A stretch of 36,585 nucleotides of DNA from Bacteroidota bacterium (GTDB lineage Bacteria; Bacteroidota; Bacteroidia; JAADEI01): contig JALWYU010000098.1 of assembly GCA_026992635.1 (NCBI GenBank), positions 1-36,585 of the forward strand, read 5' to 3'. A program made the position numbers and the translations under genes. Of the stretch, positions 1-36,585 are shown in pieces; position 1 is the first letter of the stretch, and every line of letters starts with the position of its first letter. The notes beneath the pieces were generated by a model. That model did not search any database. It was not told the origin of the DNA and saw only the letters and a program-made list of their open reading frames with translations.

Positions 1-51
1 CCCTAACTCCCTGAAAACCAGCGCCGAGCGCCCCGCCCCCACAAAAAAACC

Positions 52-786
52 TCATCCCTTCCCCCGTTTCGCCCATGCCAACCCTCCAATGTAGATCTCC
101 ATGGACGGCAGATCCCGATCAAACACGCTTTCCAGGTAGGCAAGTAGGCTGGATATCGTAGTCCCCGTTGTAATCACGTCGTCTACAATCAGCACAGACC
201 GGTACAAGCGCAAAATTTGTTTTGGCACAGTCAGACGAAACCCAATGGAAGCGTGCAATCGCTGGTGAACCGCCAGTCGCGACATCGGACCCCGAAATCG
301 TGTACGTTGAACAATATGGCTCAAAATAGGTGGTTTATTGGGCAGCGTTGTCCGAATACCACGGGCAATCCATTCGCACTGGTTAAACCCGCGCTGGCGT
401 AACCGACGAGGGTGAATGGGCATAGGTAGAATCGCAGCGATTTCCCATTGGTAGTGGAGCGCGATGGATTCGCCAAGAAATCTGCCCAGGTATAAACCCA
501 AATAGGGGTTTTGACCGTATTTCATTCGGTAGAGCACTTGTTGCAGGAGTGGGGAGTCGTGGTAGTACCACAGGACAGTCACACCCTTGACAAAGGGAAA
601 GTATTGGAAAAGTCGTTCCAGTAATGGTTTGGTTTGGCGGTGAAGAAGTGTGGGCGCGAAGTAAAGACGGCACCGGGCACAAATCCCTTTTTCGCTGGGC
701 AAAAGCAAGTGGTTGCAAATCAGGCAGAGCCGTGGCAAAAAAGCAGTGTAAAGTTGTGTCAGCCACTGGCTAATGCGTAAAGGCAT
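52..786 (-). CDS. comF: ComF family phosphoribosyltransferase-like protein
   Basis: About 244 residues, usual for the ComF/GntX family, which combines a small N-terminal Cys cluster with a type I phosphoribosyltransferase fold. Visible are a zinc-ribbon-like pair of CxxC motifs (C21/C24 and C36/C39), the family signature RGFNQ (132-136), and the PRPP-binding loop VLIVDDVITTGTT (198-210). In naturally competent bacteria ComF acts in the cytosol in processing incoming single-stranded DNA; its exact reaction is unsettled. I chose the ATG at 786 because the open frame upstream of it lies wholly inside the preceding DUF4159 gene and lacks family features. This start overlaps the DUF4159 stop by 17 bp, which suggests translational coupling. 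Last gene of a four-gene minus-strand run. Family assignment is firm; a role in competence is inference. Confidence 0.88.
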   Translation of the reverse strand: MPLRISQWLTQLYTAFLPRLCLICNHLLLPSEKGICARCRLYFAPTLLHRQTKPLLERLFQYFPFVKGVTVLWYYHDSPLLQQVLYRMKYGQNPYLGLYLGRFLGESIALHYQWEIAAILPMPIHPRRLRQRGFNQCEWIARGIRTTLPNKPPILSHIVQRTRFRGPMSRLAVHQRLHASIGFRLTVPKQILRLYRSVLIVDDVITTGTTISSLLAYLESVFDRDLPSMEIYIGGLAWAKRGKG

Positions 787-1489
787 AGTAAATGATGTTT
801 GCGCCCATACGCAGGGCTTGCAGGCGTTTTTCTTCGGGATCGCCATGAACAGAAGGGTCTTCCCATCCGTCGCCAATATCGGATTCATACACATACAGTA
901 AAGCCAGGCGACCATTCAAGTGCACACCCAGTGCTTGGGGTGGCTTCCCTGAATGCTTGTGGATTTTGGGCAAACCCTTGGGAAAGGCAAAGGGATAACG
1001 AAAGATCTCGTGCGAAGAACTGAGCAATTCCAGTGGACGTTCCGGAAAGATTTTTTTGATTTCCTGCCGGATATACCTGTCCATTCCATAGCTGTCGTTA
1101 ATAAGGAGGAAGCCACCACGTTCCAAGTAGTGCCGGAGGTTCCGGGCTTCTTCTGGCGAGAAGTAGACGCGTCCATGACCGGTCATGTACAGGAGGGGAT
1201 ATTGAAAAATGTTGGGACTACCCGGTTGGACAATGTCTTCTTCCGGGGCGATCTGTGTACCCAAATGCTGGTTGCAAAACTGGATCAGGTTGGGTAACGC
1301 TGTAGGGCTGGCGTACCAGTCGCCACCTCCCTGATAGCGCAGGCGTGCAATGCGTACTGTGTATTCTTCTTGGGTGGGCGTACCGGGTGGCTTGCTCGGG
1401 ATAGAAGGGGCTTGCGCAATGCCTGCCAGCAACAGCCAGGTCAAACTGCTAAATAGCCACTTCTGGCAATGCGTTTTGCCCCGAGGCAT
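770..1489 (-). CDS. DUF4159 domain-containing exported protein
   Basis: 239 residues. Residues about 8-26 form a hydrophobic signal peptide ending near an AQA cleavage-like site. The mature part matches the DUF4159 pattern as I know it: a start like YTVRIARLRYQGGGDWY, a middle TGHGRVYFSPEEARNLRHYL followed by a GGFLLINDSYG strand, and an end with a long helix of the type RMGANIIYYA. The fold resembles a glutamine-amidotransferase-like or Rossmann domain, but no catalytic role is established. Starts 14 bp after the TPR gene stop and overlaps comF by 17 bp, so it is very likely co-transcribed. DUF4159 proteins are common in Bacteroidota and in MoxR/VWA envelope clusters elsewhere; no MoxR or VWA gene is seen here. 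Function unknown. Confidence 0.8.
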   Translation of the reverse strand: MPRGKTHCQKWLFSSLTWLLLAGIAQAPSIPSKPPGTPTQEEYTVRIARLRYQGGGDWYASPTALPNLIQFCNQHLGTQIAPEEDIVQPGSPNIFQYPLLYMTGHGRVYFSPEEARNLRHYLERGGFLLINDSYGMDRYIRQEIKKIFPERPLELLSSSHEIFRYPFAFPKGLPKIHKHSGKPPQALGVHLNGRLALLYVYESDIGDGWEDPSVHGDPEEKRLQALRMGANIIYYAFTH

Positions 1490-1502
1490 TTCAGGTTTTC
1501 AC

Positions 1503-2372
1503 TTATCGGGAGTGCTCACGGGAAGAGGAAGGGGATGGGGAGGGCGTGGCGCCACTGCGCTGCCGGTCTTGCTGGAGTTGTTCCAGGTTACTTCTTGGGA
1601 GGACAAACTCGGGTTCCAGCTCCTGGGCAGCCCTGTAAAATTGCTCGGCTTTGTCCCATTGGCGTAGCCGATGATAAACTCCTCCAACCAGATTGTACAC
1701 AGCGGCGATAAGGGGGACACGCTGCGTGGTCGTCTCTGAAATCTGGAGCGTGACCATTTCCTGTCGGCTTGCCGGATGCCGGATCACACTATCGGCAACC
1801 GCCAGCAGCAACTGATACTGTTGTGCCTGCCATAGGAACGACATATATGACCACAGGGGAAGCAGCGAGCGTTGGGCTTCGGCTAAGCGCCAGTAATAAC
1901 CCTGTGCCTCCTGAAATTGATTCATGCGCAGGGTCGCAAGCCCCGCCAGCTGCAACGCATGCGTATCCTGAGGGAAGCGTGCTAAGATGCTGTCGGCAAC
2001 TAAGCGTGCCGAAAAGAAGTTCTGTGTGAGCAAGTACAGTTCCAGTAAAGTGTCCATTCGTCCTTTCCATCGGGTGGTGTCCGTGGGCAAAAGCAAATGG
2101 AGAAAAGCGATGGCAGTGGAAAAATCGCCCCATTGCAAAGCACGCTGGTAGGCTTCCTCCAGGTGTTGTGTAGAGGAAAGAACTGTGCGGGCAGGCGTGC
2201 AATGTGTTGCACTTGCCTTTCGCTTGCAACACCCGCGTTTTTTCTTGTTTTTGGCGAGTGAAGAAAGTGGATTCACCAGGCAAATCATCAGAAGTATCAT
2301 CAGTAGTATTCGCCAGAGTGGATGCAGAGAATAATTGCCCCAACGGCTTTTCGCAGTCCTTTGTTCAGGCAT
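1503..2372 (-). CDS. TPR-repeat protein with N-terminal membrane segment
   Basis: 289 residues. An N-terminal hydrophobic stretch (about 19-40) followed by a basic, Cys-containing segment (KNKKKRGCCKRK) suggests a signal peptide or membrane anchor. From about residue 70 the protein is helical with tetratricopeptide-like pairs. The clearest is near the C-terminus (YNLVGGVYHRLRQWDKAEQF, with A/L/Y spacing typical of TPR), with further units around residues 100-165. The tail is low-complexity Ser/Pro/Arg. TPR proteins are protein-protein scaffolds; the partner cannot be told from sequence. It sits between the DUF3108 gene (84 bp gap) and the DUF4159 gene (14 bp gap). Confidence 0.65.
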   Translation of the reverse strand: MPEQRTAKSRWGNYSLHPLWRILLMILLMICLVNPLSSLAKNKKKRGCCKRKASATHCTPARTVLSSTQHLEEAYQRALQWGDFSTAIAFLHLLLPTDTTRWKGRMDTLLELYLLTQNFFSARLVADSILARFPQDTHALQLAGLATLRMNQFQEAQGYYWRLAEAQRSLLPLWSYMSFLWQAQQYQLLLAVADSVIRHPASRQEMVTLQISETTTQRVPLIAAVYNLVGGVYHRLRQWDKAEQFYRAAQELEPEFVLPRSNLEQLQQDRQRSGATPSPSPSSSREHSR

Positions 2373-2456
2373 GAGTAGCCGTGTTTGTTGTGCAAAAATT
2401 TTGGCAGGTTTGCCCGTAAATAAGTTAATGCAGGCAGTGCAAACGAAGGAGGGGGC

Positions 2457-3314
2457 TTAGCGTGAGGGCGAAACATAAGCCTCTACTGGATAACGAGAAT
2501 TTTTCCAGGAGAGGACTTCCGCACGGATTTCTCCTACGATGATTGGCGAGGTTGCCAGCAGGACGATTCTGGCTAAATCATCGGTTGCCCATACCCGCAT
2601 CTTTGCACCTTCTTTGAAGATTGTTCCAGGTATTAGTTCTGGCTCAATCACGATACACCGGAAGGTTCCATGTCGGGTTTTCAAAATCTGCTTACCCAAA
2701 TAGGTGACTTTCAGTTCATACATGTTCTCGTCAATGAATGTGGTGATTTTGAAGAAGTCGCCAGGGCGCATCCCGGAAAAATCCAGCGTCCGCACATAAA
2801 AAATCGCGGTGACCACGTCAAAGACGCAGGGTTTAATCGGAAATTTCTTAGGGACGGTCTGGTCATCCTTCAGTGAGTAGGCAATTCGCTGGCGATGATC
2901 AAAGCGTACGTCTTCAAAAATTGTATATCCCCCTTCGTAGACGTCGCGCCGAAAGCGAAAAGGTCGTAAACGCAGAGTGTCTGCCCAGCTCTCATAGAGG
3001 TCCTCTACTTTGTAGAACCACTCATAGCTCTTATAGGTTTTGCCATAGCCCCGAAAATAGTAGGCGGGTTTTCCTTCGTAGGTAGTGAGCTGGGTGGTGA
3101 TTTCCACTTCGCCAGCTGCCAGCCATAAGAAACCCCATCGGTAGTAGATTTTGTAACGGACGACTTCACCGGGATTCAGGACGCGCACCTGTGGATGGCA
3201 GGGGGGCTGAACCAATCGTCCGCCAGGCCGAGTGCCCACGACCCACCACAACAGCACAAAGATTGCAAGCCCCCGAAGAAATACCCGAAGCCAATGCTTA
3301 GTAGTACCAATCAT
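2457..3314 (-). CDS. DUF3108 domain-containing envelope protein
   Basis: About 285 residues. An N-terminal hydrophobic segment (LRVFLRGLAIFVLLWWVVG) is a signal peptide or anchor. The remainder has the DUF3108 pattern: a start like NPGEVVRYKIYYRWGFLWLA, then an AGEVEI strand, GYGKTYKSYEWFYKVEDLYESW, then LRPFRFRRDVYEGGY. The fold is a beta-rich periplasmic or outer-membrane-associated domain of unknown function, common in Gram-negative bacteria. Two in-frame ATGs are possible; I prefer the second (3314) because an AAGGGG sequence lies just upstream of it, but 3329 would add five residues. It is the first gene of the minus-strand run ending in comF and is divergent from the PorV/PorQ-like barrel gene. 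Confidence 0.8.
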   Translation of the reverse strand: MIGTTKHWLRVFLRGLAIFVLLWWVVGTRPGGRLVQPPCHPQVRVLNPGEVVRYKIYYRWGFLWLAAGEVEITTQLTTYEGKPAYYFRGYGKTYKSYEWFYKVEDLYESWADTLRLRPFRFRRDVYEGGYTIFEDVRFDHRQRIAYSLKDDQTVPKKFPIKPCVFDVVTAIFYVRTLDFSGMRPGDFFKITTFIDENMYELKVTYLGKQILKTRHGTFRCIVIEPELIPGTIFKEGAKMRVWATDDLARIVLLATSPIIVGEIRAEVLSWKNSRYPVEAYVSPSR

Positions 3315-3470
3315 GTGTTGCCCCTTCATTTGACAATTTCGGTGGCTTGGACAAATGAAACTAAAGCAAATTTCATGCCAGAGGTCCGTTCACTGGGCAA
3401 GATAACCACTCATTGTGGGAAGAATCATCGGGCAAAAGTTGCTACCTTGATTGGAAAAAGGGTTGTGCCG

Positions 3471-4433
3471 ATGTGCGCAGGCTGGGAGTCTTACGGGTTG
3501 GCTCGCCTGTCTTCGCACAGTGTGTGGTGGGTTGTGTTTGTCGCTGGAATGTTGCCCAATTTCAGCTGGGCACAGTATGCTGCCTGGGGTGTGGATGCCC
3601 AGGCGTATGCGCAGGGCAACATCTCTTTATTCATTGAAACGCCTGCACTGGCGTTTACCAATCCGGCACGACCTGCCCACTTCCCATTTTGGTCCGTTTA
3701 TTTGTCGGCGTCCCGATTCTATGGCGTATGGGAGTTGCGCTGGTTTCAGGCGGGGGCGTTTTTACCCTGGCGGACCGGGACATGGCAAACCGCACTTTTT
3801 TATGCGGGCTCGCGATACCTCCATATGGGCATGGCAGTAGTGGGTTATGGACATCGTGTAGGGGAGGGTTTATCCTTAGGGGTGTCAGCGGGCACTTGGT
3901 ACCTGTCCGCAGGTTCTTATGGTCGGAAATGGTTACCTGTAGTTCACATGGGGTTTGAAGGGCAATGGGCAAGATGGACGGTTGCCGGCGCTATTTTTAA
4001 CCTGACAGGCACCAGACTTAATCCCAGTACGTATACCATGCTTCCAATGGTTATGCGTGCGGGCATTGCCTATGAACCACTCTCCACGACGCAAATATTC
4101 TGTATGGTGGAGAAACCCTGGATGGAACCCGTAGGAATTCGCGTGGGGCTTCGGTTTCGGTTTCATCCACGTGCCGTGATTTTTCTGGGTGGGGGCGATG
4201 CACCGTTGCAGGCGGGCGGGGGCTTGTCCCTGATCGTCTGGGAATCAGCCCATGCGCAGGAGGAGGGACAACCGGTGGATACGTTATCGGTTGAACGCGC
4301 AGCGGTTGTTCGTCGGCATCTTCAGACTACGGTTGCCCTGCTCTATTCGCCTTTTTTGGGTGGTACTGTCCATGGGGCAATTCAGTTTGTGGGGTACAGG
4401 GTGCGTGGCAAGCAGGAAGTGCGAGTGCATTAA
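3471..4433 (+). CDS. PorV/PorQ-like outer-membrane beta-barrel protein
   Basis: About 320 residues from the chosen ATG. The start is set by a good signal peptide: a hydrophobic run ending GMLPNFSWAQ, cleaved after Ala or at AQ. An upstream ATG at 3375 would put about 32 polar residues ahead of it. The mature protein is rich in Gly, Trp, Tyr and Phe with alternating polar/hydrophobic strands, as in outer-membrane barrels. The early phrase ETPALAFTNPARPA resembles the asparagine-proline-alanine motif of PorV/PorQ/FadL-like T9SS accessory proteins. I therefore suggest a member of that broad group; a generic barrel is the alternative. It lies 51 bp upstream of the helix-hairpin-helix/barrel gene, so the two may work together. 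Confidence 0.5.
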   Translation: MCAGWESYGLARLSSHSVWWVVFVAGMLPNFSWAQYAAWGVDAQAYAQGNISLFIETPALAFTNPARPAHFPFWSVYLSASRFYGVWELRWFQAGAFLPWRTGTWQTALFYAGSRYLHMGMAVVGYGHRVGEGLSLGVSAGTWYLSAGSYGRKWLPVVHMGFEGQWARWTVAGAIFNLTGTRLNPSTYTMLPMVMRAGIAYEPLSTTQIFCMVEKPWMEPVGIRVGLRFRFHPRAVIFLGGGDAPLQAGGGLSLIVWESAHAQEEGQPVDTLSVERAAVVRRHLQTTVALLYSPFLGGTVHGAIQFVGYRVRGKQEVRVH

Positions 4434-4457
4434 TCGGATGCTGAATTGTGCAATCCA

Positions 4458-4472
4458 ATGGCATTTTGCCAT
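4458..4472 (+). other. Small perfect hairpin between two barrel genes
   Basis: ATGGCA-TTT-TGCCAT is a perfect 6-bp inverted repeat with a 3-base loop, followed by a T/C-rich stretch. It lies between the PorV/PorQ-like gene stop and the chosen start of the next gene at 4485. It could be a weak attenuator or an RNA-processing site; it is too short and not U-rich enough to call a terminator. Confidence 0.25.
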
Positions 4473-4484
4473 CTTTCTGGTCTG

Positions 4485-6575
4485 ATGAGGCGATTGACAA
4501 AGGGTGCATGGCTGCTCTGTATAGTGGTTGGTGCGGTGTGTCCAACGGTTGCCCAGGAGATTTCAGGTGGTGAGGAAATTGTAGAAGAGGAGGAGAAAGC
4601 CAGTGAGCAGGTAACAGACCTTCTGGAGGAATTACAGCGGTTGCAAACTGTCAAGATTCCGATCAATCGTGCTACCTTTAAGGATTTTCTTCCGTTGATT
4701 GAAGCGGGCTTGGTCACCGAAGCGGAGGCGCGGGCGATACTCCGTTATCGCGACCAGTATGGCCCCCTGAAGAATCTTGCTGAATTGCAAGGGTTACAGG
4801 CGATTACGCCAGAAGCACTTCGTCGCCTGTTCCCATATCTGCGCATAGACTCCCCTGAGGAAGATCGGCAACGAACACGCTTTTTGTTCACAGGAGGTAA
4901 ACACCAGCTGGTTTTTCTGAACTGGCGCCTCCTGGAACTTCAATATGGCTATACCACCAGAGATTCTTTCTATCGGTTTTTGGGTTCGCCCTGGAAGACC
5001 CAGTTCCGCTATCGGTATTACCATCCTGTTGTACAATGGGGTGTTACGATGGAAAAAGATGCGGGTGAGCCCTTTCTGCAAACTGTTCCGAACTATGGGT
5101 TTTTCTGGATGGACTACTTCAGTGCTTATGTGGCGGTTTCGTTGCCAGAGCGGTGGGTGCTCCGTCGTGTGTTACTGGGTGATTTCGCTGTGCGCTGGGG
5201 GCAGGGTCTCGTCATCTGGACGGACTTTGCCTGGGGGAAGTCCTCTGCAGTGCTTCAGTTTTTGCGTGGCGGTCAGGCATTTCGTCCCTACACTTCTGTA
5301 GTGGAGAATCGTGCGATGCGTGGGCTTGCTACCGAATGGGAGATAGGTTCCTTTAAGGTTCAGGCATTTGTCTCCCGGCGCAAAGTAGACGTTCGGCTCT
5401 CAGATCAAACCGTAGAGACATTGCCGGACACCTTCCAGACACTACTGGCGCAGGAGCAAGTACCTGTTGCAACATCGTTGCTTACATCGGGCTATCATAG
5501 AAATCTTTCTGAGCTGCGCTTTCGGCATGCAGGACAACTGAGCGCAGTCGGTGCACGCCTTGTACTTCATCGGGCATGGGGTCAAGTGGCTGCCGGTGCC
5601 CTCTACACCCATCTCAACGCGTATCTCACCCCTTACCGAGCATACCTGTACAATGCTTTTTATTTCCGGGGACAAACCACAACTCATGCATTTGCGGACT
5701 TTTCGGTCTATCCATTTACGGGTGTGCGTCTTGCTGGAGAAGTGGCGTGGTTATTGCCGGATATCCCGGCATACAGTGTGGGCATGCAGGTGAGTCCGTA
5801 TCGGCGGCTCCATGCGGGATTGCTCTACCGGCGCTGGTCGCCAGCCTACTGGTCCTTTTTTGCCAGACCGTTTGGCGAGTACTATCGCGGACAGAATGAA
5901 GAAGGGCTGTATCTGACGGTATCCGGTCGCCTGACACCTGCATGGGAATTCGCAGGATACATTGATTTGTACAGGCATCCGTGGTTTCGCTGGCGGCGCG
6001 ACCTCCCCTCTACAGGTTGGGAATACTTCTGGCGGATTGTATACAAATTCGCGGAGACAGGGCAGATGTACGTACAGGGCAGGCAGGAGCAATTCCTGGC
6101 ATCCGCCACAACCGATAATCCCATAGATTCGCCCTACTGGTATGTGCGCCGGTACGTCCGTTTTCATGTCCAGATGAACTTGCCGGGGGGCAGGCGTGTT
6201 CAGTTTCGTGTTCAGCATTCCCGGGCACAAACGCCGCAGAAAGACTGGGGAGTGCTTGCTTATGTACACCTTCAGACACGGATTGCCCGGGGATTGCGCG
6301 CTTACGGGCGGATGACCTACTTTTACACAACGGGCTGGTCGTCAAGAATTTACGCTTATGAGCCTGCCGTGCCATTTACATTTCCGGTGGCACCGCACTA
6401 TGGTCATGGTTTTCGCTACGTACTCATGGTGCGCTATCGGTTTGCGCAAGGGGACGTCTGGTTGCGCTTTGCCCGGACACGCTGGCTGGATAGATCCCGC
6501 GTGGGCAGCTGGCTCACCGCAATCCCCGCACCACATCGCTCTGAAATCACTGTTTTGCTCAGGTTGCGATTTTGA
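4485..6575 (+). CDS. Helix-hairpin-helix domain fused to an outer-membrane barrel
   Basis: About 696 residues. A signal peptide (about 1-23, ending TVAQ) is followed by an acidic linker (EEIVEEEEK). Residues about 58-118 form a helix-hairpin-helix region like that of ComEA: INRATFKDFLPLIEAGL, a second helix with the pattern EARAILRYRDQYGPLKNLAEL, then ITPEALRRLFPYL. The remaining ~570 residues are strand-rich, aromatic and arginine-rich, ending in a barrel-like LRLRF terminus. Barrel proteins of this size with an N-terminal HhH are widespread in Bacteroidota and usually annotated only as HhH-domain proteins. The HhH suggests DNA or protein contact in the periplasm. The ATG at 4485 was preferred over 4446 because it starts directly at the basic, then hydrophobic signal peptide. 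UppS follows after 72 bp. Confidence 0.75.
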   Translation: MRRLTKGAWLLCIVVGAVCPTVAQEISGGEEIVEEEEKASEQVTDLLEELQRLQTVKIPINRATFKDFLPLIEAGLVTEAEARAILRYRDQYGPLKNLAELQGLQAITPEALRRLFPYLRIDSPEEDRQRTRFLFTGGKHQLVFLNWRLLELQYGYTTRDSFYRFLGSPWKTQFRYRYYHPVVQWGVTMEKDAGEPFLQTVPNYGFFWMDYFSAYVAVSLPERWVLRRVLLGDFAVRWGQGLVIWTDFAWGKSSAVLQFLRGGQAFRPYTSVVENRAMRGLATEWEIGSFKVQAFVSRRKVDVRLSDQTVETLPDTFQTLLAQEQVPVATSLLTSGYHRNLSELRFRHAGQLSAVGARLVLHRAWGQVAAGALYTHLNAYLTPYRAYLYNAFYFRGQTTTHAFADFSVYPFTGVRLAGEVAWLLPDIPAYSVGMQVSPYRRLHAGLLYRRWSPAYWSFFARPFGEYYRGQNEEGLYLTVSGRLTPAWEFAGYIDLYRHPWFRWRRDLPSTGWEYFWRIVYKFAETGQMYVQGRQEQFLASATTDNPIDSPYWYVRRYVRFHVQMNLPGGRRVQFRVQHSRAQTPQKDWGVLAYVHLQTRIARGLRAYGRMTYFYTTGWSSRIYAYEPAVPFTFPVAPHYGHGFRYVLMVRYRFAQGDVWLRFARTRWLDRSRVGSWLTAIPAPHRSEITVLLRLRF

Positions 6576-6647
6576 TGGGGTTTTGAACCCGAAAAAGCCA
6601 GTTTTTTTCGTTCCTTATGCTGGTGGAGGGAAAATAAGTGGCAGTAC

Positions 6648-7454
6648 ATGGCGGCGGACACAAATGGCGAACTGGACAGATTAGTCCGTACAATTCGTGC
6701 ACGGGCGCTGCCCCGGCACATTGCACTGATCATGGATGGGAATGGACGATGGGCACTTCGCCAGGGGCAACCCCGTGTGCATGGTCATCGTGTTGGGGCA
6801 GAACGCGTCAGCGATGTGGTGGAACTGGCACTGGACCTGGCAATTCCCTACATAACTCTGTTCACGTTTTCTATGGAGAACTGGCAACGCCCACCTGAAG
6901 AAGTGAATGCGCTAATGAACCTCTTAGAAGAAGCCATTGAAACTTACTGGCAGGAAGCGGTTCGCCTCAAAATCCGATTGTTTTTCTTAGGGGATCGGAC
7001 ACGGTTGCCAGATAAAGTACGCCGTGCTATTGAGCATGCTGAACAAGCCACGCGTGTAAACACCCGGCTTACACTCACCTTAGCACTCAGTTACAGCGGA
7101 CGATGGGAGATTACCGAAACCACAAAACGCGTCTTGCGCAATGCCGGGCGAATTCATCCTGCTGTGGTCACTGAGGAGTTCTGGCAGGCGTGTATGCCCT
7201 CGGCACATCTACCTCCAGTAGATCTGCTCATACGTACGGGTGGTGAGTATCGTATCAGCAATTTCACGCTGTGGCAGGCCGCCTATGCTGAGTTCTATTT
7301 TACCGAAGTACTCTGGCCAGAATTTACCAAGGTTCACCTGGCACAAGCAATCCTGCACTGGCAGCAGCGGGAGCGACGCTTTGGACGTGTTCCTGATTAT
7401 CAGGTTTACCCTGCCCGAACTGACGATCAACCGGAAGATGTGGTTTCCCGGTAA
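6648..7454 (+). CDS. uppS: Undecaprenyl diphosphate synthase (isoprenyl transferase)
   Basis: 268 residues, normal for cis-prenyltransferases. The catalytic loop HIALIMDGNGRWA has Asp30, the residue that binds the Mg-diphosphate of the allylic primer. Other family motifs are present: FSMENWQRP, LSYSGRWEIT and the C-terminal RTGGEYRISNFTLWQ with the following LWPEF. The enzyme adds isopentenyl diphosphate units to farnesyl diphosphate to make the C55 carrier lipid used for peptidoglycan and surface glycans. It sits 34 bp ahead of bamA, a pairing also seen in other Bacteroidota. The product is the precursor of the lipid substrate of the WecA-like enzyme at the right edge, and Dxr in this window starts the same pathway. 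Confidence 0.95.
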   Translation: MAADTNGELDRLVRTIRARALPRHIALIMDGNGRWALRQGQPRVHGHRVGAERVSDVVELALDLAIPYITLFTFSMENWQRPPEEVNALMNLLEEAIETYWQEAVRLKIRLFFLGDRTRLPDKVRRAIEHAEQATRVNTRLTLTLALSYSGRWEITETTKRVLRNAGRIHPAVVTEEFWQACMPSAHLPPVDLLIRTGGEYRISNFTLWQAAYAEFYFTEVLWPEFTKVHLAQAILHWQQRERRFGRVPDYQVYPARTDDQPEDVVSR

Positions 7455-7488
7455 AGCGGGATTGGATGCTAAAAAAGATTTTGAAAGG

Positions 7489-10149
7489 ATGCGCAGGGGG
7501 AAGTGGTGCGGAAAGTTTGGGTTTATGTTCAGGAATGGATGTGTGGGCATAGTCTTTGTGTTTTGGGGTATATGGCTGGGTGGACCGGCTCAGGCGCAGG
7601 TATCCTATCAGCCTGGTAAGGAGTACATTCTGGGTGGTGTCTCCTTTACAATAGATGGGCTGGATGACGTCCCCACCGAAGTCCTGCACGCCCTGACAGG
7701 GTTGCGCCCGGGCGAACGGATCCGGATCCCCGGAGACCAAACCCGCGATGCACTGAAGCGTCTCTGGCAACAGGATCTCTTTGTCTCGCTCCGTATGGAA
7801 GTCGCGGAGGTTCGTGGCGATACTGTTTACTTGCGGATTGTGGGTAGAGGACAGCCACGCATCGCGAAGTACACCATTGTGGGTGTGCCTCGTGGTCAGG
7901 CAGAAGAGATCGCGGAACGCATCGGTTCGCTTAAAGGAAAAGCCTTCACGCAATCGCTCCAAACCATGATTCAGGCACGTGTCCAGCATTACTATCGGGA
8001 AAAAGGCTTTTTGTATTGCCGGACGCGTGTGGTCGTGAAAGATACGGATGAGACCGGCAGATTGATTCTGGCTATTCATGTTCACCGCGGGCGGAAGGTC
8101 CGCATCCATGAAATTGATTTTGTCGGGAATGTGCGGTTTTCTGACCGGCGTCTTCGCATGCAATTGAAGAAAACGAAAGTCTACCCACGCTTCTGGATTT
8201 TACGGCGTTTTTCACTCCATGCACTTCTCTGCGGGCAGGACAGACGGTGTACACCGGAAGACCTGCTCGTCATCCCGCAATTTCTACGCAATATGGTGGA
8301 CTACTGGGGACAGCGTGTTCGCCTCACCATTTTCCATTCTTCGCGCTACCAGGAAGAACAATTTCAGGCAGACCTTCGCAACATGCTGGAGTTCTACTAT
8401 CGCCATGGGTTTCGCAATGCTCGTGTCTTGAAAGATACAGTGATGCTCCTGGCAGATTCTACGCTCTGGATCCGAATTTGGGTTGACGAAGGTAATCAGT
8501 ACTATTTTGGCAGGATTACCTGGACGGGCAACCACCTGTATTCTGACTCTTTTTTGACGATGCGCCTGGGCATTCGTCCGGGCGAAGTGTACAACCGTGA
8601 ACGGTTGACCCAGCGCCTGTTCGGCGATCCTGCCGGCACCGACATTGCCTCCCTCTATATGGATCAGGGTTACCTGTTCTTCAATGCGGTGCCCCGGGAA
8701 ATCCGAGTCCGCAACGACACGATTGACATTGAGATTCGGATTTACGAAGGTCCGCAAGCCACGATTCAGCAGGTTTACATTCAGGGCAACACCAAAACGC
8801 ATGATCATGTCATCCGACGTGAGCTCTACACGGATCCAGGTAATATTTTTTCCCGGCGGGATGTGATTCGCTCCCAGCAACGGCTTGCCAGCCTCAATCT
8901 CTTTGACCCCGAACAACTGAAGATTCAGCCGGAGCCCCGTCCGGAAACGGGCGAAGTGGATCTTCGTTATGAGGTTACGGAGCGTGCGTCGGACCAGGTG
9001 GAACTCTCTGCAGGCTATGGGAATCGCATGCTGGTGGGGACGCTCGGCTTAATCCTCAATAATTTTTCGTTTCGGGAGTTGATTACGGGTAAGGGGTGGG
9101 ATCCATTGCCGGCGGGCGATGCCCAGCGCCTCTCAATTCGTGCGCAGTCAAACTACTATGGATACAGGGCGTTAACGGTATCGGTGAGCGACCCATGGTT
9201 TGGCGGGCGCAAGCCCCATTCTTTTACCACCACGTTTTACTACAATGTGTTTCAGGGCTTTGCCCCGGTCGTGGATTCATTGCCCAGCAAACAGAGGACA
9301 CTCGGTGTGAACTGTTCCTGGGGTTTCCGCCTGCGCTTCCCCGACGACTACTTCATGCTGTTTCTCTCACTGGAATACCAGCAAATTCACTTAGTCAATT
9401 CAGCGTATTTCTCTACGCTCCTCACCAGTGGCACGGTCAACAATGCATTCCTGGAATTGAAACTGACACGTAATTCTGTTGATCAGCCGCTTTTTCCCAG
9501 GCAAGGAGCACAAATCACGTTGACGTGGCGACTGACTCCTCCTTATTCGTTGCTCTTTCCTGTAGCGGTTTCTCCGGAGCTTCCTCCTGAGGAACGATAT
9601 CGCTGGCTGGAATACTACAAGTGGAAGGTGGATGCTGAATGGTATCTTCCCCTGGATTTCCGGAGGAAATTCGTGGGGAAAATCCGGTTCAGCTTTGGAC
9701 TGATGGGTGGCTATCAACCAGCGTTAGGTGCTCCACCCTTTGAGCGTTTTGACCTGGGTGGCGATGGCTTCTCCAACTTTTATCTGTATGGCAAGGAGGT
9801 GGTTTCCCTGCGTGGTTACAATCCCTTTTTGCTGAATGCACGGGCATTTCAGAAACTCTCCTTGGAGTTGCGCTATCCGGTTGTGCTCAGTCCGATGTCC
9901 ACGATTTTTGTCTTAGCGTTTGCGGAAGGGGGGAATGCCTGGTCGGACCCCGCACGGATTCAACTCTTTGATTTGTACCGGTCTGTGGGTGTGGGCATTC
10001 GTTTTCTGTTGCCCATGGTAGGTTTAATGGGCTTTGATTTTGGCATTGGTCTGGATGTGCCTTATGCGCCACGTCCTGAAAGATGGACGGATTACTTTCG
10101 GGCGCCTTATTCACGCGTGAGCATTATTCTGGGCTTTGAACCGTACTGA
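7489..10149 (+). CDS. bamA: Outer-membrane protein assembly factor BamA
   Basis: About 886 residues. The signal peptide ends near GGPAQAQ. Several POTRA units follow, each with the beta-alpha-alpha-beta-beta pattern and a recurring Gly-Asn (e.g. IDFVGNVRFSDRRLR, ITWTGNHLYSDSFLTMRLG, VYIQGNTKTHDHVIRREL). The Omp85 barrel begins around the ELSAGYGNRMLVGTLGL strand, and VSVSDPWFGGRKP is the usual early-barrel motif. The loop-6 signature is present as LRGY near the end, and the protein ends in an aromatic residue (GFEPY). BamA folds beta-barrel proteins into the outer membrane. Start choice: ATG 7489 follows GAAAGG; ATG 7525 is an alternative that still leaves a complete signal peptide. The frame continues upstream into uppS but that part is unlikely to be translated. 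The Skp-like chaperone gene follows after 30 bp. Confidence 0.95.
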   Translation: MRRGKWCGKFGFMFRNGCVGIVFVFWGIWLGGPAQAQVSYQPGKEYILGGVSFTIDGLDDVPTEVLHALTGLRPGERIRIPGDQTRDALKRLWQQDLFVSLRMEVAEVRGDTVYLRIVGRGQPRIAKYTIVGVPRGQAEEIAERIGSLKGKAFTQSLQTMIQARVQHYYREKGFLYCRTRVVVKDTDETGRLILAIHVHRGRKVRIHEIDFVGNVRFSDRRLRMQLKKTKVYPRFWILRRFSLHALLCGQDRRCTPEDLLVIPQFLRNMVDYWGQRVRLTIFHSSRYQEEQFQADLRNMLEFYYRHGFRNARVLKDTVMLLADSTLWIRIWVDEGNQYYFGRITWTGNHLYSDSFLTMRLGIRPGEVYNRERLTQRLFGDPAGTDIASLYMDQGYLFFNAVPREIRVRNDTIDIEIRIYEGPQATIQQVYIQGNTKTHDHVIRRELYTDPGNIFSRRDVIRSQQRLASLNLFDPEQLKIQPEPRPETGEVDLRYEVTERASDQVELSAGYGNRMLVGTLGLILNNFSFRELITGKGWDPLPAGDAQRLSIRAQSNYYGYRALTVSVSDPWFGGRKPHSFTTTFYYNVFQGFAPVVDSLPSKQRTLGVNCSWGFRLRFPDDYFMLFLSLEYQQIHLVNSAYFSTLLTSGTVNNAFLELKLTRNSVDQPLFPRQGAQITLTWRLTPPYSLLFPVAVSPELPPEERYRWLEYYKWKVDAEWYLPLDFRRKFVGKIRFSFGLMGGYQPALGAPPFERFDLGGDGFSNFYLYGKEVVSLRGYNPFLLNARAFQKLSLELRYPVVLSPMSTIFVLAFAEGGNAWSDPARIQLFDLYRSVGVGIRFLLPMVGLMGFDFGIGLDVPYAPRPERWTDYFRAPYSRVSIILGFEPY

Positions 10150-10179
10150 ATGTTGGGCATAGTCTGAAACGGGAAATTC

Positions 10180-10719
10180 ATGGGTAGGGTTGCGAAATGG
10201 TTTTGGCGCGGTGCCCTTGTGCTGGGCGGATTGTTCCTGTGCGGGCTTTCCGGGGTGTGGGGTCAGCGCGTTGCCGTGGTGGACACGCGTGCCATCATGG
10301 AAGCCATGCCCGAATACCAGAAAGCCCGGCGCTATCTGGATTCCCTGGCACGTGCCTGGCATCAGGAAATTGAAAATCGTCAGCGGGAAATTGCGCAGCT
10401 TCGTCAGCAGTATCAAGAAGAAAAGTTTTTGCTCACTGAGGAGATGCGCCGGGAACGTGAACAGCTCATTCAGGACAAGGAGCAGGAAATGCGTCAATTG
10501 CAGCGTAGTTACTTTGGTCCGAATGGCAAGCTCTTTCAGGAGCAGGAACGCTTGCTCAAACCCATTCAGGAGAAAATTTATCAGGCGGTTCGGGAAGTGG
10601 CGATGAACAAGCGGTATTCGCTGGTACTGGATCAATCAGCGGGCGCTATGATCCTCTACGTAGAGAGGCGGTACGACATTACTGATGAAGTCAAGAAACG
10701 ACTTGGGCTCAAAGACTGA
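10180..10719 (+). CDS. OmpH/Skp family periplasmic chaperone
   Basis: 179 residues, typical for Skp/OmpH. A signal peptide ends at GVWGQ. The mature protein begins with the family strand RVAVVDTRAIMEAMPEYQKA, then a long charged coiled coil (about 45-125, rich in E, Q, R and K) that would form the tentacle of the trimer. It returns to the core with YSLVLDQSAGAMILYVERRYDIT. Skp holds unfolded outer-membrane proteins in the periplasm on their way to BamA, encoded immediately upstream. The stop codon directly abuts the GTG at 10720 in front of the acyl-ligase gene, so all three are probably one transcript. Confidence 0.92.
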   Translation: MGRVAKWFWRGALVLGGLFLCGLSGVWGQRVAVVDTRAIMEAMPEYQKARRYLDSLARAWHQEIENRQREIAQLRQQYQEEKFLLTEEMRREREQLIQDKEQEMRQLQRSYFGPNGKLFQEQERLLKPIQEKIYQAVREVAMNKRYSLVLDQSAGAMILYVERRYDITDEVKKRLGLKD

Positions 10720-10752
10720 GTGAAGCTGGTGGATGGGAACGGGAACGGGCAC

Positions 10753-11802
10753 ATGGCTGGTACTGGTGGTTCTGTCTGGAGCCGTCAGGCTTTTGAGAGG
10801 TGTTTTGCGGAGTGGGAGCGACTCTACTGGTGGCAACAATCGTATGTGCCTGTGTTTCGGGAGTGGGTCTTGCGGAGGGGCAGGCGCACCAAATCACTGC
10901 CTGTTTTTTTACCAATAGAGGTGTTTCGGTATCGGGTTGTCCTGGGTGAGGGACTGGTTCCGCGTAGCGTTTTTCGGAGTAGTGGGACGACGGGCAGGCC
11001 GCCCGCCAGACATTTTCGTGCGTTTCCTGAACTGTATCGTGAGAGTGTATGGCGGGGGTTTACCTGGTGGTCGCAAACGGTGATGGGCTGGTCTTCCGAT
11101 CGGTGGTGGCATATCAGTTTATTTCCCGCCCCTGCAATTCGCCAGCACAGCTCACTCAATACCATGATTGCCTGGCTAATGGAGAAGACCCTTTCTGACG
11201 CGACCCAGCAATTGGTGTTGCCGCGGGGCACATGGATTGCGCCCGAGTTGTCTAAGGATGTTGCGCGTTTGTATACTGCGTTGATGGAAGCCATTGCTGT
11301 AATCCCAGGAGGATATCGTCCACTTGTGTGGGGTCCACCTTTCGTATTTATTGCGCTGGCGGAACGGGGCAAATCTTTGCCCTCGGAAACCTGCATCATT
11401 GAGACTGGTGGAATGAAGGGGCGGGGTCCCGAGCCCGATCGCCGCACACTTCACCGATGGTTAGCCCGTCGTCTCGGCTGCTCTGTCCATTCTGAATTTG
11501 GCATGTGTGAGCTGAGTGTACAGGCGTATACTGTGGAAGCCGGCGTCTTTGCTTTTCCTCCGTGGGTGCACATCCAGGTGGAAGATCCACAGGTGCCGGG
11601 GAAGCTCGCTGGGCACAGGATGCGACGTCATGTTCGTCCTGGTCGCCTTTGCCTGATTGATCCCTACAATTTTGAAACCTGCGCGTTTCTGGCTACAGAA
11701 GATCTGGTTCAACCCCTAAACGCAACCTGTTTTCAGGTGATTGGACGACTGGAAACCTGTGATTTACGTGGCTGCCACCTTCTCTGGACGGAAGCGCATT
11801 AA
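10753..11802 (+). CDS. LuxE-like acyl-protein synthetase / adenylate-forming acyl ligase
   Basis: About 349 residues. The adenylation P-loop signature SSGTTGRP follows a short N-terminal helix region. Later come IETGGMKGRG and a CSVHSEFGMCELSVQAY segment, which matches the LuxE / Bacteroidota acyl-transferase pattern (ETGG-KGR, then HSEYGMTEL). LuxE activates a fatty acid with ATP and takes it onto a cysteine; related Bacteroidota proteins are widespread and not characterised to my knowledge. No LuxC reductase or acyl carrier protein is visible nearby. A GTG at 10720 directly after the ompH stop is an alternative start, followed by a GGGAAC tandem; ATG 10753 gives the usual N-terminal length. 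It ends 30 bp from the convergent protease gene. The family call is good, the substrate is unknown. Confidence 0.8.
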   Translation: MAGTGGSVWSRQAFERCFAEWERLYWWQQSYVPVFREWVLRRGRRTKSLPVFLPIEVFRYRVVLGEGLVPRSVFRSSGTTGRPPARHFRAFPELYRESVWRGFTWWSQTVMGWSSDRWWHISLFPAPAIRQHSSLNTMIAWLMEKTLSDATQQLVLPRGTWIAPELSKDVARLYTALMEAIAVIPGGYRPLVWGPPFVFIALAERGKSLPSETCIIETGGMKGRGPEPDRRTLHRWLARRLGCSVHSEFGMCELSVQAYTVEAGVFAFPPWVHIQVEDPQVPGKLAGHRMRRHVRPGRLCLIDPYNFETCAFLATEDLVQPLNATCFQVIGRLETCDLRGCHLLWTEAH

Positions 11803-11832
11803 ATGGGTGTGGAATGCGGAATGTGCGAAGTG

Positions 11833-14800
11833 TTACCGGTTCACCAGGACTTTGTGCCAGGTCGTCCATTGTGCAGCTCGTCCCCGGATGAAATACACGC
11901 CGGGGACTAACGCAAACTGGTGCTGTGCCTGGGCTGGTAACAATACCTGTACGATTTGTCTGCCATCTGCTGTGTAGAGGGCGAGTTGAACAGGAGTTGT
12001 ACCCCGGTTTTGTACGATGAGCCAGGAACCTTGCCGTACGGTGAACCAAAGCGGATTCATAGCATGCGTTCTTGCGGCGTTCAGGGAGGCGCCGGTGGGG
12101 GCATCGCCCGGCACCTGAACAGACACCTGTACACGGCAACCATTGACATCCGTAACCGTGGCGGTATACCATCCTGGGCATAAGCCCGTTACAATAGCGC
12201 CGGTATCGCCTGAACTCCAGACGATGGTATACGGAGGCGTCCCTCCCTGGATGGTTAAGTGAATTGCTCCTGTGCAGGTATTGCCCGTCGCGGCAATGAC
12301 GGTATCCACATTGACCTGAATGGTATCCTGATTGACCAGGGCAAACGTTCCGGATACCTGACATCCTGCCTGGTCAGTAACAACCACGGAATACACCCCT
12401 GCACCAATCCCCTGTAAAACAGCACCTGTATCACCGGTATTCCACTGGTAGGTGTAAGGAGGAATACCCTGAACGCCTGCTACGGCAATGACGCCAGAGG
12501 AATCCCCGGGACACAGTGGATGGACTTCCTGAACCAGCATGAGCGTTAAATGACTCAGTGCATCCAGTGTGAATGTGTCGGAAAACTGGCAGCCTGCCCC
12601 ATCCGTAACCGTCACGATGTAGGTTCCTTCTGGCAGGTTAGTGAGCACGCATCCGGTATCGCCCGTGTTCCACGAACAGGTGTAGGGGGGCTGGTTACCG
12701 TTTATGGTTACGGTGATGGCGCCATCGGAGGTATAGGTGCAGGTGGGTGCTTGTGGTTGTATTGTGAGTGTGGGGGCGGGCGGACCTGTCAGCACAATGG
12801 TATCTGACGTGGTGCATCCGGCACTATCCTGGACCGTAACGATGTAGGTGCCTGCGGTCAGTCCGGTGAGCGTACACCCGGTTTGGCCGGTATTCCACGA
12901 ACAGGTGTAGGGAGGCGTTCCGCCCGCAGGTGTGACAGAGATTGTGCCATCCTGGGTTTGGGGGCAGGTGGGATCCTGCGCCTGAACAGTGAGCTGGGGT
13001 GGGTTGGGTGCCGTCAGCGAAAACGTATCCTGGGTTGTGCAGCCATTAGCATCCGTTACAGTAACAATGTAGGTTCCTGTGTCCAGGTTGGTGAGTGTAC
13101 AGCCCGATTGGCCGGTATTCCACGAGCAGGAATAGGCGCCTGTTCCACCACTGATGTTCAGTGTGATGCTTCCGTTTGGTGTTCCGGCACAGGTCGGATT
13201 TTGCGTTGTACCATTCACGGTGAGAGGTGGGGGTGCAATGAGTTGAATTGTGTCTGCCACGCCGCAATTCAGCGTGTCGGTTAAAGTAACGATGTACGTT
13301 CCGGCACACAGCCCGGTCCGCACCAGCGTACCATTTACACCGTCGCTCCATGCGATGGATAGGGGTCCTATGCCATCCCAGGGCGTGTCAATCACCACTG
13401 TGATTGCACCATCGCATGAGCTGGCGCATGAGGGTGCTTGAACGATGATGGTATCAATGCGGACGGGCAGGGCTTCAATGACTGCCAGGTGTGCCATAAC
13501 GAGTCCATAGCCATAGTACTGGTCTTTGCCGGGTGCGCCCAGGTCCATCGCTGTAATTTGCAGTATGCGTCGGGCGGTTCGGTTGTCCATACAGGGATGG
13601 ACGGAAAAGAGGAGCTGGGCTAAGCCAGTGACGTGTGGTGCCGCCATGGAAGTTCCGTTTTTGTAGTTGTAGAGAGAGTCGTATGGGACGGGTGCCACGA
13701 CCGAGTAAATCAATCCGCCATAGACAAGTCGTCCGCCAGGTGCCACGACTTCCTGGTCCACTCCATAGTTGGAGAAGTTGGATAGGGAAATCGTGTTGTT
13801 GTTGGAGTTGTAGTCTACGGAGCCCACGGCAATGACTTCGGGATAACGGGCGGGATAGGCGACAGGGCTCGTGGCACTGTTCCCGGAGGCGGCAATGAGG
13901 ATCTTGCCGTTGTTCCAGGCGGTTTGACAGGCGCTGTGCATGGCGGCATTGTAAGTAGAACTGCCAAAGCTCATGTTGATGGCGCGAATGGGTGCAGTGT
14001 TTGCCATGGCGTTGATGGCGTTGATGATGGCGGTGGTGCTTAAGCTGGGCGTGCCACTGAAGGCGTCGGGCATGGCTTTGCCAAACACGATGGTGTCGTT
14101 GACGATTCCGGCAATCCCCTGCATGTTGTTGATGGTGGCGGCGGCGATGCCCGTAACGTGTGTTCCGTGGTCGTCGCTGGCGGAAGGTGGGTAGACATCG
14201 TTATCGTTGTCGGCAAAATCGTAGCCGTAGAATGCCCAGGTGAGGTCTTCGTGGTTGTAGTCCAGGGCGTTGTCAATGATTCCGATCCAGTAGGGCGATC
14301 CACCCGTAGTGTAGCACCAGGCGCTATCTGCCCAGATGAGCCAGGGCGCCCACGACCAGATAATACTATCCCAGGCAGGGTCATTGGGTACGCATGTCAG
14401 GATGCGGACTTTGGGTTCGGGTTCTATGCCGAGGATGCGTGGTCGTTCGTTGGTGAAGGCATCCTGGATGAGTGCGTAGATGTACTCGGGTGTGGGGATG
14501 GGCACGCGAAAACTGTAAAATCGTTGCAGGTCGGGAAACATGGATGAGTCCAGGAGTTCGGTCAGATGCCATCGGTTTAGAAAGGGCTTGATCTCTGGGA
14601 GGGAGCCTTCTGGAGGGAGGGAGATGATGATGCGGTCCAGCCAGACTGCCGACCAGAATGCGCTGTCGGTAGGGGGATGCTTGAGGACGTGCCACCAGTC
14701 TATGGGTCCGGTCATGGGTATAGGTGGGCAGTCGCGACAGGTGGGTCCACTGGGTCGGTGCGGACCATTCGCCACAGCTGTAATGCACAAGTTAAAGGTG

Positions 14801-14850
14801 ATCAGCAGGTTAGCCAGCGCAGGGGTTAGTCGTTGCAGGGAATTGCGCAT
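11833..14850 (-). CDS. Secreted S8 subtilase with SprB repeats and T9SS sorting domain
   Basis: 1005 residues. Signal peptide about 1-28; a pro-region to about 175; a subtilisin catalytic domain about 176-460 with Asp193 (in IGIIDNALD), His228 (DDHGTHVTG), oxyanion Asn324 (AASGN) and Ser401 (NGTSMAAPHVTG). All triad residues are present, although the usual DTG/DSG reads DNA. Six SprB-type repeats follow (about 465-915). The last ~75 residues form a T9SS type A-like sorting domain (VQLALYTADGRQIVQVL, then GVYFIRG, ending HKVLVNR), so the protein should cross the outer membrane through the T9SS encoded at 25.6-31.9 kb and be released or attached at the surface. Last gene of the minus-strand run; its 165 bp gap from purA holds a promoter candidate, so it may be transcribed separately. 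Substrate unknown. Confidence 0.93.
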   Translation of the reverse strand: MRNSLQRLTPALANLLITFNLCITAVANGPHRPSGPTCRDCPPIPMTGPIDWWHVLKHPPTDSAFWSAVWLDRIIISLPPEGSLPEIKPFLNRWHLTELLDSSMFPDLQRFYSFRVPIPTPEYIYALIQDAFTNERPRILGIEPEPKVRILTCVPNDPAWDSIIWSWAPWLIWADSAWCYTTGGSPYWIGIIDNALDYNHEDLTWAFYGYDFADNDNDVYPPSASDDHGTHVTGIAAATINNMQGIAGIVNDTIVFGKAMPDAFSGTPSLSTTAIINAINAMANTAPIRAINMSFGSSTYNAAMHSACQTAWNNGKILIAASGNSATSPVAYPARYPEVIAVGSVDYNSNNNTISLSNFSNYGVDQEVVAPGGRLVYGGLIYSVVAPVPYDSLYNYKNGTSMAAPHVTGLAQLLFSVHPCMDNRTARRILQITAMDLGAPGKDQYYGYGLVMAHLAVIEALPVRIDTIIVQAPSCASSCDGAITVVIDTPWDGIGPLSIAWSDGVNGTLVRTGLCAGTYIVTLTDTLNCGVADTIQLIAPPPLTVNGTTQNPTCAGTPNGSITLNISGGTGAYSCSWNTGQSGCTLTNLDTGTYIVTVTDANGCTTQDTFSLTAPNPPQLTVQAQDPTCPQTQDGTISVTPAGGTPPYTCSWNTGQTGCTLTGLTAGTYIVTVQDSAGCTTSDTIVLTGPPAPTLTIQPQAPTCTYTSDGAITVTINGNQPPYTCSWNTGDTGCVLTNLPEGTYIVTVTDGAGCQFSDTFTLDALSHLTLMLVQEVHPLCPGDSSGVIAVAGVQGIPPYTYQWNTGDTGAVLQGIGAGVYSVVVTDQAGCQVSGTFALVNQDTIQVNVDTVIAATGNTCTGAIHLTIQGGTPPYTIVWSSGDTGAIVTGLCPGWYTATVTDVNGCRVQVSVQVPGDAPTGASLNAARTHAMNPLWFTVRQGSWLIVQNRGTTPVQLALYTADGRQIVQVLLPAQAQHQFALVPGVYFIRGRAAQWTTWHKVLVNR
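12106..13458 (-). repeat. Six tandem SprB repeats inside the S8 protease gene
   Basis: Codons for residues about 465-915 of the protease. Each unit follows the SprB pattern: PTC, a DGxI strand, PPYTCSWNTG, TGCxLTxL, GTYIVTVTD, then GC. The three central units (about 12556-13230) have exactly the same length, 75 residues or 225 bp: cysteines are at 554/575/584/604, 629/650/659/679 and 704/725/734/754. The outer units are more diverged, and units 5 and 6 lack the CSW and TGC cysteines. SprB repeats are known from the surface adhesin SprB of gliding Flavobacterium. The regular spacing suggests tandem duplication. Confidence 0.88.
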
Positions 14851-14958
14851 GAATGCGGGAATTTACCAGTTTGCAGGTTGCTTATTGTTGTCTACCGATG
14901 GGTTGCCCTGGACTTTAGGGTTGGCTACGGAAAGCGCCGTGCAATTCACCCCCTCCTA

Positions 14959-14987
14959 ATAAGATAATTTGACGACAAAATGGCAAA
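14959..14987 (-). promoter_or_regulatory. Candidate promoter of the S8 protease gene
   Basis: On the minus strand TTTG, a 17-base spacer and TATCTTAT. This approximates the Bacteroidota sigma-A promoter (TTTG ... TAnnTTTG, spacer of about 17-23), matching the first six positions of the -7 element. A purine-rich AGGAGGGGG follows downstream. It lies about 110 bp before the protease ATG in the 165 bp gap after purA. Confidence 0.4.
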
Positions 14988-15015
14988 CGGCGGAACACCA
15001 AATTGCAAGGTCCAC

Positions 15016-16353
15016 TCAAAAAATTCCAGATTGGGCTGGTAGACTGGCGAGTTCACGCAATGGCATCCATGCTTCTTTTTCGGGACCTGTAGAAAGGGCA
15101 AGGACCGGGACACCCGTCGCCTCCTCAATCCGCTGGATGTACTGACGAACCGAAGGATGTAAAGTTTGTGGAGCAACGAACAGGCGGTCCCACCCGGGAC
15201 ATTCTTCATATATGGGAAGCCACTCCTGGAGGTGAACGGGAAATTCCCGGCTTTGCTTTCCTGAGGTTTTGTGCTGGTAAGCAATGGCGAGGGGTAACGA
15301 TTCCCGTCCGCTCAGCACGTCTATTTTTGTCAGGAAGAGTCCATGAACAGCATTAAGCATGACGGCATAACGGAGAGCGACTAAGTCCAGCCAGCCACAG
15401 CGACGTGGTCGCCCAGTAGTGGACCCGTATTCGCCGCCCTTTTCACGAAGCCATTCCTGGTCTGGCAAAGCACATTCTGTGGGGAAGGGTCCTTCTCCTA
15501 CGCGCGTCACGTAGGCTTTGGCAACGCCATAGACATGGCGAATCATCCGAAAGTGGATACCCAGCTCTGCACAGACGGCAGTGGCTAAGGTTCTTGAGGA
15601 CGTCACGTAGGGATAGGTGCCAAAGAGGTTATCCAGCAAAGTACCCTGGGCACCTTCTACTAAGATGCGATGCTGGTGCCTGTTCAGATGGGTATCCAGC
15701 CAGTAGGGACCGTTGACAATCTGGATGGAGTCCAGCAGGTCATGAATCGCAGCAAACCATTGTTGCTCCTCTGCAGGGTCTATTCCCGGATGATTTGCCT
15801 GGGTCTGTGCAAACGCTTCTGGGTGGATTGCCTTTGCCAAGCGCAGGTGTTTATCACGCAGGTAGGCGTATTGGTTGTGGAAATCGCGTGTATGGGCGAT
15901 ACCAATGGGCAGACCATTTCGTCCGGTTTTATCCATGTGGACAGGTCCAATCCCGCGAAGTGTAGATCCGATGCGCCGTGCACCTTTTGCCTGTTCAGAT
16001 AAGCGGTCCAGCAGTCGGTGTGTGGGTAGGATCAGGTGGGCGCGCGCGTCAATAATGATTCGGTTTTGCCAGGGGATCCCTCGTTCTTCCAGGCGCCGTA
16101 ATTCTTCGCGAAGGATGATGGGGTCAATGACCATGCCCGCCCCTAAGAACGCAATGGTGTGGGGATGGACAATGCCCGAAGGGATATGGTGCAGGATTAA
16201 GGGCTGGTCGGAGGCGTCGGGAAAAATCGTGTGGCCAGCGTTGGGGCCACCCTGAAAACGCGCAACAATGTCATATTCCTGTGCCAGGACATGCACGACT
16301 TTTCCTTTGCCTTCGTCGCCCCATTGCAATCCAACGAGCACATCCACGTACAT
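15016..16353 (-). CDS. purA: Adenylosuccinate synthetase
   Basis: 445 residues, slightly longer than the usual ~425-430. The N-terminus has the GTPase-like loop QWGDEGKGK with catalytic Asp, then GGPNAGHT with the catalytic His. IMP-site motifs follow: RRIGSTLRGIGP, VEGAQGTLLD and TYPYVTSS. Near the C-terminal third is EYGSTTGRPRRCGWLD. The enzyme joins IMP and aspartate using GTP, the committed step to AMP. The gene starts 3 bp after the rel stop, so the two are surely co-transcribed. ppGpp is a known inhibitor of PurA in other bacteria, so a rel-purA pair makes physiological sense, though this link here is inference. The N-terminus begins directly at the first strand, which supports the start. 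Confidence 0.96.
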   Translation of the reverse strand: MYVDVLVGLQWGDEGKGKVVHVLAQEYDIVARFQGGPNAGHTIFPDASDQPLILHHIPSGIVHPHTIAFLGAGMVIDPIILREELRRLEERGIPWQNRIIIDARAHLILPTHRLLDRLSEQAKGARRIGSTLRGIGPVHMDKTGRNGLPIGIAHTRDFHNQYAYLRDKHLRLAKAIHPEAFAQTQANHPGIDPAEEQQWFAAIHDLLDSIQIVNGPYWLDTHLNRHQHRILVEGAQGTLLDNLFGTYPYVTSSRTLATAVCAELGIHFRMIRHVYGVAKAYVTRVGEGPFPTECALPDQEWLREKGGEYGSTTGRPRRCGWLDLVALRYAVMLNAVHGLFLTKIDVLSGRESLPLAIAYQHKTSGKQSREFPVHLQEWLPIYEECPGWDRLFVAPQTLHPSVRQYIQRIEEATGVPVLALSTGPEKEAWMPLRELASLPAQSGIF

Positions 16354-16356
16354 GGG

Positions 16357-18873
16357 TTAGGGATTCACTGTGCGGGATCGGTTGTCTGGTCTGGAAGTGG
16401 TTGTTGCTGTTGTTGTTGTTGTTGTTGTTGTCATGATGGGGGATGGCGAGCTGGCTTGTGGTGTGGGTTGTGTGCCAGGGGGTTCAACGGCAAAGATGGA
16501 GGCTTCCGGTTGAATTTCATGAATAAAGGGTAGCTGGCGGATGCGCGTCAGGAGCCTGTCCATTTGGTTGCGGTGGGCAATATACACACTCATGGAACCC
16601 TGAAAAGTTCCGTTGGGCAGGCTTTCCAGGTGAATGGCACTCAGGTTTAAGCCCAGCTCGCGAAAGAAGATGCGGGAAAGTTCATAGATGACGCCGGGGC
16701 GGTCCTCACCTTTGAGTCGGAACTGGATGAGAAAAGCGATTTTCTGGTCGGGTGTCCAGGCAGTTTTCAGTACGCGTGCACCGTATTCTGAGAGGAGGGC
16801 TTTCCCCCGTTCGCACTGCAAAGTGTGCACTTCTACGAAGGGGAAGCCCAGCCTGTTGTGTTGATTGTGGTTACCGGGTCGGAGAACGACAACCATATCG
16901 CCGGGTACGGGTTGACAGCAGGTTTGTCGGCGCTGGGTGGTTCGTTCCCACAGGGGTATGGGCAACAGGTCGTGCTGGTAGAGGAGGCGTGCCTGCACCT
17001 GACTGATTACTTCTTCCAAGCCCAGGTGCCCTTCCTGGATGACGAGGTAGCCATCCTGGTTTTTCCAGTGGGGTTTCCAGCGGAGCTCCAGTTCATTTCG
17101 CCCCAGCAGGTAATAGAAGACGTAGAGGTCGCCTTGGGCGTACAAGTAGGCAAGGGTTTGCAGGTTGCGTCGTGAGAAGCGCAAGCCATGTTCCCGGAAA
17201 AATTGTTTGAGTTTTTCGCGTCCCTGCTGGATGTCGGCTTGGGCGCGTCGCCGAAAGTAGGCACGGAGTGCGCGGCGTGCTCGGGCAGTTCGGACGTAAC
17301 GCAGCCAGTCGGGCTGGGGTTGCTGACTGCGTGCTGTGAGGACTTCCACGACGTCCCCGTCTGTCAGCGTATGGTTGAGTGGGACGATTTTCTGGTTGAC
17401 GCGTCCGCCAATACAGTGCAGTCCCAGATGCGAATGGATGGCAAAGGCAAAATCCAGGACCGTAGCACCAACGGGGAGCATCCGGGCTTCACCCATAGGT
17501 GTATAAACGCGAATTGTGTTTTCTTCGGTTTGGACGCGAACCTGGCGCAGTAATTCTAGGTTGGATGGATCCGGGTTGTGCAGAATCGCGCGGACTTGCT
17601 GAAGGACACGCTCCAGGTCTTCCTGTTTCTTTCCTTCTTTGTAGGCGTAGTGCACGGCGATGCCAATTTCAGCCTGCTCATGCATGCGTTGTGATCGGAT
17701 CTGGATTTCTATGGGGTAGCCGCGAACCCCTTCCTGGTGCAGGAATATGGTCAGGTGGATGGCTTCGTACTGGTTGTTCTTTTTTTGTTTTCCGATCCAG
17801 ATGCGTGTTCGGGGTGCGTAAATGGTGTAGGGGTAGGCGTGTTCATGGGCGTACAGTGTGCTGAGCACCTGGAAGCATGCACGCACTTCGTCGTTTTCGG
17901 GGTAAGGCGGTTCAAGGATAACGCGCACTGCCAGGATATCGTAGATTTCTTCCAGTTGCACGCCTTTGCGTTGCATTTTCAGGTAGATGGAGGCGGGGGT
18001 TTTGATACGGGTTTCCAGCCGATAGTGGAGGTTCAGGGGTTTGAGCAGCTGATTGAGCAGTGAGCAGGCGGTACGCAGTGCCTGTCCACGTCGTGGGAAG
18101 CGCTGGTCAATGGACTGGCGGATGCGTGCGTATTCTTCGGGATAGAGGACGCGGAAGGAGAGGTCGTCCAGTTCCATTTTCATGCGGTAGAGACCGAGCC
18201 AGTGAGCAAGGGGTGCATAGGCGTACCAGGTTTCGGTGGCGTATCGGATTTGTCGTTCACGGGGTAGTGCCTCCACACTGCGCATGTTATCCAGGCGGTC
18301 TGCCAGCTTGACAAAAATGATCCGGATGTCCTGTGCAACGTGGAGTAAGATGCGTCGGAGATCCTCGCTGTTGGGTACGAAGGCGCCCTGGACTAAGCGC
18401 TGGATTTTGGTCAGTCCGTTGACGAGTCGGGCGACTTCCTCGCCAAATTGCTCTTCAATGGTCTGGAGGTCAATTTCGGTGTCTTCTATGACGTCGTGCA
18501 GGAGTGCGGCTTGGAGGAGTGCTTCATCCCAGAGGAACCCCTGGTCCATCAGGATTTGCATCACGCGCAGTGGATGGAAGATGTACAGTTCGCCGGAGAG
18601 CCGTCGCTGGCTGCCGTGCCCTTCCAGTGCCAGGATTAAAGCCCGGGCAACACCTGGACGGAATTCTTCCGGGACACGTCCCATTACTGAGGAGGTCAGG
18701 TAAAGGAGGCGACGGTATTCCCGTGCGTTTTTGCATAGCGTGCGGAGTTGGTGGCGGATGGGCTCCCGAAAGTCAGGGGGAAAAACACGATAGCCGGCGA
18801 AGCGGATAGGTGCAATACTTCTGCCAGGAGTTTCCATGCAGGAAGTTTTCTGGGTGGTGTTTCGGGTTTGCAT
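16357..18873 (-). CDS. rel: Bifunctional (p)ppGpp synthase/hydrolase (Rel/SpoT)
   Basis: 838 residues. The HD hydrolase domain has His100 (IFHPLRV), His126-Asp127 with EDT (LLHDVIEDT), and KLADRLDNMRS at about 189-199, so hydrolysis is probably intact. The synthase domain follows: RIKTPASIYLKMQRKG (289-304), YDILAVRVI, YEAIHLTI (YQSLH-like), EIQIR (389-393) and HYAYKEGK. Then come TGS (about 453-513), helical and CC-motif (CCQPVPGD, 652-659) regions, and a C-terminal ACT domain (about 715-790). This is the full Rel architecture. ppGpp made on uncharged-tRNA signals reshapes growth. The ~40-residue tail after ACT is low complexity, with a poly-Thr tract coded by a trinucleotide repeat. A start at 18837 (Met13) is possible. 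Gap of 48 bp from the GT4 gene and 3 bp to purA. Confidence 0.95.
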   Translation of the reverse strand: MQTRNTTQKTSCMETPGRSIAPIRFAGYRVFPPDFREPIRHQLRTLCKNAREYRRLLYLTSSVMGRVPEEFRPGVARALILALEGHGSQRRLSGELYIFHPLRVMQILMDQGFLWDEALLQAALLHDVIEDTEIDLQTIEEQFGEEVARLVNGLTKIQRLVQGAFVPNSEDLRRILLHVAQDIRIIFVKLADRLDNMRSVEALPRERQIRYATETWYAYAPLAHWLGLYRMKMELDDLSFRVLYPEEYARIRQSIDQRFPRRGQALRTACSLLNQLLKPLNLHYRLETRIKTPASIYLKMQRKGVQLEEIYDILAVRVILEPPYPENDEVRACFQVLSTLYAHEHAYPYTIYAPRTRIWIGKQKKNNQYEAIHLTIFLHQEGVRGYPIEIQIRSQRMHEQAEIGIAVHYAYKEGKKQEDLERVLQQVRAILHNPDPSNLELLRQVRVQTEENTIRVYTPMGEARMLPVGATVLDFAFAIHSHLGLHCIGGRVNQKIVPLNHTLTDGDVVEVLTARSQQPQPDWLRYVRTARARRALRAYFRRRAQADIQQGREKLKQFFREHGLRFSRRNLQTLAYLYAQGDLYVFYYLLGRNELELRWKPHWKNQDGYLVIQEGHLGLEEVISQVQARLLYQHDLLPIPLWERTTQRRQTCCQPVPGDMVVVLRPGNHNQHNRLGFPFVEVHTLQCERGKALLSEYGARVLKTAWTPDQKIAFLIQFRLKGEDRPGVIYELSRIFFRELGLNLSAIHLESLPNGTFQGSMSVYIAHRNQMDRLLTRIRQLPFIHEIQPEASIFAVEPPGTQPTPQASSPSPIMTTTTTTTTATTTSRPDNRSRTVNP
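16402..16431 (-). repeat. Trinucleotide microsatellite coding a poly-Thr tract
   Basis: On the plus strand the run reads TTG triplets, seven uninterrupted, with one CTG interruption near its left end. On the coding strand it gives ACA codons, i.e. eight Thr, one Ala, then more Thr, in the C-terminal tail of Rel. Being a 3-base unit, slippage changes tail length without breaking the frame. Confidence 0.85.
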
Positions 18874-18921
18874 GGCTTGGGATTCGGTCTCCCCAGGGTA
18901 AACTTAATGCACAGACGGATT

Positions 18922-20094
18922 TTACAGAATGTCAAGGTAGAGGTGCAGGATCTGGCGGGCGACTTGTTCGGGGTGAAACCGCTGGACATAGGTTTTGCCC
19001 CGTACAATCAGCTGGGCGCGTAATGTTTGGTCGTGGAGCAGGCGGTCAATTGCGGAACGGATGGCTTCGGGTGATTGGGGAGGGACGTACAGTGCGGCGT
19101 TCCCTCCGGCTTCGCGCATAGCGGGGTGGTCGCCGGCAAGGACAGGTGTACCCATTGCCAAGGCTTCTGCCACGGGATAGCCAAACCCTTCTGCTAATGA
19201 GGGGAACAGCACCAGGTCAACCTGTCGGATCAATGCCAGGAGCCGGGGTGCGGGCAGTGGGTCCAGTGCTCGCCATTCTCGGACGCCCCGACGTAAATGG
19301 GGTTGTAAGACCCGATAGCAACGGTTGCCGTACCGTGTCGGTTTACCCACGACGATGAGTGTCCACGTATGGGGGAATTGTGCCAGTGCCTGAACAATGC
19401 CATGCAGGTTTTTCCGGTATTCCAGTCTGCCAAAGAAGAGTAGCCAGGGTCGGGGGGCGTCCCGGAGCTTGTCGTTCAGCCAGGAGGGAAGGTTGTTTTC
19501 CAGGGTATCGGCATCTTGAAAACACAGGGGGCTCAGGGGTGGGGGGATGACGCTGAGGCGTTCGGGCGAGCAGTGACTCCATTCCAGGACCTGCTGGCGG
19601 ACATGCTGGGTGATACAGATGATTCGGGTTGCGCGTGCGAGTGCCTGGCGCACTTTCCAGGCGTAGATTTGCCGGTCAATCCAGGGGAAGTTCCGGGGGA
19701 TTTCGCGGAAGAGGAGGTCGTGGATCGTCACGACGGAAGGACAATTCAGGTTTAGGGGCAATTCGTTGCTCAGTCCGTGGAAGAGGTTCGTTTGTCGTGA
19801 GGCGAGTTTGCCCACGTACCAGGTGCGCCACCACCAGTGGAAAGGGCGCCGCCACCATGAGGGGCGCATTGTGATGGTCCGGGTGTTGGGAGGGGGTTGC
19901 CAATCTAAGCGCCGAAATGGAGTGTACAGGATGAAGTGGAAGCGAATACCGGTGGTTTGGGCAAGGGACGGGGCGACGCGTGCGAATCCTTCTATGAGCC
20001 GGCGACTGTACTGCCCCAACCCTGTGGCTGTACAAAAGGCGCGTTTGGCGTCCAGTCCTATGTACAGTGTAGTTTCAGGTGGGGGGTGGGGCAT
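18922..20094 (-). CDS. Glycosyltransferase family 4 (GT-B) protein
   Basis: About 390 residues. The N-terminal half starts with TLYIGLDAKRAF and a glycine-bearing segment (TGLGQYSRRLIEGF), as in GT4 enzymes. The C-terminal half has the donor-site features: FGRLEYRKNLHGIVQAL, VVGKPTR, then EGFGYPVAEALAMGTPVLAG with the E-x7-E motif, and a late EAGGNAALYVPP. These enzymes transfer a sugar from a nucleotide donor with retention, often in surface polysaccharide synthesis; the acceptor is unknown. The open frame extends 72 codons upstream but that part lies inside the MBL-hydrolase gene, so the ATG at 20094 is preferred, giving a 20 bp overlap with that gene's 3' end. Confidence 0.88.
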   Translation of the reverse strand: MPHPPPETTLYIGLDAKRAFCTATGLGQYSRRLIEGFARVAPSLAQTTGIRFHFILYTPFRRLDWQPPPNTRTITMRPSWWRRPFHWWWRTWYVGKLASRQTNLFHGLSNELPLNLNCPSVVTIHDLLFREIPRNFPWIDRQIYAWKVRQALARATRIICITQHVRQQVLEWSHCSPERLSVIPPPLSPLCFQDADTLENNLPSWLNDKLRDAPRPWLLFFGRLEYRKNLHGIVQALAQFPHTWTLIVVGKPTRYGNRCYRVLQPHLRRGVREWRALDPLPAPRLLALIRQVDLVLFPSLAEGFGYPVAEALAMGTPVLAGDHPAMREAGGNAALYVPPQSPEAIRSAIDRLLHDQTLRAQLIVRGKTYVQRFHPEQVARQILHLYLDIL

Positions 20095-20902
20095 GGGCAG
20101 TAAGTGCGATTTGGATTTCCAGTCCGTCGTAAGCGGGTGCGATGCCCGGAGGGAGTTCTGCGATGAGGTCAGCGTGTTTGCCCAGGTAGTGGCTGATGTG
20201 TGTGAAGTAGGTTTGGCGTGGTTGCAGTTGTTCAATGAGCTGGAGTGCTTCGGAGAGGTTGAGGTGAGCAAGGTGTGGCTCGCGCTGTAACACGCCGAGC
20301 ACAAGCACATCCAGTCCTTGCAGATGGTGGAGGTAAGCCGGGTCTATGCGTTTGAGGTCGGTCAGATAGGCGAAGGGTCCGATTCGGAAGCCGAGGACAG
20401 GCATTTTGTGGTGCCAAAGCAAAATGGGCTGAATCGTGAAGGGTCCGATAGAAAAGGGGGTGTCCCATGAGATGATGTGTTCGCGAATCTGGAGTACGCC
20501 TGGATAGTGGCGTGCCCGGAAAATGAAGTAGAATTGCTGTTCTAGGGATTGCCAGGTTTCGGGTGTGGCGTAAATGGGGATGGGTTGGCGATGAAGGAAG
20601 AAGATGGGTCGGAGGTCGTCCAGTCCGCCGGTGTGGTCGCGATGGGCATGTGTGAAGAGGACGGCGTCAATTCGTGTGATTTGATAGGTGAGGAGCTGGT
20701 CGCGCAGGTCTGGGCTGGTATCCACTAAGAGTGAAAAGCCATTCAGAGACAGCAGGATGCTACATCGGCGTCGGGTGTCGCGTGGGTCGGACGACTGGCA
20801 TACTGGACATGTACAGCCGATGACGGGGATGCCCTGGGAGGTGCCAGTTCCCAAGAACAGGACTTTCAGGGTTGTGGTGTGTTCTGGCGTTGCTGTCGCC
20901 AT
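20075..20902 (-). CDS. MBL-fold metallo-hydrolase (PhnP-like)
   Basis: About 275 residues. The first strand and loop VLFLGTGTSQGIPVIGCTCPVC carries a Cys pair typical of the PhnP/lipoate-type subgroup. The metal-binding motif THAHRDHTGGLDDLRP (HxHxDH) is intact, followed by further His/Asp ligands including the YLTD strand and TYFTHISHYLGKH near the end. The fold hydrolyses phosphodiesters, lactones or thioesters; Bacteroidota copies are generally annotated only as MBL hydrolases. The ATG at 20902 overlaps the pdxA 3' end by 37 bp; longer frames upstream are inside pdxA. It overlaps the GT4 gene by 20 bp, so it belongs to one transcript. Confidence 0.88.
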   Translation of the reverse strand: MATATPEHTTTLKVLFLGTGTSQGIPVIGCTCPVCQSSDPRDTRRRCSILLSLNGFSLLVDTSPDLRDQLLTYQITRIDAVLFTHAHRDHTGGLDDLRPIFFLHRQPIPIYATPETWQSLEQQFYFIFRARHYPGVLQIREHIISWDTPFSIGPFTIQPILLWHHKMPVLGFRIGPFAYLTDLKRIDPAYLHHLQGLDVLVLGVLQREPHLAHLNLSEALQLIEQLQPRQTYFTHISHYLGKHADLIAELPPGIAPAYDGLEIQIALTAHAPPPT

Positions 20903-21855
20903 TGTTCTGCCACCTTGATGCATGCCTGGAAAGAAGCCAGGGAAGCAATGCCTTTTCCCGCGATGTGTTCGGCAGTGCCATGGATGGGGGACAGGCGCAG
21001 GAAGGGCAAGCCCCATGTGAGATGAACGCCCCTGAACCCTGCAAGCATTTTGAACGGAATGAATGCCTGGTCATGGTACATTGCGACGACGCCTGAAAAC
21101 TGCTGGTAGGTGCCCATTCCCCAGAAGCTGTCTGCGGGGAAGGGTCCCTGTACGGGAATGCCGGTTTGCTGGCAGGCGGAGATGGCAGGTCGGATGATCT
21201 GGTCTTCTTCGGTACCCAGGTTGCTTTCGCCGGCATGGGGATTGACGCCCAGAACTGCAATTGATGGAGGGGTGGTGGGGTGGCTGGATAGAGGGCTCAG
21301 GGTCTTCAGGAGTGTGTAGAGTGCGTGGATGGCAGATTGGATCTGTTGGGGGTTGAGTGTGGGAATGACGCGTTTCAGAGGGATGTGGTCGGTTACAGCA
21401 AGTACCCAGAGGGATGGTAGTTGATTGGGCGGATTGTCGTGTGGAGGGAAGGTGCCCATGATCATCCAGAGTGAGGAGTTCGGGAAGTGTGTCCGGAAGA
21501 ATTCGGTGTGTCCGGGGTAGGGGATTCCCGCCTGTTGCCATCGCGCTTTAGAAACAGGCATGGTGAGGAGGATGTCGTTGGGCTGGCAGTCTGTCACTGC
21601 CTGGTGGAGGGCGGTGAAGGATTCAGAGGTGGTCGCCCCCGTTGCAGAGGAGGAGTCTACCTCTATGAGGGGCAGGGAGGTCCATACCCAGTCTGGTAAG
21701 CCCAGCCGGGATGCGTACTGCTGGAAGACGTGGGGATTGCCGTAGATGCGTGTTTGTTCAGGGAGTCCATACAGCCAGTGGTAGCGCAGGATTAGTTCGG
21801 GTCCGATACCCTGGGGATCACCCTGCGTGATCCGAAGCATCCTGTTTTGCAGCAA
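20866..21855 (-). CDS. pdxA: 4-hydroxythreonine-4-phosphate dehydrogenase
   Basis: 329 residues, normal length. All main motifs are visible: TQGDPQGIGPEL at the N-terminus, YPGHTEFF in the middle, the metal site region VNPHAGESNLGTEED, then GPFPADSFW, AMYHDQAFIPFKM and the C-terminal LSPIHGTAEHIAGKGIAS. The enzyme oxidises 4-phosphohydroxy-L-threonine with NAD(P)+ in the DXP-dependent route to pyridoxal phosphate. Dxr, encoded two genes upstream, consumes the same metabolite DXP for isoprenoids, so the operon holds enzymes from both DXP-linked pathways. Its 5' end overlaps pepA by 38 bp. Confidence 0.93.
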   Translation of the reverse strand: MLQNRMLRITQGDPQGIGPELILRYHWLYGLPEQTRIYGNPHVFQQYASRLGLPDWVWTSLPLIEVDSSSATGATTSESFTALHQAVTDCQPNDILLTMPVSKARWQQAGIPYPGHTEFFRTHFPNSSLWMIMGTFPPHDNPPNQLPSLWVLAVTDHIPLKRVIPTLNPQQIQSAIHALYTLLKTLSPLSSHPTTPPSIAVLGVNPHAGESNLGTEEDQIIRPAISACQQTGIPVQGPFPADSFWGMGTYQQFSGVVAMYHDQAFIPFKMLAGFRGVHLTWGLPFLRLSPIHGTAEHIAGKGIASLASFQACIKVAEQWRQQRQNTPQP

Positions 21856-23284
21856 GGTATTGTTTTTCCAGGAAACGGATGAGCATTCGTACGGGTATGC
21901 CGGTTCCGCCGGCGGGGTGGTAGTGCCATGGTTTGAGCAGGAATCCTACAGGGGCAATATCCAGGTGGATCCATGGATAGGACCGGGCAAAGTGGGCTAA
22001 GAATTGTGCGGCGATCTGGGCACCGGCAAGTCTGCCGTCACTGACGTTCTTCAGGTCTGCTACGGGCGACTCCAGTTCTTCGCGGTATTCATCCCAGAGG
22101 GGGAATTCCACGATGCGTTCGTAGGTTTCTTCGCCTGCCTGGCGCAGGGTTTCCATCATAGTGGGTGGAACGTCTTTGCCAAAAGCCACGCTGCCATAGG
22201 GTCCGAGGGCGCGCAGTGCGGCGCCGGTGAGGGTTGCCACGGTAATAGTCAGTTCAGGTTGGTAGCGTTTGGCGTAGAGGAGTGCGTCGGCGAGGATCAG
22301 TCTGCCTTCGGCGTCGGTATTGGCGACTTCTACGGTGGTTCCATCGGCGTATTCAATTACTTCGGAAGGGAGGATGGCGGAGGCGCTTATGCGGTTTTCC
22401 ACGGCGGGGATCAGTCCGATTAAATGGAGGGGGAGCTGGCGTTGACAGGCTATGCGCAGGACGCCTGCCACGACGGCAGCCCCCCCCATATCGCATTTCA
22501 TCATGTTGATCATGGCTTCGGGGGATGCTTTCAGGTTGATGCCGCCCGTGTCGAAGATCACGCCTTTTCCGATGAGGACGATAGGCTGGCGGTTGATGGG
22601 GTTGTCAGGCTTGTATTCGGCGATGACGAAAGCGGGTGGCACGACCGATCCGCGATTAACCGCCAAGATGCCCGCCATCCGGGCTTGTTCAATTTCCTGG
22701 CGCCCCCAGATTTCAATTTGGAATCCGTCGGATTGGGCGGCTTGAGCGATGGCATTGGCGAGTGTTTGTGCGTTCAGCTGGTTGGGCGGGTCGTTGATCA
22801 GGTCGCGCACCCACCAGACGATGTTGGTTTCTATGCTGAGCCGGTGTCCGTCTAATTGGGCGGCGGTGTTTCCGTGGAGGTAGATGGTCTGGAGTGGGTG
22901 GGGTTGTCGTGTGCGTTTCAGGTGGTGGGAGTAGGCGCCCAGTGCCATCCCTTCTATGAGTGCGTACCATTCTGATGGTGAGAGGGATTCGCCCAGTAGG
23001 GCGAGTGAGGCGATGCGCCATTCGGCGCACAGTTGCTGGAGGCGGTTACCTGCCCGGCGTAGTGCTTCGGCGGTACGTTCTGGATGGGTGTCCCGCTTAA
23101 ATTGTACAATGGGTATGTCCTGCCAGTGGATACGCCAGGCTTTCCCTGAGTCTTCTTCTGTGGGTTGTATGCGTATGTGGAGTATGTCGGGAGGGATGTC
23201 GGTTACAGGAATGACATCAAACGATGCAATATGCCAGCGTTGCGCCATCTTTCCGGGATTTTCTGTAAAGAACGTAGGATACAA
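21818..23284 (-). CDS. pepA: Leucyl aminopeptidase (M17 family)
   Basis: 488 residues, usual for M17. The C-terminal catalytic domain has the metal/catalytic motifs IGKGVIFDTGGINLK (Lys and Asp ligands), MKCDMGGAAVVAG, and the family signature NTDAEGRLILADAL, which holds ligand Asp and Glu and catalytic Arg. The N-terminal domain is variable, as in the family. The enzyme is a cytosolic hexameric, two-metal aminopeptidase removing N-terminal residues from peptides. Alternative start at 23248 (Met13) is preceded by GGAAAG and may be the real one. It follows dxr after 39 bp and overlaps pdxA by 38 bp. Confidence 0.93.
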   Translation of the reverse strand: MYPTFFTENPGKMAQRWHIASFDVIPVTDIPPDILHIRIQPTEEDSGKAWRIHWQDIPIVQFKRDTHPERTAEALRRAGNRLQQLCAEWRIASLALLGESLSPSEWYALIEGMALGAYSHHLKRTRQPHPLQTIYLHGNTAAQLDGHRLSIETNIVWWVRDLINDPPNQLNAQTLANAIAQAAQSDGFQIEIWGRQEIEQARMAGILAVNRGSVVPPAFVIAEYKPDNPINRQPIVLIGKGVIFDTGGINLKASPEAMINMMKCDMGGAAVVAGVLRIACQRQLPLHLIGLIPAVENRISASAILPSEVIEYADGTTVEVANTDAEGRLILADALLYAKRYQPELTITVATLTGAALRALGPYGSVAFGKDVPPTMMETLRQAGEETYERIVEFPLWDEYREELESPVADLKNVSDGRLAGAQIAAQFLAHFARSYPWIHLDIAPVGFLLKPWHYHPAGGTGIPVRMLIRFLEKQYLAAKQDASDHAG

Positions 23285-23323
23285 ATGGGAATCGGACAGG
23301 TAAGTCTGTCTGTTTACAGAGCG

Positions 23324-24532
23324 CTACTGAGCCTTCTTGCTGATTTGCAACATTTCCTGGACTTTCTGCTGGATTTCCTGGATGCGCGCCAGGACGTCTT
23401 CTACATTTTGCAGGGAGACTGGCGGAAAGCGTGCTAAAGCCCGCTCAACCACCTCGGTAATTTCTGTGAAAGCGATTCTACCCTGGAGGAAAGCATGGAC
23501 GGCAACGTCATTGGCAACGTTCAGCACTAGGGGTCGGTCCTTGCCCGTCTGTAATGCCTGGTAAGCCAGTTTCAATGCGGGGAATTTCTCGGTATCGGGT
23601 TCGTAGAATTCCATTTCCTGAAGCATGGTCAGATTCAGCTGGGGTACAGGTAAGGGCAGTCGGCAATGTGGATAGCTGAGTGCCAGTGCAATGGGTATGC
23701 GCATATCGGGGTAGCTGACCTGCCATTTCATGCTGCCGTCCTGAAACTGGACGATGCCATGGACGTAAGCCTGGGGGTGGATCCACACGTGGATCTGGTC
23801 TGGTGTGAATCCAAAGAGGTAGGCGGCTTCAATGACTTCCAGCCCTTTGTTCATCAGTGTGGCGGAGTCTATGGTGATTTTGGCGCCCATTTTCCATCGG
23901 GGGTGGCGCAGTGCCTGTTCTGGCGTGACGTGGGCTAGGGCTTGGCGTGGCAGTTGCCAGAAGGGTCCGCCACTGGCAGTGAGCACGACGTGTGCGACGC
24001 TCTGGATGTCTTCGCCCCAGAGGCATTGCCAGAGTGCGGAGTGTTCGGAGTCTACGGGGAGGAGTTCGCCTTTTGTGGTTTGGCGTGCGGTTTGGATCTG
24101 GTTGCCGGCACAGACGAGGACTTCTTTTGTGGCAAGGGCGACACGTTTCCCGGCGTGGAGTGCGGTGAGTGTGGGGCGAATTGCCTGTGTGCCGTTTCCG
24201 ATGGCGATCACGATGATGTCTGCCTCGGGTTCACTGGCTAAGATATCCAGGGCGGATTCACCTTCCAAGAGGTGGATCCGGTGTTTTCTGGGTTCGTTCA
24301 GTGCGTGCCACTTTTGCAAGCCTTTTGGGGAAACGATTCCCACGTATTTGGGTGCAAACTCGTCAATTACTGGCAGAAGCGCTTCTATGCGCTGGTTGAC
24401 GGCTATGCCCAGCAGCTGGAAGTGGTCGGGGTGCTGGCGCAATACTGCTAAGGTTTGTTTGCCAATGCTGCCGGAAGCGCCCAGTATAACCACACGTTTT
24501 GGTTTATTATCCATGGGGACAGATTCATGCAC
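23324..24532 (-). CDS. dxr: 1-deoxy-D-xylulose-5-phosphate reductoisomerase
   Basis: 402 residues. The NADPH loop VVILGASGSIGKQTLAVLR is at the N-terminus. Metal and substrate residues lie in LPVDSEHSALWQ (Asp and Glu ligands), ASGGPFW, HPRWKMGAKITIDSATLMNKGLEVIEAAYLF and the PDMRIPIALAL segment. The usual AANEVAV near the C-terminus reads VANDVAV and the HS(M/I)V loop reads HGIV, conservative changes. The enzyme converts DXP to MEP, the committed step of the non-mevalonate isoprenoid pathway, which feeds UppS. Alternative start Met7 at 24514. First gene of the long minus-strand train; its 74 bp divergent upstream region holds a promoter candidate. Confidence 0.95.
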   Translation of the reverse strand: MHESVPMDNKPKRVVILGASGSIGKQTLAVLRQHPDHFQLLGIAVNQRIEALLPVIDEFAPKYVGIVSPKGLQKWHALNEPRKHRIHLLEGESALDILASEPEADIIVIAIGNGTQAIRPTLTALHAGKRVALATKEVLVCAGNQIQTARQTTKGELLPVDSEHSALWQCLWGEDIQSVAHVVLTASGGPFWQLPRQALAHVTPEQALRHPRWKMGAKITIDSATLMNKGLEVIEAAYLFGFTPDQIHVWIHPQAYVHGIVQFQDGSMKWQVSYPDMRIPIALALSYPHCRLPLPVPQLNLTMLQEMEFYEPDTEKFPALKLAYQALQTGKDRPLVLNVANDVAVHAFLQGRIAFTEITEVVERALARFPPVSLQNVEDVLARIQEIQQKVQEMLQISKKAQ

Positions 24533-24578
24533 GCAAATCCCTTTGTTGCTGGAACTCTCAGGGACACCCAGCCATTTT

Positions 24579-24589
24579 CCTTAGTAAGG
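24579..24589. promoter_or_regulatory. Perfect inverted repeat in the dxr / RsbW-like divergent gap
   Basis: CCTTAGTAAGG is a perfect palindrome (5-bp arms, one central base) in the 74 bp between divergent genes. It overlaps the promoter-like TACCTTAC of the dxr direction and lies 18 bp before the ATG of the RsbW-like gene. It could be a shared operator, or simply the result of two opposed CCTTA-type promoter elements. Confidence 0.35.
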
Positions 24590-24591
24590 TA
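24584..24591 (-). promoter_or_regulatory. Candidate -7 element of the dxr operon
   Basis: TACCTTAC on the minus strand, about 52 bp before the dxr ATG, resembles the Bacteroidota -7 box TAnnTTTG in its first six positions. No clear TTTG lies at the expected distance upstream, so the call rests on the recurrence of this octamer in other gaps of the window (26659, 34096, 14959). Confidence 0.35.
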
Positions 24592-24606
24592 GCAATTGGT
24601 GAACTC

Positions 24607-25089
24607 ATGGAAGGCGCGGCGTATTTGGGTGGGCATGGGGCGCGGGTCTTTGTGAAGCAGTATCAGATTCCTGCGCATCCGGAGGCGATACATCGGACGC
24701 TTCAGGAGATTATGGATCGGCTCCAGCAGGCTTACAGGCTGGATGAGTACAATTATGGGCGTGTGTACATTGCGTTATCGGAGGCGCTGAACAATGCGTA
24801 TCGGCATGGATGTCGGCAACAGCAACACATGATGATTTTTGTTCAGGTGGAGCTGGCTGTTCCGCATTTACGGATTTTGGTTCGGGATTTTGGTCCGGGT
24901 TTTCCGTATCAGCAGTTTTTGCAGAAGGTGGAGGCGATGCCGCCGGAATTGCTGGAGGCGCCGGAGGGCAGAGGGATTTTGCTGATGCGTCGGTTGGCGG
25001 ATCGTCTCACGTATGCACGTCGTGGTACGGAGGTCACGCTATATTTCTATTTATATCGGAAAGAGGAGCCAGGTCAATTGGCTCGGTAG
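24607..25089 (+). CDS. RsbW/SpoIIAB-like ATP-binding (GHKL) protein
   Basis: About 160 residues, the size of a stand-alone anti-sigma-factor-type kinase. The GHKL boxes are in order: N-box ALSEALNNAYRHGC, G1-box VRDFGPGF, and G2-box GRGILLMRRLAD. RsbW-like proteins phosphorylate an STAS anti-sigma antagonist and bind a sigma factor; no STAS or sigma partner is visible nearby, so the target is unknown. The ATG at 24607 is 74 bp from divergent dxr; the longer frame upstream lies in the divergent gap and dxr 5' end. ybeY follows after 28 bp and porP overlaps ybeY, so this regulator candidate heads the transcript that contains the T9SS genes. Confidence 0.8.
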   Translation: MEGAAYLGGHGARVFVKQYQIPAHPEAIHRTLQEIMDRLQQAYRLDEYNYGRVYIALSEALNNAYRHGCRQQQHMMIFVQVELAVPHLRILVRDFGPGFPYQQFLQKVEAMPPELLEAPEGRGILLMRRLADRLTYARRGTEVTLYFYLYRKEEPGQLAR

Positions 25090-25117
25090 CGTGTGGGTTC
25101 TGGGGAAGGCTCAGCGC

Positions 25118-25648
25118 ATGGATAGGGCTGTGTTGAAGGGTTTTGGTGTGGACATGCGACGTTTTGCTTTGCGGGTGCATTGTTCGGTGTGTGGTCGCGG
25201 CTTGCGTGCTGTCCAGTGGATGCTGGGTAGCTGGTTAGGTGGCTGTCTTCCCGTGTTGTTTTCGCGGTATTATCGGCGTGTGGATGTGGTTTTGGTTTCG
25301 GATGCGGAGATTGCGCGGTGGGCGGGTTATTTTCTTGGGGATGCCCATGCTCATCCGACGGATATTTTGACGTTTGGGGATTGGGAGGTGGGTGAAGGTC
25401 AGTTGCTCATTGATGTGGCGCAGGTGGTTCGTCAGGCGCCGGGGTATTCTATGCGTGTGTCGTCGGAGTTTTTGTTTGTGGTGGCGCATGGTTTTTTGCA
25501 TTTGCTGGGTTTTCGGGATAGTACGAGGGATTTACGAGAGACGATGTGGCGGATTCAGTCGTTGTGGGTAGAGCGGTTTCCTTCGCGTGCTTTACCTTAT
25601 TTGGAGCGGAGTCTTGTTCGGCATGTGCATGGGAATAGGCGGTCATGA
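25118..25648 (+). CDS. ybeY: Endoribonuclease / rRNA maturation factor YbeY
   Basis: About 176 residues. The family strand VDVVLVSDAEIARWAGYFLGD leads into the HPTDILTF motif. The metal motif is AHGFLHLLGFRD: the first two His are present, while the third ligand position (usually His) is Asp. In my knowledge this HGxLHLxGYxD form is the Bacteroidota norm, so the enzyme is not necessarily inactive. YbeY takes part in 16S rRNA 3' end maturation and 70S quality control. The ATG at 25118 follows GGGGAAGG at a suitable distance; 25154 is an alternative. The stop overlaps the porP start as ATGA, a 4 bp coupling. Confidence 0.85.
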   Translation: MDRAVLKGFGVDMRRFALRVHCSVCGRGLRAVQWMLGSWLGGCLPVLFSRYYRRVDVVLVSDAEIARWAGYFLGDAHAHPTDILTFGDWEVGEGQLLIDVAQVVRQAPGYSMRVSSEFLFVVAHGFLHLLGFRDSTRDLRETMWRIQSLWVERFPSRALPYLERSLVRHVHGNRRS

Positions 25649-26634
25649 TTGTGAAGGGTTGTAGGGCGAAGCGATGTGCAGTGTGGTTGTTGTCGGTGGT
25701 TTTTGTGGGTGGATTGTTTGTTTTTGCGCAGAAGACGGCGCATTGGAGTTTTTTGCCGTTGGCGCCCATGGGTATGCATGGAGGTCCGTTGCTGGATGAT
25801 TATGTTGAGGTGCATGGTCAGGGTCGGTGGCAGTGGGTGGGTATGCCGGGAGCGCCGACGACGTATCTGGTGAGTGGGTCGGTACCCTTGCCAGTAGAGG
25901 GTTGGGGTACGTTGGGTCAGATTCAGCTGGATCGGGCAGGTCCTTTGATGGCGTTTCAGGTGGGTTTGGGGGGTTGGCGGTTGTTGTCGGTGGGTGAGGT
26001 GCCGGTCCGTGCGGGTTGGTGGCTGGGTGTTCAGCATTATCGGTCTACGCCGTGTGATTTGACGTTGCCCTCTGGTCGGTCGCCGTGTGCTGCGGATGAT
26101 CCGGCGTTTGTTCGTTCGCCGACTGTATCTGGTCCGGGAGGGTTTGTTTCGGTATTTGTTCAGGCGATGGATGTGCCTGTGTACTGGTTATGGACTTTGA
26201 GTGTTCAGCGGGTTGTGGAAGGTGCGCCGCGTTTGGCTGGGCGTCGGGTGTCTGAGCCGTGGGTGGTGGCATTTTCGGGGTTTGGTCCCCTTTTTGCGGT
26301 CAATGAGGTTTGGGATGTGTGGGGTGCGTTTTCGTTGTATAGTTCTCGGATTCAGGTTGCTCAGGCGCAGATTCAGGTGTATGGACGTGCGCGTGATCGG
26401 TTGTGGGTGGGTTTGTCCTGGCGGGGTTTTACGGGTCGGACTCTGGAGAGTGCGGGTTTCATTATTGGGGTGACGTTTCTGGATCGGTATCGGTTGTTTT
26501 ACACGTATGAGTTGCCGGTGGGTGTTGTGGGTCGGGGTTCACGGGGTTCGCATGAAGTGTTGTTGCAGGTTCGGTATCCGGTGGTCTGGCGTCAGCGGGT
26601 CTATCCGATTATTTTTTCGCCGCGCTTCCTGTAG
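25645..26634 (+). CDS. porP: T9SS outer-membrane protein PorP/SprF family
   Basis: 329 residues. A signal peptide (hydrophobic VWLLSVVFVGGLFVF, cleaved after FAQ) is followed by a strand-rich, Gly/Val/Trp-rich barrel. The C-terminal pattern AGFIIGVTFLDRYRLFYTYE and GSHEVLLQVRYPV is the usual end of PorP/SprF proteins. The N-terminal part is less typical for the family, so the family call leans on the C-terminus and on synteny: porP directly precedes gldK/porK in the canonical porPKLMN order. PorP/SprF is an outer-membrane partner of the GldK-GldN ring. Its ATG overlaps the ybeY stop by 4 bp; a 200 bp gap follows before gldK. Confidence 0.75.
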   Translation: MIVKGCRAKRCAVWLLSVVFVGGLFVFAQKTAHWSFLPLAPMGMHGGPLLDDYVEVHGQGRWQWVGMPGAPTTYLVSGSVPLPVEGWGTLGQIQLDRAGPLMAFQVGLGGWRLLSVGEVPVRAGWWLGVQHYRSTPCDLTLPSGRSPCAADDPAFVRSPTVSGPGGFVSVFVQAMDVPVYWLWTLSVQRVVEGAPRLAGRRVSEPWVVAFSGFGPLFAVNEVWDVWGAFSLYSSRIQVAQAQIQVYGRARDRLWVGLSWRGFTGRTLESAGFIIGVTFLDRYRLFYTYELPVGVVGRGSRGSHEVLLQVRYPVVWRQRVYPIIFSPRFL

Positions 26635-26638
26635 GAAA

Positions 26639-26666
26639 ATTGTTTTTGTGGTTTGCCTTACCTTAT
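26639..26666 (+). promoter_or_regulatory. Candidate promoter upstream of gldK
   Basis: ATTG, a 16-base spacer and TACCTTAT, directly followed by AGGG, in the 200 bp gap after porP. The second element is close to the Bacteroidota -7 box TAnnTTTG and recurs in other gaps of this window. It starts 4 bp after the porP stop and lies about 170 bp before the chosen gldK ATG. Confidence 0.4.
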
Positions 26667-26834
26667 AGGGATGAAGGGGTGGAGGATGGCTCGGGAAAAA
26701 AATTTGTGAAACATCTGGGGGGGATTTTTCGTCTTTAAAGAGAGTGCAGGGAAAATGGAGGCGTGATGGTTGGGGAGGAGGCGGTTAGGGGCAGGAGGTT
26801 GTTTGGCGAAAGGCGTGGGCAAAATGGGTTTGTG

Positions 26835-28133
26835 ATGCGAGGGAAGAAGGTTGTTGGACAGGTGTTGGGCATGGTTATGGTGGTGGGGTTGGTGGGTTCG
26901 TGTGGTCAGGGTGTACGGATTACGGGTGAGTTGACGGGTGTGCCCAATCGTCCTGTTGTGGAGTACTATATTCCGTTTGGGACGGTGTACATTCCGTCGG
27001 GGGTGTTGTATGTGGGTCCATCGGATCGGGATGTAAATTTTTCGTTGACGGCGCGTTCGCGGCGCATTTCCATTCAGGGCTTTTTTATGGATGAGACGGA
27101 GATTACCAATAATGAGTATCGGCAGTTTGTGTACTGGGTTCGTGATTCGCTGGCGGCGATGATTTTGGGTGATCCGTATACGATTGAGGATGAGGAGGGG
27201 AACATTCGCGTGAACTGGGAGATGGCGATGCAGATAGACTGGCAGAATCCGGAGATCATTTCGCAGCTGGAGGAGATGTTTGTGCCTGAGGAGGATCGGT
27301 TTTGGGGTCGCCGTGAGATCAACACGGGTTATCTGGTGTATTATTGGGAGGAGATAGATTGGCGGAAGGCGGCGGCGAATCGTGCTCGGATTCAGCAGGG
27401 TTTAGAGCCGATTCCGCGTCGTGAGTTGATTATTCGGCACAATACGCCGGTGTATCCGGATACGCTGGTTTGGGTTCGTGATTTTGCGTATTCGTACAAT
27501 GAGCCGATGACGCGGAATTATTTCTGGCATCCGGCGTTTGATGATTATCCGGTGGTGGGTGTTACGTGGGAGCAGGCGCGAGCGTTTTGTGCCTGGCGTA
27601 CGCGGTTGTTGAATGCCTGGTTGGTAGGAATAGGTCGGTTGCCCGTAGATGAGTTTCGTTTGCCTACGGAGGCGGAGTGGGAGTATGCGGCGCGGGGAGG
27701 TCGGTTGCATGCGCCGTATCCGTGGGGTGGTCCGTATGTTCGGAATGCGAAGGGTTGCATATTGTTGAATTTCAAGCCCATGAGGGGTAATTATCCGGAG
27801 GATGGGGGGTTGTATACGGTTCGGGCGGATGCATATTATCCGAATGATTTTGGTTTGTGGAATACGGTGGGGAATGTGGCGGAGTGGACGCTGGATGCGT
27901 ATGATGAGAATGCGTATTCGTTCACGCATGATCTGAACAGTTATCTGCCGTATATACCGAAGCCGGATGATCCGCCCACGTTGAAGCGGAAGGTGATTCG
28001 CGGGGGTTCGTGGAAGGATATTGTTTATTTCTGTCAGACGGGCACACGTTCGTACGAGTACATGGACAGTGCGAAGAGTTTCATTGGCTTTCGGTGTGTG
28101 TCCACGTTTTTGGGTCGTTCCATTAATGATTAG
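26835..28133 (+). CDS. gldK: T9SS ring lipoprotein GldK/PorK
   Basis: About 432 residues. The start is fixed by a lipoprotein signal peptide (MRGKKVVGQVLGMVMVVG, then LVGSC with the lipid-bearing Cys). The rest is an FGE-sulfatase (formylglycine-generating-enzyme-like) fold: DETEITNNEYRQFV, then VGVTWEQARAFCAWRTRLL, RLPTEAEWEYAARGG, GNVAEWTLDAYD, IRGGSW and GFRCV. GldK/PorK uses this fold structurally; with GldN it forms the periplasmic ring under the outer membrane in the T9SS. The frame extends 24 codons upstream, but that part is not signal-like. It is separated by 200 bp from porP and 142 bp from gldL, unusually wide for this window. Confidence 0.93.
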   Translation: MRGKKVVGQVLGMVMVVGLVGSCGQGVRITGELTGVPNRPVVEYYIPFGTVYIPSGVLYVGPSDRDVNFSLTARSRRISIQGFFMDETEITNNEYRQFVYWVRDSLAAMILGDPYTIEDEEGNIRVNWEMAMQIDWQNPEIISQLEEMFVPEEDRFWGRREINTGYLVYYWEEIDWRKAAANRARIQQGLEPIPRRELIIRHNTPVYPDTLVWVRDFAYSYNEPMTRNYFWHPAFDDYPVVGVTWEQARAFCAWRTRLLNAWLVGIGRLPVDEFRLPTEAEWEYAARGGRLHAPYPWGGPYVRNAKGCILLNFKPMRGNYPEDGGLYTVRADAYYPNDFGLWNTVGNVAEWTLDAYDENAYSFTHDLNSYLPYIPKPDDPPTLKRKVIRGGSWKDIVYFCQTGTRSYEYMDSAKSFIGFRCVSTFLGRSIND

Positions 28134-28144
28134 CTGGGGTTGCG

Positions 28145-28152
28145 TACTTTAC
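28145..28152 (+). promoter_or_regulatory. Promoter-like octamer in the gldK-gldL gap
   Basis: TACTTTAC, 12 bp after the gldK stop, is a variant of the TAYCTTAY octamer that recurs in this window and resembles the Bacteroidota -7 box. No convincing TTTG lies at the expected upstream distance. It precedes the half-site cluster in the same gap. Confidence 0.25.
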
Positions 28153-28161
28153 AGGAAAATC

Positions 28162-28245
28162 GGTCAAAAAGTTTTGGTTTTTGGGGTTGACATGTCAGGT
28201 TGGTTTTGGCAAGTTGGAAATTTGTGGTGGTCAAAGTCAGGTCAA
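28162..28245 (+). promoter_or_regulatory. Half-site cluster and palindrome between gldK and gldL
   Basis: GGTCAA occurs at 28162, 28229 and 28240, the last two exactly 11 bp apart (one helical turn). Between them TGACATGTCA (28188-28197) is a perfect 10-bp palindrome, and GTCAGGT occurs at 28194 and 28236. Such spacing is typical of regulator binding sites. No regulator is identified. The palindrome centre is about 83 bp before the gldL ATG. Confidence 0.4.
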
Positions 28246-28275
28246 GGCAAAGGGAACTGTTAAATAGGGCGTGCC

Positions 28276-29253
28276 ATGTTTCGGCGGGTCATTTTGTTCT
28301 TTCAGACTTACACGGGGTTGCGCATTAAGAATGCCATCATTGGAGGAGGTGCGTCGATTGTGTTGATTGGTGCGTTGTTCAAGATCATGCACTGGCCGCT
28401 GGCGGATGTGTTGCTGCCCATAGGGATGATCACGGAGGCGTTTATTTTCTTCTTTCAGGGTGTGATTTTGCCGCCGCACAAGGATTATCACTGGGAGAAG
28501 GTATTTCCAGGTCTGGATATTGCGCCTGAGCTGGAAGAGGAGCTGGAGGAAGGCGAGGTAGAGGCGATGGGTGCATTCGCGCCTGGCAAGGGTGTTTCGC
28601 CGATTCAGGCGTTGTTACAGCAGCCGCAGTTGCCGCCTGAGTCTTTGGAGCGGTTGAAGGAGGCGATTCATCGGTTGGGTGAGACGATGGAGCAGTTGCG
28701 GGATGTAACGGATGCTTCGGTGGCGACGAAGGAGTTCACGGAGAAGACACGGGAGGTGACGTCGCTGATGTCGGAGATGGAGGATGCGTATCGGGAGGCG
28801 GTGGCATCTATGGAGGAGCTGGCGCGCTCCAGTGAGGTTACGCGGGAGTATCGTGAGGGGATGGAGCAGTTGTCGGGAGCGGTGAAGGAGTTGAGTGAGT
28901 TGTATCCGCAGGAGCGTGATCATTTACGTGAGCGCTTAGAGGCGCAGGAGCAGTTGATTGAAGCGGCGAAGGTTGCCACGCGCAATTTGCAGCATTTTGC
29001 GAGTGGGACGTCTGCGCTATCTGAGCACTTAGAGGCGTTTCATGAGCGGTTGCAGCATGCGACGGCGGATGGCAATTCCTTTGCCGCGCTATTAGAGCAG
29101 ATGCAGTCGCTTTCTGAGGATTTGCAAAAGGTTGTAGAGGCGACGCGTCAGTATCGTGAGGGGATGACGCAGCTTGCTCAGCACATATCAACGTTGAATC
29201 GGATTTATGGGGGTATGGTTTCGGCGCTGGGCATTCAACAGACTCAGCAGTAG
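28276..29253 (+). CDS. gldL: T9SS motor inner-membrane protein GldL/PorL
   Basis: 325 residues. Two N-terminal membrane helices (about 19-36 and 43-62) carry the family motif IGALFKIMHWPLADVLLPIGMITEAFIFFF, given here as two parts: GALFKIMHWPLA with Lys36/His39, and GMITEAFIFFF with Glu54, the membrane glutamate associated with proton flow. The long cytosolic part (about 70-325) is mostly charged helix and likely coiled coil. It is longer than Flavobacterium GldL and near PorL in size. GldL forms the pentameric stator around a GldM dimer and powers secretion by the proton gradient. Gap of 98 bp to gldM. Confidence 0.95.
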   Translation: MFRRVILFFQTYTGLRIKNAIIGGGASIVLIGALFKIMHWPLADVLLPIGMITEAFIFFFQGVILPPHKDYHWEKVFPGLDIAPELEEELEEGEVEAMGAFAPGKGVSPIQALLQQPQLPPESLERLKEAIHRLGETMEQLRDVTDASVATKEFTEKTREVTSLMSEMEDAYREAVASMEELARSSEVTREYREGMEQLSGAVKELSELYPQERDHLRERLEAQEQLIEAAKVATRNLQHFASGTSALSEHLEAFHERLQHATADGNSFAALLEQMQSLSEDLQKVVEATRQYREGMTQLAQHISTLNRIYGGMVSALGIQQTQQ

Positions 29254-29351
29254 GTTGGTTTGTTGGGCGTGGGAGGGGGTCGTCTTGGTCGTGGTTGTGT
29301 TTGTGAAAAGGTTTTGAAGAGGGCGAGTCAGAGGCTTAAAACCCGGGAAGG

Positions 29352-30974
29352 ATGGGCATTCCGAAGGACCCGCGTCAGCAGATGATCAACTTGATGTACC
29401 TGGTGTTGACGGCGTTGCTTGCTTTGAATGTGTCTGCGGAGGTTCTGGAGGCGTTTTACAAGGTGAATCGTGGTATTCAGGCGTCTACGTTAGCGATTCT
29501 GGGTAAGAATTCCTGGACGTATACGATGTTGCAGGCGCAGATGGCGATTGATCCGAAGCGAGTTCGGCCTTTGTATGAGAAGGCGGAGGAGGTTCGTCGC
29601 AAAGTAGATAGTTTTGAGCGGTATGTTCGGCAGTTGCGCTGGGAGATTATTAAGGAGAGTGGGGGGTACGAATCGGAGGATACGACCAAGTTGAAGAATC
29701 CCAAGCATACGGATGCGGCGTCCATTGTGATGATTACGAAGGGTCGTGGTAAGGAGTTGCAGGCGCGGATAAATCGGTTGCGGAAAGAGTTGCTTGACAT
29801 TGTGGCGTCGGTGGATTCCAGTGCGGTGGATATGATGGCGCGTCGCATTACGTTGAAAGCGGAGGATCCGAAGAACGATCCGAGTAATCGGAACTGGGTG
29901 GAGTACAATTTTCAGATGATGCCGAGTGTGGCGGCGGTGGTGATTTTGAATCAGATCATCAATGATGCGCGGACTGCGGAGGCAGAAGTGATTAACTTTT
30001 TGTTGAGTCGGATTGGTGCGGGTCAGTTCCGGTTTGATAAGCTGGTGGCGCGGGTTGTGCCCAATTCCAATTACATTTTGATTGGTGATGAGTTCAAGGC
30101 GGATATTTTTGTGGCGGCGATGAGTACGACGCAGTTGCCGCAGATCTATATTGGCAAGTTGAAGGAGGAGCTGTTGATTTTGGATACGACGACGGGTTTG
30201 TACCGGGAGGTGTACAGGAATCCGTTGGTGGAGATTCACGATACGGTGACGGAGTTTCGTGGTGGGAGTGGGATCTTTCGTCAGAAGCCGACGAGTCCGG
30301 GTGAGTACTCGTACGAGGGAGCGGTTCAGCTGGTTAAGCCCAGTGGGGATACGGTATGGTTTCCGTTTCGGTTCAGTTATCAGGCGTCTCGTCCGCTGGC
30401 GGTGATTTCGCCCACGAAGATGAACGTGCTGTATATGGGTGTGGATAATCCGCTGGAGATTTCTGTTCCGGGCTATCCGGCGGAAGATGTGATTGCGGTG
30501 ATTTCGCAGGGGTCGATACGTCGGGTACGAGGTGCGACGTGGCATGCGCGTGTGCGGAAGCCTGGGAAGGCGAAGGTAACGGTGTATGTGAAGACGCCGG
30601 ATGGAGGCAAGCGGTTAGTGGGGTCTATGGAGTTTCGTGTGAAGCGGATTCCGGATCCGCAGCCGATGATCGGGAATTTGAAGCCGGGTAAGGTACGTGC
30701 GTCGGTGTTTAAGGCGCAGAGGGGTGTGATTGCGGATCCTGGCGATTTCCTGTTTGATGTTCGGTTTAAGGTGTTGAGTTTTGAGATGGTGTATAAGCCG
30801 AAGCGAGGTGAGGCGATTAAGGTTCGTGCGAAGGGTCCGTTGTTCAATCAGCGGATGAGGCAGTTGATTCAGCGTGCGCGGCCTGGCGATAGTTTTTCTT
30901 TTTATGAGATTCGGGTGTTGGCGCCGGACGGTACGACGCGTGTTCTTTCGGGCATTTCTTACGAACTCATTTAA
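29352..30974 (+). CDS. gldM: T9SS motor protein GldM/PorM
   Basis: 540 residues. The N-terminal sequence PKDPRQQMINLMYLVLTALL and the following ALNVSAEVLEAF is the GldM hallmark: a short cytosolic arm and one membrane helix that sits within the GldL ring. The long periplasmic part has an initial helical domain (about 35-225) followed by beta-sandwich domains (about 226-540), as in known GldM structures (D1-D4). It transmits torque from GldL to the GldK/GldN ring. GGGAAGG lies directly before the ATG. gldN follows after 14 bp. Confidence 0.96.
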   Translation: MGIPKDPRQQMINLMYLVLTALLALNVSAEVLEAFYKVNRGIQASTLAILGKNSWTYTMLQAQMAIDPKRVRPLYEKAEEVRRKVDSFERYVRQLRWEIIKESGGYESEDTTKLKNPKHTDAASIVMITKGRGKELQARINRLRKELLDIVASVDSSAVDMMARRITLKAEDPKNDPSNRNWVEYNFQMMPSVAAVVILNQIINDARTAEAEVINFLLSRIGAGQFRFDKLVARVVPNSNYILIGDEFKADIFVAAMSTTQLPQIYIGKLKEELLILDTTTGLYREVYRNPLVEIHDTVTEFRGGSGIFRQKPTSPGEYSYEGAVQLVKPSGDTVWFPFRFSYQASRPLAVISPTKMNVLYMGVDNPLEISVPGYPAEDVIAVISQGSIRRVRGATWHARVRKPGKAKVTVYVKTPDGGKRLVGSMEFRVKRIPDPQPMIGNLKPGKVRASVFKAQRGVIADPGDFLFDVRFKVLSFEMVYKPKRGEAIKVRAKGPLFNQRMRQLIQRARPGDSFSFYEIRVLAPDGTTRVLSGISYELI

Positions 30975-30988
30975 AAAATTGGGTGGTC

Positions 30989-31870
30989 ATGCGGAGTTGT
31001 TGTGGGGTTTGGTTTTGGTTAGTCAGGTGGGCTGGTCGGATTGCGGGTGTGTTGAGTTTGGTTGGGCTGGTTGGGGGTTGGGGTTGGGTGCTGGTTGCCC
31101 AGCAGATGCAGCCGCAGGTTCGGGATGGTGCGTATGATCGCGATCGGACTAAGCAGAGGCGGGTGATTCCGTATGCGTACTTACGGGAGGCGGATGTGTT
31201 TTGGGAGAAGCGGATCTGGCGGGATATTCATGTGAAGGTGAATGAAAAGACGTATGCGAGCAAGGTGAATTTGATTTTTGCGTATCCGAAGCGTCCATTC
31301 AGTCAGATTTTGTGGGAGGCGGTGATGTCAGGTGAGATCACGGCGTATGATGCGCTCAGTGATGAGTTCACTATTCCGCTGACGCCCTCCGAAGTTCAGG
31401 ATCTGTATATGAAGGAGGATACGCAGTGGGTTACGGATCCGATTACGGGTGAGGAGGTGATGGAGATTGTTCGGGATTCATTCAATCCGGAGTATGTGAG
31501 CAAATACCGGATTAAGGAGGACTGGATTTTTGACAAGCATCATTCCATGATGTATGTGCGGATTATTGGGATTTGTCCGTATTATTATGAGGTGGAGAAG
31601 CAGGAGGCGTTTCCGATGTTCTGGTTGTACTATCCGGATTTGCGGCATGTTCTGGTGAATGAAGAGGCGTTTAATGTTCGGAATGATGCGTTTCGTCCGT
31701 CGTGGGATGATATCTTTGAGCGTCGGTTTTTTGAGAGCATCATTGTGAAGGAGTCCAATGTGTACGATAGGTATATTGAGGAGTATTTGACGGGGATGGA
31801 TGCGCTGTATGAAGGTGAGCGGATTCAGCGTCGTATTCTGGACTTTGAGGAGTTTTTGTGGTCGTATTGA
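30989..31870 (+). CDS. gldN: T9SS ring protein GldN/PorN
   Basis: About 293 residues. The signal peptide ends near VLVAQQ. The mature protein shows the GldN pattern: VIPYAYLREADVFWEKRIWRDI early, then NLIFAYPKRPFSQILWEA, YRIKEDWIFDKHHSMMYVRI, GICPYYY and FWLYYPDLRHVL. GldN binds GldK to make the periplasmic ring of the T9SS. A GTG at 30983 is a possible start two codons before the chosen ATG. Its 3' end overlaps that of the convergent FemAB/GNAT-like gene by 46 bp. It is the last gene of the T9SS run. Confidence 0.95.
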   Translation: MRSCCGVWFWLVRWAGRIAGVLSLVGLVGGWGWVLVAQQMQPQVRDGAYDRDRTKQRRVIPYAYLREADVFWEKRIWRDIHVKVNEKTYASKVNLIFAYPKRPFSQILWEAVMSGEITAYDALSDEFTIPLTPSEVQDLYMKEDTQWVTDPITGEEVMEIVRDSFNPEYVSKYRIKEDWIFDKHHSMMYVRIIGICPYYYEVEKQEAFPMFWLYYPDLRHVLVNEEAFNVRNDAFRPSWDDIFERRFFESIIVKESNVYDRYIEEYLTGMDALYEGERIQRRILDFEEFLWSY

Positions 31871-32868
31871 GGTGGGAGGCAGGTTTGCTGTAGTTTGGTG
31901 AGAAGTGTTTGCCGGAGCGTGTGGGTGAGTTTGAGGAGGGGGTGTTGCCACCAGGTGAAGTGGATGAGTGGATAGGGTTGGGCGCCCCAGGATTGGAAGT
32001 AGCGTGCGGGTCCGGGGAGTTCTGAGCCCAGGAAGTCTACAGTGTGGATACCGAGTTGTTGCCAGTGGTGGAGTAGGTGGTAGATCAGCCAGGTGGTTGC
32101 GTGGTATTTGTAGGCGAGAGGTTGGGCGGGCGCGAGCCAGTACCAGACGGTTCGTGTAGTGGGGATGTGTATCCAGGCGAGGGCGGCAAGGAGTGTTTTG
32201 TGGTGGTAGACGCCGGTGGTGTGCAGCCAGTGGTGGTGGCGGAGTCGTGAGGCGATCTGTCGGATCATGGAAGCGGACCGGGCTGTAAGATAGCGTCTTT
32301 GGTGAGCGTGCGTCAGGAAGAGTTTCCAGAATTCACTGAATTTCAGATTGAATTCAAGGGAGAGGGGAAGCTGTTGGGCGATGCGTAGTGTGCGTTGTCG
32401 TTGTTTGTGGAGCTGGTTGTAGAGCTGTTCGGGGTCTGGGGGGATGGTAAGCCGGTAGGTACGGCTGAGGTAGAGGCGTGTGGGATGTTGAGTGGGTAGA
32501 GTTTGTGGGGGTTGTTGCCAGCCGGGTAGTGCGATTCGGATTTGACCGTGTGGAGCGAGTTGGGTAAGGGTTTGCCAGAAGGTGTGGGGGATGGGTAGGT
32601 CGGGTGTTTGTGTGAGGATGGGGAGGTAGTAGATGCCATGGGGCAGGTAGATGTAAGGGAGCCAGCCAAATTTGTGGTTCAGGAAGAGGGGGAGTGCAAT
32701 GGATGGGTTATGGGTGTTGTGGATGAGTACGCCCCAGGGTTTGAAGAGGTCCAAGATGAAGGAAAAGCAGAAGGGGGAGGGGTTCCAGCTGTTGAGGACG
32801 GATTGGTTCCAGAGGTTGGGGTTGATGTGATTGTGGAGGAGGAAGTGCCGGGGTGTGGTGGCGGTCAT
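31825..32868 (-). CDS. FemAB/GNAT-like acyltransferase family protein
   Basis: 347 residues. It looks like a Bacteroidota protein of the GNAT/FemAB superfamily: an N-terminal half with paired strands (WGVLIHNTHNPSIALPLFLN, then FGWLPYIYLPHGIYYLP), and a C-terminal half with RSASMIRQIASRLRHHHWLHT, ALAWIHIPTTRTVWYWLAPA and VDFLGSELPGPARYFQSWGA, a typical end for this fold. Substrate unknown; relatives act on peptidoglycan side chains or acylate small molecules. The composition is very rich in His, Thr, Gln, Pro and Leu, matching the G+T bias of the opposite strand. Convergent overlap of 46 bp with gldN. Confidence 0.6.
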   Translation of the reverse strand: MTATTPRHFLLHNHINPNLWNQSVLNSWNPSPFCFSFILDLFKPWGVLIHNTHNPSIALPLFLNHKFGWLPYIYLPHGIYYLPILTQTPDLPIPHTFWQTLTQLAPHGQIRIALPGWQQPPQTLPTQHPTRLYLSRTYRLTIPPDPEQLYNQLHKQRQRTLRIAQQLPLSLEFNLKFSEFWKLFLTHAHQRRYLTARSASMIRQIASRLRHHHWLHTTGVYHHKTLLAALAWIHIPTTRTVWYWLAPAQPLAYKYHATTWLIYHLLHHWQQLGIHTVDFLGSELPGPARYFQSWGAQPYPLIHFTWWQHPLLKLTHTLRQTLLTKLQQTCLPPQYDHKNSSKSRIRR

Positions 32869-32887
32869 GGTTTTGGTGGCTTACCGA

Positions 32888-32929
32888 TATAAGGGAACTT
32901 ACGCTCTTTGCTTGTTGTTTTTCCTTATG
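32888..32929. promoter_or_regulatory. Two opposed promoter-like elements in a divergent gap
   Basis: The 111 bp gap between the FemAB-like gene (-) and the lipoprotein gene (+) holds TTCCCTTATA on the minus strand (32888-32897) and TTTCCTTATG on the plus strand (32920-32929), each pointing to its own gene. Both resemble the CCTTA(T/C) core seen upstream of gldK and dxr. Neither has a canonical TTTG box at the usual distance. Confidence 0.3.
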
Positions 32930-32979
32930 AAGGGCGTTTGGCAGGTTGGCAAAGGGAACAGGCGGGAAATAGGGTAGTG

Positions 32980-33978
32980 ATGGGCTGGCGGAGGAACTGG
33001 GTTTGGGGCGTGGGTTTTGGTCTGGTGTTTGGGTTGCAGGGTTGCATGCCAATTTCGTTTGATCGGCCATTACCGGATGGTGTGCAGGATATGGAACGTA
33101 TTCCTGAGGAGTTTCAGGGTTTGTATGTGCGTGATGATGTGTGGTTGAAGTTTTGGGGTTTGGGATTGGGATCGGATGCGCTCTATCTTGCAGCCCAGTT
33201 GTTGCCTGGTATTTTGGTTGTAAAAGATAGGGAACTGGATTTGTTATTTGTGGGGCATGCCACACGGTATGTTCTGTCTGGTTGGAATGGTCGTTGTGGT
33301 TCTGGGGGACGTGTATTTCTGCGCCGGTGGCAGCAGGATTGGTACGTGATGAACTTTGAGGAGCGGAATAAAGAGGGGCAATGTGTTTATATTCCGTGGT
33401 TAGTGCAATTTCGTGGACGAGATACGTTGTATGTTGCAGTGGTGTACTTGGAGATGAAGAAGGTGAGCATGGATTTGGGCAGTGAGGGGGGAGAGGAATG
33501 GCTTTTGACGATGGTGCGTGAACAGGCAGGTGATCAGCTGGAGGTGCTGGGCACGCTTGATACTTCGGTTATGGGTGGTTGTGTTCAGCCGCCTGTGTTG
33601 TGGGTGTCCAGTGGTTTGCGAGAAGAGAGGCGAGAGGAGATTGAGGAATGCCCGTATATGGCAGTTCGTTTGAAACCTTCTTCATCGGTTTTGCCATACT
33701 TTGCTCAGAAGGCGGTAGAGGTCCGTAGGGAAGTTCAGGGTGTGCTGGTGCGGGCATGGCGTGATCGGTTTACCGATGTCCTGAAAGCAATGCACGAGGA
33801 CCAAGCATTGCTACCCGAGGTGCTTCAGGAGGATTATCAGCGTCTTTTAGTGATTGCACGGAAATACGACATTTCCCTGTCTGCTGAGGAGGAGATGGAT
33901 CGGGAAGTTGGTGAATCAGAGGGAGAAACGGTGAATCTCATGGTGGCAGTTTTGCGGTATTTGCGCATTCGGGAATAG
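32980..33978 (+). CDS. Unrecognised lipoprotein
   Basis: About 332 residues; I do not recognise the family. The start is set by a lipoprotein signal peptide: basic MGWRRN, hydrophobic VWGVGFGLVFG, lipobox LQGC. After the Cys come a Pro/Asp-rich segment and PEEFQGLYVRDD, a phrase resembling other Bacteroidota lipoproteins that begin with an F-x-G-x-Y strand. The central region is strand-rich and the last ~120 residues are helical and charged. No enzymatic motif is visible. The frame extends 24 codons upstream without signal features. Divergent from the FemAB-like gene; a 166 bp gap follows. Confidence 0.6.
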   Translation: MGWRRNWVWGVGFGLVFGLQGCMPISFDRPLPDGVQDMERIPEEFQGLYVRDDVWLKFWGLGLGSDALYLAAQLLPGILVVKDRELDLLFVGHATRYVLSGWNGRCGSGGRVFLRRWQQDWYVMNFEERNKEGQCVYIPWLVQFRGRDTLYVAVVYLEMKKVSMDLGSEGGEEWLLTMVREQAGDQLEVLGTLDTSVMGGCVQPPVLWVSSGLREERREEIEECPYMAVRLKPSSSVLPYFAQKAVEVRREVQGVLVRAWRDRFTDVLKAMHEDQALLPEVLQEDYQRLLVIARKYDISLSAEEEMDREVGESEGETVNLMVAVLRYLRIRE

Positions 33979-34095
33979 TGGTGTTGGTAGAAGGGTGATA
34001 TGAGGTGTGGGATGTGATTGTAAGCGTTTGGTTTTTGGGCATTTTTTGTTGATGTTTGGCTTGGGATGTGTGCAGGGCGTTTTGGAGAAGTGCAG

Positions 34096-34103
34096 TACCT
34101 TAA
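34096..34103 (+). promoter_or_regulatory. Promoter-like octamer upstream of the SDR gene
   Basis: TACCTTAA, about 42 bp before the SDR ATG, in the 166 bp gap after the lipoprotein gene. It shares TACCTTA with the elements before gldK and dxr. No TTTG lies at the usual spacing. The rest of this gap is G/T-rich without visible structure. Confidence 0.3.
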
Positions 34104-34144
34104 GTAGTAGAGTGTGATTTTGGATGGTACTGGCAAACGGTGGT

Positions 34145-35128
34145 ATGATGGGTGGTCGGATTCTGGTTACTGGTGCGTGTGGTCAGATTGGCACGGAGTT
34201 GATTCAGGTGTTGAAGGGTGTAGTAGGTGAGGCTAGGATTGTGTCGCTGGATATTCGGGATGTGGGAGGGTCGTCGTGGCTGGATACGGTGTTTATTCGT
34301 GGGGATGTTCGTGATCGGGAGTTGTTGTTTCGTGTGGTTCGTGAGTTTCGTGTAGAGGTGATTTATCATTTGGCGGCGTTGTTGAGTGCGACGGGCGAGC
34401 GTCGTCCGGAGGAAGCCTGGACAATCAATATGGATTCGTTATGGCATGTGTTGATGATTGCGAAGGAGGTGGATCATGTTCGTCAGGTGTTTTGGCCCAG
34501 TTCCATAGCGGTGTTTGGTCCGACGACGCCGAAGGAGCGTGTGCCACAGGTTACGGTGATGGAGCCCAATACGATTTACGGGATTACGAAGCTGGCGGGC
34601 GAGCGTCTCTGTGAGTATTTTTGTCGTCGGTGGCAGGTGGATGTTCGCGGTTTGCGCTATCCGGGGCTGATCAGTTATCGGTCGTTGCCCGGCGGGGGTA
34701 CAACCGATTATGCCGTGGAAATTTTCTTTGCTGCGCTACGTGAAGGCAGGTACACGTGTTATTTGTCGGCGGATCGGTGCTTGCCCATGATGTACATAGA
34801 CGATGCGATTCGGGGGACGCTGGAATTGATGGATGCGCCGCGCAGTGCTTTGCGCTATACGGTTTACAATTTTGCGGCGATTTCGTTCAGTCCGTCGGAG
34901 CTGGAGTCTGCGATTCGTGCGCACTTACCGGATTTTGAAGTGGAATATAAGCCGGACTATCGGGATGCGATTGCGGCACAGTGGCCCTGCTCAATAGATG
35001 ACGGGGCGGCGCGGGAGGATTGGGGCTGGGCACATCGGTATGATCTCCCGGCACTGGTCAAAGTGATGCTGGAAGGTGTGCGTCAGCGGATTCGTGAGGA
35101 GGCGGTGGGGTTGTCGTCGCCGTCTTAA
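34145..35128 (+). CDS. NAD-dependent epimerase/dehydratase, short-chain threonine dehydrogenase type
   Basis: About 327 residues. N-terminal Rossmann loop TGACGQIG, a catalytic SSIAVFG strand, YGITKLAGE (YxxxK) and the long motif VRGLRYPGLISY followed by LPGGGTTDYAVEIF. These are typical of the SDR-type L-threonine 3-dehydrogenase, which oxidises threonine to 2-amino-3-ketobutyrate, and distinguish it from UDP-sugar epimerases. No glycine C-acetyltransferase (kbl) gene is in the window. ATGs at 34124, 34145 and 34148 are possible; those at 34145/34148 start right at the first strand. The stop overlaps that of convergent rplS by 4 bp. Confidence 0.85.
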   Translation: MMGGRILVTGACGQIGTELIQVLKGVVGEARIVSLDIRDVGGSSWLDTVFIRGDVRDRELLFRVVREFRVEVIYHLAALLSATGERRPEEAWTINMDSLWHVLMIAKEVDHVRQVFWPSSIAVFGPTTPKERVPQVTVMEPNTIYGITKLAGERLCEYFCRRWQVDVRGLRYPGLISYRSLPGGGTTDYAVEIFFAALREGRYTCYLSADRCLPMMYIDDAIRGTLELMDAPRSALRYTVYNFAAISFSPSELESAIRAHLPDFEVEYKPDYRDAIAAQWPCSIDDGAAREDWGWAHRYDLPALVKVMLEGVRQRIREEAVGLSSPS

Positions 35129-35535
35129 ACGTTAGATGATGGAGAAGCGGATTGGTCGGTGTCCTGTGGTTGTTTTTGATTTTTGGGTTTGCGCTCACGG
35201 ATTTTGACCTGTGTGAAGACTTTTTCACGGACATAGAAGAGGCGGGCACGTCGTGGTTTCCCCTGGCGATGAACCTCAATTCGGTCTAGCAAAGGCGAGT
35301 AAAGCGGAAAGATGCGTTCTACGCCGACGCCTTCTGTGACTTTTCGTACGGTAATGGTGGTTCGGATACCCTGATTGCGAATCTGGATGACAAGTCCTGT
35401 GAAGGGCTGGATACGCTCGCGCTCGCCTTCTTTGATTTTCCAGTAGACCGTGATCCAGTCTCCAGGATGGATTTCCGGCAATTCTTTTTTTCGTGTTTGA
35501 ATCCAGCTTTCTTCAATTTGGCGGACCATGTCCAT
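35125..35535 (-). CDS. rplS: 50S ribosomal protein L19
   Basis: 136 residues. The L19 core is complete: HPGDWITVYWKIKEGER, RIQPFTGLVIQIRNQG, VRKVTEGVGVERIFPLYSPL and IEVHRQGKPRRARLFYVRE. L19 sits at the 30S-50S interface. About 25 extra polar residues at the C-terminus (KPKNQKQPQDTD ...) extend beyond the minimal ~115. In many bacteria rplS lies with rpsP-rimM-trmD; here it stands alone, convergent with the SDR gene and 70 bp downstream of the WecA-like gene. A start at 35529 (Met3) is an alternative. Confidence 0.95.
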   Translation of the reverse strand: MDMVRQIEESWIQTRKKELPEIHPGDWITVYWKIKEGERERIQPFTGLVIQIRNQGIRTTITVRKVTEGVGVERIFPLYSPLLDRIEVHRQGKPRRARLFYVREKVFTQVKIRERKPKNQKQPQDTDQSASPSSNV

Positions 35536-35590
35536 GGCTCCCCCAATTTTTTCATACTATCGGCTTAGAGCAAACAACCAGAGATTTGGC

Positions 35591-35605
35591 GGGAAAAGTT
35601 CCCGG
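35591..35605 (-). terminator. Possible weak terminator after the WecA-like gene
   Basis: An inverted repeat CGGGAA / TTCCCG with a 3-base loop begins directly after the WecA-like stop codon on the minus strand. No U-tract follows on that strand, so it may only pause or protect the 3' end. It lies between the WecA-like gene and rplS (70 bp gap), so read-through into rplS is possible. Confidence 0.3.
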
Positions 35606-36585
35606 TCAGGTACAGGGTTTGGTGTGAGGTTGTCGGAAGTCGCCGTGTGTCAGTCGGACAGCACGCCAGTAAGATATCAAAAGTCCAGCCAGCAAAAGAA
35701 GCAATCCGGTCATTGCAATGATCCATAGTTCAATTTGTAGCCAGCCCACAACTTTGCTCAGGAACAAGCCCAAAAAAAGACCATGGAGCAAAGCGACAAT
35801 TCCAAGTGTTTGGCTTTCGGAGTGCGTACGATAGTACAGCCAGTGGTTGAAATGATCCCGTCCACCTGCCCAAAACGGATAACGGCGCAATAATCTGCCC
35901 ACTACGACGGCAAACAGGTCCAGGAGGGGATAGCCGCCCTGTAATCCCAAGAGGAGGAGTCCCCACACCGAACACACCGAAAACTTTGCGGGTAAAACAG
36001 ACCGTGTGAGCCAAAAACTCAACGTGGCAACATACGCGCCAATGGGCAGCGACCCCTTATCGCCGGCGAAAATCCGGGAAGGCGGTAAATTGACACTCAA
36101 AAACCCGGCACAGGCAATGAGGAAAGCGGTTAACGTCAGTGGATGATTCAAAGGACTGAGTGGCGAGGCGCCAGTCCAGAACAATGCGGTGCTCGCCAAA
36201 AGATGCACGAGAAATAAAAGTCCCAGCATGCCATCCATATTGTCTACGAAGTTCCAGGCATTCATCAAAGCCACACACCAGAGGATAAAAAATGCCTGCT
36301 CACAGAACGTAAGTTCCTGACGATCAGGCAAAGCATGGTTCAGTGCATACAACCAGAACAAAGCGGTAATTGCCTGACCCAAAAGCTTAAGAAGGGGCTG
36401 AGTGCCAAGGGTGTCATCCAACCAACCCACAAGGAAAGTGACGAGCCAGGCGGTGATGAGCCAGGGAAATGCAAGCGAGTCCGCACCGAGAAAAAAGCCA
36501 GAAAGAAGAAAAGCGACAAGGAGACTAAGCAGGAAGAGCCAACCGCCGGTGGTGGGTTTGGAATGGGGGTTCCAGCGGGTGGGGG
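35606..36585 (-). CDS. WecA/TagO/MraY-family phosphoglycosyl transferase (partial)
   Basis: Truncated: the frame stays open to the right edge, so the true start is outside; at least 326 residues are present. The membrane-enzyme motifs are all visible: an N-terminal PHSKPTTGG segment (usual HxxPTPxxGG), VGWLDD with the Asp pair, NAWNFVDNMDGMLG, IFAGDKGSLPIG (FxGDxGS) and GGRDHFNHWLY with the HxxH-like histidines. About nine or ten membrane helices. Such enzymes transfer a HexNAc-1-phosphate from a UDP-sugar to undecaprenyl phosphate, the first step of O-antigen, teichoic-acid or exopolysaccharide synthesis; the sugar cannot be told. The carrier derives from the product of UppS encoded in this window. 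Confidence 0.88.
   Translation of the reverse strand, partial: PTRWNPHSKPTTGGWLFLLSLLVAFLLSGFFLGADSLAFPWLITAWLVTFLVGWLDDTLGTQPLLKLLGQAITALFWLYALNHALPDRQELTFCEQAFFILWCVALMNAWNFVDNMDGMLGLLFLVHLLASTALFWTGASPLSPLNHPLTLTAFLIACAGFLSVNLPPSRIFAGDKGSLPIGAYVATLSFWLTRSVLPAKFSVCSVWGLLLLGLQGGYPLLDLFAVVVGRLLRRYPFWAGGRDHFNHWLYYRTHSESQTLGIVALLHGLFLGLFLSKVVGWLQIELWIIAMTGLLLLLAGLLISYWRAVRLTHGDFRQPHTKPCT

Follow-up and report, generated by a model that had tools for sequence, protein, structure and literature searches.

The locus

The window, that is, the whole stretch of 36,585 nucleotides analysed here, belongs to the genome of a Bacteroidota bacterium. On its forward strand lies the gene of a predicted LuxE-type acyl ligase (10720..11802). 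The frame is open from a GTG codon at 10720 and ends with a stop codon at 11800–11802, which gives 360 codons counted from the GTG; an ATG at 10753, corresponding to residue 12, is the second candidate start. The gene order on this strand is uppS (recognised by a Prenyltransf match), bamA, skp and luxE. Two of these neighbours, which we place outside the proposed system, are bamA (7240..10149, +, longest frame), with POTRA and Omp85 matches, and the upstream neighbour skp (10180..10719, +), which encodes a chaperone of the Skp/OmpH type (Pfam OmpH, 8.7e-36). The skp stop codon occupies 10717–10719 and the ligase frame is open from 10720, so that the gene directly abuts that of an outer-membrane chaperone, as the initial annotation had noted.

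Further frames surround this group. Upstream of uppS-bamA-skp, neither Pfam nor NCBIfam recognises a frame of 412 residues (3195–4433, +) at E ≤ 0.01. On the opposite strand and convergent with luxE, a large protease of the S8 family, carrying both SprB repeats and a type IX secretion tail, is encoded at 11833–14850. Elsewhere in the same genome, on contig C54 (L166:1-608), a low-complexity repeated frame directly precedes a second skp-like gene.

Assignment to the LuxE family

Taken alone, the window protein gives no hit to families of Pfam and NCBIfam (E ≤ 0.01) or to PDB sequences (E ≤ 10), and it lies below the curated LuxE cut-offs of Pfam and NCBIfam (0 families). Its genome has no PF04443 match at E ≤ 0.001; among 14 control genomes one matched, and none above the cut-off. 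The single-sequence and PF04443 searches are empty because the window LuxE is too diverged for them. Since the protein by itself matches neither library family, its assignment needs the relatives.

A protein search with the window protein against 60 genomes (relatives, own genome included) found a LuxE-type homologue in 55 of them, usually as one copy, with a best E of 9.1e-49 outside the own genome. The frame is more than a chance occurrence, given homologues in 55/60 genomes. An alignment of 31 sequences (A1) was composed of the window protein, 29 whole-genome loci and L031, the single relative found in a contig scan. At E ≤ 1, Pfam LuxE matches 29 of the 31 members (best 5.6e-18) and NCBIfam LuxE matches 30 (best 1e-17); the window protein is among the members without a library match at this threshold. 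The profile built from A1 finds Photobacterium LuxE (PDB 7xc6_E) with an E of 5.4e-26 over positions 20–326 of 329. Furthermore, the comparison by hhalign of this family with a LuxE copy of the canonical type (see the last section) yields a probability of 99.7. By homology, positions 10720–11802 are predicted to encode a LuxE-type adenylate-forming ligase.

Motifs, cysteine and fold

The three motifs quoted in the initial annotation are present: SSGTTG at residues 87–92 (10978–10995), ETGGMKGRG at 228–236 (11401–11427) and HSEFGMCEL at 257–265 (11488–11514). Their conservation was followed in 61 sequences, comprising the 31 A1 members, 25 distant members from other classes and five canonical-type second copies. 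Residues F85, S87, S88, T90, the ETGGMKG stretch, E259, G261, M262, E264, D314, D328, R343 and R350-G351-C352 are invariant throughout A1 (31/31). The putative phosphate-binding (adenylation) loop, F85-x-SSGTTG92 (10972..10995, +), retains F85, S87, S88 and T90 in all 25 distant members as well. In the second motif (E228-G236; 11401..11427, +), E228 to G234 do not vary within A1, and ETGGMK is found in 25/25 distant members. The third motif (H257-L265; 11488..11514, +) is the equivalent of the SEYGMTELLSQAY block; E259, G261, M262 and E264 are kept in 31/31 and 25/25 sequences, and C263 recurs in 12/25 distant members.

Near the C-terminus, R350-G351-C352 (11767..11775, +) carries a putative acyl-thioester cysteine on a flexible tail. 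Cys352, of 360 residues, is conserved in 61/61 sequences (31/31 in A1, 25/25 distant, 5/5 canonical-type copies). In the profile alignment, the C-terminal RGCNL of the family falls onto ..KGCSL of 7xc6_E, and Cys352 thereby corresponds to the cysteine of the LuxE GC motif, which we take to be the acylated one. The adenylation motifs and active-site residues are, as judged from the alignments, intact.

The AlphaFold model of the window protein (pLDDT 81.5) adopts a PaaK/ANL fold. Residues 348–360, which include Cys352, fall below a pLDDT of 50, as expected of a mobile tail. The best structural match is PaaK1 with ATP (Z 23.7, 296 residues, 3.4 Å); more generally, PaaK-type phenylacetate-CoA ligases and BT_0428 of Bacteroides thetaiotaomicron (2y27, 4rvn, 4r1m) are the best structural neighbours, with Z of about 22 to 24. 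PaaK uses CoA. The chains of these structural neighbours comprise 420–435 residues, are matched up to about residue 340 and continue beyond, whereas the window protein ends just past the cysteine. 7xc6_E is absent from the best 50 PDB fold matches listed for the model, though the sequence profile finds it.

Set against LuxE itself, the long-chain-fatty-acid-protein ligase of bioluminescent bacteria (PF04443, NF052244, 7xc6_E), the window protein is similar in length (360 residues vs 373) and shares the SSGT loop, GG-x-K and the GC cysteine near the C-terminus; the PaaK/ANL-type fold of the model is a further likeness. Unlike luxE, the window gene has no LuxC neighbour and was matched by neither library family on its own. 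The profile match to 7xc6_E, the intact motifs and the predicted fold all agree with the LuxE-like adenylate-forming acyl-protein synthetase proposed in the initial annotation.

Conservation of the neighbourhood

The position behind skp had been read as a hint of an unknown acylation step, perhaps in the envelope. This adjacency was seen in the present genome only. In three genomes of the sister genus, uppS-bamA-skp is followed by another gene, which is rlmD in G001 (NCBIfam TIGR00479, 1.8e-111) and shares the opening residues of this rlmD in G002 and G003. There, luxE is divergent from a pair resembling atpD-atpC (named by eye). Across the 60 genomes, and among the OmpH matches listed, only that of the window adjoins a LuxE match; the next closest, in G012 and G056 of a single family, lie about 5 kb from LuxE in the opposite orientation. 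An upstream neighbour on the same strand occurs in 13 of 42 LuxE loci, window included, and seven of the others, inspected by eye, include FabD-like and sigma-factor-like genes and none that is OmpH-like. A phmmer search of the LuxE loci with skp gave no match, but it was also blind to OmpH genes that are present in L043.

Since the listed skp and LuxE matches of relatives do not adjoin, the order skp-luxE seems to have arisen by a local rearrangement in this lineage, and it says nothing on function. An acylation step linked to BamA and Skp, with an outer-membrane protein or a lipid of the envelope as its target, would fit the direct same-strand contact of the two genes, and co-transcription is possible in this genome; but the sister genus has another gene behind skp and luxE elsewhere, no listed OmpH match other than that of the window adjoins LuxE, and by its sequence the protein is a LuxE-type ligase, for which the genome also encodes a LuxC-type partner. 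We regard such a role as extremely improbable, and the link of skp to luxE function was rejected because the neighbourhood is not conserved in relatives. The family reading of the initial annotation survives and its envelope inference falls, given that the neighbourhood failed and the active-site residues passed; refuting the former takes both failures together. A false lead is thereby removed, as the gene is no evidence of a new BamA/Skp-linked acylation.

No conserved pathway gene was seen near LuxE in the relatives (42 loci), near LuxC in the class (20 loci) or near LuxE in other classes (25 of 27 loci). In 23 of the 42 loci (e.g. L070:6059-6583) the LuxE-type gene is accompanied by one for a lipoprotein-like product of about 175 residues, which is directly adjacent and divergent in 20 of these 23. 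Near the LuxC-type gene, a 4Fe-4S ferredoxin-like gene (by eye) occurs in 12 of the 20 class loci (e.g. L074:4286-4627), in 11 of the 12 directly adjacent and divergent; the same stretch holds a secreted-protein-like gene in 12/20 loci and a serC-like gene in four. The sole fatty acid synthesis neighbour seen is a FabD-like gene (by eye) in G030 (L057:5217-6092), which precedes the LuxE-type gene by about 19 bp and has the same orientation.

A probable LuxC-type partner in the same genome

The initial annotation had called the gene an orphan, with neither LuxC nor an acyl carrier protein nearby. This holds for the neighbourhood: the window contains no gene of either kind, and the sole acyl carrier protein match of the genome (PF00550, E ≤ 0.001) lies on contig C102. 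It does not hold for the genome, as a LuxC-type partner is encoded on contig C40.

Pfam LuxC finds nothing in the own genome; it matches in 51 of the 60 relatives, many of the matches being weak and in frames of about 350 residues. Twenty proteins from these matches, all from the class, were aligned to give the profile A2 (NCBIfam LuxC matches 15 of the 20 at E ≤ 0.1), and this profile detects the LuxC-type family in 55/60 genomes. In the own genome it gives one match, on C40 at 5816–6799 (E 1.2e-86). The LuxC-like frame, at about 5774–6859, is open throughout and carries GLGCRNVS. Cys205 of the GLGC motif is kept in all 25 members of a wider alignment (A3), of which Pfam LuxC matches 23, the own-genome protein not among them. 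On its own, the latter gives no family hit in Pfam or NCBIfam at E ≤ 0.01, which, as for the window LuxE, reflects its divergence. It is 37–40% identical to its sister-genus counterparts and about 115 residues shorter than LuxC (361 vs 477).

Among PDB entries, LuxC (7xc6_A) is closest to the predicted structure of the LuxC-like protein (pLDDT 91.5), with E 3.1e-11 and a TM of 0.76 relative to query length. The A3 profile also matches 7xc6_A (E 9.1e-5), and the class-only A2 profile finds no PDB sequence at E ≤ 0.001. Given that the LuxC-like fold and the A3 profile point to 7xc6_A and the A1 profile to 7xc6_E, the two predicted products resemble, in sequence profile and model, the two subunits of one solved complex, 7xc6.

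Co-occurrence and linkage

Of 60 genomes, the own one included, 54 carry both genes, four neither (G028, G035, G046, G051) and two a single one (LuxE-type in G032, LuxC-type in G027), as raw counts that ignore relatedness. Joint absence accordingly accounts for four of the six genomes that lack one or both. A sample of 296 genomes from the phylum, searched at E ≤ 0.001, contains 131 with a LuxE-type and 139 with a LuxC-type gene: 129 have both, two LuxE-type only, ten LuxC-type only and 155 neither, again with relatedness ignored. Within the class of the window, taken as Bacteroidia from gene content such as the type IX secretion tail and the SprB repeats, the same 71 genomes carry both genes, and the non-carriers among the genomes listed (G035, G291) lack both. 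Outside the class, 58 genomes have both, ten the LuxC-type gene only and two (G227, G316) the LuxE-type gene only. Because these two carry just a canonical-type copy, none of the 296 has the core LuxE-type gene without a LuxC-like match at E ≤ 0.001.

In 46 of the 58 other-class genomes with both, the LuxC-type gene lies at most 1.5 kb downstream of the LuxE-type gene on the same strand; two pairs are 2.6 and 6.6 kb apart and ten are unlinked. Read gene by gene, the next gene is of the LuxC type in 17 of 25 other-class LuxE loci (25 of 27 loci were covered, L131 and L136 being left out, and some had been chosen because the genes are unlinked). In the class of the window, no close pair is seen among the matches listed, the nearest on one contig being about 25 kb apart (G216).

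These patterns bear on whether the ligase needs LuxC at all. An enzyme that passes the acyl group from its own cysteine to another acceptor (ACP, CoA or a protein) would suit G032, which has the LuxE-type gene and no LuxC-like match, the arrangement in G030, where about 19 bp separate the gene from a co-oriented FabD-like gene (by eye) upstream, and the unlinked state of the two genes in the class. The joint absence in four of the six genomes missing either gene and the closeness in 46 of 58 genomes of other classes speak against it, and we consider a LuxC-independent ligase improbable.

Proposed function

We think it likely that the gene product is the activating subunit in a split carboxylate reductase of the LuxE/LuxC type, non-luminescent and probably acting on fatty acids. 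The PaaK-like domain would activate a carboxylic acid with ATP, forming an acyl adenylate, whose acyl group would then be loaded onto Cys352 on the short mobile C-terminal tail and pass from there to the putative active-site Cys205 of the LuxC-type partner (C40, about 5774–6859). This partner would use a nicotinamide cofactor to reduce the thioester, yielding an aldehyde. Catalysis, inter-subunit acyl transfer and the aldehyde product are what we infer; the pairing itself is based on homology to the 7xc6 subunits, both cysteines, the adenylation motifs, the co-occurrence and the operon-like closeness in other classes. Several observations point the other way: the genes are unlinked in the class of the window, G032 and G027 break the pairing, ten of 296 genomes have the LuxC-type gene only, the LuxC-like protein is short and the LuxE branch is long. 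A long- or medium-chain fatty acid is our first guess for the substrate, solely on the ground that the characterised relative takes such acids.

The pair is unlikely to serve light production, as no luciferase (PF00296) match was found in the own genome, within the 82.55% completeness of the assembly; ten of 14 control genomes match. The acyl transferase LuxD (PF02273) has no match in the own genome, nor in any of the control genomes.

Use of LuxE/LuxC-type proteins without luminescence has precedents. Genes of these types are described in flagellin glycosylation islands (PMC7874193, PMC4875605), and RfbN of V. cholerae is a further non-luminescent example, as cited in PMC4772473. The flagellin cassettes differ from the present case in belonging to glycan clusters that also hold genes for ACP, 3-oxoacyl reductase and AMP-ligase (PMC7874193, PMC4875605); similar-looking copies in our data (L153-L157) branch apart from the core LuxE-type gene. 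In Riemerella anatipestifer, deletion of AS87_03730 (‘luxE homology gene’) gave a viable mutant that grew more slowly in broth, was attenuated and showed changed gene expression (PMC4772473). According to that paper, the gene is conserved within the species and has similar counterparts in Chryseobacterium and Elizabethkingia. Like the window gene, it is a LuxE homologue in a non-luminescent bacterium, and the portions of PMC4772473 consulted do not mention a LuxC partner; AS87_03730 is probably an orthologue of the core LuxE-type gene.

No description of a class-wide LuxE/LuxC pair in Bacteroidota was found in the open-licence papers searched. We see an evenly balanced case for a broader picture, in which the pair forms a near-universal core enzyme of the class Bacteroidia, encoded at two loci there and as an operon in other classes, that supplies an aldehyde for an undescribed lipid or metabolite; on that view, the lux fatty acid reductase would represent a single branch of a broader enzyme family without luminescence. 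Should the two proteins act as predicted, an aldehyde-forming reductase of undescribed product is present in most members of a large, well-studied class of bacteria.

Divergence and canonical-type copies

The window LuxE has an end branch of 2.45 in the LuxE tree, vs a median of 0.42. It groups with the sister genus (SH-aLRT 97), in a placement that the tool's warning on long rows marks as unsure. Its identity to the sister genus is 34%, below that of skp (43–47%), uppS (48–50%), bamA (52–54%) and the atpD-like gene (79%). Given the long branch and an identity below that of the operon neighbours, its specificity may have shifted. The same two observations might be read as a gene in decay in this lineage; against this, the frame runs through 360 codons without a stop and, despite its fast evolution, retains all residues that are invariant in the family; the partner gene, too, has an open frame, and its cysteine is in place. 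We hold decay to be very unlikely.

A second, canonical-type LuxE was found at L153-L157 in five genomes (G007, G055, G085, G227, G316), beside a LuxC-type gene that was recognised by Pfam LuxC in G007 and G055 and by eye in G085, G227 and G316. The window protein is 21% identical to one of these copies. The ETGGMK and SEYGM of core-type proteins are replaced by HSGGWK and FYGM in the canonical-type copies, which branch separately in the LuxE tree (SH-aLRT 100).

These five genomes bear on the nature of the substrate. The pair might work as proposed on a short or polar acid destined for an envelope glycan or another metabolite, rather than on a long-chain fatty acid, and the similar-looking clusters around the canonical-type copies (by eye) would agree with this. 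The copies in question, however, belong to the separate branch and sit in cassettes, in contrast to the core gene, and the LuxE and LuxC loci inspected show no conserved sugar gene beside the core pair. Such a substrate is a rather unlikely alternative, and a fatty acid stays our first guess for the core reductase.

In G227 and G316 the canonical-type copy is the only LuxE-type match. The clusters contain, by eye, FabG-like and AMP-ligase-like genes, and an acyl-carrier-like gene in four of the five as listed. Some neighbours of the canonical-type copies resemble surface polysaccharide genes (by eye).
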